The notes beneath the pieces are model-generated. The model worked only from the letters and a program-made list of their open reading frames with translations, made no database searches and was not told the origin of the DNA. Position numbers and translations under genes: made by a program. Below, piece after piece: positions 1 to 64,000 of a stretch of DNA of 64,000 bases (positions are counted from its first letter, which is position 1; each line of letters begins with the position of its first letter). The DNA comes from Anaerobacillus sp. CMMVII. GTDB taxonomy: Bacteria > Bacillota > Bacilli > Bacillales > Anaerobacillaceae. The DNA is taken from contig NZ_JACEHK010000006.1 of NCBI RefSeq assembly GCF_025377685.1, forward strand, positions 1 through 64,000, given 5' to 3'.

Positions 1-1
1 A

Positions 2-79
2 ATTGAAATAGAGGAAGACGATACCCCGAGGATTTATTATAATTTTCAAGAGCCAATTGAAGGAATGAAAGTATCATAG
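2..79 (+). CDS. 3' end of an unidentified gene
   Basis: Open frame entering from the window edge and ending in TAG; 25 codons are visible, acidic at first and ending EGMKVS. It is followed within 10 nt by a strong hairpin and T-run, which supports it as a real gene end. Too little is present to name the protein. Confidence 0.5.
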   Translation: MEIEEDDTPRIYYNFQEPIEGMKVS

Positions 80-87
80 AGTTAGAG

Positions 88-117
88 AAAGCTTAGGACA
101 TTTTCTAAGCTTTTTTT
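88..117 (+). terminator. Rho-independent terminator
   Basis: Inverted repeat AAGCTTAG / CTAAGCTT followed by seven T, directly after the partial upstream gene. Confidence 0.8.
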
Positions 118-204
118 CATGTAGTAGCATTTCCCAAAAAAATTTGTTCTACTTATTTTTATTGCGAGTATAAATGAATGATTAAATTTCAAAGGAGGAA
201 TTGT

Positions 205-641
205 ATGAGAATTGTAAAGTTATCATCAGAAGTAACAAACTTTGGTACCGTTAGAAGCATGTAAGCTATATTTTAAGAATGTTCTCCCATGGGCAAATCA
301 CTACTTTCCTATAGTTGGAAGTGCCAATAAGATTGCAGCGGATAAAAACTTATATCGATGAAATAGCGTTGTTTGTATATAGTGGAAACATAGTTGCTAT
401 TGGGAAAATTGCAAAGTATGAGTTGGACGAAAATAATAGAGTTGCTGGTTTTCAGTTAAGAGAAGATAGCTTTAGGGTATTTGATAACACATATGATTTA
501 GTAAAGCTTGAAAGGAAAATGACAAGTAATGGATATAATGTCTCAATCAACAGGGGACCGGGATGGAATGAAATCCCACAAGAATATGAAAGGGTTGTAA
601 TTAATTATTTGGTAGAAAACGAGTGGAAATCATACTTATAA
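205..641 (+). pseudogene. Broken small gene, two frameshifts
   Basis: A good ribosome site (AAAGGAGG, 188-197) precedes ATG at 205, but the frame stops after 19 codons at 262-264. A protein-like reading continues in the next frame from about 254 to 350 (ending IAADKN) and then in the third frame from about 345 to the TAA at 641 (TYIDEIALFVYSGNIVAIGK onward). Joined, the three pieces give one soluble protein of about 145 residues. Each shift moves the frame forward by one base, so this copy has insertions or two-base losses, unlike the single-base deletions elsewhere in the window. Family not recognised. It has its own terminator and borders the restriction island, so it may be an island remnant. 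Confidence 0.55.
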
Positions 642-658
642 TCTTGTTGGAAATGGTG

Positions 659-684
659 CAGAGGGAAATCCCTCTGTTTTTTAT
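659..684 (+). terminator. Rho-independent terminator
   Basis: Perfect CAGAGGG / CCCTCTG stem with AAAT loop and a T-run, just after the broken gene. Confidence 0.85.
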
Positions 685-790
685 TTCTTAAAACAAAGCT
701 AAGTTTGCTTCAATTATGGTAGCGACATTTCCTAAATATGGTACATGTGTTATTATTATTGTAACTAATAATCTGAAAACGGTGATGCTG

Positions 791-3700
791 ATGAGTAGCA
801 ATTTTTCATTTTTTAAAGGGAAATGGGATGTACTTGCAAACTTAGGGGAAGCTGCTGAGAGAAATGTCTATCAAGACCCACATACAACTATTATGAAACT
901 TCGCTTGTTTGGTGAAACTTTGACGAAGTTTATTCTTGCTTTAGAAAATATTAAAGAAACATATGATACAAGGCAAGTTGACCGTGAAAATACGTTGCGT
1001 CGAGAAGGAATTCTCGAAAGTGAATTAGTCGAATTATTTGAGACAATTCGTCGTAAAGGTAATCGTGCTTCACATGAAGCTGATTACGGGAGCACAGAAG
1101 AAGCAAAGTTACTTTTGCGCCTAGCCTATCGTTTATCTGTATGGTTCATGGAGGTTTACGGGGCTTGGGATTTTGAAGCTCCAGAATACATAGAGCCACA
1201 AGAGCAATCAATTGTTAATGTAGAAAAACTTCTTCAGGAGTATGATGAAAAGAAAAAACTAGAGGAAGAATTAGCTGAAGCTCGTAAGCAAGCGGAACAA
1301 GAGAATGATAATGAGAAAAAAGAACGTAGAAAGAAATCAAAGAAGTTTATCCAGCGTCAGCAATTAACAGAAGCAGAAACTCGTACCATTATTGATGAGA
1401 AATTACGTTCTGCCGGTTGGGATGTTGATACTGAGATTTTGAATTATCACAAATACGGAACCCTTCCTGAGAAAAAACGAAATTTGGCTATAGCAGAATG
1501 GAAAGTTCAAGGCGGAAGAGTTGATTATGCATTATTCATAGGCAAAAAGCTGGTAGGTTTTATTGAAGCAAAAGCTGAAAAGAAAAATGTACCTGGTGTC
1601 CTTGAAAGCCAAACAAAAATCTATGCAAAAAATGTTATTCAAGTAGATGACGAAGAAATTATCTACTCTAGTTCAGAGTACAAAGTACCGTTTTTATTTG
1701 CAACAAATGGACGACCATATTTAAGACAGCTCCAAGAACAGTCAGGTATTTGGTTTTGGGATTCTCGTAAACCTAAAGAGCATGCCTGCCCCCTTGAGGG
1801 CTGGCACTCTCCTGATGATTTGAAGCTTTTACTTGAACAAGATGAGCAGGAAGCAGATAAACGTTTGGAAGAAGAGGATATTACTAAGTTTGGACTTAGA
1901 CACTATCAACAAAAAGCAGTTCTTGCTGTGGAACAAGCGTTAAAAGAAGGAAAACGAAGAATGCTCATCGCGAAAGCAACTGGCACTGGCAAGACTAGAA
2001 CCGCAATTGCATTAATGTATCGTCTCATCACTTCGAAAAAATGCCGTCGCATTCTGTTTTTAGTTGACCGTAGTTCATTAGGTAAACAAACAGAAGATTC
2101 ATTAAAGGATACAAAGATTGAAGGACTATCTTTTGATAGTATATATGACGTGAAGTCTCTCGATGATATGACTCCGGAAGTAGAAACGAAAGTCCATATT
2201 GCAACAGTGCAAGGAATGGTAAGAAGGCTATTTTACAGTGAGAACGAAAAGCTTCCAACTGTTGGACAATATGATTTTATCATTGTGGATGAAGCTCATC
2301 GCGGGTATACGAGTGACCGTGAAATGACCGAAGAAGAGTTGTTGTTCCAAGACCAAAATGATTACGTTAGCCAGTATCGCCGTGTTATCGATTATTTTGA
2401 TGCAGCCTGTTTGGGACTAACTGCTACACCAGCACTTCATACGACTGAAATCTTTGGGATGCCAATCTATAAATACTCCTACAGTGAAGCAGTATTAGAT
2501 GGTTATTTGGTGGACCACGAACCACCTTATCTGTTTAAAACAGAGCTTTCTAAGGTGGGCATTACTTTTGAAAAAGATGAAGAAGTAGAAGTCTATGACG
2601 TTGACAACGGACAAATTCAGCTTGAAAAAATGGAAGATACGGTTAGTTTTGATGTTGAACAATTTAATAAACGTGTCATTACCGAGCCATATAATAGAGC
2701 GGTATTAAGTAAATTAACGGATTATATCGACCCGTCAGGTAAGGAGAAGACGCTCATTTTTGCAGCAACTGACCAGCACGCAGATATGGTTGTCAGGCTT
2801 TTAAAGGAAGCTTTTAAAGAGCGTGGAGATGAGGTTGAAGACGATGCAATTGTTAAGATTACAGGTTCAATTTATCATCCATTAGCTGCTATCAAACGGT
2901 TTAAGAATGAGCGACTACCAAATGTCGTTGTTACGGTGGATTTATTAACGACAGGTATTGATGTTCCTAAAATTACGAATCTTGTTTTCTTACGCCGTGT
3001 CCAATCCCGTATCTTGTATGACCAAATGCTTGGGCGTGCTACTCGCCTATGTCCTGAAATTGGCAAAACACATTTTAACATTTATGATGCGGTTGGCATT
3101 TATGATAAGCTGAAAAGTTACACCGAAATGAAGCCAGTTGTGAAGCAACAAAATTATAGCATTGGGCAATTGTATGAGTCGCTTTCAAATGCTACCTCTG
3201 AAGAAGAAGCAAGCTTTTATCGTGACCAATTAGTTGCAAAAATTCAACGGAAAAAGCAACGTCTTGACGAAGAAGGAAAACAGAAATTCGAGGAACTTTC
3301 AAAAGGAAAAAGTGTTGATGATTGGGCAAAAGATATCCAAACGTATAGCCCAGAAACTGCAAAGCAACATAATATCTTATTCGAATACATGGAAACGTAT
3401 CGAGTCAGAGGAGAAAAACGTTTCATCTCAAATAAAGAAGATAAAATCATTGGAGTTGAACGAGGGTACGGAGAAGGAAATAATAAACCTGAAGATTATT
3501 TAGATGGATTTGTTCGTTTCGTAAAAGAAAATATGAACGAAATACCAGCTCTTCACCTTGTTTGCACACGACCAAAAGACTTAACAAGGCAGGATTTACG
3601 AGAGTTAATTACCATCCTAGAAACAAAAGGATTTAAGCAATCTCATTTGCAAACTGCTTGGAAGCATGCGAAAAATGAAGAAATTGCTGCTGATATTATT

Positions 3701-3994
3701 AGTTTCATTCGACAAGCAGCTCTTGGAGAAGCGCTTGTGGACCATGAAACTAGAATTAAGCAGGCAATGCAAAAAGTATACTCATTACACGACTGGACAC
3801 CGCGGCAGAAAAAGTGGTTGGAACGAATAGAAAAGCAGTTGCTCCAAGTACCTGTATTAGCACCATCACCACAGGATGCTTTTTCAGAAGAACCATTTAA
3901 AAGTCATGGTGGCTATAATCTATTGAAGCGAGAATTTGGAGATTTAATTGATGAAGTTGTTTCAACTATAAATGATAGCTTGTACGTTAGTTGA
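791..3994 (+). CDS. hsdR: Type I restriction enzyme, R (helicase/nuclease) subunit
   Basis: ATP-dependent translocase and endonuclease subunit of a type I restriction system. About 1067 residues. The N-terminal ~150 residues resemble DUF4145, followed by a charged linker, an HsdR nuclease domain (LTEAETRTIIDEKLRSAGW; VDYALFIGKKLVGFIEAKA gives the D...ExK core), then an SF2 helicase with Walker A ATGTGKTRTA near residue 400, DEAH (VDEAHRGY) near 497 and the LTATP motif. The C-terminal part is of the EcoEI_R_C type. The open frame extends upstream to 716, but I choose ATG at 791 because GGTG lies 6 nt before it and the upstream residues are not family-like. Expressed separately from hsdM/hsdS: a terminator and new promoter region lie between. 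Intact. Confidence 0.95.
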   Translation: MSSNFSFFKGKWDVLANLGEAAERNVYQDPHTTIMKLRLFGETLTKFILALENIKETYDTRQVDRENTLRREGILESELVELFETIRRKGNRASHEADYGSTEEAKLLLRLAYRLSVWFMEVYGAWDFEAPEYIEPQEQSIVNVEKLLQEYDEKKKLEEELAEARKQAEQENDNEKKERRKKSKKFIQRQQLTEAETRTIIDEKLRSAGWDVDTEILNYHKYGTLPEKKRNLAIAEWKVQGGRVDYALFIGKKLVGFIEAKAEKKNVPGVLESQTKIYAKNVIQVDDEEIIYSSSEYKVPFLFATNGRPYLRQLQEQSGIWFWDSRKPKEHACPLEGWHSPDDLKLLLEQDEQEADKRLEEEDITKFGLRHYQQKAVLAVEQALKEGKRRMLIAKATGTGKTRTAIALMYRLITSKKCRRILFLVDRSSLGKQTEDSLKDTKIEGLSFDSIYDVKSLDDMTPEVETKVHIATVQGMVRRLFYSENEKLPTVGQYDFIIVDEAHRGYTSDREMTEEELLFQDQNDYVSQYRRVIDYFDAACLGLTATPALHTTEIFGMPIYKYSYSEAVLDGYLVDHEPPYLFKTELSKVGITFEKDEEVEVYDVDNGQIQLEKMEDTVSFDVEQFNKRVITEPYNRAVLSKLTDYIDPSGKEKTLIFAATDQHADMVVRLLKEAFKERGDEVEDDAIVKITGSIYHPLAAIKRFKNERLPNVVVTVDLLTTGIDVPKITNLVFLRRVQSRILYDQMLGRATRLCPEIGKTHFNIYDAVGIYDKLKSYTEMKPVVKQQNYSIGQLYESLSNATSEEEASFYRDQLVAKIQRKKQRLDEEGKQKFEELSKGKSVDDWAKDIQTYSPETAKQHNILFEYMETYRVRGEKRFISNKEDKIIGVERGYGEGNNKPEDYLDGFVRFVKENMNEIPALHLVCTRPKDLTRQDLRELITILETKGFKQSHLQTAWKHAKNEEIAADIISFIRQAALGEALVDHETRIKQAMQKVYSLHDWTPRQKKWLERIEKQLLQVPVLAPSPQDAFSEEPFKSHGGYNLLKREFGDLIDEVVSTINDSLYVS

Positions 3995-4000
3995 TACCTT

Positions 4001-4036
4001 TAAAGAGAGTTCAAACCTGAGCTCTCTTTTCTTTGA
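4001..4036 (+). terminator. Terminator after hsdR
   Basis: AAAGAGAGTTCA / TGAGCTCTCTTTTC inverted repeat ending in T-rich sequence, within 10 nt of the hsdR stop. Confidence 0.7.
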
Positions 4037-4050
4037 AAAATTTAACTATT

Positions 4051-4088
4051 ACTTGAAACGCTGTCTTCAAGTATTTTTAAGATATAAT
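4051..4088 (+). promoter_or_regulatory. hsdMS promoter region with palindrome
   Basis: A TATAAT (4083-4088) stands 38 nt before the hsdM ATG. Just upstream is the inverted repeat ACTTGAA-N8-TTCAAGT (4051-4072), placed where an operator would overlap the -35 region. No -35 with ideal spacing is visible. Operator role is inference. Confidence 0.45.
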
Positions 4089-4125
4089 GTTAGAAGATTA
4101 ATTACTTTGAATATGGAGGCACTAA

Positions 4126-5556
4126 ATGAATAACCAAGAAATTGTTCAAAAACTATGGAACTTATGTAATGTACTTCGTGATGATGGAATTACTTATCAA
4201 GAATATGTAACAGAATTAACATACTTACTTTTCTTAAAAATGATGAAAGAACAAGATACTGAGAAGGAAGTAATCCCAGAAGGCTATAGATGGGATAATT
4301 TATTAGAAAAAGAAGGTCTAGAGCTTAAGACATACTATCAAAGATTATTATTAGATTTCGGTAGTAGTGACAACGAGCGCCTACGACAAATTTATAGTGA
4401 CGCTTCAACAAGTATTACGGAACCTAAGAATTTAGAAAAAATTATTAAATCTATTGATGCACTTGATTGGTATAATGCTAAAGAAGAAGGTTTAGGGAAC
4501 TTATATGAAGGATTGTTAGAGAAAAATGCGAGTGAAATGAAATCAGGAGCAGGACAATACTTTACTCCTCGAGTGTTAATTGATGTAATGGTAGAACTCG
4601 TTGACCCGAAGCCAGGTGAGCGTTGTAATGACCCAGCAGCAGGAACTTTGGGATTTATGATTGCTGCTGACCAATATTTAAAAGAAAAAACAGATAAATA
4701 TTTTGACTTAGACCCACAAGTTGCTGAGTTTCAAAAGAAAGAAGCGTTTACTGGAATGGAGCTTGTTAAAGGTACTCACAGGCTGGCTTTAATGAATGCC
4801 TTACTTCATGATATTGAAGGAAGACTAGAACATGGTGACTCCTTATCAAGTAACGGAAAATGGTTAAAAGGCTTTGACGTTATTTTAACAAATCCCCCAT
4901 TTGGAACAAAAAAAGGTGGAGAACGAGTTACTCGTGATGATTTAACGTTTGATACATCAAATAAACAGTTAAACTTTTTGCAACTAATCTATAATGCTCT
5001 AAAAGATAATGGACAAGCTCGTGCTGCTGTTGTTTTACCGGATAACGTATTATTTGAAAGTGGCGTTGGAGCCCAAATTCGTCGTGACTTAATGGATAAA
5101 TGTAATTTGCACACAATTCTGCGATTACCAACAGGTATTTTTTATGCACAGGGTGTAAAAACAAATGTATTATTCTTCACTAGAGAAAAAACAGATAAAA
5201 ATAACACTAAAGATGTTTGGGTGTATGATTTACGAACTAACATGTCAACTTTCGGTAAGCGTAATACGCTAACTAAAGCTCATTTTGAAGGATTTATTAA
5301 AGCTTATCAAGCAGTAGACCGCACAAAGGTTGAAGATGAGCGTTGGAACATGTTTACCAGAGAAGAAATAGCTAGAAAAGCAGATAGTTTAGACATAGGT
5401 TTGATTGCTGATGAATCCTTATCTGCTTACGACAATCTACCAGACCCAATTGAATCCGCTGAAGAAGCAATTGCTAAACTACAAAAGGCTATGAGCTTAC
5501 TAAACGAAGTTGTAGAAGAGCTGAAAGCACTGGATGGTAGTGAGGTGGTCAAGTAA
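4126..5556 (+). CDS. hsdM: Type I restriction-modification, N6-adenine methyltransferase subunit
   Basis: M subunit that methylates adenine and with HsdS forms the M2S1 methylase. 476 residues, usual length. N-terminal helical HsdM_N domain, then the methyltransferase core with the SAM-binding motif DPAAGTLGFM near residue 167 and the catalytic NPPFGTKKGG near residue 256. ATG preceded by TGGAGGCACTAA. The gene ends at 5556 and hsdS begins on the same base region (TAATGAG), so the two are translationally coupled. Confidence 0.96.
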   Translation: MNNQEIVQKLWNLCNVLRDDGITYQEYVTELTYLLFLKMMKEQDTEKEVIPEGYRWDNLLEKEGLELKTYYQRLLLDFGSSDNERLRQIYSDASTSITEPKNLEKIIKSIDALDWYNAKEEGLGNLYEGLLEKNASEMKSGAGQYFTPRVLIDVMVELVDPKPGERCNDPAAGTLGFMIAADQYLKEKTDKYFDLDPQVAEFQKKEAFTGMELVKGTHRLALMNALLHDIEGRLEHGDSLSSNGKWLKGFDVILTNPPFGTKKGGERVTRDDLTFDTSNKQLNFLQLIYNALKDNGQARAAVVLPDNVLFESGVGAQIRRDLMDKCNLHTILRLPTGIFYAQGVKTNVLFFTREKTDKNNTKDVWVYDLRTNMSTFGKRNTLTKAHFEGFIKAYQAVDRTKVEDERWNMFTREEIARKADSLDIGLIADESLSAYDNLPDPIESAEEAIAKLQKAMSLLNEVVEELKALDGSEVVK

Positions 5557-7001
5557 TGAGTAATAAAAGTAAGAATACTATTAAGGAGACGTTGTCAGAA
5601 GCGGTAGTTACACAAAGGGAGCAACCCTATGAAATACCGGAGAATTGGAATTGGGTAAAGTTTGGTAATGTAGCAAAATTATATAATGGATATGCATTTA
5701 AAAGTACTGATTATCAAGAAACAGGAATTCCAGTAATTCGGATTTCGGATATTACTGGGGTAAATACGACTTCTAAAAAAGCGGTAAAAGTCCCGAATGA
5801 ATTATATAATGAGCGGTTTTTAATAAAAAAGGGCGACCTATTAATTGCTATGTCAGGTGCTACTACCGGGAAAACAGGCGTTTATAACTCAAACGAAATA
5901 GCACTTCAAAATCAACGTGTGGGAAATATTAAAGAATTAAACACACAATTGCTTTACTCCCTATACAAAAATTATTTTGTATTTAACAATTCTAACGAAA
6001 TTCTTAGGAAAGCATATGGAGGGGCTCAGCCCAATATAAGTGCTGCTCTAATTGAACAATTGGACTTTCCACTTCCTCCCCTTGAAGAACAAAAACGTAT
6101 CGCTGAAAAAATTGACCGTCTTTTAAGTAAAATTGAAGAAGCGAAACAATTGATTGAAGAAGCAAAGGAAACGTTTGAACTAAGACGAGCTGCCATTTTA
6201 CATAAGGCTTTTCGAGGTGAGCTAACTAAAAAGTGGAGAGAATTTAATGGTGAAAATGGGGATTCTCTTGAATATATTCAGGAGTTAAAAGCAAATAACA
6301 GTTTTAAAGGAAATGGAGTGATAACAGAGCCATATTGTTTACCCAATGGTTGGAGGTGGGCAAAGCTTGGAGAGTTGTTTCATGTTCAAGTTGGGAGTAC
6401 TCCTAGTAGAAAAAGGGAGGAATATTGGAGAGGTTCTTTTCCCTGGTTAAGTTCAGGTGAGGTACAATTTAACAAAATAAATAATTCTAGAGAGTCTGTT
6501 ACAGAATTAGCTGTTAAAGAGTGTCGATTAAAATTATCTCCAAAAGGTTCTATACTTTTTGGTATGATTGGTGAAGGAAAAACAAGAGGGCAGGTAGCTC
6601 TACTAAATTTAGATGCTTATCATAATCAAAATATTGCTTCCATTTGGGTTTCAGAAACAAAAATTTCAAGTGTTTATGTATACTATTGGCTGTTGTCACA
6701 ATATATGAATAATAGACAAAATAGTGCTGGAAATAATCAACCTGCCTATAATAAAAATAGGGTACAAGAATTGTTAATTCCAATAGCACCTTTATCTGAA
6801 ATTAATATTGTCGTAATTCACCTACAAAAATTATTGGAAGTAGAAGAGGAGATTTATGATTTATTAAATATTCAGGAGAAAATTAGTGACCTGAAACAAT
6901 CTATCCTTATGAAAGCCTTTCGTGGTGAACTTGGAACCAACGACCCAACTGAAGAAACTGCCATTGAGCTATTAAAACAAGTAATAGAAGAAAAGTTATA
7001 A
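5556..7001 (+). CDS. hsdS: Type I restriction-modification, specificity subunit
   Basis: DNA-recognition subunit shared by the methylase and the restriction complex. 481 residues with the classic two-repeat plan: TRD1 (about residues 20-175), conserved helix with PLPPLEEQKRIAEKI and RRAAILHKAFRGELTKKW, TRD2 (about 240-395), and a second conserved helix ending KQSILMKAFRGELG. The duplicated KAFRGEL signature shows both halves are intact, so a bipartite target is expected. Start overlaps the hsdM stop. No invertible or partial hsdS copies lie nearby, so no sign of a shuffling locus in this window. Confidence 0.94.
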   Translation: MSNKSKNTIKETLSEAVVTQREQPYEIPENWNWVKFGNVAKLYNGYAFKSTDYQETGIPVIRISDITGVNTTSKKAVKVPNELYNERFLIKKGDLLIAMSGATTGKTGVYNSNEIALQNQRVGNIKELNTQLLYSLYKNYFVFNNSNEILRKAYGGAQPNISAALIEQLDFPLPPLEEQKRIAEKIDRLLSKIEEAKQLIEEAKETFELRRAAILHKAFRGELTKKWREFNGENGDSLEYIQELKANNSFKGNGVITEPYCLPNGWRWAKLGELFHVQVGSTPSRKREEYWRGSFPWLSSGEVQFNKINNSRESVTELAVKECRLKLSPKGSILFGMIGEGKTRGQVALLNLDAYHNQNIASIWVSETKISSVYVYYWLLSQYMNNRQNSAGNNQPAYNKNRVQELLIPIAPLSEINIVVIHLQKLLEVEEEIYDLLNIQEKISDLKQSILMKAFRGELGTNDPTEETAIELLKQVIEEKL

Positions 7002-7011
7002 TCTATAAAAT

Positions 7012-7045
7012 AAGAGACATCCTTGCGCACAAGTGATGTCTCTTT
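7012..7045. terminator. Terminator between hsdS and the Mrr-like gene
   Basis: AAGAGACATC / GATGTCTCTTT inverted repeat, T-rich on the + side and A-rich on the other, so it could serve both convergent genes. Confidence 0.75.
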
Positions 7046-7061
7046 AAATGTTGAATATTTC

Positions 7062-7895
7062 TTATATTTCTATACCTGAACCATCAGTATTTAGCTTTTT
7101 ATTCATAGTATTAAATTGATTAATAAATCTTATTAGGTCATCGCGATTAAATAGAATTACACCATTTCGCCTCGCTAATACTTCAGCACTTTCGGTAAAG
7201 TGCCGGTTTGTAATGACGATTTTTTTATTTGCATTATAGTATCCTGCTGCTCCAACTACTTCATATACAGCATCGACACCAACTTTTTTACCTTCACCGT
7301 AACATTTTGCTTGAACAACAACTTTATCTTTTTGTTTCTTAAGTAATAAGTCTGCGCCAAAGTCTCCAGACCCAATTGTCACTTCAGCATGATACCCTTG
7401 GCTTCTAAAGATTGGAGCTAACGCATGTTCAAATTCCAATCCATTTAGATTATCGAGGTCCTCTATAGAAATACCGCTGAATGACCTAACGTTAAAAATA
7501 AGACTTTTGAAGAAACTATATATTTTCTTTAGCCCATATCCAATTAATCCAAAGAAGATGAGAACGTATAACCAGCTAAAGATAAATTTTAAAGCAGGGG
7601 TTGGAGAATAGGTGTCAAGGAAACCCAATAAAAAGAACACAACAGCTCCAAAAATGATTTTATTTTTTAACTTCCAATGCCTTACCATTGAAATGATGAA
7701 ATAGTGGTCCTGTACTTGAAAAACACTTCTACTGTATTTTTTGAATGTGAGTAAATATCGAAATGATAACAACAAGATGATGCCTAAAATAATATATGGA
7801 ACTATATTTGGGTGCTGCGCTGCAAGAATAAATAAGAAGAATATTGCACCAAATATAAATTCACCCTTACTGTATGACTTCCTTCTTCTGCCCAT
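7062..7895 (-). CDS. Membrane-anchored Mrr-type restriction endonuclease
   Basis: 277 residues. The N-terminal half carries about four hydrophobic segments (near residues 13-30, 33-52, 80-97, 104-125); the C-terminal ~130 residues form an Mrr_cat nuclease fold with LNGLEFEHALAPIF, SGDFGADLLL and VVVQAKCY, the E...D...QxK arrangement of Mrr-like PD-(D/E)xK enzymes. Mrr family members cut modified DNA; that this one does is inference from family. It faces the type I genes across a shared terminator, so it is probably part of the same defence block. Membrane tethering of such nucleases is known but poorly understood. Start ATG has GGAAGGAATATCC just upstream. Confidence 0.85.
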   Translation of the reverse strand: MGRRRKSYSKGEFIFGAIFFLFILAAQHPNIVPYIILGIILLLSFRYLLTFKKYSRSVFQVQDHYFIISMVRHWKLKNKIIFGAVVFFLLGFLDTYSPTPALKFIFSWLYVLIFFGLIGYGLKKIYSFFKSLIFNVRSFSGISIEDLDNLNGLEFEHALAPIFRSQGYHAEVTIGSGDFGADLLLKKQKDKVVVQAKCYGEGKKVGVDAVYEVVGAAGYYNANKKIVITNRHFTESAEVLARRNGVILFNRDDLIRFINQFNTMNKKLNTDGSGIEI

Positions 7896-7967
7896 TGGAT
7901 ATTCCTTCCTTTGTTTTTATGTAAATTTTTCACATAAAGGACAAGGATTATTCCAACTTTTATTTGG

Positions 7968-7985
7968 TCGATTTAATTAAATCGA
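7968..7985. promoter_or_regulatory. 18-bp perfect palindrome upstream of the Mrr-like gene
   Basis: TCGATTTAATTAAATCGA is fully self-complementary and lies about 75 nt upstream of the nuclease start, a place suitable for an operator. No regulator gene is adjacent. The rest of 7896-8109 shows no gene. Confidence 0.4.
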
Positions 7986-8109
7986 TTGTTACTTATGTTA
8001 CGAAGTTATGTGGTAATTTAAAATAATTAGGTAAACACTACCACATCTTTTTCAAAAGTGTCTGCGACCTGACATCGAAACACGTTGAGTGTGGAAACAA
8101 TTAAAACAT

Positions 8110-8144
8110 AAAAAACCTTCAGTTCTCTACGCTGAAGGTTTTTT
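8110..8144. terminator. Bidirectional terminator
   Basis: AAAAAACCTTCAG / GCTGAAGGTTTTTT stem flanked by A- and T-runs. It stands downstream of selC on the minus strand and probably ends its transcript. Confidence 0.85.
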
Positions 8145-8254
8145 AGTATAGGAGAAAAAATGGCACTTTTTCGGCACCACTTGTGATTTTTCGTCCTCGC
8201 AGGACCAAAAATAAAAGAGTTTGGAAAAGATCCAAACCCTTAATATGTAAGTAT

Positions 8255-8351
8255 TGGCGGGACTGTGTGGGAATCGAACCCACCGAAGACGGCACGCGCC
8301 TCCCATAAGGTTTTGAAGACCTCGGCAAACACCAGTTACACAACCAGCCCC
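8255..8351 (-). tRNA. selC: tRNA-Sec (anticodon TCA)
   Basis: Selenocysteine tRNA, charged with serine by SerRS and converted by SelA. On the minus strand the 97-nt gene runs from GGGGCTGG to an encoded CCA. It has the T arm GTGGG-TTCGATT-CCCAC, an anticodon arm with loop CTTCAAA (anticodon TCA reading UGA) and a long variable arm, all typical of Sec tRNA and unlike ordinary tRNAs of 73-77 nt. A weak promoter (CGACAA/AGTATA on the + text, 8446-8451 and 8425-8430) lies about 75 nt upstream. selB, selD and selA are all within 11 kb. Confidence 0.95.
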
Positions 8352-8649
8352 ATGTTTTTTGATATAGTTTCATTGTGAAGCAAGGTCATAATGACTTGCC
8401 ACTCATACATAGTACAATTATTTTAGTATAAAATCAAGTTTAATTCGACAAGTTTTAATGGCAGGTATACCATTTTTAGATAATTACCTTAATCAAGCTA
8501 TATCAATCTAAATGTGATTGCGAATGCTTTCTATGCAACTGCATATAAAACATAATAGCAACTTAATAGCAAAAAAAATGAATTATGAAATTCATTAAGG
8601 TATAATTTTTAAAAATAAATCTATACTATCAGTAGTTCCTTTATCATCT

Positions 8650-8718
8650 GAGTATGTAGCTCAGCGGTTAGAGCAAACCTTCACGGTTATTTCGCGGGTT
8701 CAAGTCCCGCCATACTCA
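8650..8718 (+). tRNA. Short tRNA-like gene with contracted anticodon arm
   Basis: Acceptor GAGTATG / CATACTC pairs perfectly, D arm GCTC-AGCGGTTA-GAGC and T arm GCGGG-TTCAAGT-CCCGC are perfect, but only 13 nt (AACCTTCACGGTT) make the anticodon arm instead of 17, so the whole gene is 69 nt. It can fold as a 4-bp stem with a TTCAC loop, or a 3-bp stem with loop CTTCACG, which would place TCA at the anticodon. The CCTTCACGG stretch resembles the Bacillus tRNA-Glu(UUC) loop CCTTTCACGG minus a T. No CCA is encoded. A TATAAT lies at 8601-8606 and a terminator follows, so it may be transcribed. Functional status open. Confidence 0.6.
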
Positions 8719-8738
8719 CTTAAAAAGTCTAAATTAAG

Positions 8739-8762
8739 CCACTCATTTTGAGTGGTTTTTTT
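8739..8762 (+). terminator. Terminator of the tRNA-like gene
   Basis: CCACTC-ATTTT-GAGTGG followed by seven T. Confidence 0.85.
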
Positions 8763-8801
8763 CATATTCGATAAGTAAGTATATGCGTTTTTAGTACTTG
8801 A

Positions 8802-8923
8802 TGTCTAGCTCCAGGCGCCAGCCCCTCTTGGTCAAATAACCTGTCCAATTAAAAGTGAAAGACGCACTTTTTATCGGCCAGAACATTTGCATGTCGGGGC
8901 TAAGCGGGCACCTTGCGCTTTTC
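8802..8923 (+). repeat. Intergenic hairpin repeat C, copy 1
   Basis: Begins TGTCTAGCTCCAG and ends CTTGCGCTTTTC, the same termini as 24995-25023 and 49531-49652. Inside are AGCCCC ... GGGGCT and AAAAGTG ... CACTTTTT inverted repeats, so the element folds into a long imperfect hairpin. Similar repeats are widespread in Bacillaceae intergenic regions (from memory). Confidence 0.8.
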
Positions 8924-9041
8924 ATACATAAAACCAAGTTTTTCTAACTTCGTGTTTGGCGATTGATAAATGAATAGCTTCTTATTGGGAAAGTTAAAGC
9001 TATAGAAATTAGCGTTGGAAGTGTTGGGTGGTGACTTGAGT

Positions 9042-10300
9042 ATGGAAAGTTTTCCGTTTTTTATAATGGTATTGTTAATTGTTTTGTTGTTTTTATCTGC
9101 GTTCTTTTCTTCGGCGGAAACGGCTTTTTCAAGTGCGAATCGGATCAGGCTCAAAAATTATGCTGATGAAAACCGCAAAGGAAGTAAGAATGCGTTAATG
9201 ATCACAGAGCAGTTTGATAAAAGCTTATCGACGATTCTTGTCGGTAATAATGTTGTGAATATTGGGGCGGCAACGATATCCGCGAAGCTTGCGACAGATC
9301 TCTTTGGCGCTGGAACTGGAATGATTATTAACACAGTTGTGATGACAACACTTGTTTTAATTTTTGGTGAGATTTTACCAAAATCGTATGCGAAAGAAAA
9401 TGCAGAGAACTTTGCGTTAAAAATATCGGGTATTTTAGCGTTTTTAATGAGAGTCCTAGCTCCAGTAACGATTATTTTTATCTCGTTAAAAAAGCCATTT
9501 CAAAAATGATTACAACGAGTGAACAAAGCCCTTCCGTTACGGAAGAAGAGTTAAAAGTGATGATCAATATCAGCGAAGAAGAAGGGATTATTGATAAAAA
9601 AGAACGTGAGCTCGTTCATAGTGCGCTAAATTTTGATGACATTGTTGTCGGCGAAATTTTAACACCAAGAATTGATATGATTGCTGTGGAAGTGAATGCT
9701 CCGCATGAAGAAATCCTGCAAATGTTTTTGCTAGAACGATATTCACGGGTGCCAGTCTATCAAGAGAATATCGATAATATTATTGGGATTTTATCAGAGC
9801 GGGAGTTCTTGGCTTGTTTAGTTCAGGGAAAAACGTTTTTGGTGAAAGACTTAGTGAGAAAACCAATGTTTGTCGTTGAGTCACTAAAGATTTCTTCGTT
9901 ACTGCCAGAATTACAAAAAAGCAAAACACATATGGCGATTGTTATTGATGAATTCGGTGGAACAGAAGGGCTTATTACGATGGAAGACATCCTAGAGGAA
10001 ATTGTCGGAGAAATTTGGGATGAGCATGATGAAAAAATCGTGATTATGAAACAAGTCGATGAAAATACGATCCAGTTTTCGGCTGATTTTTCTCTCACTG
10101 ATTTTTGTGAATTAATGAATGTTCCCGTTCCTGATAGCTCCTACCACTCGTTAGGAGGCTGGGTCGTTGAAAAATTCGAAAAAATCCCAACGATCGGCGA
10201 AGAGCTATCCTATCATCATGTGACAATCATCGTTCATGCGATGGATGGAAAACGAATACGTCAGTTAATCGTCAAGAAAAACCTACAGCTAGAAGAGTGA
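9042..10300 (+). pseudogene. CNNM/CorC-type CBS-domain membrane protein, one frameshift
   Basis: Membrane transporter or regulator of the HlyC/CorC (DUF21-CBS) family, implicated in magnesium or other divalent cation export. The first part (to 9509) holds the DUF21 membrane domain starting near SFPFFIMVLLIVLLFLSAFF and ending at a TGA; the second frame (open from before 9506) holds two CBS domains and the CorC_HlyC domain (GGWVVEKFEKIP). Joined they give about 420 residues, normal for the family. The break is at the A-run 9488-9493: one more A, or a -1 slip on A-AAA-AAG, restores the frame. An ATG at 9506 overlaps the TGA but has no ribosome site. I choose ATG 9042 over an upstream TTG because GGGTGGTGA lies 8 nt before it. 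Confidence 0.75.
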
Positions 10301-10338
10301 TGAATTTAGGAAGTGAAAATTCATCACTCTTTTTTTAA
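10296..10338 (+). terminator. Terminator after the CNNM gene
   Basis: AGAGTGATGAATTT / AAATTCATCACTCT stem followed by a T-run, overlapping the stop codon. Confidence 0.9.
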
Positions 10339-10458
10339 AATGTTCTTTCGTTACGAAAAAACTATCATATTCCTTGCAACGAAACGACTATTAAGAGTAA
10401 AGTATATAGGGAATAACTTGACTTACATACATAGTGAAAAAGTGAAAGAAAGGTTGGT

Positions 10459-12396
10459 GTGCCGATAATGGGAGACCGCTTTTATACAATTGGAATGGCT
10501 GGTCATATCGATCATGGAAAAACAACGCTAACAAAAGCGTTAACAAATATTGATACCGATCGCTTAAAAGAAGAAAAAGAACGGAATATCTCGATTGAAT
10601 TAGGCTTTGCACCGCTAAAGCTTAAGAGTGACATCCAAGTATCCGTCATTGATGTCCCTGGCCATGAACGGTTTATTCGTCAAATGATTGCTGGGGTTGC
10701 TGGAATTGACTTAGTGATGCTCATTGTTAGTGCGGATGAAGGCGTCATGCCACAAACGAAAGAGCATTTAGATATTTTATCCTTATTGGGCCTTGAAAAC
10801 GGGATTATCGTCGTTACGAAAATTGATCGGGTTGACGAAGAACTATTGGAATTAGTTCAAGAAGATATCACGATGGAAGTCGAAGGGACGTTTTTAGAAG
10901 ATGCCTCGTTTGTGTTTGTTGATAGCTTATCTGGTAAAGGGATCGATCAACTAAAGGACGTCATTGAAGAAAAACTGAGTGGTGTCTCGAGCCGTGATGC
11001 CAAAGGAGCGTTTAGACTACCAATTGATCAAGTATTCACGGTTCATGGACAAGGAACGGTTGTCAGAGGAACGATTTATGAGGGCTCAATCCAAGAAGGA
11101 GATATTCTTGAGATTTTACCACAAGGATTAAAGGTACGAGCAAGGCAGTTACAAGTTCATCATGAGAAGAAGGAACGAGGCTTTGCTGGACAGCGAACCG
11201 CTATTAATCTTGGTGGAGTTTCAAAAGACGAGGTAAAACGAGGCGACGTTTTAGTTTCCACTCAGCAGTATGCAACAACCTCGACGATTGATGTCTCCTT
11301 ACAAACGTTAAAAGGGCTAGATCATCCCCTAAAGCAACGTGGTCATATCAAACTTCACCTTGGTACGGCGGAAGTTTACGGGAAAATTGTGTTTTTTGAT
11401 CGGAACGAACTTGTAGGCGACGAAGCAGAGACCATCCTTTGTCAAATACGTTTAGATGAACCGATTGTAACAAGACGAGGCGACCGCTTTATTTTACGAC
11501 GACCAACGCCAGTAGAAACCATTGGTGGTGGCTTTGTCATTGATCCAAACGGGGAAAAACATAAGTTTGGTGAAGCAACGATTCAATTGCTAGAACGGAA
11601 AAAAGAAGGAACGCCAGTCGAACGGGTGATCGATTCTTTAAAAGAAGAAAAGTTTTTATCGGTGTCTCAACTCCAAAAGCACGTCGATTTACCAGAAGAA
11701 ACAGTTCAATTAGCACTAGAAGAATTAACTGAGAAAGAAGCGATCATCAAAACGGAGCAGGGGGACGTTGTCTTAACTTCTGTTTATGAAGAGATTGTTG
11801 AGCTAATTACTGCCGATCTTGAAGAGTTCCATGAAGAATACTCGTTACGAGAAGGGAAAAGTAAGGCAGAAGTCCTGCACTCGTTAAAACAAAATTATCC
11901 GATGAAGCTCTTAGAGTTTACACTTGCGAAAAGTGAAAAAGAAGAGCGAATTAGTAAACGTGGTCAATTCATTGCCTTATCGCCATTTCAACCACATTTC
12001 CCGAAAAAATGGGCAAAGCGGATGGAGCAGGTGGTAAATGAAATCGAAACACAAGGAATGCAAGTAGAGGCTTGGGAATTTGTCGTAGGCCGTGCACAAT
12101 TACCGGTGCAGCTCCAAGAGGATTTAAAACATTACCTCGTTCGGACGAATCAAGTGATTGCCCTTGATGAAAAGCATTTTATTTCAGGCACGCAAATAAA
12201 AGCTGCAATTAAACGGTTACGAGAAAAAACAACCGATGAGTTTGAACTACAAGATGCTAAAGAAGTTCTACAGTTATCAAGAAAATATTTAGTGCCTTTT
12301 ATGGAACTATTAGATCGCCTACGATTAACCATTCGAATGGAAACAAAACGCCAGTGGCAAAAAGCGGAGTATGATAAATGGATCAATCAACAATAA
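10459..12396 (+). CDS. selB: Selenocysteine-specific elongation factor SelB
   Basis: GTPase that carries Sec-tRNA to the ribosome and binds the SECIS hairpin of selenoprotein mRNAs. 645 residues, within the family range. GTP-binding motifs: GHIDHGKTTL (residues 15-24), DVPGHE and TKID; then translation-factor beta-barrels with HGQGTVVRGT, and C-terminal winged-helix repeats that bind SECIS (about residues 380-640). Start could be GTG 10459 (AAAGG 5 nt before) or ATG 10468. The last 19 nt overlap the next gene, so the glycosyltransferase is made from the same transcript. UGA recoding genes are present nearby, supporting activity. Confidence 0.96.
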   Translation: MPIMGDRFYTIGMAGHIDHGKTTLTKALTNIDTDRLKEEKERNISIELGFAPLKLKSDIQVSVIDVPGHERFIRQMIAGVAGIDLVMLIVSADEGVMPQTKEHLDILSLLGLENGIIVVTKIDRVDEELLELVQEDITMEVEGTFLEDASFVFVDSLSGKGIDQLKDVIEEKLSGVSSRDAKGAFRLPIDQVFTVHGQGTVVRGTIYEGSIQEGDILEILPQGLKVRARQLQVHHEKKERGFAGQRTAINLGGVSKDEVKRGDVLVSTQQYATTSTIDVSLQTLKGLDHPLKQRGHIKLHLGTAEVYGKIVFFDRNELVGDEAETILCQIRLDEPIVTRRGDRFILRRPTPVETIGGGFVIDPNGEKHKFGEATIQLLERKKEGTPVERVIDSLKEEKFLSVSQLQKHVDLPEETVQLALEELTEKEAIIKTEQGDVVLTSVYEEIVELITADLEEFHEEYSLREGKSKAEVLHSLKQNYPMKLLEFTLAKSEKEERISKRGQFIALSPFQPHFPKKWAKRMEQVVNEIETQGMQVEAWEFVVGRAQLPVQLQEDLKHYLVRTNQVIALDEKHFISGTQIKAAIKRLREKTTDEFELQDAKEVLQLSRKYLVPFMELLDRLRLTIRMETKRQWQKAEYDKWINQQ

Positions 12397-13406
12397 CACT
12401 CTCATTCTTAACTCCCTATTATCATCAAGGTCGTGGCAATGCCACAACAGCTAGACGAATTGTTACAGGGCTTGAAGAAATGAAGATAGCGACGAATGTC
12501 GTTGCCTATAGCGAAGAAATATTTTCTCACGAAACTGCCAAAGAGCTTGAACATTCTTGCTTATTTCATGTGCTTCATTTTCGGAGATTTGCAGAGTGGC
12601 TAGAGGCAAGTAATTATCAAATCAAGAAACCTTATATCATCACATCTGGTGGCACAGACGTAAATATCGATATCTTTAAGCATGAGTACCAAGAGAAAAT
12701 TGGCGAGGTATTGAAAAAAGCGGCAGCAATTACCGTGTTTAGTGAGGATGCGAAACAAAAGTTAGCAGGTATCTATCCTGATCTAGTTAGCCGAATTCAC
12801 ATCATTAAGCAAAGTGTCTGGTTTCCTGAATCCATACCAGCAAGCCAATTCCTAAACGGTGATCGTATTGGTCCAAATATTTTGCTTCCTGCAGGTTTAA
12901 GAGCGGTTAAAGATGTCTTATATGTCCTGCCAGCGCTGATCGAACTAAAGAAACAGTTTCCAGGTTTAACTTTTACGATTTTAGGGGCTCCTCTCGAAAC
13001 GGGTATTGTTAACGCGGTAAAAAAGGCACAAGTAACTTATCCGTGGATCCAATATGTAGAGGAAGTGCCGCTTGAAGAAATGCAAGCCGTTTACGAGCAA
13101 AGTGATTTGGTCATTAATACCTCGCTCTCAGAAGGACAGTCATCAGCCTTACTTGAGGCGATGTACTTAGGAAAACCTGTCATTGCTAGAAAGAATGGTG
13201 GCAATCAAAGCATCATTCGTCACGGTGAAACAGGCTATTTATTCGAAACTCCTTCTAATTTTTACGAGCAAGTTCAACATTTAGTAATGAATGAGCCTTT
13301 GAAAAATTCGATTGCTCAAAATGGGCAGGCGTATGTAAAAGAAAACCATACGTTAAATGAAGAGATGACGAAGTATATTCAATTGTACAAGGAAGTTATC
13401 GGTTAG
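12378..13406 (+). CDS. GT4 glycosyltransferase, SenB-like (possible selenosugar synthase)
   Basis: 342 residues, GT-B fold. The C-terminal half has the GT4 donor site NTSLSEGQSSALLEAM and GGNQSIIRHGETGYLF. The N-terminal half carries FLTPYY...GNATTARR, then HVLHFRRFAEW and TSGGTDVNIDI; in my memory of the SenB family (TIGR04348) the matching stations are a GN..TA.RW segment, a LHARRSA segment and a TGTDLY.DI segment. SenB makes a selenosugar from selenophosphate and a UDP-sugar. The start lies inside selB (GGAG 8 nt before ATG), so coupling to selenium metabolism is direct. No SenA-type enzyme is in the window. A general GT4 role in envelope synthesis remains possible. Confidence 0.7.
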   Translation: MDQSTITLSFLTPYYHQGRGNATTARRIVTGLEEMKIATNVVAYSEEIFSHETAKELEHSCLFHVLHFRRFAEWLEASNYQIKKPYIITSGGTDVNIDIFKHEYQEKIGEVLKKAAAITVFSEDAKQKLAGIYPDLVSRIHIIKQSVWFPESIPASQFLNGDRIGPNILLPAGLRAVKDVLYVLPALIELKKQFPGLTFTILGAPLETGIVNAVKKAQVTYPWIQYVEEVPLEEMQAVYEQSDLVINTSLSEGQSSALLEAMYLGKPVIARKNGGNQSIIRHGETGYLFETPSNFYEQVQHLVMNEPLKNSIAQNGQAYVKENHTLNEEMTKYIQLYKEVIG

Positions 13407-13430
13407 AGTTTTTCCACAAAGATCAATATA

Positions 13431-13463
13431 AAAATGGCTTAGAAAATTCTCTAAGCCATTTTG
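13431..13463 (+). terminator. Terminator of the selB operon
   Basis: AAAATGGCTTAG / CTAAGCCATTTT stem, T-rich at the 3' side; ends the selB-glycosyltransferase unit. Confidence 0.8.
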
Positions 13464-13501
13464 TACTGTATACGATGGATATCACTAGAGTTAAGTTTTT
13501 T

Positions 13502-14515
13502 CTACTTCTTCATGATTTGCTTTCGTTCTGCCATTTGAGGTACTTCTTCCATCCAACCATTTTTAATCATTATTTTCCCACCTTTATGGGCATATTCAAA
13601 AATATCCTTCATAAAGACAGTCATTTTTACAGGTAAATCATTTCGTAAGCTAAAAGCAGTACCTAGTGAGCTACTCCCCACAGAAAAACTACAAAAAAGA
13701 CTTGTGCAATACATCATGAGTTTATCAGAAAACGGAGCTATTGTTGACCTGGTTGCATTACCACCGGATGGTACAGGTGATGGTAAATCGCTTTCAAGTA
13801 ATGTTTCACTTAATTCCTTTATAATACCTTTAGCTAGCTCTGCCCCCTCATTAAAGTAGCGTTTAACTTCGCTTTCGGTTGCACATTGGGCAAAACCTGT
13901 AATCATTTGCATCCCAGTTGTATTTGAATCAATGGCATGGTGAAGATGAGCTACTTCTACCGTATTTAACGTTCGTTTTCCACTAAATGGATTGATGGCA
14001 AGTCCACTTAGGTAAGATGTATCTTTAACAAACTCAACTGATTGGGGCATTGGAACATACGGTGGTCGTGCGAGCATCCCTTTTTCAAGTAAATACTGTG
14101 TGCATTGATTATAGTATTTTTGAGTCATAGCAGTAAGGTCTTTAAAAAGCATGACTACATCTTCTCGGTATGACATCGTTATATTTAGAGAATGCAGTCC
14201 CATACTTATTTCTTTTAACAGGCGTACGAACATGATGTCAAAACCGTTATCATATAACTTTGGGACCTCTTTATTGACATCTTGAGTAGTAGTAAAACCG
14301 ACAGGGATTGTTGCACCTTCATTTTTGAAGATCTCTATGATTTTATTTACAAATAAATCAACTTCATTATATAAATTTGTCATAAGATCCTTGGCTTTTT
14401 CGTCGTCGGCTTTCTCAATAAAATATTCTAACATGCGTAGTATCATTGTTTTTTCTTGATATGTAAGCCATAAAGTTCCTAGTTCTGATGATGTAATTGC
14501 AGGTTTTTCTGGCAT
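13502..14515 (-). CDS. DUF3231 family protein
   Basis: 337 residues without signal peptide or membrane segment. It is made of two similar helical halves (about 1-165 and 175-337), each beginning with a short S/T-rich stretch followed by four helices, as in DUF3231 proteins common in spore-forming Bacillaceae and thought to be ferritin-like. Biochemical role unknown. Start ATG follows GGAGGTATCACTT. It lies in the middle of the selenium locus, divergently placed relative to selB; whether it belongs functionally is unclear. Confidence 0.8.
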   Translation of the reverse strand: MPEKPAITSSELGTLWLTYQEKTMILRMLEYFIEKADDEKAKDLMTNLYNEVDLFVNKIIEIFKNEGATIPVGFTTTQDVNKEVPKLYDNGFDIMFVRLLKEISMGLHSLNITMSYREDVVMLFKDLTAMTQKYYNQCTQYLLEKGMLARPPYVPMPQSVEFVKDTSYLSGLAINPFSGKRTLNTVEVAHLHHAIDSNTTGMQMITGFAQCATESEVKRYFNEGAELAKGIIKELSETLLESDLPSPVPSGGNATRSTIAPFSDKLMMYCTSLFCSFSVGSSSLGTAFSLRNDLPVKMTVFMKDIFEYAHKGGKIMIKNGWMEEVPQMAERKQIMKK

Positions 14516-14630
14516 AAGTGATACCTCCCTAAAATCTTTGCTTTTAGGTTGACCTTAAAATGTGATCTTAATTCTAGATAAGTCCTCGTAAATTTGGTTT
14601 AGTTCTTAAGACTTAAGTTATGTAAAATCT

Positions 14631-14658
14631 AAAACCCCCCACCAAGATTGGTGGGGGG
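14631..14658 (-). terminator. Terminator of the lysR gene
   Basis: Strong GC stem ACCCCCCACC / GGTGGGGGGT; on the minus strand it is followed by TTTTAG, just after the lysR stop. Confidence 0.85.
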
Positions 14659-14662
14659 TACC

Positions 14663-15529
14663 TTAGTCCTCTAAATTACTTAAAGCGACTAATGAAACGA
14701 TCGCTGGGTGAATCTTTTTTGAATGTAAGTATGATAGGAAGAATTTGCGTTCATAGGGAAGTGTTTTGATGACTTTAATTCGATTTTGCTGCATCGCTTG
14801 TGTTGCAGCGATGCTTGAGACGACTGAATAGCCAAGGTCAGCTTCCACCATGCTAATGACGGCTTCGGTGGTTTTTACTTTGGCGATACATCGTAGATCC
14901 TGCGTTGAAATCCCGAAACTATTCAGCGTTTTTTCAACGCCTTGCCACGTTCCAGACCTCTCGCTTCGAAAAATAAATGGTAACCCTTTGATTAGTGATA
15001 AATCGCTAATTTCTTCACTATCTTTTGGTCCAATTAAAATGAAATGATCTTTTTTGACGACATGGCTGATGATGTCACTACCTGCCGGCTCACTACCTAC
15101 AAAGCCAACATCAAGTGAGCCATCCTTTAATAGTACAGGAATATCACCTGACTCATGAATTGATAACTGGATATCAACTCCCGGATGTACATTCAAAAAC
15201 TTGCGTAATAGATGAGGGACGATATAAGTGCCAGGTACCGAGCTTGCGCCTATCCGAATTACACCAGTAAGTTGCCCTTGTAGGCGCCGGCATTCCTCAA
15301 CAAGCACATCCCAATCGTAAAGGAATTTCTTACCTTTTTGGTAGACCACTTTTCCTGCTTCCGTAGGCTCTACAGTTTCTCTATGTAATAAATTGATCCC
15401 AAGCTCAGCCTCAAGAGTTTTAATTTGTTTACTTACAGCAGGCTGACTTATTTTTAAAAGGTTAGCAACAACGGAAAAACTTTTATGGTCTAGGACCATC
15501 ATAAATGTTTTAATTCTTTTTAAATTCAT
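14663..15529 (-). CDS. LysR-family regulator, selenium-metabolism associated
   Basis: 288 residues: winged helix-turn-helix at the N terminus (SFSVVANLLKISQPAVSKQI), then a periplasmic-binding-like effector domain (IRIGASSVPGTYIVPHLLRKF) similar to CysB/CysR-type regulators. A LysR subfamily is known to occur beside sel genes and is annotated as selenium-metabolism associated; the length, motifs and position next to selD fit it. The effector is not known. It is read in the same direction as selD, which lies upstream, but a separate promoter-like region with a palindrome sits between them. Confidence 0.85.
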   Translation of the reverse strand: MNLKRIKTFMMVLDHKSFSVVANLLKISQPAVSKQIKTLEAELGINLLHRETVEPTEAGKVVYQKGKKFLYDWDVLVEECRRLQGQLTGVIRIGASSVPGTYIVPHLLRKFLNVHPGVDIQLSIHESGDIPVLLKDGSLDVGFVGSEPAGSDIISHVVKKDHFILIGPKDSEEISDLSLIKGLPFIFRSERSGTWQGVEKTLNSFGISTQDLRCIAKVKTTEAVISMVEADLGYSVVSSIAATQAMQQNRIKVIKTLPYERKFFLSYLHSKKIHPAIVSLVALSNLED

Positions 15530-15553
15530 GGGCTCACCTTCATAAAAGAAGTA

Positions 15554-15587
15554 ATAAATGCCCTAGGGCACTCGGCTAGACATTTAT
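15554..15587 (-). promoter_or_regulatory. Palindromic site upstream of lysR
   Basis: ATAAATG ... CATTTAT arms enclose the perfect palindrome TGCCCTAGGGCA (15559-15570), 25-58 nt before the lysR ATG. LysR proteins usually bind such dyads near their own promoters; autoregulation is inference. Confidence 0.4.
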
Positions 15588-15589
15588 GA

Positions 15590-15622
15590 GAGTATGAGGA
15601 ACATTGTGTGCTCCTCATACTC
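15590..15622. terminator. Hairpin just after selD
   Basis: Perfect 11-bp stem GAGTATGAGGA / TCCTCATACTC starting 2 nt after the selD stop. On the selD strand the trailing sequence is CATAAATG rather than a T-run, so it may be a weak terminator or an RNA-stabilising hairpin before lysR. Confidence 0.5.
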
Positions 15623-15624
15623 TT

Positions 15625-16677
15625 TTATCGACTAACGTATAAAGATTTTTCTTGTTTGGCTTCTACTTCACCGATGATCTTAGCGCTAGCAATTCCTGCT
15701 TGGTGCAGAGCATCTACATAACGTCCTGCTTCTTCTTTTGGTAAAGAGACAAGCAGACCACCAGATGTAATCGCGTCGCAAAGGATCCATTGCTCATACT
15801 CTTTGAGCGAAGCAGCATACTCGACATCATTCGCTAACCAGCGGTGATTTGCTTTTGAGCCGCCAGGAACAACTCCTGCTTCTGCTAAGGCTTCTGTTCC
15901 TTCAAGAACAGGAACATCCTCGAATTTCACCTTGAAGGTAACGTCACTTCCCTTGGCCATTTCAAAAGCATGGCCTAATAAGCCGAAACCAGTGATGTCA
16001 GTCACCGCGTTTGGATGTAAGTCCTGCAATGCTTGGGCTGCCTTATCATTGAGCGCGGCCATCGTTTCCATTACTTTTGTTAGTTGCTCTTCTGTTAGTT
16101 TATCCGTTTTAATGGCTGTTGTTTGAATTCCTACGCCAATTGGTTTCGTCAACACGAGAGCGTCACCAGGCTTTGCACCAACATTTTTAAAGACTCTGTC
16201 AGGGTGGATCACTCCAGTAACAGATAAGCCGAATTTCGGTTCTTGGTCATCGATGGAGTGCCCTCCGATAACCACAGCTCCTGATTCGTTCACTTTGTCA
16301 GCAGCACCGCATAGAATTTGCGCTAAAACGTCTGGGCCAAGCTTTTTAATCGGATACCCAACAATGTTTAAAACCGTCTTGGGAATGCCTCCCATCGCAT
16401 AGACATCACTTAAAGAATTTGCCGCGGCAATTTGTCCAAACATATATGGATCATCCACAATAGGTGTGAAGAAGTCGACGGTTTGTATAATCGCTAAGTC
16501 GTCTGTTAATCGATAGACACCAGCATCATCTGATGTTTCATGCCCAACAAGGACATTTGGATCGTAAGTACGTTCAGGTAATTGGCACAAAACTTGTGCT
16601 AGGTCCTCAGGACCAATTTTGCATCCTCAACCACCTTTACCTGTCAATGTTGTTAATTTAATTTTGTTATGTTCCAT
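15625..16677 (-). CDS. selD: Selenide, water dikinase SelD, selenocysteine-containing
   Basis: Makes selenophosphate from selenide and ATP for SelA and any other selenium branch. The sequence reads ATG (16677-16675), 15 codons, an in-frame TGA at 16629-16627, and then continues open to the TAA; read with Sec this is 350 residues, the normal SelD length. The motif becomes GKGGUGCK with Sec at residue 17 and Lys at 20, matching the catalytic Cys17/Lys20 of E. coli SelD. GGAGGT lies 10 nt before ATG. A reading that starts after the TGA would lack the catalytic loop. The bSECIS hairpin at 16602-16614 supports recoding. Downstream LVLTKPIGVG and GGHSIDD are typical family segments. Confidence 0.95.
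16602..16629 (-). promoter_or_regulatory. bSECIS and Sec UGA codon of selD
   Basis: On the coding strand the UGA (16629-16627) is followed after 12 nt by GGTCC-TGA-GGACC, a perfect 5-bp stem with a 3-nt loop containing G at its second position. The loop lies 17-20 nt after the UGA, inside the range expected for bacterial SECIS. A second hairpin GCACAA/TTGTGC follows directly. Confidence 0.8.
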
Positions 16678-16776
16678 TTAAGACTGCACCTCCTAATGAT
16701 TAGTATAAGCGTATTCTTTGATTATTGACAAATAATATCATAAAATGAATAAAAATAAATCAAGGAGGGCTTACAT

Positions 16777-17013
16777 TTGAGCTATGTAGTTGAAGTACAA
16801 TTTTGTATGCAGTGAAACTTTGCTCCGAAAGCTGCGAGTTTCGCAGAAGAAATGCTTACCCACTTCCGACATGAAATCACAAAGCTAGAGCTTGTTCCTA
16901 GCTCTGGTGGCGCTTTTGAAGTCATTATTAATGGCAAAAAAATATATTCTAAGCTTGAAACCGGATCATTCCCGGAGGCAGAAGAGATTTTTGAAAAAAT
17001 GGAAGATCTGTAA
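16777..17013 (+). CDS. SelW-like (Rdx family) selenoprotein, CMQU redox motif
   Basis: Small thioredoxin-fold redox protein of the SelT/SelW/SelH family. TTG start at 16777 with AGGAGGG 7 nt before it; codons 10-13 read Cys-Met-Gln-UGA, and the frame is open after the TGA (16813-16815) to TAA at 17011, giving 78 residues with Sec at position 13. The CxxU near the N terminus and the segments FEVIINGKKIYSKLETGSFP are typical of SelW. Ordinary translation would stop after 12 residues. It is divergent from selD, sharing about 100 nt of upstream region, so the two selenoprotein genes may be co-regulated. Physiological partner unknown. Confidence 0.93.
16813..16846 (+). promoter_or_regulatory. bSECIS and Sec UGA codon of the SelW-like gene
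   Basis: UGA at 16813-16815; perfect 6-bp stem CTGCGA-GTT-TCGCAG at 16832-16846 places a loop beginning with G 22 nt after the UGA, as expected for a bacterial SECIS. A competing lower stem GAAACT/AGTTTC also exists. Confidence 0.8.
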
Positions 17014-17036
17014 GCACTCGATGAGAGTGCTTTTTT
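17013..17036 (+). terminator. Terminator of the SelW-like gene
   Basis: AGCACTC / GAGTGCT stem with T-run overlapping the stop codon. Confidence 0.9.
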
Positions 17037-17247
17037 CTATTTGTAAAGAGGTGCCAGCCGGACTAGGAAGTGCTTGTGTGCCTAAACCACTATAAAATGT
17101 AAAAAAGGGTCACGTAGAAATTTTAGATTATCTACATTGGCCACTTCTAAGCAGGAATTAGCAAAATACTGTGTAATTTTTCCATTTTTTCTTGTATAAT
17201 ATAGGTGGACAAGCAGTATAAGAGAGCTAAAAAGGGGAGGAAAACAA

Positions 17248-17379
17248 ATGAAGCAAAAATTTGCTAAAGGACTTGGGATCAGCCTTGGTATTGGATTATC
17301 TATCTATTTGACTGGACTTTATTTAGAGTACAAAGAAAAAGTCGCACTGGAAAAAGAACGTGACACATTTGGTACGTAA
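17248..17379 (+). CDS. Small single-pass membrane protein, 43 residues
   Basis: ATG preceded by AAAGGGGAGG; one hydrophobic helix (GISLGIGLSIYLTGLYL) followed by a charged tail rich in K and E. A TATAAT-like box stands about 55 nt upstream (near 17195) and a terminator follows, so it is an independent unit. Family not recognised. The interval 17037-17190 shows no convincing gene. Confidence 0.65.
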   Translation: MKQKFAKGLGISLGIGLSIYLTGLYLEYKEKVALEKERDTFGT

Positions 17380-17389
17380 GGAATTTTTT

Positions 17390-17419
17390 AGGTAATCGGT
17401 TTATTCGGTTACCTTTTTG
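17390..17419 (+). terminator. Terminator of the small membrane gene
   Basis: AGGTAATCGG / TCGGTTACCT stem with five T. Confidence 0.8.
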
Positions 17420-17441
17420 TTTATGATGTAAATACATACAT

Positions 17442-17475
17442 AAAAAGGTGATCGGGCGAACCGATCACCTTTTTC
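17442..17475. terminator. Second, bidirectional terminator
   Basis: AAAAAGGTGATCGG / CCGATCACCTTTTT, near-perfect and flanked by A- and T-runs. The following 17476-17750 holds no gene or repeat that I can support. Confidence 0.85.
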
Positions 17476-17755
17476 CATCTAAGTGATTACTGCTTCTGGG
17501 GTCTTATCGATCTGTTTTTTTCGGAGACACCTCATTTCGATGTTCTAGTTAGAACAATGGATAAAAGGCTAGACTGTGCAAGCGTTATCACCCCTTGAGG
17601 TTAGAAAAGCAAATCTTTATTACCCAACATCATATTTAGATGGGAGAAACAGTTGCCTGCTTCACAATACTATTTTGCGTAAACGGACAAAAAATATTTA
17701 TGGAAAAATTTTCTGTGTGTTTGGTTTGTTGTTAGAGTTTTGCTGACAGAAAAGG

Positions 17756-17761
17756 TATAAT
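17756..17761 (+). promoter_or_regulatory. Candidate -10 box of selA
   Basis: Perfect TATAAT 40 nt before the selA start. No good -35 at 17-nt spacing is visible (TTGCTG lies too close), so a regulator or another sigma factor may be needed. Confidence 0.4.
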
Positions 17762-17800
17762 GAGCGATAGAAATATTAAGGGAAAAATGGGGAGTGTCCA

Positions 17801-19225
17801 ATGAAACAATTTTTACGAGAATTACCAGCAATTCATGTGTTGAAATCTGATTCGCGCTTTAACGAGTCCTGTGAAAGCTTTAACATAAATGATCATGAAA
17901 TGACGGACCTTGTCCAACAAGAAATTGAACAACTCCGTAAAGATATCCTTGGTGAGGCCTTAGGAGACATTGCGTCACCAACGAAGGAAGGTTTTAAGGA
18001 TGTCGTTTTTCAGAGACTTTTAAAAAAATTAGAAAAGTACCAACGATTTAATTTACGTAGAGTGATTAATGGGACAGGAACTATTTTACATACAAACCTA
18101 GGCAGGGCGAAATTAAGTAATGTCGCCATTGACCAGGTTATCGAAACAGCTCGAAACTATTCAAACTTAGAATATCAAATTGAAGCCGGTAAACGTGGGT
18201 CAAGGCATGATATTATTAATGATGTCATTCAACGAATTACTGGTGCAGAAGCAGCCATGGTTGTAAATAACAATGCCGCTGCCGTTTATTTAATTTTACG
18301 TGCACTAGCAAAAGAAAAAGAAGTGATTGTCTCAAGAGGGCAGTTAGTTGAAATCGGTGGCTCGTTTCGAGTTTCTTCAATTATGGAGGAAAGCGGAGCC
18401 AAGCTAGTCGAAGTAGGGACAACGAACAAGACGCACTTGTATGATTACGAAAATGCGATCAATGAAGAAACGGCAATGATCTTAAAAGTGCATACAAGCA
18501 ATTTTAAAACAGTCGGATTTACAGCAAGTGTTGAGACAGAACAGCTAGTGGAGTTATCCAATCAGCATGAGGGCGTTATTTTTTACGAGGATTTAGGAAG
18601 TGGTGCATTGTATGATTTCACCCACTATGGAATTGGCGATGAGCCTGTAGTTTCTAAAGTATTAAAGATGGGCGTTGATCTTGTTTCATTTAGTGGAGAT
18701 AAGCTCTTAGGTGGTCCACAAGCCGGAATTATTGCTGGGAAGAAAGAACTCATTGAAAAGCTGAAGAAGCACCAGTTAGCCCGAGTCCTGCGTGTCGATA
18801 AGATGACATTGGCAGCGTTAGAAGGTACTTTAAAGTCCTATGAAAATGAAACGGCGTTGAAGGAAATTCCGACGGTCAGAGATATTATAGCTTCTAAGGA
18901 GGACATCGGCACTAAAGCAGTGGAATTTATTGAAAATGTTGAGAGCCAATGTACAAGCTATACCTGTACGATGATCGATGAATTCTCGCAAATTGGTGGT
19001 GGAACGATGCCAATAGAGCAAATAGCGACCAAAGCCGTGACGCTCGTTTCAAATAATTATTCGGTACAGCAAATGGCAGAAAAATTACGATTAAACATCC
19101 CTGCCATAGTAACTAGAACGAAGGCGGATCAGGTTCTTCTTGATTTTCGTACCATTACAACCGAAGAAATCCCAATTATTGTTGAAGCGTTGGTGAAGAT
19201 TGAAAATACGGAAAGACAGGCCTAA
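17801..19225 (+). CDS. selA: L-seryl-tRNA(Sec) selenium transferase SelA
   Basis: PLP enzyme that replaces the serine hydroxyl on tRNA-Sec with selenium from selenophosphate. 474 residues, usual length. N-terminal tRNA-binding domain (about 1-70), NGTGTILHTNLGRAKLS, and the PLP-binding lysine in SFSGDKLLGGPQAG at about residue 301. ATG has GGGGAG upstream. It is monocistronic here, about 8 kb from its tRNA and 5 kb from selB, so the pathway is encoded as several units in one locus. Intact, no unusual features. Confidence 0.96.
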   Translation: MKQFLRELPAIHVLKSDSRFNESCESFNINDHEMTDLVQQEIEQLRKDILGEALGDIASPTKEGFKDVVFQRLLKKLEKYQRFNLRRVINGTGTILHTNLGRAKLSNVAIDQVIETARNYSNLEYQIEAGKRGSRHDIINDVIQRITGAEAAMVVNNNAAAVYLILRALAKEKEVIVSRGQLVEIGGSFRVSSIMEESGAKLVEVGTTNKTHLYDYENAINEETAMILKVHTSNFKTVGFTASVETEQLVELSNQHEGVIFYEDLGSGALYDFTHYGIGDEPVVSKVLKMGVDLVSFSGDKLLGGPQAGIIAGKKELIEKLKKHQLARVLRVDKMTLAALEGTLKSYENETALKEIPTVRDIIASKEDIGTKAVEFIENVESQCTSYTCTMIDEFSQIGGGTMPIEQIATKAVTLVSNNYSVQQMAEKLRLNIPAIVTRTKADQVLLDFRTITTEEIPIIVEALVKIENTERQA

Positions 19226-19242
19226 TTAGGTCTGTTTTTTTT
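19214..19242 (+). terminator. Terminator of selA
   Basis: CAGGCCT-AATT-AGGTCTG followed by eight T; the stem overlaps the stop codon. Confidence 0.85.
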
Positions 19243-19361
19243 ATGCTTATTAAACAATTAAAAATATTTTTACAAACCTGAGCATATTTCTTTTTTTAAT
19301 TATAAATTTGTTATACATTCATTTTGAAATACTTATACAAAAAACTTAGGAGGTTACAAAA

Positions 19362-20414
19362 ATGAAGAAAAAAGTATTAATGGTGTTTTTAGCTTTCATC
19401 ATGGTTATGGTGACGAGTGTGGGGGCTTTGGCTAACACTCATGAATCAGCGGGAGCGGATATTGTGGATACAGCCATTGCTGCAGGAGACTTTACTACGT
19501 TAGTAACTGCTGTTCAAGAAGCCGGGTTAGTCGATGCACTGAAAGGGGAAGGACCATTCACTGTATTTGCTCCGACAGATCAGGCATTTGCCGATTTACT
19601 TGAAGAATTAGCAGTGACAGCTGAAGAACTCTTAGCTAGAGAAGACCTAGCAGACATTCTTTTATACCATGTTATTTCAGGAAAGGTGTTGTCCTCAGAC
19701 CTAGTTGATGGCATGGAAGTCGAGACTTTAAATGGAGAAAGTATCGTCATTTCCTTAGATCCAGTAAAGGTTAACTCAGCAAATGTAATAACAGCTGATC
19801 TTGAAACAACAAATGGAGTGATTCACGTAATTGATACGGTATTAGTTCCTGAAGCAGAGGCGGATCCATCAGCAGAAAGTGACGAGCTTCTAGACATTGT
19901 TGATACAGCAATCTCCGCAGACTTTACTACATTAGTAGCAGCAGTCCAAGCAGCTGGGTTAGTAGATGCTTTAAAGGGAGAGGGTCCATTCACAGTATTT
20001 GCACCAACTGATGAGGCTTTTGCTAATCTTCTTGCAGAATTAGCAGTGACAGCAGAAGAATTATTAGCACGAGAAGACTTAGCAAATATTTTGTTATATC
20101 ATGTTGTTTCAGGAAAAGTCCTGTCCACAGACCTAGTTGACGGCTTAGAGGTAGAAACATTAAGCGGTGAAAAGATCCTCATCTCTTTAAATCCAGTGAA
20201 AATAAACGATTCAGGTGTGATAGCAGCTGATATTGAAGCTTCTAACGGAGTAATACATGTAATTGATCAAGTGTTGATTCCATTAGGTGAAGAAGAAGCG
20301 CCAGAAATCCCGAAAACAGGAGATAATGCGATCCTAATTTCCGCTTTGTTAGCAATCTTTGCTGCAACAGCTTCAGTTTACTTCATGCGCAAATCGAAAG
20401 TTGCGAAAGGATAA
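19362..20414 (+). CDS. Cell-wall-anchored protein with two fasciclin (FAS1) domains
   Basis: 350 residues: signal peptide (about 1-25, [20 protein letters not shown]), FAS1 domain 1 (about 33-155), a short acidic linker, FAS1 domain 2 (about 168-290), then a sorting signal IPKTGDN, hydrophobic helix and RKSK tail. The two FAS1 copies are nearly identical in protein ([12 protein letters not shown] and [14 protein letters not shown] in both), pointing to a recent duplication. FAS1 domains mediate adhesion. The sortase gene follows 41 nt downstream and is the likely anchoring enzyme. The protein is very acidic, as often seen for surface proteins of salt- or alkali-adapted bacteria. Confidence 0.92.
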
Positions 20415-20455
20415 GAAAGATTAAGTGAGGGGGCTAACTTATAAAGGATGTTTTT

Positions 20456-21208
20456 ATGAACAGGTTCCGGATTATTTCTATTGTTTGTACGGTCATCTTC
20501 TTATTTTCGATGTACAACGTGTACAATTCTCTTTATGATAGTTATAAAAATAAACAGTTATATACGTCAATTCAAACCGAGTTTATCGCGCATATGAACG
20601 ACATCCAAACTTCAGCGAGTGATGACGTACTACCTTTAGAAGAAACACGTTCAATTATGGATAAGTTTCTACCTTTGCTCGAAAAAAATGAAGATACGGT
20701 TGGGTGGATCACTATTCCTAATACTCAAGTGGATTATCCGATTGTAAAAAAAGAAGACAATGATTTTTACTTACATCATAACTTCGAGGGCGAGCGTTCT
20801 AATGGAGGTACGATTTTTATGGACTTCAGAAATATCGGCGATGGAACAGATCGGCATACAATTTTATACGGGCATAACATGAGAGATGGCACAATGTTCC
20901 AAGGATTGATGAAATATAAACAAAGTGACTTTTTTTCTGATAATCAAATGATTACGTTTTATACGTTGTATGAAGAAACGAAATGGGAAATTTTTTCTGC
21001 TTATGTGACCGATACGAATTATTATTATATTCCTACAAGATTTCGTTCGAAACGTGATTATTTAGATTTTCTTGAAGGAATCCAAGGGAAATCCCTATTT
21101 CAAAGTGAAATCGAATTCACAGATGAGGATAAAATTTTAACACTTTCCACTTGTTCTTATGAATTTTTGGACGCAAGATTTGTCGTTCATGCAAGAAAGG
21201 TGAATTAA
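20456..21208 (+). CDS. Class B-type sortase
   Basis: Membrane transpeptidase that links the sorting-signal protein to peptidoglycan. 250 residues with one N-terminal membrane helix (residues 5-25) and the sortase core: WITIPNTQVDYPIVKKEDN, catalytic His in TILYGHNMRDGTMF, catalytic Cys in LSTCSYEF and Arg in DARFVVHARKV. The order and the TCSYE signature place it with class B enzymes. Those often recognise NP(Q/K)TN-like motifs, whereas the neighbour offers IPKTG, so this pair could have its own specificity. RBS AAAGGATG before ATG; same transcript as the FAS1 gene is likely. Confidence 0.92.
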   Translation: MNRFRIISIVCTVIFLFSMYNVYNSLYDSYKNKQLYTSIQTEFIAHMNDIQTSASDDVLPLEETRSIMDKFLPLLEKNEDTVGWITIPNTQVDYPIVKKEDNDFYLHHNFEGERSNGGTIFMDFRNIGDGTDRHTILYGHNMRDGTMFQGLMKYKQSDFFSDNQMITFYTLYEETKWEIFSAYVTDTNYYYIPTRFRSKRDYLDFLEGIQGKSLFQSEIEFTDEDKILTLSTCSYEFLDARFVVHARKVN

Positions 21209-21247
21209 AAAAATTAGAGATCGATGAGTAGTCGATCTCTAATTTTT
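21209..21247. terminator. Terminator between sortase and sspP
   Basis: AAAAATTAGAGATCGA / TCGATCTCTAATTTTT, usable from both sides by these convergent genes. Confidence 0.85.
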
Positions 21248-21256
21248 CTTACCCGC

Positions 21257-21394
21257 TTAGCTTTCACCGTCAGTTTGTCCTACATGGTTATGCTTCTTTA
21301 CTTTTTTTGAACCGCTTAATGGCTCTGGCTGGCCTGAATTATGACCTTTTGGTGAGTTTTTACGTTGATCCTTGTATGTGTTTTTCTCAGTCAT
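21257..21394 (-). CDS. sspP: Small acid-soluble spore protein SspP
   Basis: 45 residues, ATG at 21394-21392 after GGAGGGATTTTTTC. The segment [18 protein letters not shown] is the signature of SspP, a minor spore core protein made under forespore sigma-G control in B. subtilis. In B. subtilis sspO and sspP form one operon beside citB; here a small coding gene separates them. Confidence 0.88.
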
Positions 21395-21538
21395 GAAAAA
21401 ATCCCTCCTATCAGAAATAGTGCGAGCCTTATTAGTATTTTAACGCTGATAAAATCTATTCATGACTGTCATGAATAGATCTAGACACAATTATAAAAAC
21501 TAATAACGCAATACAGTTAAAAGAAGGGGGAGTTTGTT

Positions 21539-21796
21539 TTGCCATATATAAAAAACAAACAACAAGCATTCCAAGCAGCCCAACAGGCTTTTGTACAGGC
21601 AGAAGACGCAGCAAGCAACCTAGAAGTAGCAGATGAGGATTTTGGTCACCACCTAAAGCAAGCCGAGCGTGAGATCAGAGAAGCAGAGCAAATGATTCAA
21701 AAGGCTCTCCGTAATGCAAGTGAACATCAAAGAAATGAGCTTCAGAAGTTTGAGGCTGAACTAGAAGAATTAAAAAGTAACTTAAATCAATATTAA
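21539..21796 (+). CDS. Small helical protein of unknown function
   Basis: 85 residues with TTG start after AAGGGGGAG. Sequence is rich in A, E, Q and predicted to be almost wholly helical (HHLKQAEREIREAEQMIQKA, heptad-like), soluble and acidic. It resembles short helical proteins of spore formers in composition, but I cannot assign a family. Ends at a bidirectional terminator shared with sspO. Confidence 0.7.
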   Translation: MPYIKNKQQAFQAAQQAFVQAEDAASNLEVADEDFGHHLKQAEREIREAEQMIQKALRNASEHQRNELQKFEAELEELKSNLNQY

Positions 21797-21803
21797 CAAC
21801 AAT

Positions 21804-21830
21804 AAAACTCCACAGTTGCTGTGGAGTTTT
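21804..21830. terminator. Bidirectional terminator
   Basis: AAAACTCCACAG-TTG-CTGTGGAGTTTT, perfect, between two convergent genes. Confidence 0.9.
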
Positions 21831-21839
21831 ATGCTTGAA

Positions 21840-21989
21840 CTATTGGCGTTTTTTTGTTTTTTTGTTATTTTGCTTCTGAGCCTCAGTTAACGGTTCGTTT
21901 GAAAACTCGGTATTATATCCTGCTCCAGTTCCTTGAGCACTTGCATCATTCATCCCAGGTCGAACGTGATTTGCTTTACGTTTTGCCAT
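21840..21989 (-). CDS. sspO: Small acid-soluble spore protein SspO
   Basis: 49 residues, ATG at 21989-21987 with GGAGGTGAAAAAA before it. Reads [21 protein letters not shown] and a C-terminal [16 protein letters not shown], matching SspO of Bacillus. Divergent from aconitase, as in B. subtilis. Confidence 0.9.
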
Positions 21990-22213
21990 TTTTTTCACCT
22001 CCAGTCATTCATGTTTTATTTTTTCTAAAATAATGAATTTCTATGTTCAACATTTTGATAAGACAGGATTCCAATATGTGTGAGGTGTAATTTAACCCAT
22101 AAACGAGAAAATTTTGCTATACTTAAAAAGAACATTTTTTGAACTTTTTTTGAATTAACTATTTAGAGAATTGCGAAAATGTGGTATAAGATTAGTAGAA
22201 GGAGGTTTTACAT

Positions 22214-24943
22214 ATGACAATGGAAAAAAATCTTTATAATGCACGTTCATCGTTTCAAGTAAACGGAAAAGAGTATAACTATTACAAGTTACAGGCAATT
22301 GAAGAGGCTGGTGTTGGTAACGTTACCAAACTACCATATTCAATTAAAATCTTACTTGAGTCCGTATTACGACAATTTGATGGTTCAGTAATTAAAGAAG
22401 AACATGTTGAAAACCTAGCAAAATGGGGAACAAGCGAAGTAAAAGATATTGATGTACCTTTTAAGCCTTCTCGCGTTATCCTTCAAGACTTCACAGGGGT
22501 GCCAGCTGTTGTAGATTTGGCTTCTCTTCGTAAAGCAATGGCAGATTTAGGTGGAGATCCAAATAAGATCAATCCAGCTATTCCTGTAGATCTAGTTGTT
22601 GACCACTCTGTACAAGTTGATGAATTTGGTGCTGATGATTCATTAGCCAAAAATATGGATTTAGAATTTGCCAGAAATGAAGAGCGCTATAAGTTCTTAA
22701 GCTGGGCGCAAAAATCATTTGATAACTACCGTGCAGTTCCACCAGCAACAGGAATTGTTCACCAAGTTAACTTAGAATATTTAGCAAGTGTTGTACAAAC
22801 TGTTGAGAAAAACGGTACTTGGGAAGCATTCCCTGACTCTTTAGTGGGTACAGACTCTCATACAACAATGATTAATGGTCTTGGAATTCTAGGCTGGGGC
22901 GTAGGTGGAATCGAAGCAGAAGCAGGAATGCTTCAACAACCTTCATATTTCCCTGTTCCTGAAGTTATCGGTGTTAAGTTAGTCGGATCATTACCAAATG
23001 GTACAACAGCTACTGACCTAGCATTAAAAGTTACACAAGTGTTACGTGAGAAGAAGGTTGTTGGAAAATTCGTTGAATTTTTCGGGCCAGGACTTTCAGA
23101 AATGCCTTTAGCAGACCGTGCAACGGTTTCAAATATGGCGCCTGAATATGGTGCAACTTGTGGTTTCTTCCCAGTGGATGATGAAGCCCTTAATTACTTA
23201 CGTTTAACAGGTAGAACAGAAGAGCAAATCGCCATTGTAGAAGCATATTGCAAAGCGAACAGCTTATTCTATACACCTGATAGTGAGGACCCAATCTTTA
23301 CGGATGTAGTTGAAATTAACCTTTCTGAAATTGAGCCTAACCTTTCAGGTCCAAAACGTCCGCAAGACTTAATTCCACTTTCTGAGATGAAAACTGAGTG
23401 GAACAAAGCAATCAAAGCACCTGCAGGAAGCAGTGGTTTTGGCCTAACTGACGAAGAGATTGCAAAAGAAGTGACGGTTCAACATCGAAATGGTGAGACG
23501 TCAACCTTTGGTACAGGGTCTGTTGTCATCGCGGCTATTACAAGCTGTACAAATACATCAAACCCATTCGTTATGCTTGGCGCTGGATTGTTAGCGAAAA
23601 AAGCAGTTGAAAAAGGACTTAAAGTTCCTGGGTATGTAAAAACAAGCTTAGCTCCTGGTTCTAAGGTTGTTACTGGCTACTTAAACGATGCTGGGTTAAC
23701 TCCTTACTTAGACCAATTAGGATTTAATACAGTAGGTTACGGCTGTACAACTTGTATCGGAAACAGTGGTCCACTTCCTCAAGAAATTGAGAAGGCTATT
23801 TCTGAAAATGACTTAACAGTAACTTCAGTATTAAGTGGTAACCGTAACTTTGAAGGACGTGTTCACGCTCTTGTCAAAGGTAACTATTTAGCATCACCAC
23901 CTCTAGTTGTTGCTTACGCGTTAGCAGGAAATGTGAACTTTGATTTATTAAACGATTCATTTGGTAAGGACTTAGATGGAAATGATGTATTCTTTAGCGA
24001 CCTTTGGCCAACAACTGAAGAAGTGAAGGCAGCAATGGCACAAGCTGTTAAACCGGAATTATTCAAGAAAGAATATGAGCGAGTGTTCGATGAGAACCAA
24101 CGTTGGAACGACTTAAAAACAACTGAAGAAAACTTATATACATGGGATCAGGATTCAACGTATATCCAAAATCCTCCATTCTTTGAAAACTTATCACCAG
24201 AGCCTGAGGAAGTAAAAGAACTTACTGGCTTAAAAGCCATTGCGAAGTTCGGTGACTCAATTACAACTGACCATATTTCTCCTGCTGGTTCAATTGCCAA
24301 GGATAGCCCAGCTGGTAAGTATTTAATGTCTAAAGGATTAGCACCTGCTGACTTCAACTCTTATGGTTCTCGTCGTGGTAACCACGAAGTAATGATGAGA
24401 GGAACTTTTGCAAATATCCGTATTAAAAACCAAATCGCTCCTGGCACAGAAGGTGGTTACACAACTTACTGGCCAACAGGTGAAGTAATGGCGATTTACG
24501 ATGCGTGCATGAAGTATAAAGAAGAAGGCACTGGTTTAGTTGTTCTTGCTGGTAAAGATTATGGGATGGGAAGTTCTCGTGACTGGGCAGCAAAAGGAAC
24601 AAACCTTCTAGGAATTAAAACAGTTATTGCAGAAAGCTTTGAAAGAATTCACCGTAGTAACTTAGTGTTAATGGGCGTTTTACCACTTCAATTCAAAGAT
24701 GGCGATACTCCTGAATCATTAGGTTTAACTGGTAAAGAAGAGTTTACTGTAAAAGTAACAAATGAAATCAAACCAAGAGATCTTGTTACTGTTGTGGCTT
24801 CTAACTCAGAAACTGGGGAAGAGAAGCAATTTGAAGTATTGGCTCGTTTTGATAGTGAAGTTGAAATTGACTACTACCGTCATGGTGGTATCCTACAAAT
24901 GGTACTTCGTGCAAAATTAGCTGAAGAAAAGGCAAAAGCTTAA
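22214..24943 (+). CDS. acnA: Aconitate hydratase (aconitase)
   Basis: TCA-cycle enzyme isomerising citrate and isocitrate; in Bacillus (CitB) also an iron-responsive RNA-binding protein. 909 residues, normal length. The 4Fe-4S ligands are in [10 protein letters not shown] and [12 protein letters not shown], and the swivelling C-terminal domain has [29 protein letters not shown] and [18 protein letters not shown] precedes ATG 22214 (ATG 22220 is an alternative). Upstream 21990-22213 carries only T/A-rich promoter sequence; no clear -35/-10 pair stands out. Intact and highly conserved. Confidence 0.97.
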
Positions 24944-24949
24944 GTTAAA

Positions 24950-24994
24950 AAGGTCGCTTCTCGTGGAACAATCCACCTAGAAGCGACCTTTTTT
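24950..24994 (+). terminator. Terminator of acnA
   Basis: AAAGGTCGCTTCT / AGAAGCGACCTTTTTTT with an inner GTGG/CCAC. Confidence 0.9.
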
Positions 24995-25023
24995 TGTCTA
25001 GCTCCAGACGCCTTGCGCTTTTC
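24995..25023 (+). repeat. Intergenic repeat C, copy 2 (remnant)
   Basis: Only the two ends remain: TGTCTAGCTCCAG joined to ACGCCTTGCGCTTTTC, with the ~90-nt middle of copies 1 and 3 missing, as expected for internal deletion between the arms. Confidence 0.75.
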
Positions 25024-25368
25024 TTATTTCTTTAATACATAAGTTGCTCGATCTGTTTTTATCGTTAAAAATTCATTTGAGGCTTCAATCGAATGAAGCT
25101 CATGTATTGGTAACTCATAACTATTTAATGGTAACCTGGTGGTTTTTCCACTTTGAAGAACACTACCTTTTCCTTGCAATTGGATGGTAAAAGGATCAAC
25201 ATAGTCATCTTCATCCTCTAGTTGTTTTACAACTTCAACCCCAGTTAACGCAAGTTTATTTTCATCAATATCGTTTCTTTCTTGTTTTTCAATGGTAATT
25301 TCAGAACCGACCCAGTGATTTAACTCTTTTAGTAAAAATTCGATTGATTTATTTGTCATTTCACTCAT
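25024..25368 (-). CDS. Hypothetical protein, 114 residues
   Basis: Soluble, acidic, no signal peptide. N-terminal helix (NKSIEFLLKELNHWVGSEIT) followed by a strand-rich domain ending FLTIKTDRATYVLKK. AAGGAGGAAAACC precedes the ATG at 25368. I do not recognise the family. Convergent with aconitase. Confidence 0.75.
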   Translation of the reverse strand: MSEMTNKSIEFLLKELNHWVGSEITIEKQERNDIDENKLALTGVEVVKQLEDEDDYVDPFTIQLQGKGSVLQSGKTTRLPLNSYELPIHELHSIEASNEFLTIKTDRATYVLKK

Positions 25369-25468
25369 GGTTTTCCTCCTTCAAAACATGTTGTTAGTAG
25401 GATTTGCTTTAGATAAGGTTAAAATGCATGTAAATAATTTAATTGCTAAGTGAAATACTAGGTAGGAT

Positions 25469-25497
25469 TGCAAAAAACGTAACTTATGTTTTTTGCA
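25469..25497. promoter_or_regulatory. Perfect 10-bp inverted repeat
   Basis: TGCAAAAAAC-N9-GTTTTTTGCA, 30 nt before the next start codon. It lacks a clean terminator tail, so it may be an operator or a leader hairpin. Confidence 0.4.
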
Positions 25498-25526
25498 GGC
25501 ATTATAAAAAAAGGAGGGGCGTTAAC

Positions 25527-25658
25527 ATGGGAAGACAAAAAAAAGGAAATGCCAATGCACAAAGAAATAACAATAAAAAGAAGATGGGAAAAAGTAATCA
25601 CGCGTCAGAGCTAAGCACTTTTTCTGAAATAGAAGCTGAAAAAATGAAAAATGACTAG
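25527..25658 (+). CDS. Small basic protein, 43 residues
   Basis: MGRQKKGNANAQRNNNKKKM followed by a short acidic C terminus. AAAGGAGGGG lies 8 nt before ATG 25527; upstream codons in the frame are not plausible. Composition (N, K, G, Q) is like minor spore core proteins and it sits in a spore-gene region, but the family is not recognised. Confidence 0.65.
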   Translation: MGRQKKGNANAQRNNNKKKMGKSNHASELSTFSEIEAEKMKND

Positions 25659-25670
25659 GGGGGATTGTGT

Positions 25671-25880
25671 ATGACCGTTCAAACTCAAATGCAGCAAGCG
25701 ATAGCTTCTGCACTTAGTGTTGAGGCAAGCCTAACACAATTTTCGCTAGAAACGGAAAATCAGCAAATGAAGCAGTTATATAGCCAATTGGCCGAGCAAC
25801 AAAGAGGTATTGTAACTCAACTTGAGGGACGTTATCAACAAATCCTTCATGAAGAACCACAATTTAATCAAAATCCATAA
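25671..25880 (+). CDS. DUF1657 family protein
   Basis: 69 residues, all helical: QTQMQQAIASALSVEASL and MYSQ-like MKQLYSQLAEQQRGIVTQLE are the DUF1657 pattern. These small proteins occur with spoVA-type genes and DUF421 membrane proteins in spore formers, where related operons raise spore heat resistance. Start ATG 25671 after GGGGGGATTGTGT. The DUF421 gene follows after a repeat, so the pair probably works together. Confidence 0.82.
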   Translation: MTVQTQMQQAIASALSVEASLTQFSLETENQQMKQLYSQLAEQQRGIVTQLEGRYQQILHEEPQFNQNP

Positions 25881-25888
25881 TTAAACTG

Positions 25889-25998
25889 TAGTTTGAGTTT
25901 TGAATATTGAGTTTTGAGTTGTTTAAAAGAGAAGCCTCGAAGTGTAATTTTTATGAGACTCATTACTCATCATTCAAAACTCATAACTTTTATATAGC
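25889..25998 (+). repeat. Intergenic GAGTTTTGA repeat, copy 1
   Basis: Several copies of GAGTTTTGA(G/A) at the left and inverted TCAAAACTCAT at the right form an imperfect hairpin directly upstream of the DUF421 gene. A related block lies at 38358-38433, also just before a start codon. Confidence 0.6.
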
Positions 25999-26011
25999 GA
26001 GGAATGATGAT

Positions 26012-26752
26012 ATGTTTGAATTTTGGACAGGCGCAGAAGATCTACCTGTGTATGGGTTTCTTATTAGAGCAATTATCATTTACGTATATATCTTTGTCAT
26101 TATCAAAGTCTTAGGACAACGCTCAATGGTTGCGTTAAATCCTATTGACTTTTTATTTGCTGTTATCATTGGGGATGTAGTCGGAGAGCCGCTGGCAGAC
26201 GGAAGTGTTCCTCTTGCTGGTCCTCTTTCAGCAGCAGCTCTAATTGCCGGTATTCATCTAGGTTTATCGTATCTAGCGTTAAAGACACCACGATTTAGGC
26301 GTGTCATTGAAGATGAACCAATTATGATTATCGAAAAGGGTAAAATCCTACATAAAGAAATGACAAAAGCAAAAATTACCGTAGAATCGTTATTAATGGA
26401 CTTACGATTACAAGATGCCATTGATCTTAGGGAAATTGATTATGCAATGTTAGAGCCAAATGGGCAAATTAGTGTGATCAAAAAAAGCCAATATCAGGCT
26501 TTAACACCTGATGATATGCAAAAACAAGCACCACCAAAAGGATATCCAACAGTCTTGATCCAGGATGGTAGAATTGTCGAGCCAAATTTAAAAAAGGTTG
26601 GGACACGAGGATGGCTTGAGGAACAACTTCAAAAACATGGAATTCGCCACCATACAGACTGTTTCTTAATGACGATGGACGAGGGTGGACAAATTTACGT
26701 AAGTCAAATGAATCAACGCGTAGAACATCCAAATAAGGAAATTTTCAAATAA
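26012..26752 (+). CDS. DUF421 (YetF-like) membrane protein
   Basis: 246 residues. Three N-terminal membrane helices (about 12-35, 42-62, 68-90) then a cytoplasmic DUF421 domain: LGQRSMVALNPIDFLFAVIIGD and DEPIMIIEKGKILHKEM are family landmarks, followed by YAMLEPNGQISVIKK. In spores, YetF/2Duf-type proteins affect inner-membrane properties and wet-heat resistance. I choose ATG 26012 (AGCGAGGAA before it), not the longer frame from 25907, because that extension is only repeat sequence. Related 2Duf proteins fuse DUF421 and DUF1657; here they are separate genes. Confidence 0.85.
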   Translation: MFEFWTGAEDLPVYGFLIRAIIIYVYIFVIIKVLGQRSMVALNPIDFLFAVIIGDVVGEPLADGSVPLAGPLSAAALIAGIHLGLSYLALKTPRFRRVIEDEPIMIIEKGKILHKEMTKAKITVESLLMDLRLQDAIDLREIDYAMLEPNGQISVIKKSQYQALTPDDMQKQAPPKGYPTVLIQDGRIVEPNLKKVGTRGWLEEQLQKHGIRHHTDCFLMTMDEGGQIYVSQMNQRVEHPNKEIFK

Positions 26753-26816
26753 TTAGGTTTAAATACCAGCTCTAAAGACCATAATGGTAAAAACATCTTG
26801 TAAAGGGCTGGTTTTA

Positions 26817-27053
26817 ATGAGGAAAATAAAAAAAATGTCTTTTGATGATTTGGTAAATCAAAACAAAAAAGAGCTCTTAAATGATGAAGAAGCTTTAGAA
26901 AAAATTGAAGAGCGTCTTGATAATAAACATTATGAACGTCTAAAGAAAGTTGGTAAAGCCCTTATGGGTTTTGCCGCTTTTTTTCATGAGGAGGGAAATG
27001 TCTTGGGTATCTATGGGAGAGTTTTGGCTAAAAAGCTCCCAACAACTTCATAA
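26817..27053 (+). CDS. FbpB-like small basic protein with C-terminal extension
   Basis: ATG 26817 after AAAGGGCTGG. Residues 1-45 (MRKIKKMSFDDLVNQNKKEL and IEERLDNKHYERLKK) match FbpB-like proteins, small helpers of the iron-sparing response in Bacillus. FbpB homologues end near here; in this copy the frame runs on for ~32 residues through a terminator-like hairpin (26952-26984). The extension is probably an accident of a lost stop. A position two genes from aconitase, a major iron enzyme, is suggestive but not proof of iron control. Confidence 0.6.
   Translation: MRKIKKMSFDDLVNQNKKELLNDEEALEKIEERLDNKHYERLKKVGKALMGFAAFFHEEGNVLGIYGRVLAKKLPTTS
26952..26984 (+). terminator. Terminator-like hairpin inside the FbpB-like frame
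   Basis: GGTAAAGCCC-TTAT-GGGTTTTGCC, a 10-bp stem with two G-T pairs, followed by GCTTTTTTTC. It would end the mRNA before the annotated stop codon. Confidence 0.6.
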
Positions 27054-27090
27054 CATATTGAGGTTCATAAAAGCGAATATTAAGTTATGA
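26998..27090 (+). CDS. Candidate 30-residue small protein
   Basis: Overlaps the FbpB-like extension in another frame. A strong ribosome site GAGGAGGG lies just before ATG 26998; reads MSWVSMGEFWLKSSQQLHNI, amphipathic helix with basic C terminus, stop at 27088. The ideal spacing argues for translation, but no homologue is known to me. Confidence 0.35.
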   Translation: MSWVSMGEFWLKSSQQLHNILRFIKANIKL

Positions 27091-27104
27091 AGGGGGAGTT
27101 AAAA

Positions 27105-27245
27105 ATGGCTAAATCAAAACACGCATTTGACAAGTTTCGTCCTAACCACTTAGGTACTCAGCAAAGAGCTTCGGATAAAAACAATGGTAAAAAAATGGGC
27201 ACAAAAGGTAATGAGGAGCCAGACTATGTTCCTCCAAAAGGATAA
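27105..27245 (+). CDS. sspN: Small acid-soluble spore protein SspN
   Basis: 46 residues, ATG after AAGGGGGAGTT. Reads AKSKHAFDKFRPNHLGTQQR and DKNNGKKMGTKG, the SspN pattern. In B. subtilis sspN and tlp are adjacent downstream of citB; here about 10 kb of other genes separate them, so the region has been split by insertion. Confidence 0.85.
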   Translation: MAKSKHAFDKFRPNHLGTQQRASDKNNGKKMGTKGNEEPDYVPPKG

Positions 27246-27269
27246 TCCTTATAGGAATCCTAAACTGAT

Positions 27270-27311
27270 AAAAGAAGATAACAACCAATATCGGGTTGTT
27301 ATCTTCTTTTT
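27270..27311. terminator. Bidirectional terminator after sspN
   Basis: AAAAGAAGATAACAACC / GGGTTGTTATCTTCTTTTT, long perfect stem. Confidence 0.9.
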
Positions 27312-27341
27312 ATTTATGACTCAGCTTGAAGCGAAAATGGC

Positions 27342-27444
27342 GGTTCGGAAAGGTTTTCTAATTATCAGCCAGAATCATTCCGAAGTTTGCCTAGGTTCGG
27401 AAGGGCTTTCTGATTTAAGCCCTGAAGTATTCCGAACTTTACTA
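27342..27444 (+). repeat. Two tandem ~52-nt degenerate repeats
   Basis: Units begin GGTTCGGAA(A/G)GG at 27342 and 27394, and each contains an inverted ATTCCGAA near its end, so each unit is itself a small hairpin (TTCGGAA / TTCCGAA). Lies between sspN and the 3' end of ligD. Confidence 0.55.
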
Positions 27445-27462
27445 CATTCAATTTACCCCACA

Positions 27463-29281
27463 TTATTTATAAGCGGCTTTTATATTATCTAATACAGTCT
27501 GGAACGGTTGCTTCTTTTTCACGTCAAAAAAATCGTTAAATGGAAGAATTCCTTGTGTCACTCTATGAATTCCTTCCTCCATGGGGAACTGTGTTGGATG
27601 AAGTTTCTCGCTTACCTCTGACCATTTTAACGGGGTTGCCATTAACGCATTTTCGTTTCCTCGTAACGAATAAGGGGCAATGATGGTTTTTCCTTCCCCA
27701 TGCTGGAGGAAATCAATATAAAGGCGATTAAGACGATTTTTCTTTAAGCGTTGCGTTGTAAACGATTTTGGGTATTTCGTTTCTAGAAAATTTGCGATAA
27801 AACTTGTGAAAATTCGAGTATCCTCATATGAATAAGTTTCATCTAACGGTAAATAAATTTGCAAGCCTTTATTTCCTGAGGTTTTGATAAAGCTATGCAG
27901 CTTTAAATTATCAAAAATCTCTTTAAGGATTAAGGCTGCCTCGATGGCTAAAGAAAATTCATTTTGGGAGGGAGGATCTAAATCAAGGACAATTTCACTT
28001 GGGTTTTTGCTTTGAACGGTTTGAAAAGGTATATGATACTCAATGGCAGATTGGTTCCCTAACCAAAACAAAGTTGAAAGCTTTGAACAAATGACATATT
28101 CGATGCCATCAGATACTTTCGTTTCAACATAACTAGGAGCATAATCAGGACAGTTTTTTTGATAAAAAGACTCTTTATCGACACCATTAGGAAAGCGTAT
28201 CACGGTTAACAAACGATCCCTTAAGAAAGGCAGCATATGGGGTGCTACAACAGTTAAAAACTTCAAGACATCATATTTTTTAATCCCTTTTTTCGGGAAA
28301 ATAATTTTCTCAATGTTTGTTAGAGAAACAGTTTCACCATCAATGGCTAATTCTGCTCTAGCTTTGGTATTGCTTCCCATGTACAGTCCTCCCAATTTTT
28401 ATCGAGGCGAAACCGTCGAAACTTAGGATGTCGAAGTTCATTCCGACTAAATTCCAAAAATTCTACTTCAATACAAATGCTCGGCTTGACGTAAGTTAGG
28501 CTCTGAACAGTCTTGACCTGGTTCTTTTTTATTGTAGCAACGAGAGCTTCTTTTTCTTCCTTTGTAAAACCTTGTCCTACTTTGCCAATCATTTTTATTT
28601 CTCCTTTATAAAGACAGCCAATATGAAAAAAAGCATTGGCTTCGTCATAAGCAAGCACAAAGAAAGTGGCTATAATCATATTTTTAATTTTCAACCAGTG
28701 CTTTGTTCGTTGTCCTTCTTGCCACGTACTTTTGATTCGTTTTGCGATTACCCCTTCACCTTGTACGTTTGAGACGGATTCCCAAAGTGTCTCTGAATCC
28801 TCAAAAAAACGAACAAATTTTACAAGCGGATGATCGATGGTAGTAATGACTTTTTCTAGCTGTTTTTTTCGATCCAAATAAGACTTACCAAGCAGTAGTA
28901 CACCGTTTTCCATCAGTAAATCAAATGCCATGAAGGTGACAGGGGTCGATTTTACGGCTTGATGAATTTTCTCGATATTTTTCAACCGACCTCTTTTTGA
29001 ATTAGATCAAAGTTTGCTTTAAGGTCCCCTTCAAGGACAGATAATTCCCCATCTAATATTAGTGGCAGACTTAATTTTCGGCTCACTAATTCAAATAGAT
29101 TGATGATCTCAGGAAATTGTTGATTGAGAAGATTTTGATTACGACTGACGATGTTTATGTTTCGGTTTTCTTCGAGATAGATCATCGCTCGAAATCCATC
29201 GTATTTTACTTCGTAAACCCAATCTTCTCCTTTAGGTATTTCTGTCACTAATGAAGGAAGCATCGGCTTTAGTACCTTCAA
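27463..29281 (-). pseudogene. ligD: NHEJ ligase-polymerase LigD, two frameshifts
   Basis: Bacterial end-joining enzyme: ATP-dependent ligase domain first, then primase-polymerase, as in B. subtilis LigD. Repaired it would be about 606 residues, the expected size. The ligase lysine is in EVKYDGFRAM; polymerase motifs include EIVLDLDPP and SGNKGLQIYLP. Frame breaks: near 28994-28998 (T5 on the + text; one more base restores KKRGRLKN-type continuity from IQK) and near 28348-28353, between the ligase end (WEDCTWEAIPKLEQ) and the polymerase (LAIDGETVS). Both are single-base losses in A/T runs. ATG at 29281 is 2 nt from the ku stop, so the two are one operon. In spores this pair repairs double-strand breaks during germination. 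Confidence 0.85.
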
Positions 29282-29283
29282 GA

Positions 29284-30094
29284 TTAACCAGTCGCTTTCT
29301 TGGTCCTAGTTGTTTTACGTTTTTTCGGTGTTTTTGTTTGATCAATGCTAGCTTGTAAGGCTTCCATAAGGTCGACCACATTTGTTTGTGGCGCTTGTGT
29401 CGATGTTTGGATCTCATTCCCGCTAATTTTTCCTTGAATGAGGTCCATTAAGGCAGTACGATAATCATCCGTATATTTCTCAGGTTCGAATGTGGTTGTT
29501 AATTGCTCGATTAATTGAATCGCTGTTTCCATTTCTTTTTCACTTAATTCAATATTTTCAGGGACTCCAGGAACTTGATCAATATTTCTTACTTCATCAG
29601 GGAAATAAATCGTTTCAAGAACTAGGGTATTTTTATAAACTCTGACAACAGCTAAGTTTTGTTTTGAACGAATCGTGATTTTTGCAATCCCAATTTTCCC
29701 GGACTTTTCCATCGCTTGTTTCAGAAGCATATAAGCTTTTTGACCGTTATCATTAGGGCCAATAAAATAAGAACGATTAAAATAAATCGGATCGATTTCC
29801 TCAAGTTTTACAAAATCAATAATTTCGACACTCTTGTTTTGTTCTTGCTCAATTTTTCAAGATCTTCTTGCTCCAAAAGGACAAATTTTCCTGGTTCGTA
29901 TTCATAACCTTTAACAATATCGGCATTGTCTACTTCCTTCTCGCAAACAGGGCAGGTTCGCTCATATTTAATTGGACTATTGCATTCCTTATGGATCATT
30001 CTTAGTTTAATGTCTTTATTTTCTGTCGCCGAAAAAGTTTGATTGGAATATGAACAAGACCAAAACTTATGGAGCCTTTCCACATTGTATGCAT
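29284..30094 (-). pseudogene. ku: NHEJ DNA-end-binding protein Ku, two frameshifts
   Basis: Homodimeric ring that binds DNA ends and recruits LigD. Start ATG at 30094 (MHTMWKGSISFGL) after GGAGTGAGAG. One base is missing in the run 30032-30036 (before SATENKDIKLRMIHKEC) and another in 29853-29857 (after LLEQEDLEK, before IEQEQNKSVEIIDF). With both restored, about 270 residues including KYERTCPVCEKEV and FIGPNDNGQKAYMLLKQAM, normal for spore-former Ku, and a lysine-rich tail (PKKRKTTRTKKATG). As it stands no full-length Ku can be made without frameshift suppression. Confidence 0.85.
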
Positions 30095-30424
30095 GATCTC
30101 TCACTCCTTTAAAAGTAGTAGTTCTTTTCTTAGTATGCACGTCTCATTGCTTGCAAATCTGTAAGCTTTTACCTGTATGAGACTGTGGGGAATATCGGAT
30201 AAATAAACTAATGAGAAAAAACAATTCGGGAAGATTGTCTAAATTTTACTGAAAAAATTGCTTGTCAAACGGAGTACCATTGTTAATAATGGAGGAGAAC
30301 TGGTTTTATCTATTTGTTTTTCTTAAAAGGAAGTGTTTCACATTCAACCTCTACATGAAGATCGAGATAATAAACAATCGAGTGCAACAACAAAAAAGAA
30401 ATTCAAAAATATTTATTAATTTGT

Positions 30425-30853
30425 TTGTTTATCTACTTACTGGCGGTTATCTATGTTACATTGTTTGCCTGGAATTACGGTGCCTCGCTTGGTCCTGCTG
30501 GTCCTGGGGGGAGGAACTACAATTTCATTCCGTTTCGTAGCATCTATCGCATTGCCGTTTTTAGTCCGAAAATCATTGATCCAATTAAGATATTGATCGG
30601 AAACATCATTTTGTTTATGCCATTTGGATTTCTCGTACCGATCGCGATAAAAAAACTGCGAAAATCAATCTTTGCAACAACGATGCTAGGTATGCTTTTC
30701 TCGATCCTGATCGAAAGTAGTCAATTTTTATTTACGTATCGTGTTTCAAATATCGATGATGTAATTTTAAACACACTCGGTGCATTTCTTGGTGCAGTAA
30801 TCATAAAAATTGGTTTCTTTATAAAGTCAAAATTATTTTATTTTCGAATCTAA
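30425..30853 (+). CDS. VanZ-like membrane protein
   Basis: 142 residues from a TTG at 30425. Four hydrophobic segments; NYNFIPFRSI, IGNIILFMPFGFLVPI and IESSQFLFTYRVSNIDDVILNTLGAFLG are VanZ family signatures. Role unknown apart from the family link to teicoplanin resistance. The first helix is shared between two frames near 30440 (YLLTGGY versus YLLAVIY), so the natural 5' end may begin further upstream and be broken by a frameshift. Upstream 30141-30424 holds only this possible 5' part. Confidence 0.75.
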   Translation: MFIYLLAVIYVTLFAWNYGASLGPAGPGGRNYNFIPFRSIYRIAVFSPKIIDPIKILIGNIILFMPFGFLVPIAIKKLRKSIFATTMLGMLFSILIESSQFLFTYRVSNIDDVILNTLGAFLGAVIIKIGFFIKSKLFYFRI

Positions 30854-30908
30854 AAAAGGATGAACCAATGTACTAGCACCTAGCTACTACGTATGGATCA
30901 TCCTTTTT
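30852..30908 (+). terminator. Terminator of the VanZ-like gene
   Basis: AAAAAAGGATGA ... TCATCCTTTTT long stem with inner pairing, shared with the convergent gene. Confidence 0.75.
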
Positions 30909-30925
30909 GCATTATTTACAGGAGT

Positions 30926-31542
30926 TTAAACTAGCGATTTCTTCCAACGAGAATAGAAATAAATGGTCATTAAGATAATGGCTGCATATATCCCAATAAT
31001 AATGATGACTTCTTGGTTTGAACTGACAAACGAATGTCCAAGTACGGCAAATAAAGCATCGCAGGGATTTTCCCTAAGCTTGAAGCAATGGTGTAGCTTA
31101 GGAAGGAAACGCGGCTTACCGCACTATAAGCATTGACAACAATCGATGGAATAAACGGGATCAAACGAGACACTAAGATTGTAATAAAAGCATTTCGTTC
31201 AAACATCAAAGTAATCATTTCTAGACGCTTATAGCGTTGAATAATCTTGAGTCCCCAGCTTTGAAAGACGAAGCGAATAAAAAGAAACATAATAATTGAT
31301 GCAGCAGTCGAAGCAACCCACGTAACAAACCCACCTAGAAACGTTCCATACATTGCACCGATAACGCCACCAATAATCGGAAATGGGATAATTGGAAAGA
31401 GTGCAAAAAGGGTTGCAATAAACATGGTTAGAAAGATTGAAGTATCCTTAGTTTGTTGAAACCATATGATTAATTCTTCTTGGTATACGTAGATAGCAAT
31501 GGCAATTAATACATAAAAAATAAATAAAAGTGCTTTATTCAT
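30926..31542 (-). pseudogene. TVP38/TMEM64 (DedA-like) membrane protein, one frameshift
   Basis: Membrane protein of the SNARE-associated/DedA superfamily. ATG 31542 after CAGGAGTGACAAC. Core landmarks: FPIIPFPIIGGVIGAMYGTFLG, SRLIPFIPSIVVNAYSAVSRVSF and SSLGKIPAML. After this the frame is lost at the AAA on the + text (31049-31051); adding one base continues AVLGHSFVSSNQ and a final helix to TAA at 30926, about 205 residues. In the broken frame the C-terminal helix is replaced by about 25 unrelated residues, so the protein is likely truncated. Confidence 0.75.
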
Positions 31543-31730
31543 GTTGTCACTCCTGTAATGAAAATTGTGCATTTTAGAACTTGTCACATTTATTGATTTT
31601 ACCATAACTTGTCAAGAAATGATGTTGAAATAGATAGTAATTTTTCCTTTTCATTTATTAACAACTTTGCTATGATATTAATACAATAAAACTAAGTGGT
31701 TAACTCGGAATTATAAAAGGGGTGAGAGCT

Positions 31731-32276
31731 TTGCCTAAGTATAGCTTCAGCTTACTATTGATCATATGTATCTTCACAGGTTGGTATTTTTTCTCTTTGT
31801 CAACGGAAGCAAAGAAACCATTTGTAGTGGAAGAAATGAATTATCCTACGATTGAGGCAGCGCTCGTTACCGTAGAAGATGATAAAGTCGAGATTTTCCA
31901 AACAGGAATGAACGGTGATTTACATTATGTTGTTTACACCATAAATCACGATCAATTAATCACGGAGCTTTTCTATCAAAGTAAGGAAGGTTTTAAGCGA
32001 GTTCAAGATAGTCGCCTTATCATTGGAGGAACACCGTTACGTGAAGCGGAGCATAAAATCAGAACATTTTTAGTGACTGATGGGCCTTGGGTAGATCACA
32101 GGATGCCTTTTACTTATGTAACATTTGGGTTCGTACAGAAACCGCAACAAGTAGATAGTGTTGAAATTAGGTATCAGGGCCAATACAAAAAGGTTTCTCT
32201 AAAGAGTCAGACGTTTTTTTACGATCGCTTCTTCCACCTGGCAGTGGGAAACGTTACAACCAATTATTTTTTATAA
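31731..32276 (+). CDS. Hypothetical exported or membrane-anchored protein
   Basis: 181 residues. TTG 31731 preceded by AAAAGGGGTGAG (a GTG at 31722 is an alternative). One N-terminal hydrophobic segment (YSFSLLLIICIFTGWYFFSL) without lipobox, then a soluble domain with mixed alpha/beta pattern and VEIRYQGQYKKVSL. Family not recognised. Confidence 0.65.
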   Translation: MPKYSFSLLLIICIFTGWYFFSLSTEAKKPFVVEEMNYPTIEAALVTVEDDKVEIFQTGMNGDLHYVVYTINHDQLITELFYQSKEGFKRVQDSRLIIGGTPLREAEHKIRTFLVTDGPWVDHRMPFTYVTFGFVQKPQQVDSVEIRYQGQYKKVSLKSQTFFYDRFFHLAVGNVTTNYFL

Positions 32277-32324
32277 CCAACGTAACGAAGATATCGGTGG
32301 ATTTTTGAGAGATTTATTGATCGC

Positions 32325-32358
32325 AGACGCCTATTGCCATTGAGTTGGGCGTTTTTTT
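32325..32358 (+). terminator. Terminator
   Basis: GACGCC ... GGGCGT stem followed by seven T. Confidence 0.65.
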
Positions 32359-32362
32359 ATTT

Positions 32363-32552
32363 CGCTCTTTTCTAAAAGATTGTTGCTCGTAGCTTTTAGG
32401 TCGTAACCAAGCGAATGCTTGGTTCTTCACGCTTTGCGTGAAGCTTTTGAGAATAAATAAGCCATTGTGACAAATAATTTTGTCCCAACGGCATATTTAT
32501 TCTCAGTAGACGACCTAAAAGCAACAAGTTTTACGACAACAGCTTTTTATTT
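32363..32552 (+). mobile_element. MITE-like element, type B, copy 1
   Basis: 190 nt with imperfect terminal inverted repeats: left GCTCTTTTCTAAAAGATTGT, right end (reverse complement) GCTGTTGTCGTAAAACTTGT. Inside is CTTTTAGGTCG ... CGACCTAAAAG and a hairpin made of AAGCGAATGCTTGG and TTCACGCTTTGCGTGAA. Type B copies 2 and 3 are at 41485-41619 and 47262-47385, in the other orientation. No coding capacity. The remaining gap to 32821 shows nothing else. Confidence 0.8.
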
Positions 32553-32821
32553 TGCTGTTGTCGTATGGCAAGTCCTCTCGACTACAAATTAGGAATACCT
32601 TTTCTATATAAATACTAGTTTATTGGAATTAAAGTGCCTAAGGCTTTTTTTTATTTACACAATAAAATAGGCGCAACGAATTTAGGAACAAAGTTTACTA
32701 AAAGTACCTTTTGTTAAAAATTACTTGAATAATTTTACGTGAAATTCAGAGAAAAAAGATGGAATTTTTCATCAAAATGAGTTATATTTCGTGTAACGAA
32801 AAAAAGTGGAGAGGGATTAAA

Positions 32822-33754
32822 TTGAAAACAAAAAATATTTGGCTGATTTATTTCATGTTAGCTTTGGCAACAAGTACCTGGGGAAGTGCCTTTATCGCAG
32901 GAAAAATTGCGGTAGAAAGCTTTGAACCTGCGACAGTAGCCTTCTTCCGTTTCTTTGGTGCAGCAATCTTGCTCGTTCCGCTGATGTTGTACTTAGAAAA
33001 AGACATCCCTAAACCTACGAAAAAAGATTGGTTTTTATTTGCTATGCTTGGTTTGACTGGTATTGCACTCTATAACATTTTCTTTTTTATTGCTAGTAAG
33101 CATGCACCTGTGATTAAGAGTTCGTTATTTATTGCATCTAATCCAATCTTAATTATTCTACTATCTGCGATCTTTTTAAAAGAAAAAATATCTCGTAATC
33201 AGGTATTCGGCCTTATTTTAGCAATGCTCGGGGTTGCTTTTATCATAACGAATGGTCATCTTGAAGTTTTTATTACGATGGCGTTTGAACCGATTGATGT
33301 TATTCTGCTTGGAGCCGTTATTTGTTGGGCTTTATACAGCGTCATTGGTAGAGTTGTATTAAAAAAGTTTAGTTCGATTGTTTCCACGACGTATGCGGTC
33401 GTGTTTGGAACTGTCTTTTTATTACCTTTTGCTATGATGGAAACTAGTTTTTCAGACTTCACATCAAGTACTAGTAGCGCTTGGCTAGCGATTGCCCATA
33501 TGAGTGTTTTTGTGACTGTTGTTTCATTTATCATGTATTATTACGGAATACAACAAATTGGTGCTGCTAAAGCCTCTATATTTATCAACTTTATGCCGAT
33601 CTCAGCAGTGATTATGGCTAGTGTGTTTTTAGACGAGGCGTTAACTCTTCCTCATTTAATTGGTGCTTTATGTGTTCTTGGCGGTGTAACGTTAAGCACG
33701 TATAAACGTCCAGCTAAAAAAGCAAAAATAAATGAGGTAAAAAAATTAGCTTAA
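32822..33754 (+). CDS. EamA/DMT family exporter
   Basis: 310 residues, ten membrane helices in two EamA repeats: STWGSAFIAGKIAVESFEP in repeat 1 and ICWALYSVIGRVVLKKFSS in repeat 2. Exports amino acids or small metabolites in the family; substrate not predictable. TTG start at 32822 with GGAGAGGG before it; the frame opens 63 nt earlier but that stretch has no ribosome site. Confidence 0.88.
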   Translation: MKTKNIWLIYFMLALATSTWGSAFIAGKIAVESFEPATVAFFRFFGAAILLVPLMLYLEKDIPKPTKKDWFLFAMLGLTGIALYNIFFFIASKHAPVIKSSLFIASNPILIILLSAIFLKEKISRNQVFGLILAMLGVAFIITNGHLEVFITMAFEPIDVILLGAVICWALYSVIGRVVLKKFSSIVSTTYAVVFGTVFLLPFAMMETSFSDFTSSTSSAWLAIAHMSVFVTVVSFIMYYYGIQQIGAAKASIFINFMPISAVIMASVFLDEALTLPHLIGALCVLGGVTLSTYKRPAKKAKINEVKKLA

Positions 33755-33771
33755 AATTCGACATCTTTCTT

Positions 33772-33802
33772 GAAAGGAGAGCTTAAACGAGCTTTCCTTT
33801 TT
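33772..33802 (+). terminator. Terminator of the EamA gene
   Basis: GAAAGGAGAGCT-TAAACG-AGCTTTCCTTTTT with one small bulge. Confidence 0.75.
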
Positions 33803-34021
33803 ATATTGTCTCTAAATGGCGTTGGAATAAGTCTTAAAGAAGACAAGCTCCATTTTTTTGAAAAAAGGAAGCGCTTTAATATTGAGCTATAATTTCGCTG
33901 TCGTCGAAAAACAGATAATTTTGAAGAACGAAAAGGTTTGAAGCACATTTTCTCTACGTTTAGAATAGATAATACTATCATTCTTTTTATTATTTAGAAT
34001 TTTTCAAGGAGTTGAACGTTT

Positions 34022-34240
34022 ATGGATATGAGTTATGAGCAAATGACAACGGGTGAGATTATTGATTATTATAAAAGAGTAAGAAGCTACATTGAACAAG
34101 GCTTTCGAGTCGAAGGGTTAAAAGATGAATTAGCGTTAATTTCAAAGACAATGAAAGGCAAGAGTTCAGAAATGAGTGGTTCCGAGTTGGAGCAATATTT
34201 AGTGGAAATTGATAAATATTTAAAAAGTATTCGCCACTAA
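34022..34240 (+). CDS. Small helical protein, 72 residues
   Basis: CAAGGAGTTG before ATG 34022. Two amphipathic helices (TTGEIIDYYKRVRSYIEQGF and SGSELEQYLVEIDKYLKSIR), no membrane segment. Function and family not recognised. Own terminator, so monocistronic. Confidence 0.75.
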   Translation: MDMSYEQMTTGEIIDYYKRVRSYIEQGFRVEGLKDELALISKTMKGKSSEMSGSELEQYLVEIDKYLKSIRH

Positions 34241-34275
34241 AAAGGACGAGAAACGTTTTTTCTTGTCCTTTTTTC
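34241..34275 (+). terminator. Terminator
   Basis: AAAAAGGACGAGAAA / TTTCTTGTCCTTTTTT stem. Confidence 0.85.
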
Positions 34276-34340
34276 ATTTTAGGAATTATTTCTAAAAAGT
34301 GATAAGATAAGAGAAATAGTTTTTTCGGAGAGTGGTTAAG

Positions 34341-36668
34341 GTGAGTACCTACGCGTATGGAATTGAAGAAATAGAGAGTACCATTGAAAAATGCAAGGTG
34401 ACTGACAATGTCAAGGAAGGGAAACTTCTCAGGTTATTGCAGATGGTTGAAAGCATGCAAGAACAATCGACCAAAACTAGTAAGCTTAAAGCACAACTTT
34501 ATGCAATGATTGCATTGGCGAGATTTAAACGTGTTAATGAACTTGATCAAGTAACACTTAGTTGGCTAGATAAAGCGATGGAAGTCGACCCAAGAGATCC
34601 TTTAATAAATGAGACGTACATTAAAATATATCTTATGCTACTAGAAAGTCCGCTACTTCCTAGTCAGTTTCCGCAAATTCGGGAAACAGATCACGGTAAT
34701 GCGAAAAAAAAGTTAGCTAACGATTATTTACATTTGGCAAATGAATTCTTTGAACGTGCTTCATACTTTGAAGGCATTATTGAGTCACTAATCAATGCAG
34801 CTAGACGATTATATGATGACGAAAAAATAATCAAATTTGAGGTTTTGGCTGATATTCTTCTACAATTGAAAAAGGAACTACGAACAATTGTAAAGTCTAC
34901 CGAGAGCTATGCCGATTCAGTAAAGGGTATCTATTATTCCCAGACACAACTTGCAGAAGTGAAGAAGTCGATTGGAGAAATTGAATCCTTACATAAAAGA
35001 TGGCAAGAAACTACTGGACAAGCTGGAGAAGTACAAACTTCCGATCAAGCCTCTGCATTAATTGAACTACAAAAAATGGTCGGTTTAACAGAAGTAAAAG
35101 AAAGAGTAGAAAAGCTCTATCATTATTTACTGTACCAGAAGGTTCGAAAAGAAAAAGGCTATCAGTTAAAGGACGAATTAAGCTTACATATGATTTTGAC
35201 AGGAAACCCTGGGACGGGGAAAACTACGCTCGCACGCTTACTCGCAAAAATTTACTTTGAGCTTGGAATGTTACCAAGAGAAGAAGTCATCGAAGTCGAT
35301 CGTTCCCATTTGGTTGGCGGGTATATTGGACAAACAGAGGAAAACACGATGAATGTAATTAAACAAGCAGTGGGCGGTGTGCTATTTATTGACGAAGCAT
35401 ACAGTTTGAAGCGAGAAGATAGTAGTGGGAGTGATTATGGACAAACGGCGATTGACACGTTAGTTTCGGCGATGACGAGCAGTGAATATGCTGGTAAGTT
35501 TGCCGTCATCCTAGCGGGGTATCCTGAAGAAATGCGCCAGTTCTTATGGGCCAATCCTGGTCTACGCAGCCGATTTCCAGAAAACAACCACATTCATTTA
35601 CGTGACTATGCGATTGAAGAGCTTATAGAAATAGCAGAACAAATTGCACTTGATAATGATTTTACGTTTTCGGAATCGGCGATTATCGAGTTGAAAAAAC
35701 GGATTGAACGTGAGCAAGTCGATGCTTCTTTCGGAAACGCGAGAACAGTGAAAAATATAGTTCTTGATGCTATTTTTCAAAAAGGTTCAGTTGTCGGACT
35801 TAATGAACCTTTTAATAATGAGGATTTTACGATCTTAACAAAGGAAAATGTTCAAGGTCATGTTCAAGACGAGGACGACACGGATGGGATTCAGCAATTA
35901 GACGGTCTCGTCGGCCTTCAAAAAGTGAAACAAGAGGTTAAGTCATTAGTCTCTTTTGTAAAGGTACAACAACTGCGCCGCGAAAAGAAGCTGCCAACTG
36001 TTCCTCTTCAGGTGCATTCCGTATTTACTGGAAACCCTGGAACTGGTAAAACGACCGTAGCAAAACTGTACGCGAAAATCCTAAAGGAAATCGGACTCCT
36101 GAAAAGAGGGCATTTAGTAACTACTAGTAGAGGAGATCTTGTTGCAGGGTTTACTGGGCAAACCGCTTTAAAGACGAAGAAAAAAATTCGCGAAGCACTA
36201 GGTGGGGTTTTATTTATTGATGAGGCCTATTCCCTAGTAGGTGGCCAAGGTGACTTTGGTAAAGAAGCCGTTGATACATTAGTAGATGAGATGACAAAGC
36301 ATAATGATAATCTCGTCGTTATTTTAGCTGGATATCCAGAGGAAATATCCAAGCTCATCAAAAGTAATCCTGGACTTGAATCCAGGTTTAAGAAATACTT
36401 TCACTTTGAGGATTACCAGATAGAAGAAGTAGTGGAAATGGTCGGACTAAACGCAAAACAGTTTGGTTATAGCCTAACAAGTGATGTAAATAGTTATTTA
36501 CAATCACAATTAGCTGAGCAAAAGCCGACGGGAAATGGGCGCTTTGCCAAAGACCTTGTTGATATAGCTATTCAAAATCATTCGTTACGGATTATGAACG
36601 AAGTAAAACAGCTAACAACAACTGAGTTAACACAATTAACACTTGAAGACTTCAAAAAATCTTTTTAA
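34341..36668 (+). CDS. Double-AAA+ ATPase, CbxX/SpoVK type
   Basis: 775 residues. Helical N-terminal region (1-235), then two AAA+ modules of the CbxX/CfqX family. Walker A is GNPGTGKTTLARLLAKIY (module 1) and GNPGTGKTTVAKLYAKIL (module 2); Walker B is GGVLFIDEAYSL in both; both have the NPGLRSRFPE or NPGLESRFKK arginine finger, so both look active. B. subtilis SpoVK has a single module. Likely a remodelling chaperone of sporulation or cell physiology. GTG 34341 follows GGAGAG by 8 nt. The YbgC-like gene follows after 12 nt, so they are co-transcribed. Confidence 0.85.
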   Translation: MSTYAYGIEEIESTIEKCKVTDNVKEGKLLRLLQMVESMQEQSTKTSKLKAQLYAMIALARFKRVNELDQVTLSWLDKAMEVDPRDPLINETYIKIYLMLLESPLLPSQFPQIRETDHGNAKKKLANDYLHLANEFFERASYFEGIIESLINAARRLYDDEKIIKFEVLADILLQLKKELRTIVKSTESYADSVKGIYYSQTQLAEVKKSIGEIESLHKRWQETTGQAGEVQTSDQASALIELQKMVGLTEVKERVEKLYHYLLYQKVRKEKGYQLKDELSLHMILTGNPGTGKTTLARLLAKIYFELGMLPREEVIEVDRSHLVGGYIGQTEENTMNVIKQAVGGVLFIDEAYSLKREDSSGSDYGQTAIDTLVSAMTSSEYAGKFAVILAGYPEEMRQFLWANPGLRSRFPENNHIHLRDYAIEELIEIAEQIALDNDFTFSESAIIELKKRIEREQVDASFGNARTVKNIVLDAIFQKGSVVGLNEPFNNEDFTILTKENVQGHVQDEDDTDGIQQLDGLVGLQKVKQEVKSLVSFVKVQQLRREKKLPTVPLQVHSVFTGNPGTGKTTVAKLYAKILKEIGLLKRGHLVTTSRGDLVAGFTGQTALKTKKKIREALGGVLFIDEAYSLVGGQGDFGKEAVDTLVDEMTKHNDNLVVILAGYPEEISKLIKSNPGLESRFKKYFHFEDYQIEEVVEMVGLNAKQFGYSLTSDVNSYLQSQLAEQKPTGNGRFAKDLVDIAIQNHSLRIMNEVKQLTTTELTQLTLEDFKKSF

Positions 36669-36680
36669 GGGGGAAATAAA

Positions 36681-37160
36681 TTGTTTACTTCGATAGCAAA
36701 AATTGAAGTTCGCTATGCGGAAACCGATCAAATGGGTGTTGTTTACCACGCAAATTACCTTGTTTGGTGTGAAATCGGGCGAACGAAATTAATAGAGGAA
36801 ATGGGTTTTAAGTACGCACAAATGGAACAGGAAGGGATTATGTCTCCGGTTGTCAATGTTCAATTCTCGTATAAGTATCCAGCGAGGTATGGAGAAACGG
36901 TTGAGGTAAGAACTTGGGTTGAAGAGTACAATAGTATTAAGGTAACCTATGGCTATGAAATCGTGAACCAAGATGGAAAAATATGTGTAACTGGAACAAG
37001 TGAGCATGTTTGTGTTACGAAAGAGTCATTTCGGCCGATCTCAATCAAGCGAAAGTTCCCACTTTTGCACGATGCTTATGAAAAAGTAAAGAACAAGACT
37101 AATGTGTATAAAACTTGTCTTAAAGTAAAAATAACCTTGTGGTTTTTTTCGAATACTTAA
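36681..37160 (+). CDS. YbgC/YneP-type acyl-CoA thioesterase
   Basis: Hotdog-fold 4HBT enzyme hydrolysing acyl-CoA. TTG start after AAGGGGGAAAT. VRYAETDQMGVVYHANYLVWCE holds the catalytic Asp of the family. Family members are about 135-140 residues; this one has ~20 extra C-terminal residues (KTCLKVKITLWFFSNT) that look like read-through of a 3' region, possibly from a lost stop or frameshift. In B. subtilis yneP lies just after tlp; here it lies just before. Confidence 0.85.
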   Translation: MFTSIAKIEVRYAETDQMGVVYHANYLVWCEIGRTKLIEEMGFKYAQMEQEGIMSPVVNVQFSYKYPARYGETVEVRTWVEEYNSIKVTYGYEIVNQDGKICVTGTSEHVCVTKESFRPISIKRKFPLLHDAYEKVKNKTNVYKTCLKVKITLWFFSNT

Positions 37161-37181
37161 GAGACAAGGAGACACTTATCT

Positions 37182-37409
37182 ATGGCAAAACCAGATAACC
37201 GTTATAATAACGCAGAGCGTTTAGAACAAATGGTCAATAATACAATCGAGAACTTAGAGGAAGCCCATAAAACGCTCCAAAATGAAGATTTAAATAGTGC
37301 TGATCGTGAAGCGATTGAAGCGAAAAACGCGCGTAGAGAACAAAGCATCGAAGGCTTTAAAGCAGAGATTGAAGATGAAATTGCTGCACGTGAAAACGGC
37401 GAAATTTAA
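37182..37409 (+). CDS. tlp: Small acid-soluble spore protein Tlp
   Basis: 75 residues, acidic and helical; MAKPDNRYNNAERLEQMVNN and NTIENLEEAHKTL identify Tlp, a thioredoxin-like named spore core protein. Good ribosome site AAGGAGAC before ATG. Confidence 0.92.
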   Translation: MAKPDNRYNNAERLEQMVNNTIENLEEAHKTLQNEDLNSADREAIEAKNARREQSIEGFKAEIEDEIAARENGEI

Positions 37410-37421
37410 TTAGGGTAAGGT

Positions 37422-37450
37422 GAGGTTAGGTGTTTGCCTAGCCTTTTTTT
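37422..37450 (+). terminator. Terminator of tlp
   Basis: GGTTAGG-TGTTTG-CCTAGCC with seven T. Confidence 0.85.
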
Positions 37451-37530
37451 GCGGAGAAAATCTCACCAATTTTATGTACTCAAGTCAATAAAATGGTAAA
37501 CTAAGGGTATTCGTAAGCTGGAGGTAAAGT

Positions 37531-38358
37531 ATGGAAGATACACAGAAAAAGATTATTGCAGAAATGAAAGTAAAGCAAACGATTGATGTCACAAATGAAA
37601 TTGAGCAACGTGTTAAATTTTTAAAACAATACGTACGTAAAACAAATACCAAAGGCCTAGTATTAGGGATATCGGGTGGACAAGACTCCACGTTGGCAGG
37701 GAAACTATGTCAAATGGCTATTGACGAGCTGAACGCAGCTGAAGCAAGCCATTCTTATCAGTTTATCGCCGTTCGGCTTCCTTATGGTGAACAATTTGAT
37801 GAACAAGATGCTCAGGATGCATTAGCGTTTATCGCTCCTTCTAAAAATTTGACCGTTAATATTAAAGCTGCTGTCGATGCATCAGTAAAAGCGTTTACCG
37901 ATGCTACGGGTCAAGAGCTTAGTCATTTTATGAAGGGGAACACAAAAGCGCGGGAAAGAATGAAGGTCCAATACGATATCGGTGCCTATTATCAATGTTT
38001 AGTCGTTGGTACGGACCATTCAGCAGAAGCTATTACTGGCTTTTATACAAAACATGGCGACGGCGCTTGTGACATTGTTCCACTTTTTGGGTTAAATAAA
38101 AGGCAAGGTAGACAATTATTGCAACACTTAGGCTGTCCCAAACACCTCTACTTTAAAGTTCCAACGGCTGATTTAGAAGACGATAAACCTGGTTTACCTG
38201 ATGAGGCGGCTCTAGGATTTACCTATGAAAATATCGATGACTATTTAGAGGGTAAGCAAGTACCTACGGAAATTAGCGCAAAAATTGAAGCGAAATTCAA
38301 AGTAACCGAACATAAACGTCAAGGCCCAGTCAGTATTTATGATGATTGGTGGAAGTGA
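37531..38358 (+). CDS. nadE: NH3-dependent NAD+ synthetase
   Basis: Last step of NAD synthesis, amidation of deamido-NAD. 275 residues, the short ammonia-dependent form without a glutaminase domain. PP-loop [14 protein letters not shown] near residue 50, [17 protein letters not shown], and [19 protein letters not shown] are diagnostic. GCTGGAGGTAAAGT precedes the ATG. Confidence 0.96.
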
Positions 38359-38433
38359 GTTAAGAGTGAAGAGTGTTGAGTGATGAGTTTTGTAAGGGTC
38401 GCTTGGACTATCTTCACCAACTCAAAACTAAAG
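38358..38433 (+). repeat. Intergenic GAGTTTTGA repeat, copy 2
   Basis: GAGTGATGAGTTTTG on the left pairs with CCAACTCAAAACTA on the right. Same motif family as 25889-25998; again it ends right before a ribosome site. Confidence 0.55.
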
Positions 38434-38444
38434 GAGGGGATTTT

Positions 38445-39290
38445 TTGAAAAATGCGGATTTGCACATGCATACGACAGCATCTGATGGGGGTTATACACC
38501 TCGAGAGTTAGTCGCAAAATGTAAGGAAGTTGGATTAGAGTTTATTGCGATTACTGATCATGATACGGTGAGCGGCGTCGCTGAAGCTATTGAAGTAGGA
38601 AAAACTGTTGGATTGACTGTGATCCCTGGAATTGAGTTTTCTACCAAAGAAAGTGGCGTCAGTGTACATATTTTAGGTTATGGAATTGATGTAACCAACG
38701 AAGCTCTTCTAAAGATGCTTGATGAACAACAAAAGTTAAGAAAAAAGCGAATGGCCGAGATGGTTACCAAGTTTGCGAACCTAAACATTCACGTCAATGA
38801 AGCAGACATCTTAAAAGAAGCGGATGGGGGGAGCATTGGAAGACCTCACGTTGCCAGGGTTCTCGTAAACATGGGAATTGTAAAAGATGTAGCAGAAGCA
38901 TTTGAGCTTTATTTAGGAGAGGGAAAACCCTGTTACGTCAAAAAGGAACGGGAAATGACTCCAATGGAAGCATTGAATTGGATTGCAGAATCAAAGGGAG
39001 TAGCTGTTCTTGCGCACCCTGTATACTATCATCTAGATGATAAAATTGCTGATTGGGTAAAAACGGGCTTGCTTCAAGGAGTTGAGGTGTATCACCGAGA
39101 TCATGATGAAGCGGTTCAAGAGCATTATGAAAAACTCGTTCAACAACTAGAAGAAAGTTTAGACATTCAGTTGTTAAGAACAGGTGGCTCTGATTTTCAC
39201 CATGAAGATTATGGGAGAGTTCGTGAGCCGTTGGGGGTTACTCGCGTGGAAAATGAATTAGCTCTCAAATTGCTCGCTAGGATCGTTTAG
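38445..39290 (+). CDS. PHP-domain phosphoesterase (YciV/TrpH-like)
   Basis: 281 residues, metal-dependent phosphoesterase, relatives of which are 3',5'-nucleoside bisphosphate phosphatase or 5'-3' RNase AM. PHP motifs: ADLHMHTTASDGGYTP, ITDHDTVSGV, IPGIEFSTK, VLAHPVYY, GSDFHHED. I choose TTG 38445 (AAGGAGGGG 6 nt before) over the longer frame at 38373, which is repeat sequence. Confidence 0.9.
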   Translation: MKNADLHMHTTASDGGYTPRELVAKCKEVGLEFIAITDHDTVSGVAEAIEVGKTVGLTVIPGIEFSTKESGVSVHILGYGIDVTNEALLKMLDEQQKLRKKRMAEMVTKFANLNIHVNEADILKEADGGSIGRPHVARVLVNMGIVKDVAEAFELYLGEGKPCYVKKEREMTPMEALNWIAESKGVAVLAHPVYYHLDDKIADWVKTGLLQGVEVYHRDHDEAVQEHYEKLVQQLEESLDIQLLRTGGSDFHHEDYGRVREPLGVTRVENELALKLLARIV

Positions 39291-39321
39291 GTTAGTAGGC
39301 TTTAGGTGCATTTAAGAATTA

Positions 39322-39503
39322 GAGGACATACGTTCCGTTATTTACAGTTTTTTTGCCAATTTAAGTATTTTGAGGTCATACGTTCCGCTATTTTATCAAA
39401 TTTAGCATGAAAACAGCACTTATAGTCATAATAAGGGAACGTATGTCCGTTAAATCTCAAAAAGAGTCGTTTTTTGGAAAATAAAGGAACGTAGGTCCGA
39501 TAA
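39322..39503. repeat. Four-copy ACGTTCC repeat in inverted arrangement
   Basis: GAGGACATACGTTCCGTTAT (39322) and GAGGTCATACGTTCCGCTAT (39372) are direct copies; GGGAACGTATGTCCGTTAA (39435) and AGGAACGTAGGTCCGATAA (39485) are inverted copies. The block can fold as a nested cruciform between two convergent genes. The motif is familiar from Bacillaceae intergenic repeats. Confidence 0.75.
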
Positions 39504-39532
39504 AAAAAAGATCCTATAAAATCCACCACAGG

Positions 39533-40204
39533 TTAATGGTGATATTTTTTCACTTCTGTCGTTGCATCAATATAGGTCTCAGTTAGTGCTTGTGAGGCTA
39601 GCTGGTCTGCTTCTTTGTTTTCAGCCCGGTTAATTGCCTCGTACGTAACTGTTAAGCCAAGAGCTTTAATTTTCTCATCAATTCGATCAAGCCAACGCGT
39701 ATGTTCTTCTTCGTAGCAAGGCCATTCACCCTTTGCTTGGTTTATAACCACCAATGAGTCCCCCTTAACGGTGATCGGCAGGTGATGAACACCGAGTGCT
39801 TCAAGTTCGTTAAGTGCCGTCCATAAAGCTGCAAATTCAGCTTCGTTGTTAGAAGTAAGTTGTTCTAGCAATTCGTTCTTTCGGAGTCGATAGTACTTTT
39901 CATTTTGTTCATAGTAAATGACGACACCGACCCCTGATAGGCGTTTTTCTTCATGAAAGCCACCATCAAAATACAGCAGCACATTGTGAGGTTCTTCTTT
40001 TAGGCTGTCTAGGTATTTCTTTAAATGTTTCTTCAACCAACTTGCTCCAGTTTCATCAATAAAGTCAATTTTCGTAAAACGTCCAGTTTTTTCGAAATCT
40101 TCACTTAAGAAAAGTGCTTCTTGAACTGGTAAGAAATCGGTATTCATGTCGTATTGACTTGTGCCGTTTTTCGGTTTATAAGCGATCTCTAGACGTATTT
40201 TCAT
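39533..40204 (-). CDS. RNase HI-like protein (YpeP type)
   Basis: 223 residues: an N-terminal ~70-residue extension, then an RNase H fold. The four acidic residues are visible in LLYFDGGFHEE, SNNEAEFAALW, VKGDSLVVI and NKEADQLASQAL, so the enzyme is probably active on RNA in RNA-DNA hybrids. B. subtilis YpeP is the likely equivalent. ATG 40204 after AAAGGAGGAACACGC. Confidence 0.88.
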   Translation of the reverse strand: MKIRLEIAYKPKNGTSQYDMNTDFLPVQEALFLSEDFEKTGRFTKIDFIDETGASWLKKHLKKYLDSLKEEPHNVLLYFDGGFHEEKRLSGVGVVIYYEQNEKYYRLRKNELLEQLTSNNEAEFAALWTALNELEALGVHHLPITVKGDSLVVINQAKGEWPCYEEEHTRWLDRIDEKIKALGLTVTYEAINRAENKEADQLASQALTETYIDATTEVKKYHH

Positions 40205-40305
40205 GCGTGTTCCTCCTTTATCCCTTCAATTCACTAAAGAAATAATTGCGAATTTTATAAAAACATGATAACTTAATTATTTAAAAGGGTCGATTCTTTA
40301 TTTTA

Positions 40306-40497
40306 GGCTCTTTTCGTAAACACTGTTGCTTTTATTACTCTAAAATAATCGGAAAATTATCTTAGATGAAGATATCACCCAATAAATTAAGTAAGAAAAG
40401 AGCAATACTTACTAAATTAGTGGTAAATTCTTAGTACTATGTGTAAAAATCCGGCTTTTGGGATTTTTACGAAAGCAACAAACTTTGCGAGAATAGC
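40306..40497 (+). mobile_element. MITE-like element, type A, copy 1
   Basis: About 192 nt. Left end GCTCTTTTCGTAAACACTGT then TGCTTTT; right end, reverse complement, GCTATTCTCGCAAAGTTTGT then TGCTTTC. It matches 60514-60703 (opposite strand) along its whole length and shares ends with the type B elements. The 40205-40305 and 40498-40568 flanks show only the metA leader; no SAM riboswitch is recognisable. Confidence 0.8.
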
Positions 40498-40568
40498 TTT
40501 ATTTTAGTATTTGCCCTTAAAAATCGTACTATCCATCGTTGGGATAAACCGAGAGGAGGGACAGTTTC

Positions 40569-41483
40569 ATGCCAATAAAAATTCCTGATGCCCTACCGGC
40601 AAAAGAAATTTTACTGAGAGAAAATATATTTGTCATGGATGAAAGTCGAGCATTTAGTCAAGACATTCGTCCACTAAAAATCGTCATCTTAAATTTAATG
40701 CCTGTAAAGGAAGTGACCGAAACACAATTACTTCGTTTACTAGGCAATACACCCTTACAGGTGGAAGTATCGTTTATCCATCCGGATACGCATCAATCCA
40801 AAAATACTTCACAGCAACATTTGCAGACATTTTATCAGTCCTTTACGGAAATTCAGGATAAGAAATTCGATGGGATGATTATTACTGGTGCGCCAATCGA
40901 GCATCTCCCATTTGAAGACGTAACCTACTGGGATGAGCTAAAACAAATCATGACTTGGTCTGTTACTAATGTCACCTCTACATTACATATTTGCTGGGGA
41001 GCACAGGCAGGACTCTATCATCATTACGGCGTTCGTAAATATGTTTTGGAAGAAAAAGTGTTTGGCGTATTTTCACATTCCGTTTGTAACCGAACAGTGA
41101 ACCTATTAAGAGGCTTTGATGATGAGTATGTTGTTCCGCAATCTCGCTATACTGAAGTACGTAAAGAGGATATAAACAAGGTGGCGGACATCGAAATTTT
41201 ATCTGAATCTCCTGAATCAGGAGTTAATATTGTAGCGTCTAAAAATGGAAAACAAATCTTCATTACGGGTCATTTCGAATATGACGCGACAACATTGAAA
41301 AGCGAGTACGAGCGTGATATGGAAAAAGGATTAGAGACCTGTTGCCCACTTCACTACTTTGTAAATAACGACGAAACTTCCGAACCACGACTTCGGTGGC
41401 GTGCCCATGCCAATTTACTGTTTTCAAATTGGTTGAACTACTATGTGTATCAAGAAACCCCTTATGATTTAAGTAATAAATAA
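40569..41483 (+). CDS. metAA: Homoserine O-acyltransferase MetA, probably acetyl-CoA specific
   Basis: First committed step of methionine synthesis. 304 residues. Catalytic Cys in [15 protein letters not shown], His in FITGHFEYD. The residue that sets acyl specificity follows GAP: here [14 protein letters not shown] has Glu, as in B. cereus MetA that uses acetyl-CoA, whereas E. coli has Gly and uses succinyl-CoA. So acetylation is predicted. ATG after GAGAGGAGGGACAG. Confidence 0.93.
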
Positions 41484-41484
41484 A

Positions 41485-41619
41485 GGCTATTTTCGTAAAC
41501 TTTTTTGCTTTTAGGTCGTCTTTTGAGAATAAATAAGCTTCACGCAAAGCGTGAAGAACCAAGCATTTGCTTGGTTACGACCTAAAAGCTAATAGCAACA
41601 ATCTTTTGGAAAAGAGCGT
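41485..41619 (-). mobile_element. MITE-like element, type B, copy 2
   Basis: Reverse complement of 32363-32552 with an internal deletion of ~50 nt; keeps CTTTTAGGTCGT ... ACGACCTAAAAG and the TTCACGC/GCGTGAA hairpin. It begins 2 nt after the metA stop. Confidence 0.8.
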
Positions 41620-41632
41620 AAATAAAGAATCT

Positions 41633-41660
41633 AAATCCCCTTCTTCTGAAGGGGATTTTT
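41633..41660 (+). terminator. Terminator
   Basis: AATCCCCTTC-TTCT-GAAGGGGATTTTT, probably the true metA terminator displaced by the MITE insertion. Confidence 0.85.
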
Positions 41661-41860
41661 CAATGGGAGCATGAAAGGAATAGCACATTTTGGATTTAAA
41701 AGCATACGATAAAAACTAGGTAAGAGTCTATAGCTATTGTCTACCTTGTAAAAAAATGCGTTTCGAAAGTTCACTTTCCAGTATTAATTTTTCATCAAGG
41801 ATTATTATGTTGGTGAAAGTGAACTTTTTCTACCTAGTTGATATCAGGAGGTCGGATAAA

Positions 41861-42943
41861 GTGAGTGTTAAGCATTTCTTTTTAGATGGAAATACAAGTA
41901 AGGGCTATGTTTCACTTGTGAAATATATCGTAAGCACGATGAACAAAGTCTATGTCGTTAAAGGTAGTTTAGGCAGTGAAAAAACCAAGCTTTTTAAAAC
42001 AATTAGTGATTATTTTGAACAGCAGAATTTACTTGTCTATTTGTTGCACAATCCATCAGACGAAGACCAGTTAGATGGAATTGTCGTTCCAGAGAAGAGT
42101 ATTGCTGTTGTTGACGGTTCAAAGCGGAATGGAATTGAAGCAAAATACAGTGGGTTTATCGAAGAGTCAATTAATCTTGATGAGATGATTGATAAAGTAA
42201 AGCTAGTCATAAATAAAAAATCAATTATTAGCAAGCGAAATGAAATCGAGCAACTTCATGAGGAAGCATATGCAAAATTCGCGAGAGGCAAGGAGATACA
42301 TGAGAAGAAAGAGGAATTATATATTTCTGCTATGGATTTTGATAAAGCAAATAAAGTTACGGCGCAGCTAGCTGCTAGTCTGTTTCATAATGTAACAATA
42401 GCAAAAGAAAATCCAATAGTGGAGCAGTTATTCTTTGGTGCAGCAACACCAAATGGTGCGATTAATTTCATTGATAATATTACGAGTGATATTAGTAAAC
42501 GATATATTATTAAGGGAAGATCAGGAAGCGGTAAGAGTACGGTCATGAGAAAAATCGGTAAATATGCTGAAAACGTAGGGTTATCAGTACAATATTTCCC
42601 GTGTGGTTTAGACCCAAATAGCTTAGATATGATTATTATACCTTCACTAAGCGTGGCGATTTTAGATGGTACTGCCCCTCATGTTATCGATCCTACAAGA
42701 GCAAGCGATGAGGTCATTGACATGTTTGAACTTTGTATGGATCAGTCAATAGATACAAAGTACGATGAGGAGTTTAAACAGTTACATGTAGCCTACAAGG
42801 CGGAAATGAAAGAAGGCACAAGACTTTTAGAAGAGGCGAAAAAAGTGAAAGATTCACTTGAGCAAATTTATCTAGAAGCCGTAGATACTGTTGAATTATA
42901 TAACAAAATGAACGAGATTGTGGCGACTATTACAGCAAACTAA
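41861..42943 (+). CDS. Duplicated P-loop NTPase, unknown function
   Basis: 360 residues in two homologous halves. Half 1 (about 1-170) has a degraded Walker A, VKGSLGSEKTKL; half 2 (about 185-360) has an intact one, IKGRSGSGKSTVMRKIGKY. Both halves contain a (Y/F)xxG..PDxLDxI(I/V)xP segment followed by (V/I)xDG(T/S). Similar ATPases occur in many Bacillaceae without known role; a regulatory dimer with one dead site is plausible. GTG 41861 with AGGAGGTCGG before it; the upstream frame is not coding-like. Confidence 0.75.
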   Translation: MSVKHFFLDGNTSKGYVSLVKYIVSTMNKVYVVKGSLGSEKTKLFKTISDYFEQQNLLVYLLHNPSDEDQLDGIVVPEKSIAVVDGSKRNGIEAKYSGFIEESINLDEMIDKVKLVINKKSIISKRNEIEQLHEEAYAKFARGKEIHEKKEELYISAMDFDKANKVTAQLAASLFHNVTIAKENPIVEQLFFGAATPNGAINFIDNITSDISKRYIIKGRSGSGKSTVMRKIGKYAENVGLSVQYFPCGLDPNSLDMIIIPSLSVAILDGTAPHVIDPTRASDEVIDMFELCMDQSIDTKYDEEFKQLHVAYKAEMKEGTRLLEEAKKVKDSLEQIYLEAVDTVELYNKMNEIVATITAN

Positions 42944-43010
42944 CTTTTGGTGAAACTGATCTTCTGTCAGCAACAGGAAAAATGTGAAAGATTTAACTTC
43001 CTTTAACATA

Positions 43011-43027
43011 ATTGTTTTGGAAACAAT
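43011..43027. promoter_or_regulatory. Palindrome before the small membrane gene
   Basis: ATTGTTT-TGG-AAACAAT, perfect arms, 22 nt before the start codon; candidate operator. Confidence 0.4.
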
Positions 43028-43048
43028 ACAATTATGGAGGGGATTTCG

Positions 43049-43195
43049 ATGAATTGGTTGATCATCATTATTATAGTCGTCCTCGTATACTTGACTGTTA
43101 AGAATAACTGGTTTTATGATCCTACATCGCCAGATCGCCCGAAAAAAACCAAAGCACAAAATTGGTTTTTAGCCAAATCTAAACGAAAAAACTAA
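43049..43195 (+). CDS. Small membrane protein, 48 residues
   Basis: ATG after TATGGAGGGGATT. One hydrophobic helix (NWLIIIIIVVLVYLTV) then a basic, proline-containing tail (DPTSPDRPKKTKAQNW). Not recognised. The interval 43196-43500 downstream shows no gene. Confidence 0.65.
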   Translation: MNWLIIIIIVVLVYLTVKNNWFYDPTSPDRPKKTKAQNWFLAKSKRKN

Positions 43196-43508
43196 GGGAT
43201 TTCAGGGATATTCTCTGGGGAGAAAATTGTAAATTAGTTAAGGAGTGCGAATATATTCGTACTCCTTATTTTTGTGAGTTTTTTTCCACTCCAAGAAAAT
43301 TGTAAATCACTTTCCCCGAAATGTGAATCTGTAACCTGTATTTGTGCTTTAGTTACGAAGATTGTGAAGCGGCTAGGATAAAAATCGTTTGCGCTTCTGC
43401 CTCAAATATTGAATGTACAATCTAAAATTTGTTTTTGATAAAGAATTTCACCTAAATTGTGACAATTTTTAAACTTTTTATACTATTTAATTTAAATTGT
43501 ATGATTTT

Positions 43509-43524
43509 TGTGACAGTGGTCACT
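43509..43524 (+). promoter_or_regulatory. FNR-type box upstream of the NirK-like gene
   Basis: TGTGA-CAGTGG-TCACT against the FNR/CRP-type consensus TGTGA-N6-TCACA, one mismatch, 69 nt before the nirK-like ATG. Suggests induction at low oxygen. No FNR gene is in the window. Confidence 0.6.
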
Positions 43525-43592
43525 TTTTTAGTCGGTAAATAATGTAAAAATACATAATAGTATAAAAATATAATTAGTTAAGGGGAGATCTT

Positions 43593-44582
43593 ATGCGGAA
43601 AATATGGTATCTTGTTGTTTTTATTTTTCTACTTTTAGGATGTTCAAACGATGTTGCAAAGAGTGATGAAAAATCTAATGGAAATGTTTATGAACCAATC
43701 GCAGGGCACAAAGACCTTCACCAACCTCCTGTACCAATTGAATATGAAAGAATTAGTGAAAATGAAGTAAATATTACAATGACAGCTCAGATAACAGATA
43801 TAAATATTGAGAGACACATCACCTATAAAGCTTGGACATTTAATGGAGAGGCTCCTGGTCCTTTAGTGGTTGTAAATGAAGGAGATATCATTAATTTCAC
43901 TTTAAAAAACCTCGACCCAATTATTCCGCATAGCATGGATTTTCACGCAGTCCATGCCTCCCCTAAGAGAGATTTTGCAGATGTCATGCCAAATGAAGAA
44001 GGTACTTTTAGATATCAAGCGAATTATCCCGGTGTTTTTATGTACCATTGTGGAACGCCATCGGTGTTAGCTCATATCGCCAACGGTATGCATGGAGTCA
44101 TCCTTGTCATGCCGAAGGATGGCTACCCAACTGATCATGAAATTGACCGTGAATTTGTTCTCATTCAAAATGAGTGGTACAAATACAATGATCTCGATGA
44201 TATGTTAAACGGTGTTCCAAGTCAGGTGGTATTCTCTGCTAAAGCGCTACGTGAAGGGGATATCAATACGAACGGTACCACTTATGATTTAAAAGATACT
44301 CCGCTAGAAGCAAAAGTGGGGGAGAAGATTAGAATGTACGTCAATAACGTTGGACCTAATGAGATAAGCTCCTTTCACGTAGTAGGAACAGTATTAGACG
44401 ACGTCTATGTAGATGGTAACCCGTACAATCACTTTAAGGGATTACAGACAGTTATTTTACCGGCTAGTGGGGGAGCTGTGGTTGAGTTCACTGTAAAAGA
44501 GCCTGGAACATATCCTATCGTTACTCATCAATTTAATCATGCAGAAAAAGGGGCGGTAGCCTTATTAGTAGTATCTGAATAA
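43593..44582 (+). CDS. Copper nitrite reductase-like lipoprotein (catalytic His replaced by Gln)
   Basis: 329 residues with lipobox LLLGCSN (Cys17), so tethered outside the membrane. Two cupredoxin domains like NirK. Copper ligands by motif: His113, Asp116 and His118 in HSMDFH; His152-Cys153 in YHCGTP; His161 and Met166 in LAHIANGM; His262 in FHVVGTV. The residue matching the catalytic His255 of well-studied NirK (51 residues before the last His ligand) is Gln211 in VPSQVVFS. Type 1 and type 2 copper sites look intact but substrate protonation may be altered, so it could be a modified nitrite reductase or another copper oxidase. FNR-type box upstream. Confidence 0.85.
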   Translation: MRKIWYLVVFIFLLLGCSNDVAKSDEKSNGNVYEPIAGHKDLHQPPVPIEYERISENEVNITMTAQITDINIERHITYKAWTFNGEAPGPLVVVNEGDIINFTLKNLDPIIPHSMDFHAVHASPKRDFADVMPNEEGTFRYQANYPGVFMYHCGTPSVLAHIANGMHGVILVMPKDGYPTDHEIDREFVLIQNEWYKYNDLDDMLNGVPSQVVFSAKALREGDINTNGTTYDLKDTPLEAKVGEKIRMYVNNVGPNEISSFHVVGTVLDDVYVDGNPYNHFKGLQTVILPASGGAVVEFTVKEPGTYPIVTHQFNHAEKGAVALLVVSE

Positions 44583-44599
44583 GTAAAAATTCTTGAAGT

Positions 44600-44641
44600 A
44601 AGCTGTTGAGACAATTTTCATTTGCCTCAACGGCTTTTTTT
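44600..44641 (+). terminator. Terminator of the NirK-like gene
   Basis: AGCTGTTGAG ... CCTCAACGGCT stem and T-run. Confidence 0.8.
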
Positions 44642-44788
44642 CTTAAAATCTTAGCACGGCGTAGAGGATTAAGTATATGTCTTATTAATCTTATCAAAGT
44701 AAATTATTTCCTTTATAAATGATAAATGGTATAATGATACATGTTTTCAAGAAAGCTCTATTACATAGAAGATAGGTGTTGAAGGGAT

Positions 44789-46006
44789 ATGGATGCATTA
44801 GAGGTATTAATGAATGTTGATAAAATTGTCCCATATTTCCAACCGATTTTTAGTGCAACTAAGCAGAGTGTGATCGGTTATGAGGTTCTTGGTAGAATAA
44901 AGATTGATAATGAAGTTATTAGTTTAGGGAGCTTTTTTAATAATGATAGTATTCCTGATGAATATGTGATCGAGGTGGACGAACAACTTCAGTTGATGGC
45001 CTTTGAGTACTATTGTCGGGCGCAGCAAACTACTGATTTATTTATTAATTGTAATGCCAATATTCTAATGAATGATGAAGATTATACAGAGAAACTACTT
45101 AATCGTATTCAATCATTTGAAACTCGTGGTCTGAAGCTTGAGAATATTGTGCTAGAGATTAGGGAACACGATTACCATGGAGATCTATCACAACTAGGAC
45201 ATCTAATCATGTATTTGAAAAGCCTAGGTATTAGAATTGCCATCGATGATGTTGGAAAGGGTGGCAGCAATTTAGACAGAATTGCGCAACTTGAACCTGA
45301 TATTATAAAGGTTGATTTAGATTTTATTAAAGGAGTTTCCATTTCTCAAGCACATCGAGATGTGTTATTTTCTTTATCAACATTTGCTAGGAAAATGGGC
45401 GCAACACTATTGTTTGAAGGGATTGGAGACTTAACGAAATTAAATGCTGCATGGAGGAATGGCGGTCGTTATTACCAAGGCTTTTATTTAGCGAGACCTG
45501 CTTCTGAGTTCGTCGTCGAAGATTGCTGTAAAGAAAAACTGAAATCAGAGTTCCAGCAGTTTATTAATCATGAGCGCACCAATCTAAATAATCAATACAT
45601 ATTTACTGATGAATTAAATAATCGTCTTGAACAAGTCGTCAAAAAAGACAAGAAATTGCCTTTAGAAGAGTTAATTAAGGGTGCAGCAACAAATCTTCAA
45701 GACGTTAGCTTTCGCCTTTATATTTGTGATCAGTATGGATTTCAACGCTCCTCAAATTATCTAAAAAGTACGAATGGATGGCAAAAGCAAGAAGATTATA
45801 TAGGGAAAAATTGGAGTTGGCGACCATATTTTCTTGAGACAATTGTCAGAATGCAGTACGAAAAACGTGGTGTGTTATCTGATTTATACAGTGACATTGA
45901 AACGAATGAATTTATTCGGACATTTTCATATCCGATAAATGAAGAACTTTATTTATTTCTTGATATTCCTTACGCGTTCCTCTATGAAAAGAAAGGCTTG
46001 TTATAA
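44789..46006 (+). CDS. EAL-domain protein, YkuI-like
   Basis: 405 residues: EAL domain (about 10-245) followed by a YkuI_C-type PAS-like domain (about 250-400). Motifs are YEVLGR in place of EAL, ENIVLEIREHDYHGD, IAIDDVGKGGSNLD and LLFEGIGD, YYQGFYLARP. Most metal ligands of c-di-GMP phosphodiesterases are kept; the B. subtilis homologue YkuI binds c-di-GMP but shows little or no activity, so a receptor role is likely. Start after GAAGGGAT. Confidence 0.88.
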   Translation: MDALEVLMNVDKIVPYFQPIFSATKQSVIGYEVLGRIKIDNEVISLGSFFNNDSIPDEYVIEVDEQLQLMAFEYYCRAQQTTDLFINCNANILMNDEDYTEKLLNRIQSFETRGLKLENIVLEIREHDYHGDLSQLGHLIMYLKSLGIRIAIDDVGKGGSNLDRIAQLEPDIIKVDLDFIKGVSISQAHRDVLFSLSTFARKMGATLLFEGIGDLTKLNAAWRNGGRYYQGFYLARPASEFVVEDCCKEKLKSEFQQFINHERTNLNNQYIFTDELNNRLEQVVKKDKKLPLEELIKGAATNLQDVSFRLYICDQYGFQRSSNYLKSTNGWQKQEDYIGKNWSWRPYFLETIVRMQYEKRGVLSDLYSDIETNEFIRTFSYPINEELYLFLDIPYAFLYEKKGLL

Positions 46007-46015
46007 CTAACAGTC

Positions 46016-46042
46016 TGGACTCAGGCCTTCCTGAGTCTTCTT
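46016..46042 (+). terminator. Terminator
   Basis: GACTCAGG-CCTT-CCTGAGTC followed by TTCTTTT. Confidence 0.85.
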
Positions 46043-46089
46043 TTCGTTTAGAATAGGAACGTACAAAATTACAGATATGATCGGAGCAC

Positions 46090-47259
46090 ATGATGAATTC
46101 TACATTTAACTTGAAAGCACTTTTATTTTTTTATTTTTCGGCAATGACCATCATTGTTGGCTACTTACCAGTTTATTTTCAGGAAAATGGCTTGTCTGGT
46201 AGTCAAATTGGTGTTTTATTAGCGGTTGGCCCACTAGCTTCAATGATTTCTCAACCATTTTGGGGATTTATGACCGATAAATATAAGTCTTCGAAAAAGA
46301 TTATTTTTATTTGCCTAATAGGAGCGTTAATTGGATCGTTGTTCATGTTTCTAAGCACGACTTATGTGTTATTAATTGTGGCTGTCTTTTTCTTTTTTGG
46401 GTTTATGTCACCTGTCGGGGGATTAGGTGATAGTCTCACTCAAAAAACAGCTAATCAATTATCAGTTTCTTTTGGTTCGATCCGCATGTGGGGTTCGCTT
46501 GGCTTTGCGATTATGTCACTACTTAGTGGTTTTTTGTTGGCAAAGATAGGAATTCAATATATTTATTTGCCTTTTCTATTTTTCACGATCATAAGTCTTA
46601 TTCTAACGTTAAGGGTTACTGATGTTACATCGTCCAAGAAGCCGATTAATCTTAAAGAGGCAACGAAATTACTTGGAAATAAAAGATTTATGATCTTCTT
46701 AGTGATTATGATGTTTATTACGATTACTCATCGAACGAATGATAGCTTCCTAGGGATTTATATTGTTGAAAAAGGTGGTTCGGAGTCTTTTATTGGCTGG
46801 GCTTGGTTTATCGGGGTAGTTTCTGAAGCATTAGTCTTTGCTACAGCCACAATATGGTTTCGAAGATTTCATGCCTTGTCCTTTATTGTTCTTTCAGGTG
46901 TTTTCTTTGCGTTTCGTTGGATAGTTATGGGGTTCATTCAGGAGCCATTGCTTGTTTTACCATTACAAATGATGCATGGATTATCGTTTGGGATTTTTTA
47001 TTTATGTGCGTTCCATTTTGTCACAAAATTAATTCCTGAAGAACTGCAATCAACGGGACACTTATTATTTTATTCATTCTTCTTTGGTTTGTCTGGTGTG
47101 ATTGGTTCAAGTATCGGTGGATGGATCATTGATAAAGTAAATGTTGCCTATTTATATTCTGCTTTAGGGGTATTATCTATCATTGGCGTCATTTTCATGG
47201 TGATTTACCAAGTAGTCTATATGAAAATGGAAAAAGTGAATTCTGTTAGTAGTGTTTAA
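46090..47259 (+). CDS. MFS transporter (LacY/YwbF-like)
   Basis: 389 residues with twelve membrane helices; starts ALLFFYFSAMTIIVGYLPVY and has the A-loop motif GFMTDKYKSSKK between helices 2 and 3, and a second related loop in the C-terminal half. Closest by feel to the MFS_1_like branch that includes YwbF and 3-phenylpropionate permeases. Substrate unknown. ATG 46090 with CGGAGC upstream (ATG 46093 possible). Confidence 0.85.
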   Translation: MMNSTFNLKALLFFYFSAMTIIVGYLPVYFQENGLSGSQIGVLLAVGPLASMISQPFWGFMTDKYKSSKKIIFICLIGALIGSLFMFLSTTYVLLIVAVFFFFGFMSPVGGLGDSLTQKTANQLSVSFGSIRMWGSLGFAIMSLLSGFLLAKIGIQYIYLPFLFFTIISLILTLRVTDVTSSKKPINLKEATKLLGNKRFMIFLVIMMFITITHRTNDSFLGIYIVEKGGSESFIGWAWFIGVVSEALVFATATIWFRRFHALSFIVLSGVFFAFRWIVMGFIQEPLLVLPLQMMHGLSFGIFYLCAFHFVTKLIPEELQSTGHLLFYSFFFGLSGVIGSSIGGWIIDKVNVAYLYSALGVLSIIGVIFMVIYQVVYMKMEKVNSVSSV

Positions 47260-47261
47260 AG

Positions 47262-47385
47262 ATGTCGTAAACTTTGTTGCTTTTAGGTCGCTTTTTGAAA
47301 AATAAACTTTTTGTCCCAATTGCTTATTTATTCTCAAACACTTAGAACCAAGCATTCGCTCGGGTAAGACCTATTTACAACAAAC
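47262..47385 (-). mobile_element. MITE-like element, type B, copy 3
   Basis: GTCGTAAACTTTGTTGCTTT then TAGGTCG matches the end of copies 1 and 2; inner AATTGCTTATTTATTCTCAA and AACCAAGCATTCGCT are also shared. The far end is degraded. A CCTATTT / AAATAGG stem with seven T (47370-47416) follows and may terminate the MFS transcript. The rest of the gap to 47680 holds AT-rich dyads (TATGTCGAA/TTCGACATA and AAGATAT/ATATCTT) before the chemoreceptor gene. Confidence 0.7.
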
Positions 47386-47680
47386 CGTTAATGATGTATT
47401 GCAAATAGGTTTTTTTGGGGAGCCAAGTGAATGCTTGGCTCTTTATGATTTTCACTTAGTTCTTCTCAAAAGATACCCAAAAGTAGTAGTGCTAAAAAAC
47501 AAACAAAGAAACTGCTTAGTAAAAAAGAAATTAGACTATGTCGAAAGGGATTTCTATGTTTAAATATTCGACATAATCTTTTAAGTTTTTACAAAAATGC
47601 AAACAAATCCTACAAGATATGTTATATTAATTATATCTTAAGTAGATAGAAAAATGTGACAAAGGGGGTAGACATAGATT

Positions 47681-49360
47681 ATGAATAATTTGCGTGGGAA
47701 AATTATCAGTGGGTTTTCGGTGATTTTGCTTTTGTTAGTTATAATGTCTGGGTACAGTCTTTATAACGTTCATCAAATAAATAGCAATGTCGAGCAAATC
47801 GTTGAAGATGATTTACAACGGCTAACATTAAGTAATGATCTTGCCTATAATATGGCGGAACGATTAGCCTTAGTGCGCGGTTATATTTTACTGGGAAAAG
47901 CAGAATATAAAGAGCGTTATCTTGAGTTGACCGAAGAAAGCTATCTACTAGAAGAGCAATTGCTAGCAATTCAAGAAGGTACATATATTTTAAATTTAGT
48001 AGAAAAAAGTCAGCTTTGGGATCGGTTAATTTCGGGAAGGATTTTTCCGATGTTTGAAGCCAACGGGCGAGAAACAGCCATTGTTAGTATCCAATATCAA
48101 GTAGATCCATTAGCTAACGAAGTAGTAGAAGGTTATCACGAACTTGCACTTGCTGGTCAAGCCCACATTGTTGAGCAAGGAAGCGGAATGGTCCAACAAG
48201 GTAATACAATCGTGTTATTTAACATAGTTGCGATCATCATTGGAATTATTTTATCTATTGGTGTAGCTTTATTTACAGCGAAAAAAATTGTGGAGCCAAT
48301 CACAGCTGTTGTTCGTCTCGTTGAACAAGTGGCTAAAGGAGATCTAACGGGAAAAGCCATTGAAGTGAAATCGAATGATGAACTTGGGCGATTAACCGCT
48401 TCAACAAATGACATGGCGGATAGTCTGCGAAGTTTACTGACGAGAACTACTGAAACATCTAACCAAGTAGCTGCAGCTTCTGAACAGCTAACCGCAAGTT
48501 CAGAGCAAACTACAGTTGCTACAAATCAAATCGCCTCGACGATTCAAGATGTTGCCAATGGTGCAGAAGTGACTGTAATTGGAACGAAAGAAAGTGCTAG
48601 GGCAATGGAAGAAATGACTTCTGGTATTCAAAGAATTGCAGAGTCATCATCTGTTGTTGCAGAGAGTTCCTTAGATGCAACCCATGAAGCACAAGAAGGA
48701 AATAAGTCATTACAACGAGTGATTGAGCAAATGAATTTGATTAGTATTGCTGTTAAAGATGCCTCGACGACGATTGGTCGATTGGGTGAGCGATCTAATG
48801 AAATTGGAAGTATTACAGGAGTGATCACAACAATTGCTGATCAAACAAATTTATTAGCTTTGAATGCAGCGATCGAAGCTGCTCGTGCCGGCGACCATGG
48901 TAAGGGATTTGCTGTCGTTGCTGATGAAGTTCGTAAACTAGCTGAGGAATCACGCCGATCAGCAGCAAAAATCTCTTCTGTGATCCACGAAATTCAAGAC
49001 GAGACAGCTTATGCTGTCAAAACGATGGACAATGGTACGAAGGAAGTTGAGGCAGGTATAACTGTTGTTGAAGAAACAGGGCTTGCATTCGAAAGAATTT
49101 TAGCGGCTATACAAAACGTTTCATCGCAAATTCAAGAGGTCTCAGCAACAGCTGAAGAAATGTCTGCAAGCTCAGAACAAGTTAGTGCATCTGTTGACGA
49201 GATGGCTAGTGTTGCGATTGAAACAGCAGAACATTTTCAATTAGTAGCCTCAGGGGCTGACCAACAATTATCTTCGATGGAGGAAATCCAAGCCTCTGCC
49301 AATAACTTAAGTCAGTTAGCTGCAGAGTTACATGAAGAAATTAAGAAGTTTAAATTATAA
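47681..49360 (+). CDS. Methyl-accepting chemotaxis protein
   Basis: 559 residues. Helix 1 at 8-28, extracellular four-helix-bundle domain (about 30-185), helix 2 at 183-205, HAMP (about 205-258), then a long coiled-coil signalling domain with the hairpin tip [39 protein letters not shown]. Senses an unknown ligand outside and signals to CheA/CheW. AAAGGGGGTAGA before the ATG. Intact. Confidence 0.95.
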
Positions 49361-49365
49361 GTAGC

Positions 49366-49412
49366 AAAACACCTACATCTTAAGGGGAACCTTAGAATGT
49401 AGGTGTTTTTTT
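49366..49412 (+). terminator. Terminator of the chemoreceptor gene
   Basis: AACACCTACAT ... ATGTAGGTGTTTTTTT. Confidence 0.85.
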
Positions 49413-49530
49413 GGTCTCAAAAATACAAGATGAATTTTCTCGCGCAAAGTAGGAAAAAAGAAAATCACTTTTTCTAGGACGCTTGGGTTTTCTTAAAAGA
49501 TAAGAATGTATAGAATTTCAACATAATAAC

Positions 49531-49652
49531 TGTCTAGCTCCACCGCCCAGCCCCTCGAGGTCAAATAACCTTCGAGAATAAAAGTGAAAGAGCACACTTT
49601 TTTCTCGAAGAACATTTGCTTGTCGGGGCTAAAATGGGCGCTTGCGCTTTTC
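49531..49652 (+). repeat. Intergenic hairpin repeat C, copy 3
   Basis: Full-length relative of 8802-8923: CTAGCTCCACCGCCCAGCCC at left, TCGGGGCT ... CTTGCGCTTTTC at right, inner AAAAGTGAAAGAGCACACTTTTTT. Confidence 0.8.
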
Positions 49653-49662
49653 TTAATTTAAT

Positions 49663-50241
49663 CTATTTTTCGCCCAACCGATTTTTTGACAAGTGTTTTA
49701 GAAAATAAATCATTACCAGTTCATGTATCGGAGCTTGTGTGGCTCGGTAGAACCACCAAGGTAAACGTGGTTGAAAATGTTCTAAGGCAATGATTGAGCA
49801 CTTATTTCTCTTCATAAATGTAAAGGTTCCTTTTTGCTTTGGGGTTGCAAGTAAACCACCTGTAACTCCTAAGACCACTTTTTCAGGTGTCTGTTGTTGA
49901 AGTGTAAGGACCAATAAAGGTTTAGGAATGAAACGAATGAATAGTTGATATTGATGATTGATGAACGTTACTTTGATTAATTTTTTTGAGGCAGTACTTA
50001 GCCAATGAAAATACGTTTTTGTTAATTCAAGTGGTGGGAGTTGTTCCTTAACTACTTGAATGGAACAGTACATCTTTTGGGAATGACTAAGAGAAATCAG
50101 TCTATTGGACTTTACCCTAATTTTATAGGTGTCTTGTAAGTTTAATTCGAATTGTTTGAGCGGATGTGAGTGCAATGATTTCACCAACTTTTTGAAAAAT
50201 TTAACTGAGTAAAAGGGCATGAAATAACTAACTCTAATCAT
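49663..50241 (-). CDS. Hypothetical basic protein, 192 residues
   Basis: No signal peptide or clear membrane segment; rich in K, L and aromatic residues, with a strand-rich middle (YQLFIRFIPKPLLVLTLQQQ). Not recognised. Divergent from the YhcN-like gene with only 46 nt between starts. Confidence 0.7.
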   Translation of the reverse strand: MIRVSYFMPFYSVKFFKKLVKSLHSHPLKQFELNLQDTYKIRVKSNRLISLSHSQKMYCSIQVVKEQLPPLELTKTYFHWLSTASKKLIKVTFINHQYQLFIRFIPKPLLVLTLQQQTPEKVVLGVTGGLLATPKQKGTFTFMKRNKCSIIALEHFQPRLPWWFYRATQAPIHELVMIYFLKHLSKNRLGEK

Positions 50242-50287
50242 AACACGTAAAATTAATTATAGTTTATGCAAATTAAGGAGTGACGTC

Positions 50288-50941
50288 ATGAAAAGAGGCG
50301 TTTTATTAAGTATTGGCTTACTTGTTGTTATTTATATAAATGGCTGTGGGATAAATGGGCAAGGGGTCGATCCAGGCTTAGAAAATGATCCCGGGACTAG
50401 ATTTCAAGCCCATGATCATCGTGAAGGGTTTGGACTTTGGAATCAACAAGGTGACCGCAAAAATCCTATTGCGAATATAGTTACGAGAGATGAACGACCA
50501 GGAAGAGGGATGAACGGGATCCTTGATCGGACTCCACCGGAAATGAATCAAAGAATTTCTAGATTTGATGCACAGCAGGGGATGTCGAATAAACCAAACG
50601 CATTTGCTATTGATGCACAATCAGAACGAAATATTGAAGAACAAATTACGTTGGAACTATTACAGCTAGATACTGTTCGTGATGCACAGGTGATTAGCCA
50701 GGGGAAACAACTGTTAATTGCTGTTGACTGTGAAACAAATGATACAGAAGGCTTAAAAAGTGAAATTGAAACATTCGTTACCAACAAATATCCAAATAAG
50801 AATATTGTTGTTGTAACTGATCGTCATGCGGTTGATCGGATTCGCTTATTAGATGACGGTTTTATAGACGACCAAACAGACGATCGAGATTTCATTGACA
50901 ATACTACTGGTCCAATTGCAGGACAGAGCAGGTTAGAATAG
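50288..50941 (+). CDS. YhcN/YlaJ-family sporulation lipoprotein
   Basis: 217 residues with lipobox YINGCGI (Cys20). N/Q/D/R-rich central linker, then a YhcN domain (about 110-190) with LDTVRDAQVISQGKQLLIAV and a C-terminal acidic tail. YhcN and YlaJ are spore-associated lipoproteins that influence germination in Bacillus. AAGGAGTGACGTC before ATG. Confidence 0.88.
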   Translation: MKRGVLLSIGLLVVIYINGCGINGQGVDPGLENDPGTRFQAHDHREGFGLWNQQGDRKNPIANIVTRDERPGRGMNGILDRTPPEMNQRISRFDAQQGMSNKPNAFAIDAQSERNIEEQITLELLQLDTVRDAQVISQGKQLLIAVDCETNDTEGLKSEIETFVTNKYPNKNIVVVTDRHAVDRIRLLDDGFIDDQTDDRDFIDNTTGPIAGQSRLE

Positions 50942-50964
50942 GGCTGATATGATCAGTCCTTTTT
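50940..50964 (+). terminator. Terminator
   Basis: AGGGCTGAT-ATG-ATCAGTCCTTTTT. Confidence 0.75.
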
Positions 50965-51047
50965 CACGTTTACTTGCAATAAATATAAGAAAATTATGGC
51001 ATTTATGGTATGATAAGTACAAGTGAAATTAAATTTGAGGTGATAAA

Positions 51048-51524
51048 ATGAAAACATTTAAATTATGTTCTTTAGTTGTGTTATTAGATACTGAGATTGA
51101 ACCTAACGAAATAGAATTAATTGATGGATTAATCATTAATAAAGAAGAAGCTCAAAAAAATTGGTTAATTGAAGCAGTCGTTGAACCTGAGCTTGAGAGT
51201 TATTTTAAGAAATTACACGAAACACAAGAAAAGTTTATGGTTGAAGCTACCATCACGAAAAGATCTAATGCCCCAGCAACCTTTGTGTCTACAGTGAAGA
51301 GTATCAATAAGATTACAAACAATGTGAGCGTGCTTTTAGATGGACTATTGGTTGTAAAGGAAGACGACTTTTCAGATATGATTTTAAGAAGTATTTTGGA
51401 GGAAGGCTTCGAAGGTGAAGAAATTCTAATAGAGTTTAAAAGAAGAAAGAAAGATCGAGGTAGAGCAATTCAAGGAGCTTTAAATAATGCTTTTGTAGAG
51501 GTGAAAGGAAAATTCTTTGACTAA
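51048..51524 (+). CDS. YwpF-like family protein
   Basis: 158 residues: MKTFKLCSLVVLL then IELIDGLIINKEE and a C-terminal helix with RRKKDRGRAIQGAL, like B. subtilis YwpF. Function unknown, no signal peptide. TTGAGGTGATAAA precedes the ATG; the GNAT chimera follows after 20 nt, so they are probably one operon. Confidence 0.75.
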   Translation: MKTFKLCSLVVLLDTEIEPNEIELIDGLIINKEEAQKNWLIEAVVEPELESYFKKLHETQEKFMVEATITKRSNAPATFVSTVKSINKITNNVSVLLDGLLVVKEDDFSDMILRSILEEGFEGEEILIEFKRRKKDRGRAIQGALNNAFVEVKGKFFD

Positions 51525-51544
51525 GCGAATAGGAGACTGATTGT

Positions 51545-54500
51545 ATGGTGGATAAAACAGCAATGAAGGTTAAAATTGTTGAATACGATACACGGTTAGC
51601 TGGGAAAGTCGCCGACATGTGGAACAACAGTCTAGAGGGGTGGGGTGGCGAACGAACGGTCATGACCGAAGAACACGTTCGGACTCAGGAAGAAAACTCG
51701 ACGAATAAACATCTCTACATTGCTCTTGATGGTGATAAGGCGGTAGGCTATTGTGGCCTTTCGGAATATCGCGATGATGAGGGTGCTTTGTACATACCAT
51801 TATTAAATGTAAGAGATGACTATCATGGTAAAAAAATTGGGAAAGCACTAGTTCTTCAAGCACTACAAAGGTCGATTGAATTAAAGTGGCCACGGCTTGA
51901 TTTATATACGTGGGCTGGAAATACAAAAGCCGTACCACTTTATAAAAAATGTGGCTTTTTTTGGGAAGAACGTGATGACACGGTTCACTTAATGAACTTT
52001 ATGCCCACGGTATTAAATACGGAGGCATTCCGCGAGTTTTTTCAAAAGGCTGATTGGTATGACTCTTCTTCAAGATTGATTGAAGTAAAGCCGGATGGGA
52101 TCAAAGAAAATGGTTTTGACTTCTTTGAATATCGATGGCAGCATGAAAATCACTTCTTACGAGTTCAGTTTGAGAAAACAGGTCGAGGAATGAGATTGAT
52201 TGAAACAGATGAATATTGTATTTATGCGACAATATCCAAACCTGCCCTAGTAGTAGGGCAATCATATGAGATTAACTATCGCGTAAAGAACAAAACTGAA
52301 AAGCCAATAGAAATTACATTGACCGGGCGGGATGATAAAAATATTCGGTTTTCTTTTCATGGGCATTTTTCGGTAACCAAAGAGCAGGAGGTAACCGCTC
52401 AATTTTTTGTAGATACTATTGATGAGGAACAAAATAATTTTCGGACCCATCCAGCAGTAACTACAAAAGTGACAATAAATGGTGAAAATATCGAAATGAA
52501 GCTCGGGATTGAACCGAAGCTCCCGGTAAAAATAAGTGCAAAGGTTCCAGCAAACCAATGTTTTTTACAGAAGCAAGCTAGCTTTTTTATTGAAATGGAA
52601 AATAACTTTGAGGAAGAGGTATGTGTTTCATTTCAGTTACCGAAAGCCTCATTTATTACTATGCAAACTACTTCTTTAAACATAACCATTGACCAAAAGG
52701 CAAGAAAACTAGTCGAAATACCTTATGTATTAGAGTCATTTGGATATTACAGTGAAAAAATTCTCGTCACTTGCAAACGATCAAACGGAGAAACGGTTAC
52801 GTATGAGAAACAGCTCGGAATTGCTTTTCCTGGGATCGGTACTAGTTTCACAGGCGAATGTGAAGACTATTGGCATCTTTATTGTGGGCGTTATCATGTT
52901 GCCCTGCAAAAGTCAGGTAACGCAATTATTTGCGAAAAAGGAATGAAAAACGCTGGGCTTATCACCTTATCTTACCCTAAATTAGGAAAGCCTTTTTCTG
53001 AGGAGTTTGCAAAATTAAAACCAACCGTTAGTTTTCAGAAAGCGCATGGATTTTTACTGATGAAAGCATCTTTTCAATCTCAGGATTTCTCTGGGTTACT
53101 ACTACATTCAGTCATTAAGTTGTACATGGATGGTCTTGTTGAACATTATTTTGAGATTGAAAATAATGTTAGTGGTGTTGAGTTTCCAAACCTAGCAATT
53201 TATGACCAAGTAGTCTATGAATTTAATAATTCTACTTTTTCATATCAAGGGAAAATTATGAAACTAAATGGTAAATACCCAGCTCGCTTTAGTCTATGGA
53301 ATAGTCGACATGTAACTGAAAACTGGTTGTTCTCTAAGAACGCTAGTTGCTATGGGTTAAGTTGGCATCCAGACATGAAGCTCAATTTTGCTAATTGGTG
53401 TTTATATTTTGAACATCTGTTTGCTAGCAGGAATGGAGAAACACTTATATCTAGGTCAAAGTTTATTAATCTTGGTGTTTTTTCTAGCTGGCAAGAGCAA
53501 CGAGCGTTTGCTTTGCAACAAGGATATGAGGATTCGGAAATAACGTATGACCATCTTGAATTAGTTAGCAATAATGGGAACCCGTTTACCGACCTGAATA
53601 CGACTAACGTAAAAGTCGATAATCACAAACAGTCGTTTTTCGAGGGAACGGTAGGAGTAAAAAAATCCGCTACAGAAAAACTAGCTGAAAAGAAAGTCAA
53701 CTATGAAGAAGAAATAGCGGTGCTACATTTTGAGAATATCCCTTTAGAAAAACAGAAAATCGAAATGATAGAAGCACATGGAGAATTGAATGGACAATAT
53801 ATAGACTTAAAAACCGTGGCGATCCAAAAGAGTTGTGTAGAGGTCATAAAAACAGTTACTGAAGTCACGGGAAATCAGCGTTTATATGTTGTAAACAATG
53901 GTCTTATTGAAGTAAGATGTCAGCCAAGCTTTTACCCGGGGATTTTTTCCTTAAAGTATGGAGAACATGAATGGCTAGATAGTTCTTATCCAACATTGGC
54001 GCCAAAGGCTTGGTGGAATCCTTGGAGTGGCGGAATTCGTACCTCTTTTGAGAAGTTTCGTCCTGATTCATTATTGAAGGAGGAACGCGATGCCCAATTT
54101 GTTGCGTTAACAGATCAACATCAAAATCGTTGGGAAGGAATTAAAATAACTGTTACTGTGCAAAAACATCAAGAATATAAAGGGTTTACTTACCATCAAT
54201 ATATTCTCTTACAACCTGGAACACCTGTTGTTTGCTATTTTGTTGAGATTGAACAACATACAAACCGGTATTTTCATTTTCGACAAATGTTTCATTCCTT
54301 ATCATTGAATATTACCGATGGGAAAGTTTTGACAGTTACAAATGCTAAGGAAAAGCAAATGTTTACTGCTTCTAGTGAAGAGATTTATTTAGAAGGAGTG
54401 AAGCAAATTGCCTTCATGCCAAAAGGAAGCAAGAATCTATTGCAAATTGTACCGGAGTTAGACTTTGATGACATTGAACTGTATATGAATCAAACAGTTA

Positions 54501-54634
54501 CGGATGTTTCGGTCATGAAAAAAATTCATCTAGCTAGTGGTACAACGTGGCGTTCAAAACCAACCTTCTTGTTGTTCCATTCAGAAGTGATTGATGATCA
54601 GGCATTAAAGAGCCTTAGAACTTTACGTTTTTAA
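51545..54634 (+). CDS. Large GNAT acetyltransferase chimera, 1029 residues
   Basis: Residues 1-165 are a GNAT domain with the acetyl-CoA loop DDYHGKKIGKALVLQAL and NTKAVPLYKKCGFFWEERDD. The next ~250 residues look like two Ig-like beta sandwiches (SYEINYRVKNKTEKPIEITL; SFFIEMENNFEEEVCVSFQL). The remaining ~600 residues are strand-rich and resemble mutarotase-like supersandwich folds; WNPWSGGIRTSFEKFRPDSL is a striking aromatic patch near residue 830. No signal peptide. Such long GNAT proteins occur in other Bacillaceae, without known function. Overlaps no gene and is followed after 15 nt by an amidohydrolase, suggesting acylation and hydrolysis of the same sugar- or amino-containing substrate (inference). 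Confidence 0.75.
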   Translation: MVDKTAMKVKIVEYDTRLAGKVADMWNNSLEGWGGERTVMTEEHVRTQEENSTNKHLYIALDGDKAVGYCGLSEYRDDEGALYIPLLNVRDDYHGKKIGKALVLQALQRSIELKWPRLDLYTWAGNTKAVPLYKKCGFFWEERDDTVHLMNFMPTVLNTEAFREFFQKADWYDSSSRLIEVKPDGIKENGFDFFEYRWQHENHFLRVQFEKTGRGMRLIETDEYCIYATISKPALVVGQSYEINYRVKNKTEKPIEITLTGRDDKNIRFSFHGHFSVTKEQEVTAQFFVDTIDEEQNNFRTHPAVTTKVTINGENIEMKLGIEPKLPVKISAKVPANQCFLQKQASFFIEMENNFEEEVCVSFQLPKASFITMQTTSLNITIDQKARKLVEIPYVLESFGYYSEKILVTCKRSNGETVTYEKQLGIAFPGIGTSFTGECEDYWHLYCGRYHVALQKSGNAIICEKGMKNAGLITLSYPKLGKPFSEEFAKLKPTVSFQKAHGFLLMKASFQSQDFSGLLLHSVIKLYMDGLVEHYFEIENNVSGVEFPNLAIYDQVVYEFNNSTFSYQGKIMKLNGKYPARFSLWNSRHVTENWLFSKNASCYGLSWHPDMKLNFANWCLYFEHLFASRNGETLISRSKFINLGVFSSWQEQRAFALQQGYEDSEITYDHLELVSNNGNPFTDLNTTNVKVDNHKQSFFEGTVGVKKSATEKLAEKKVNYEEEIAVLHFENIPLEKQKIEMIEAHGELNGQYIDLKTVAIQKSCVEVIKTVTEVTGNQRLYVVNNGLIEVRCQPSFYPGIFSLKYGEHEWLDSSYPTLAPKAWWNPWSGGIRTSFEKFRPDSLLKEERDAQFVALTDQHQNRWEGIKITVTVQKHQEYKGFTYHQYILLQPGTPVVCYFVEIEQHTNRYFHFRQMFHSLSLNITDGKVLTVTNAKEKQMFTASSEEIYLEGVKQIAFMPKGSKNLLQIVPELDFDDIELYMNQTVTDVSVMKKIHLASGTTWRSKPTFLLFHSEVIDDQALKSLRTLRF

Positions 54635-54649
54635 GAAAGGGAGTTTCAT

Positions 54650-55507
54650 TTGAAGATAATTGATGCACATATGCATTTTTCAAAAATTGAAAGCTTTCAA
54701 AAGACAGCAAAAGACCGTTCACATATTGATTACACCTACGAGGGGCTCCTACAAGAATATCGTGATGCCAATGTGGTGTTAGGGATTGGGATGGGTGTAA
54801 CAGAACAACAATTGGGTGGTTTTCCCGATAGTTCAGCACCAACACCGATGGGATTGGATATGCTTAAGGATGAGCATACAAGAATTGTTTATTGTCCAGG
54901 TGTAAACCCATATTCTTTAGGAACAGCTGAACTATTGGCCTTAGAGGCTGAATTAACAAGTCAGCGTGTTGTAGGGATAAAGATTTACTTAGGATATTAT
55001 CCATATTACGCGTACGATAAAATCTATGGGCCGGTTTATGAGCTTGCAGCAGCCTATAATGTCCCTGTTGTGTTTCACTGTGGCGATACTTATTCAGAGC
55101 GGGGCTTATTAAAATATTCGCATCCACTTACATTAGATGAGGTAGCAGTTCAAAATCGGAACGTGACATTTATGATGGCGCATTTCGGTGATCCATGGGT
55201 CTTAGATGGCGCAGAGGTTGTTTATAAAAATTCAAATATGTATGCAGATTTGTCAGGATTAATTGTCGGAGATAGACAAGAAGTTAAGCGTATATCCAAT
55301 ACTCCACACTTTTATGATCACTTACGACATGCGATTACCTTTTGTGACCACTATGAAAAACTATTGTTTGGGACAGATTGGCCTCTTGTGCAGGTTCAGC
55401 CATACATTGAGTTTATTAAGACATTTATCCCTGATCAGTACGTCGAGGACGTGTTTTATAACAATGCTCTTAAGGTTTTCCCGAAGCTTAAGTCTTTTTT
55501 AGAATAG
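54650..55507 (+). CDS. Amidohydrolase-family (TIM-barrel) metal hydrolase
   Basis: 285 residues. MKIIDAHMHFSKIES gives the first HxH metal site, VVFHCGDTYS the strand-5 His, FMMAHFGDPWVLDG the strand-6 His and LLFGTDWPLVQ the strand-8 Asp: an Amidohydro_2 enzyme with an intact site. TTG start after AAGAAAGGGAG. Tightly linked to the GNAT chimera. Substrate not predictable. Confidence 0.85.
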   Translation: MKIIDAHMHFSKIESFQKTAKDRSHIDYTYEGLLQEYRDANVVLGIGMGVTEQQLGGFPDSSAPTPMGLDMLKDEHTRIVYCPGVNPYSLGTAELLALEAELTSQRVVGIKIYLGYYPYYAYDKIYGPVYELAAAYNVPVVFHCGDTYSERGLLKYSHPLTLDEVAVQNRNVTFMMAHFGDPWVLDGAEVVYKNSNMYADLSGLIVGDRQEVKRISNTPHFYDHLRHAITFCDHYEKLLFGTDWPLVQVQPYIEFIKTFIPDQYVEDVFYNNALKVFPKLKSFLE

Positions 55508-55513
55508 CTAATG

Positions 55514-55548
55514 AGTGCGGCTGACCATGATCAGTCAGCCGCTTTTTA
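55514..55548 (+). terminator. Terminator of the GNAT-amidohydrolase unit
   Basis: GCGGCTGAC-CATGATCA-GTCAGCCGCTTTTT. Confidence 0.9.
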
Positions 55549-55556
55549 CCAAGGTG

Positions 55557-55922
55557 TTACGAAAGTTTACTATTTGCTATGAAAAAATGACTAAGCTTTT
55601 CTTGAACTTTATTTCTTAAATGCATATTTAAAAAACGACTGGTCTTTACATAGCCACGGAAATAGCAATGAAATTCAGAAAAGGTACCATCATTTGGACC
55701 AAATTCGATTTTTATGCTTTGTTTATGTAGCTGTTTTTTTATTTCAAATAGCTCTTTACTAATAGATCCAATCGAAGAATGAATTAATTGTAAGTAAGGT
55801 TCTTTTAGTTTGAAAAATGATTTTTCGACATTGATTAAATCGTTTTGCAAAACTTTGCGAGCAAGTGTTAAAATAATGAAAGCCTCGAAAAGGCGTTCTT
55901 CTTGTTGAGATAAACAATTCAT
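55557..55922 (-). CDS. Hypothetical helical protein, 121 residues
   Basis: Soluble, helical, beginning MNCLSQQEERLFEAFIILTL and ending IANSKLS; AAAGGAGCTTTTACAG precedes ATG 55922. The pattern is like YtzH/YvbH-style small regulators of unknown role, but I cannot assign a family. Confidence 0.65.
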   Translation of the reverse strand: MNCLSQQEERLFEAFIILTLARKVLQNDLINVEKSFFKLKEPYLQLIHSSIGSISKELFEIKKQLHKQSIKIEFGPNDGTFSEFHCYFRGYVKTSRFLNMHLRNKVQEKLSHFFIANSKLS

Positions 55923-56067
55923 CTGTAAAAGCTCCTTTCCGTAAAAGAACTTATGTTCGTATTTATTTTACCTGATGAATTTTTTTTTTGCAAGAGGTCT
56001 ACGGGGGAAATTGATTACTGACCTGTGCAGTAACCAATAATATAGTCAAAAAGGAGGAATTTACATA

Positions 56068-56823
56068 ATGCGTTTGGTTCATTATGGTTTTGTCACGTTG
56101 TTACTAATTTTATTCATTACGGGGTGTGGTCAAGGGACGACTGAGGAAAATACCGGAGAGGTTAACGAGCCTGTCACTGAAGTGGACGAGCCTGCACCGG
56201 CAGCAGAAGAGATTACCCCAGTTGACTATCCTCAATTTAATACGGATGTTCAACCAACTGAAAGAGTAGTTAAGATGGTTACGAGCAAGGGAGAAATCAC
56301 GATTCGTCTTTATCCTGAATACGCACCACTTGCGGTAGAAAATTTCTTAACTCATAGTGAAAATGGTTACTATGATGGTGTCTTGTTTCATCGGGTAATT
56401 AATGATTTTATGATCCAATCTGGAGATCCTAATGGAACTGGAATGGGTGGTGAAAGCATCTATGGAGAACCTTTTGCGGATGAGTTCTCTCCAAGTCTCG
56501 CTCATTTTAGAGGTGCTTTATCAATGGCCAATCCTGGGCGACCAAACACGAACGGTAGTCAATTTTTCATTGTGCAAACAGACGATTTTAACCGCAGTAT
56601 TATTGGGCAAATAGAACAACAAAATGGGATTAAGTTTCCAGAAGAAACGATTGAACTGTATGAGCAACATGGAGGAACTCCATATCTAGATTATCGTCAT
56701 ACAGTTTTTGGACATGTAGTAGAGGGAATGGATGTCGTGGACGAGATCGCTAGAACTCCAGTTGGTACTAATGATCGTCCACTCGAAGATATTATCATCG
56801 AGAGAATTGAGATTTTGAATTAA
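56068..56823 (+). CDS. Cyclophilin-type peptidyl-prolyl isomerase lipoprotein
   Basis: 251 residues with lipobox FITGCGQ (Cys20), an acidic linker (EENTGEVNEPVTEVDEPAPA) and a cyclophilin domain: GVLFHRVINDFMIQSGDPNG, GALSMANPGRPNTNGSQFFI, VFGHVVEGMDVVDEI. Folds exported proteins on the outer face of the membrane. AAGGAGGAATTTACATA before ATG. Confidence 0.93.
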   Translation: MRLVHYGFVTLLLILFITGCGQGTTEENTGEVNEPVTEVDEPAPAAEEITPVDYPQFNTDVQPTERVVKMVTSKGEITIRLYPEYAPLAVENFLTHSENGYYDGVLFHRVINDFMIQSGDPNGTGMGGESIYGEPFADEFSPSLAHFRGALSMANPGRPNTNGSQFFIVQTDDFNRSIIGQIEQQNGIKFPEETIELYEQHGGTPYLDYRHTVFGHVVEGMDVVDEIARTPVGTNDRPLEDIIIERIEILN

Positions 56824-56877
56824 TAGAGAAAAGTTCACGGAATAGTTGAGCAGAAAAAGTAAATAACATTTGTTTTG

Positions 56878-56914
56878 GTATACGAATTGCACGCGAATTC
56901 GTATACCTCTTTTT
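56878..56914 (+). terminator. Terminator of the cyclophilin gene
   Basis: GGTATACGAATT-GCACGCG-AATTCGTATACC then TCTTTTT; perfect 12-bp stem. Confidence 0.85.
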
Positions 56915-56929
56915 ATTGGGGGCTGTAAA

Positions 56930-57432
56930 ATGAAAAAAATTGTAATTATTGGTTCGGGTGGCTCTGGAAAATCGACATTAGCAAGAAAATTAGGCGAAAA
57001 ATTAAAAAGAAACGTGTATCATCTTGATGCCTTATTTTGGAAACCTAATTGGGTGGGGGTTCCGAAAGATGAACAAAGAAAAGTTCAAAATGAGTTAATT
57101 AAAGAAGAAGAGTGGATTATTGATGGTAATTATGGTGGGACAATGGAGATTAGACTAAATGCTGCTGATACGATCATTTTTTTAGATCTTCCGAGAACAT
57201 TATGCGTCTTTCGTGCAAGTAAAAGAATGATTCAATATCGAAATAGAACAAGACCGGATATGGGAGAGGGATGCGAAGAAAAGTTTGACTTAGAATTTTA
57301 AGATGGATATGGGAATATCCAAAAAAGAAAAAACCTCAGATTTTAGACCAACTTCAACAATTTTCTAAAGATAAACAAGTTATTATATTGAAGTCACCAA
57401 AAGATGTAACACACTTTTTAGAAAAGTTTTAA
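56930..57432 (+). pseudogene. Adenylate kinase-like NTPase (FlaR-type), one frameshift
   Basis: P-loop GSGGSGKSTLARKLGEKL at residues 8-25, LDALFWKPNWVGVP and EEEWIIDGNYGGT identify the small AAA_18/FlaR-like kinase family once called DNA topology modulation proteins. The frame ends at TAA after KFDLEF; adding one T to the run 57296-57299 continues LRWIWEYPKKKKPQILDQLQ to TAA at 57430, about 168 residues, the family length. ATG 56930 follows GGGGGCTGTAAA. Confidence 0.8.
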
Positions 57433-57550
57433 GAAGAAATAGACTAAGCTAAGTGACTCTACTCCAATGAGCCTCAAATCATTCCATATTTTACATAATA
57501 GCATTTTAAAATGTAACAAATAATGGGACTAGATATCTTGTTCATATTAA

Positions 57551-57594
57551 AACTAGCATACAAAACGCAGATCTGTACGTTTTGTATGCTAGTT
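57551..57594 (-). terminator. Perfect 17-bp hairpin, probable amylase terminator
   Basis: AACTAGCATACAAAACG / CGTTTTGTATGCTAGTT with a 10-nt loop containing AGATCT. On the minus strand it is followed by TTAATA and lies 130 nt after the alpha-amylase stop. An insertion-element remnant is the alternative. The rest of 57433-57646 has no gene. Confidence 0.5.
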
Positions 57595-57646
57595 AACTAT
57601 TATGCATTGAATTCTCAACTAATAAAAACGGAAACAATTATTTTTA

Positions 57647-57705
57647 TGTTCCAAAGAGCGCGTTGGAACACGAAAATACAATTAAATGTAGAATTCATGT
57701 TCCAA
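57647..57705. repeat. Three TGTTCCAA copies
   Basis: TGTTCCAA (57647), inverted TTGGAACA (57663) and TGTTCCAA (57698) just beyond the amylase 3' end; the first two make a hairpin with loop AGAGCGCG. Confidence 0.5.
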
Positions 57706-57725
57706 GACGTCAAGCTCCATTTTTA

Positions 57726-59309
57726 TTATTCTTTTATTCCAAAGATAACCGTGGAGTACGGTGGTAAAGTAATTGTGTCACTTGTCACTGTGGAATCCTC
57801 GTGAGAAGTGAAAATAAGTTCTCCCATAGGGGCTTCTATCACTATGTTAATTTCATCTTTTGACAAGTTATGAATGACCGTTAGTTCCTCGCCATTGTAC
57901 TCCCGCTTAAAAGCTAGGCTTCCTTGTTCACGTATTGATGTTTCTGCAAGATTACCGAATAGTAACGCAGGTTGAGAACGTCGAAGATAAATCATTGTTT
58001 TATAGTGCTGTAATAATGAATTCGGATCAGCTAGTTGTGCTTCTACAGAAGGAGCGTCAACACCTGTATCGTACTTCGGCTCGATCCAACTTGTTTGGCC
58101 AGCGTTCGCCCCCTCATACCAGAGCATTGGCTCGCGGATATGCTCGTCTGGTTTTGCACCTTGCATTCCGATTTCCTCGCCGTAATAGATAAATGGGCTT
58201 CCGGGTAAAGTTAGTAACAGTGCTGCAGCCATTTTTGCTTGCTCTTTATTCCCTCGTAGTTCACTCATTACTCGATTGATATCATGATTCGTGATAAAAG
58301 TAGAGTCAACGAAATCTTTTGAATATCTTTCAAACGTATCGAGGGTCCGAATTAATTTAGGTACGACAGAGCCACCCCGTTCTGATCTAACAGCCTTTAA
58401 AATATCCTCGGCCAAATCGAAATTAAACGTAGAATGTAGTCCGTCTTCTAAATATGGACCTGCTACTTGAGGGAGATCCCAAACTTCACCAACTAGGAAG
58501 ACATCTTCTTTTACCTCTTCCATTGCAGAGCGGAATTCTTGCCACCAGACAATGTTTTGAGGTTTATCTTTCGGAAAAATATGCTTAGCTGCATCTAAAC
58601 GGAAACCGTCGACACCAACGTCTTCTAGCCAAAATTTGCCGATGTTAATCATTTCTTGGCGAACTTCTTCATTATAAAAATTGAAGTCGGGCATCCCGCC
58701 CCAGAAAACGCTGAAATAGTTATTTGGTGCCTCGCCGTGCCAGAACAGTTGTCCCCATTCGCCGCGCTCTCTTAAATTAGTTGTTTCATCTGCCCAAATG
58801 TACCAATCTCGATAACGACTTTCTTTAGAAGAAATAGCATCTTGGAAGAAAGGGTGCATTGTACTAGAGTGATTAACAACCAAATCAATGATCACTTTAA
58901 TATCACGTTCATGTGCTTCAGCTAAAAATAATTTAAAATCCTCTATCGTTCCGTAGTCTGGATGGATATCATAATAATCAGTTACATCATAGCCATGATA
59001 AGAAGGAGAGGGGTGAATAGGCATTAACCAAATTCCTTCCACTCCAAGTTCCTGTAAATAATCAAGCTTTTTAGTCATACCATTAATATCACCGATTCCA
59101 TCCCCCGTCGAATCGTAAAAGGCGCGAACAAAAATTTCATAGAAAACAGTATTAGGAAAGCTAGAAATGAGTTCATTATGGTCAATGGTTTCAACCACAG
59201 CAACATCATTTGGTTGCTGTTCAGTTTCAGGGGTGGTACATCCTGTTACAAAAACCAATAAAACGATAATGGTAAGTAACATGTGCCTTTTTAAATTTGA
59301 AAAATACAT
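57726..59309 (-). CDS. Alpha-amylase (GH13) lipoprotein
   Basis: 527 residues with lipobox FVTGCTT (Cys24). GH13 regions: VIIDLVVNHSS, DGFRLDAAKHIF (nucleophile Asp), FLVGEVWDLP (acid/base Glu), FITNHDINR (third Asp). Hydrolyses alpha-1,4-glucans on the cell surface. GGAGGTTTTTATATG start. A catabolite-response (cre) element lies between promoter and start, so repression by glucose via CcpA is expected. Confidence 0.95.
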   Translation of the reverse strand: MYFSNLKRHMLLTIIVLLVFVTGCTTPETEQQPNDVAVVETIDHNELISSFPNTVFYEIFVRAFYDSTGDGIGDINGMTKKLDYLQELGVEGIWLMPIHPSPSYHGYDVTDYYDIHPDYGTIEDFKLFLAEAHERDIKVIIDLVVNHSSTMHPFFQDAISSKESRYRDWYIWADETTNLRERGEWGQLFWHGEAPNNYFSVFWGGMPDFNFYNEEVRQEMINIGKFWLEDVGVDGFRLDAAKHIFPKDKPQNIVWWQEFRSAMEEVKEDVFLVGEVWDLPQVAGPYLEDGLHSTFNFDLAEDILKAVRSERGGSVVPKLIRTLDTFERYSKDFVDSTFITNHDINRVMSELRGNKEQAKMAAALLLTLPGSPFIYYGEEIGMQGAKPDEHIREPMLWYEGANAGQTSWIEPKYDTGVDAPSVEAQLADPNSLLQHYKTMIYLRRSQPALLFGNLAETSIREQGSLAFKREYNGEELTVIHNLSKDEINIVIEAPMGELIFTSHEDSTVTSDTITLPPYSTVIFGIKE

Positions 59310-59327
59310 ATAAAAACCTCCAATATG

Positions 59328-59341
59328 TGCAAACGTTTACT
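59328..59341. promoter_or_regulatory. cre site (CcpA) of the alpha-amylase gene
   Basis: TGCAAACGTTTACT fits the consensus TGNAANCGNWNNCW at every fixed position and ends 19 nt before the start codon. The remainder of 59342-59644 shows no gene. Confidence 0.75.
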
Positions 59342-59644
59342 TAATAACAATCTAAATTTTATCAGAGAAATTGTATAGAGTAAACAATAAAGCGAAACCG
59401 ATTGCACAAATTGAGAGTAGTTAAAAAAAGGAATGCTTTTATCTACTCGTGCTAGATTTACATGAATGAAGGTAAAGACCAAGGATTCATCATTACCTTC
59501 GCGGTACATGGATGAAGGATCGAAAAAGGACAACGATTGAACTTCACCATAGTTTTGAGGGGAAATAAAAGACCGCTGTTCCCCGTTTAGTTGTATCGAT
59601 TAACTCAATGACCAAATCTCACATCTAGTTAAAATACTAAGTTA

Positions 59645-60343
59645 TTATTTTGTTTCTAAAGTGACCTCACCAACACCTTGCGAAATGAATATTTTAATCA
59701 CTTGATCTGAGTCTACAGTCGTTTTGTAGCGACCATCTTCCTTAACAAAACCATCTGCAGAGACACTACCAATTCCTTTACTTACATCAACAATGACTGC
59801 TTGATTTTCAGAAAAAATGAGTTTAGTACTGCCGACACCACTACTTACATTTACAGTGAAATCGGTACTAATTACCTCTGATAGATCAATAACGGTTTCA
59901 CCGACACCTGCCTGAACAGATAGTTCTGTGAGTTGGAGGTTGCTGAATTTCAGATGACTTTCACCAACACCGAGATTTAAATCAAATGAAAGTGGAATTT
60001 GATCTGTAAATGCAAGTTCCCACTCATTTTTCACCGTACCTGTAAAATTAGATTTTTTAGGTTTAAGTTGTAATGTTGCTTTTTCATTCTTCGCACGATA
60101 ATTGAGTTTAGGAACGAGACTCTCATCACTGTATGTGAATTGACCATGGACGAATGCGTCAGAACTACCGATAAACTTTAATTCACCAACACCAAAGTGA
60201 AGCTCAATCGCTCCTTCTTTTAAACTTTCATCGAATTCAATAGATTCGGTGACTGTTTCTGTTGGCCCGGAGACGAGATAGGAGAAGCTACAGCCTGCAA
60301 GGAACAATAAACAAGTGCCAAGAAAAAAAATCCATTTTTTCAT
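59645..60343 (-). CDS. Toast-rack/LiaF-like lipoprotein
   Basis: 232 residues, lipobox FLAGCSF (Cys18). The rest is a repeating beta structure with GVGELKFIG, GVGESHLKF, GVGETVIDL, GVGSTKLIF, GIGSVSADG and GVGEVTLET, one per strand turn, the toast-rack (DUF2154/DUF4097-like) solenoid. Relatives sense or respond to envelope stress. AAGGAGGAAATGTT before ATG. Confidence 0.82.
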   Translation of the reverse strand: MKKWIFFLGTCLLFLAGCSFSYLVSGPTETVTESIEFDESLKEGAIELHFGVGELKFIGSSDAFVHGQFTYSDESLVPKLNYRAKNEKATLQLKPKKSNFTGTVKNEWELAFTDQIPLSFDLNLGVGESHLKFSNLQLTELSVQAGVGETVIDLSEVISTDFTVNVSSGVGSTKLIFSENQAVIVDVSKGIGSVSADGFVKEDGRYKTTVDSDQVIKIFISQGVGEVTLETK

Positions 60344-60513
60344 AACATTTCCTCCTTAATTATTATGTCTAAATTTTACCATTAAAAGGGGATAATGAAG
60401 CTAGGACGAAAAATAATTATTTTTATCATAATGCTGTCTATTAAAAAGGTTAGTAATGACAAGATATACCATGGTCTCGGGGGATCTTTCTTACATTCAA
60501 AGTTTTTAAATTT

Positions 60514-60703
60514 GGCTGTTTTCGCAATATTTGTTGCTTTCGTAAAAATCCCAAAATCCGGATTTTTACACATAAATACTAAGATTTCACTACTTAATTT
60601 AGTAAGTAGTGCTCTTTTGTTACTTAATTTATTAAGTGATATATTCATCTAAGGAATATTCCAATTATTTAGGTGAAAAGCAACAATGTTTTAGAAAAGA
60701 GCC
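60514..60703 (-). mobile_element. MITE-like element, type A, copy 2
   Basis: Reverse complement of 40306-40497 with about 80% identity by eye and the same terminal repeats (GGCTCTTTTCTAAAACATTG at one end). Inserted upstream of the ABC operon promoter. Confidence 0.8.
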
Positions 60704-60775
60704 TTAAATTTTTGATTATTGAATTGTCCATCCAGCCACACTGTTTACGAAAAACCCTAACCTATCTAAAAACAG

Positions 60776-60804
60776 TTGACTTAGAATGTGTGTCAGTGTA
60801 TTAT
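60776..60804 (+). promoter_or_regulatory. Sigma-A promoter of the ABC operon
   Basis: TTGACT (60776-60781), 17-nt spacer, TATTAT (60799-60804). The ~50-nt leader before the ABC start is the likely place for the GntR operator. Confidence 0.7.
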
Positions 60805-60858
60805 TCTATTAGTACAGTAGTTCTTTAATACTTATGTATATTTTGAGGGGGGATCATA

Positions 60859-61782
60859 ATGACAACGCCCGTAGTTTCCATAAAAAATCTGTCTAAAGTG
60901 ATAAAAGGTAAAAAAATTATTGATAATCTTAGCTTTGAAATTTACCCGGGTGAAGTGTTTGGATTTCTTGGCCCGAATGGAGCAGGGAAGACAACGACGA
61001 TTCGGATGATCGTCGGCTTAATTTCGATGACAGAAGGAGAAGTCATAATAAAGGGGAAAGACGTAGCCAAAAATTTCGAGGAGGCTATTTCAGAAGTAGG
61101 AGCGATTGTTGAAAATCCGGAAATGTATAAATTTTTAACAGGGTATCAAAACCTAATTCACTATGCTCGGATGGTACATGGAGTTTCAGAGGAGAGAATC
61201 AATCAGGTTGTTAAACTAGTCGGTTTGACTGAAAGGATTCATGAGAAGGTAAAAACATATTCATTGGGAATGAGGCAGCGGTTAGGGTTAGCTCAAGCTC
61301 TATTACATTCTCCGTCCGTATTAATTTTGGATGAACCGACAAATGGTTTAGACCCTGCTGGAATTCGTGAAATTCGTGACTATTTACGTAGGTTAGCTAG
61401 AGAAGAAGGGCTAGCAGTAATTGTGTCTAGTCATCTGTTATCGGAAATGGAATTAATGTGTGATCGTATTGGGATCATTCAAAAAGGAAAATTGATTGGT
61501 GTGCAAGCTGTAAATGAATTTATTAATGGCCAAAAAGAACTAATGATACGGTTTTTGGTGGATCATGTTGTGTTAGCATCTGACTTGTTAAAAGAACAAT
61601 TTTCAGAACTTTCGTTTCAAATAAACGCAGATTTTATTGAAATTAATTTAGAAAAGGACCAGATCCCACTTGTTAATAAAGCATTGGTTATGAATGGTGT
61701 AAATGTCTTTGGAATTAGCCAAACGGCAAAATCATTAGAGGATAAATTTTTGGAAGTAACAGGAGGGGAACAGATTGTTTAA
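60859..61782 (+). CDS. ABC transporter ATP-binding protein
   Basis: 307 residues. Walker A GPNGAGKTTTIRMIVGL, signature SLGMRQRLGLAQALL, Walker B VLILDEPTNGLDPAG, H-loop VSSHLLSEME, then a ~80-residue C-terminal domain as in BcrA/YtrB-type exporters. Drives the permease encoded next, with which it overlaps by 8 nt. Members of this class often give peptide-antibiotic tolerance. Confidence 0.92.
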   Translation: MTTPVVSIKNLSKVIKGKKIIDNLSFEIYPGEVFGFLGPNGAGKTTTIRMIVGLISMTEGEVIIKGKDVAKNFEEAISEVGAIVENPEMYKFLTGYQNLIHYARMVHGVSEERINQVVKLVGLTERIHEKVKTYSLGMRQRLGLAQALLHSPSVLILDEPTNGLDPAGIREIRDYLRRLAREEGLAVIVSSHLLSEMELMCDRIGIIQKGKLIGVQAVNEFINGQKELMIRFLVDHVVLASDLLKEQFSELSFQINADFIEINLEKDQIPLVNKALVMNGVNVFGISQTAKSLEDKFLEVTGGEQIV

Positions 61783-62723
61783 TTTGATGAGGCTAATTCA
61801 AAATGAAACATGAAAATATACTATCGGCCTGGTACTTGGGTTATGTTTGTCATCCTCATTACGTTATTACTAATTATAGGACTTTTTACAAAGTTTATTT
61901 AGATGATCCAGGTCCTGGGGGTTGGCAAGAAGGTGTCATTGCCAAAAATGCTCAATATCAAATGATCATTGCTGAGGGTGGAATGCCTGGAATGGCGCTC
62001 GAGCACTATCAACGTGAAATTATTTTAAATGAATATCGTCTAGAACATGATATTCCTCCAGTTGAAACAAAAAGTTTCTGGGGATTCATGACATCAAGTG
62101 TTAATTTAATAAGCATTGTTACGATGTTTACAATTATTGTGGCTGCCGGAATTGTTGCTGGTGAATTTACTTGGGGAACTATTAAGCTACTCTTAATTCG
62201 ACCAGCATCTAGATCAAAAATCTTACTATCCAAATATTTAGCAACCTTTGTTTTTGCCATTTTGATGTTACTTGGCTTATTTATCTTTTCAATTGGAATC
62301 GGTGCCTTATTGTTTGGAGCTTCAACTCTTACACAACCGCACCTGTTTTTTGAGGCAGGAACAGTTGTCGAACGGAACATGTTTAGCCATATCCTAATGC
62401 TTTATAGCTTAAGTAGTGTTGAATTATTAATGATGGTGACTTTTGCGTTTATGATTTCAACGATTTTCCGAAGCAGTTCATTAGCGATTGGTTTAGCTTT
62501 GTTTTTAATGTTTACTGGAAGTCAGCTAGTTCATGTCCTAAGTCAATATGAATGGGTAAAATATATTTTGTTTGCGAATACGTACCTTGTTCAATATATC
62601 GAAGGAACCCCAATTGTAGAAGGAATGACAATGACATTCTCATTGGTGATGTTGGCGATCTATTTCATTATATTTAATCTGTTATCTTGGGTGATTTTCC
62701 AAAAACGCGATGTTGCAGCATAA
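61775..62723 (+). pseudogene. ABC-2 type permease, two frameshifts
   Basis: Starts TTG 61775 after AGGAGGGG, overlapping the ATPase stop. Reads LFNLMRLIQNE, then needs one base at 61806-61808 to give NMKIYYRPGTWVMFVILITL, then one more at 61898-61900 to rejoin the long open frame at DDPGPGGWQEG. Restored it would be ~316 residues with six helices, including GIVAGEFTWGTIKLLLIRPASRS typical of ABC-2 permeases. In the present form the first helix cannot be joined to the rest, so the exporter is probably inactive unless the sequence is in error. Confidence 0.75.
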
Positions 62724-62735
62724 GGGGGAAGGGTT

Positions 62736-63107
62736 ATGAGTGTATCCTTTGATAATTCAAAACCAATATATTTGCAGCTAATGGACTATTTTTTTCAACA
62801 AATCTGTAACGGTTCGCTAATTCCAGGCCAAAAATTACCCTCAGTTCGAGAAACAGCTGTTGATGTCGGTGTTAACCCGAATACTGTTCAAAGGACATAC
62901 GCTGAGATGGAACGAAAAGGGATTGTCGAGGCAAGGAGAGGTCAGGGGTCATTTGTAACTGATAATGAAGTCGTGATAAAGCAGTTGCGGTCTGAAATCT
63001 CTGAACAATATATAACGACTTTTATTACCTATATGTTAAACAATGGCTTTTCTGAGGCGGAAATTATTGAGCAAGTGAAAGTGGCATTAAAAAAGTCGAA
63101 TGGTTGA
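62736..63107 (+). CDS. GntR-family regulator (YtrA type)
   Basis: 123 residues: winged helix with PIYLQLMDYFFQQICNGSLI, PGQKLPSVRETAVDVGVNPN, then only a short ~45-residue helical tail, which is the YtrA subfamily that represses its own ABC operon. Lies between the two ABC units, AAGGGGGAAGGGTT before ATG. Ligand unknown; in relatives cell-wall antibiotics induce. Confidence 0.9.
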   Translation: MSVSFDNSKPIYLQLMDYFFQQICNGSLIPGQKLPSVRETAVDVGVNPNTVQRTYAEMERKGIVEARRGQGSFVTDNEVVIKQLRSEISEQYITTFITYMLNNGFSEAEIIEQVKVALKKSNG

Positions 63108-63117
63108 GGTGAAAATT

Positions 63118-63816
63118 ATGGATCCGATAGTTAGATTTCATCAAGTGTCAAAAAGATTTGGATTAACGTTAGCTCTAAAAGATGTTAGTTTTGAAGTTCC
63201 AACTGGTGGAATTATTGGCTTGGTTGGGCCTAATGGTAGTGGGAAGTCAACATTGTTAAAATTGATTGCGGGTTTATTGAAAAGATCATCTGGTGAGATT
63301 GAGGTAGCGAGAATAAATGTTACTAGGTTAATAGCAAATAAGGTCGCCTTCCTTGCTGAGGTTGACTCCTTGTATGATTTTTATACTGTAGATGAGACGA
63401 TCCGTTTCTCTGCAAGTGTTTTCCCGGACTTTGACGTTCAAAAAGCTCATACAATCATTCAGGCTCTCGAAGTTGATCGCACGAAAAAAGTAGGAACATT
63501 ATCAAAAGGAAACCGTGCCAGAGTAAAGATTGCAATTGCACTCTCACGAAAAGTACCTTTATTAATTATGGATGAACCGTTATCAGGGTTAGACCCATTA
63601 GTTAGAGAAGATATTATCAAATTAATTGCCAAGTTTGTTGAAATGGAAGAGCAAACTCTTATTATCTCAACACATGAAGTGACTGAAATTGAACCTTTAC
63701 TAGATCATGTAATAGTAGTTAAAAATGGTGAAATTTTATTGTCGGAAAATGTAGAGGAGCTTCGAGAAGTAAGGGGGCAAAGTGTGTTAGATATTATGAA
63801 GGAGGTTCTAAAATGA
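63118..63816 (+). CDS. ABC transporter ATP-binding protein
   Basis: 232 residues. Walker A GPNGSGKSTLLKLIAGL, a shortened signature TLSKGNRARVKIA, Walker B LIMDEPLSGLDP, H-loop STHEVTEIEP. I choose ATG 63118 (GAGGTG 7 nt before) rather than the GTG/ATG at 63100 that overlaps the regulator. Stop overlaps the next start (ATGA). Confidence 0.9.
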   Translation: MDPIVRFHQVSKRFGLTLALKDVSFEVPTGGIIGLVGPNGSGKSTLLKLIAGLLKRSSGEIEVARINVTRLIANKVAFLAEVDSLYDFYTVDETIRFSASVFPDFDVQKAHTIIQALEVDRTKKVGTLSKGNRARVKIAIALSRKVPLLIMDEPLSGLDPLVREDIIKLIAKFVEMEEQTLIISTHEVTEIEPLLDHVIVVKNGEILLSENVEELREVRGQSVLDIMKEVLK

Positions 63817-64000
63817 GTTGGCTAGCGCTTTATATGAAAGAGCTCCGTTTAACAAGAACTAGTTTTCTAATTAACATGATGTCTTTAGTGGTGGTCGGTG
63901 GTTTGTTATTCTATCTGATTGAACGGCACAGCCCCTTTTTCGTCACCTTAACCGTGCTACTAATCGTCGCGCACTTTTTTTACATGTTTTTTGCAATGCT
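63813..64000 (+). CDS. ABC permease, partial
   Basis: ATG in the ATGA overlap after AAGGAGGTTCTAAA; reads MSWLALYMKELRLTRTSFLI and then at least two hydrophobic helices before the window ends. Partner of the second ATPase. Confidence 0.8.
   Translation, partial: MSWLALYMKELRLTRTSFLINMMSLVVVGGLLFYLIERHSPFFVTLTVLLIVAHFFYMFFAM

Follow-up and report, generated by a model that had tools for sequence, protein, structure and literature searches.

Does a glycosyltransferase gene that begins inside selB encode an enzyme that joins selenium to a sugar, and does such an enzyme act alone? The question is raised by a 64,000-nucleotide stretch of the genome of Anaerobacillus sp. CMMVII (contig NZ_JACEHK010000006.1, positions 1 to 64,000; hereafter the window, meaning the whole stretch that was analysed), for which an earlier reading of the letters alone (the sequence-only reading) had proposed a SenB-like glycosyltransferase, translationally coupled to selB and serving a stand-alone branch for a selenosugar or another seleno-metabolite. 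The features on which the argument draws are the following.

8255-8351, minus strand: tRNA-Sec (tRNA scan).
10459-12396, plus strand: selB, selenocysteine-specific elongation factor (TIGR00475, 349 bits; cut-off 242).
12366-12369, plus strand: GGAG, a possible ribosome-binding site inside selB, found by eye, 8 nt before the ATG of the glycosyltransferase gene.
12378-12396, plus strand: overlap of selB with the glycosyltransferase gene, 19 nt.
12378-13406, plus strand: SenB-like GT4 glycosyltransferase, 342 aa, ATG start.
13431-13462, after the glycosyltransferase gene: inverted repeat with two 16-nt arms, 94% complementary, a possible terminator between convergent genes.
14663-15529, minus strand: selenium-metabolism-associated LysR regulator (NF040786, 297 bits; cut-off 250).
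15625-16677, minus strand: selD, the selenophosphate source, with an in-frame UGA at codon 17 (TIGR00476, 372 bits; cut-off 125).
17801-19225, plus strand: selA (TIGR00474, 556 bits; cut-off 268).

The start codon lies inside selB, as the sequence-only reading had it, the open reading frame occupies exactly the plus-strand interval listed, and all three motifs of the N-terminal series that it had named are found in the translation (RGNATTARR at residues 19-27, LHFRRFAE at 66-73, and GGTDVNIDI at 91-99). The overlap would couple translation of the two genes, such that the glycosyltransferase would be made together with the selenocysteine (Sec) machinery. No terminator was called after the gene by the terminator scan, despite the inverted repeat. 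A DUF3231 gene (13502-14515, minus strand) lies between the glycosyltransferase and LysR genes, and at loci L055, L056, L057, and L075 the LysR gene directly follows the glycosyltransferase gene. Upstream of selB, a CorC-like gene (9015-10300, plus strand) is present as two reading frames of 164 and 264 aa with a 4-nt overlap, and in the mapped relatives of the same genus it is one frame of about 419-451 aa; the split reflects either an interruption of the gene or a mistake in the sequence. Near tRNA-Sec, ARAGORN reports a tRNA-like gene (8650-8719, plus strand) having a two-base anticodon without assignment. Between selD and selA, a short TTG-start frame (16777-17013, plus strand) with a CMQU motif and an in-frame UGA belongs to the SelT/SelW/SelH (Rdx) family (TIGR02174, 71 bits against a cut-off of 34) and is a likely selenoprotein.

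The curated families give the first part of the answer. Among the NCBIfam models, the highest score, 242.5 bits over residues 9-341 against a cut-off of 400, is that of NF038229 ("GPMC system family 4 glycosyltransferase"), followed by the SenB model TIGR04348, at 74 bits against 300; since both scores are below the cut-offs, the enzyme is a member of neither family. The sequence-only reading had looked to TIGR04348 for confirmation, and in this respect it was disappointed, the score being far under the cut-off and lower than that of NF038229. Membership of the BshA family is likewise ruled out by a score of 60 bits for TIGR03999 (cut-off 273.7) and by a separate, full-scoring BshA elsewhere in the host genome (contig C10:359838-360950, 570 bits). 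The protein is a GT-B/GT4-type enzyme outside the curated SenB, NF038229, and BshA families.

The closest described enzyme is nevertheless SenB. A structure model was built with AlphaFold2 on a 40-row alignment (mean pLDDT 94.8), and in a Foldseek search of the PDB the ten top hits were all SenB chains (E 1.4e-19 for the best, with TMq 0.80 and TMt 0.85), followed by TreT (E 8.1e-18) and BshA (E 1.2e-17); the overlay on SenB, which the sequence-only reading had put forward as a check, thereby places the predicted fold closest to SenB among solved structures. BshA chains reach a TMq of up to 0.82, as high as that of SenB, and for this reason the fold alone cannot settle the acceptor.

According to the available text of PMC10891094 and, for related work, PMC10702425, active-site residues of SenB serve in binding of the UDP-sugar or of selenophosphate, or in breaking the bond between Se and P. 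The glycosyltransferase family profile aligns with solved SenB over positions 1-282 and with BshA chains only from 51-82 on. In a joint alignment that included SenB, 62 Bacillota glycosyltransferases (the window enzyme among them), and two BshA/GT4 rows, the counterparts (window enzyme first, SenB second) are N21 and N20, T24 and T23, H67 and H58, R70 and R61, G91 and T83, T93 and T85, D94 and D86, R175 and R155, K178 and K158, E252 and E231, S256 and H235, and E260 and E239. Across the 62 Bacillota rows there is no variation at N21, T24, T93, D94, R175, K178, E252, and E260; 54 rows retain H67 and 46 retain R70, and the site of SenB T83 holds Gly in 33 rows and Thr in 29. The selenophosphate pocket (N20, H58, R61, T83, T85, R155) is thus present in the window enzyme in all but T83, and the SenB motif EGGAHV is replaced by EGQSSA at residues 252-257.

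The main rival explanation enters at this point: the glycosyltransferase and a partner deacetylase, described below, may make a glucosaminide without selenium, on another acceptor and analogously to BshA/BshB or MshA/MshB, which Sec-decoding cells need, for example, in selenium handling or redox. Many of the pocket residues are general GT4 features (T85, D86, R155, K158, E231, and E239 are partly common to the two BshA/GT4 rows compared), and T83 is lost in the subclade of the window enzyme, both of which suit that explanation. However, the equivalents of N20, T23, and H58, which in SenB contact selenophosphate or sugar according to the available text of PMC10891094, are kept in the window enzyme and not in those two rows.

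The phylogeny sets the Bacillota enzymes apart. From 83 rows, some of them very long, the wrongly framed L159 and L163 were left out, together with L003, L004, L171, and L157, and the remaining 77 were placed in a tree by a quick method with SH-aLRT support only, BshA and one other GT4 row serving as the outgroup. The 62 Bacillota glycosyltransferases form one clade (SH-aLRT 99), which splits, row by row, into the 29 Thr and 33 Gly rows at the T83 site, with the window enzyme among the 33. The rows of SenB, Desulfuromonadia, Rokubacteria, and Methylomirabilota fall outside this clade, the exact place of SenB not being fixed by the tree. Accordingly, the likeness to SenB claimed by the sequence-only reading stood in the fold and in most active-site residues, but not in the TIGR04348 score, at T83, in the EGGAHV motif, or in the phylogeny, where the enzymes have a clade of their own. 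A true SenB feeding selenoneine synthesis is barely credible here: SenB is the second-best curated model and the closest solved fold, but the score is below the TIGR04348 cut-off, the clade is separate, and the EgtB-X signature TIGR04373 has no match in the whole genome, the last being weak evidence as the model was also silent in all 14 control genomes. No SenA-type protein was found among the seven window proteins scanned, which are part of the window's reading frames.

The tie to selenium use is strong. The sample comprised 299 genomes from the host's order, and a carrier was defined by an NF038229 match of at least 200 bits (the next match having 123 bits); by this measure, 69 genomes in 20 families carry the glycosyltransferase, with none over the NF038229 cut-off. 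Over the whole sample, selB is over its cut-off in 136 genomes and selD in 166, the 136 all being among the 166. Of the 69 carriers, all have selD and 68 have selB, a tie to selenium-using genomes that supports the sequence-only reading; in the one carrier without selB, G203, the assembly is broken into about 480 contigs. The association with selB gives a Fisher p of 1.3e-27, with kinship not corrected. Among the 166 genomes with selD, the glycosyltransferase is found in 68/136 with selB versus 1/30 without it (p 6.5e-7), and the enzyme therefore tracks Sec decoding rather than selenophosphate by itself. From the best 80 named loci described below, 20 that are diverged or unusual were picked, and selD is over its cut-off in all 20 of their genomes. 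In Desulfuromonadia, the gene is present in 36/58 genomes, of which 35 have selD (G345 being the one without), and with selD in 56/58 of the genomes, this sample is uninformative on the link. A tblastn search with the glycosyltransferase against plasmids gave 79 records, 6 of them covering at least 80%; the best match, from Streptomyces, has 28% identity, and no selenium gene is listed around it.

These counts bear on a further alternative, namely that the protein is an ordinary GT4 enzyme of envelope or exopolysaccharide synthesis, placed next to selB through chance or shared regulation. Its Pfam matches are to general glycosyltransferase group 1 families only, and some carriers have the gene away from selenium genes, as this alternative would have it. 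Against it stand selB in 68/69 carriers versus 136/299 genomes overall, the single glycosyltransferase among the 30 genomes with selD and without selB, and a deacetylase that tracks the glycosyltransferase even when unlinked; the alternative is accordingly considered highly improbable.

Gene order points the same way. The glycosyltransferase gene lies on the same strand and directly 3' of selB in 39/69 carriers, with 11-69 nt between the selB and glycosyltransferase matches, and the two reading frames overlap in many mapped loci. The overlap with selB is thus more than chance, and a chance neighbour of selB is rejected in view of this adjacency and the selB co-occurrence statistics. The neighbourhood survey that the sequence-only reading had proposed therefore found adjacency or overlap conserved in relatives, and the results were not those that it had named as speaking against itself, namely matches confined to ordinary GT4 enzymes and a selB overlap lacking from related genomes.

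For a wider view, 41 of the 69 carriers were mapped, chosen as 21 selB-adjacent (the window included) and 20 non-adjacent; within 7 kb of the glycosyltransferase gene, 33 have selA, selB, or selD, 26 have phnD, 13 have the deacetylase, and 5 have none of these. A set of named loci was taken as the best 80 of at least 372 confirmed, overlapping the 299 genomes, and the glycosyltransferase frame was called in 78; selB is directly upstream in 28 of these, and within 7 kb 61 have a sel gene, 55 have phnD, 37 have the deacetylase, and 10 have none of them. A recurrent operon has the order glycosyltransferase-selD-phnD-phnE-phnC-deacetylase. In the 15 carriers in which selD directly follows the glycosyltransferase gene, the operon copy is the single selD match in 14 and one of two in G195; the idea that the operon selD is an extra copy was accordingly dropped. 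At L128, L132, L145, and L146, a nucleotide-sugar-epimerase-like gene stands between selD and phnD, as if supplying the donor sugar; the L145 product was scanned as GalE-like (Epimerase family), and the other three are 51-58% identical to it. At six loci of selenium-using genomes (L047, L050, L051, L052, L116, and L124), a flavin-reductase-like gene follows the glycosyltransferase gene in place of the deacetylase. Outside Bacilli, a Thermincola MAG (L114, 9989-11698) has the glycosyltransferase-deacetylase pair and carries selD at another place in its genome. A glycosyltransferase of the window enzyme's own subclade lies 10 nt before the deacetylase in Mesobacillus harenae (L087).

The partner deacetylase is a distinct, short NodB/PdaA-type protein of about 195-219 aa, with no signal peptide by eye, in which the positions D-D-G-P, H-x3-H, R-P-P-x-G, D-W-E, and H-E are invariant in 21 rows. 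With a profile drawn solely from copies that neighbour a glycosyltransferase gene, and at a threshold of E 1e-45, it was found in 59/299 genomes, all of them carriers, and in 0/230 non-carriers; 10/69 carriers have no match at this threshold. Random dealing within the 14 mixed families (126 genomes) gave p about 1e-16 for this outcome, genomes of the same family still being related. The deacetylase gene is within 10 kb of the glycosyltransferase gene in 21 of the 59, and no copy is within that distance in 38, the host genome included, where it is on contig C8 (257576-258178, 286 bits, 205 aa). The host also has a PhnDEC set on contig C2, with 54-71% identity to the copies in glycosyltransferase loci. 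Against TIGR04553, a model for putative selenate-binding proteins with a cut-off of 250 bits, its PhnD reaches 167.5 bits and the L036 PhnD-like protein 177.5 bits, and with both below the cut-off, selenate is only a putative cargo. As the deacetylase and PhnDEC are on other contigs, the partner of the window enzyme lies elsewhere in the genome, and the stand-alone branch of the sequence-only reading is probably wrong; the recurrent partners are the NodB-type deacetylase, unlinked here, and the PhnDEC transporter.

The pairing returns the argument to the selenium-free glucosaminide, since a glycosyltransferase with a deacetylase mirrors BshA/BshB. Set against this are selD in the glycosyltransferase operon of many carriers and the BshA that the host genome already has; taken with the pocket residues, this rival is judged unlikely, although it is the main one. 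The preferred reading, with a probability of roughly 55%, is that the window enzyme is a Se-glycosyltransferase resembling SenB, in a clade of its own, which together with the deacetylase would make a selenosugar for Sec-decoding Bacillota. This reading is based on the sequence, the likeness of fold, the conservation of residues, the order of genes, and co-occurrence, the related genomes not being independent of one another. Weighing against it are the low TIGR04348 score, the loss of T83 and EGGAHV, the pocket residues partly common to BshA-type enzymes, the TMq of BshA, the ten carriers with no deacetylase match, and the loci at which neither a selenium gene nor the transporter nor the deacetylase is near. 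In the proposed pathway, selenium would enter through the PhnDEC-type transporter, and SelD would make selenophosphate, which the glycosyltransferase may share with the Sec machinery. The glycosyltransferase would then join selenophosphate and a UDP-sugar, most likely UDP-GlcNAc, to yield a 1-seleno-sugar (1-seleno-GlcNAc), from which the NodB-family deacetylase would afterwards remove the acetyl group to give seleno-glucosamine. Where a carrier lacks the deacetylase, the sugar that it uses may be one with no acetyl group. In cells that decode Sec, the product would most likely act as a carrier or buffer of selenium or as a selenol metabolite.

The selenoneine pathway is the first of its kind, and others are likely, according to its author as quoted in a commentary (PMC9814287); SenB is given as the only functionally identified Se-glycosyltransferase in the available text of PMC10891094. 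The new selenium genes of a comparative survey include YedE, LysR_Se, and DUF3343 in the portion of PMC5322559 available, in which the word "glycosyltransferase" occurs once, in a STRING table, where the Slackia glycosyltransferase Shel_25140 is linked to the YedE selenium transporter. A literature search of titles and abstract openings, with thin coverage of subscription papers, returned no selB-linked glycosyltransferase and no selenosugar deacetylase. The selB overlap, the SenB resemblance, and the co-inherited deacetylase hint that nature has a second way of incorporating selenium into a small molecule. In its fuller form, a Se-glycosyltransferase clade with a dedicated deacetylase leading to seleno-glucosamine, as a carrier or low-molecular-weight selenol and as an equivalent, for selenium, of the bacillithiol branch, such a second pathway is put forward tentatively, at somewhat less than even odds. 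If true, it would provide a second Se-glycosyltransferase clade, spread over 20 families of one order, for which a partner enzyme can be named and which is physically connected to selenocysteine decoding; moreover, the carrying or buffering of reactive selenium would become a testable question in cultured, non-pathogenic bacilli.

Several known systems can be set beside this one. The putative selenate ABC transporter (TIGR04553) and LysR_Se (NF040786; PMC5322559) are represented among the neighbours or partners of the glycosyltransferase at many loci, although the PhnD-like proteins tested do not reach the TIGR04553 cut-off. SenB (PDB 8JJN, 8JJQ, 8JJT, 8RZ3, 8FBX, 8K5U) shares the GT-B fold, most of the pocket residues, and the selenium context, but it adjoins a SenA-type gene, whereas the window enzyme adjoins selB, has a deacetylase partner, and belongs to a separate clade. 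The NF038229 model describes enzymes of Geobacter and its kin; in Geomonas, at L153 (8992-11008), an over-cut-off NF038229 enzyme lies beside a GPMC MBL-fold hydrolase (NF038231, 414 bits), with no selenium gene recognised at the locus. The hydrolase is absent beside the window enzyme, which adjoins selB and whose scanned flanks are CorC-like, selB, DUF3231, and LysR. BshA/BshB of bacillithiol synthesis and MshA/MshB of mycothiol synthesis are pairs of a GT4 enzyme and a deacetylase, and the window enzyme's family follows the same logic, with the difference that its deacetylase partner is of the NodB type.
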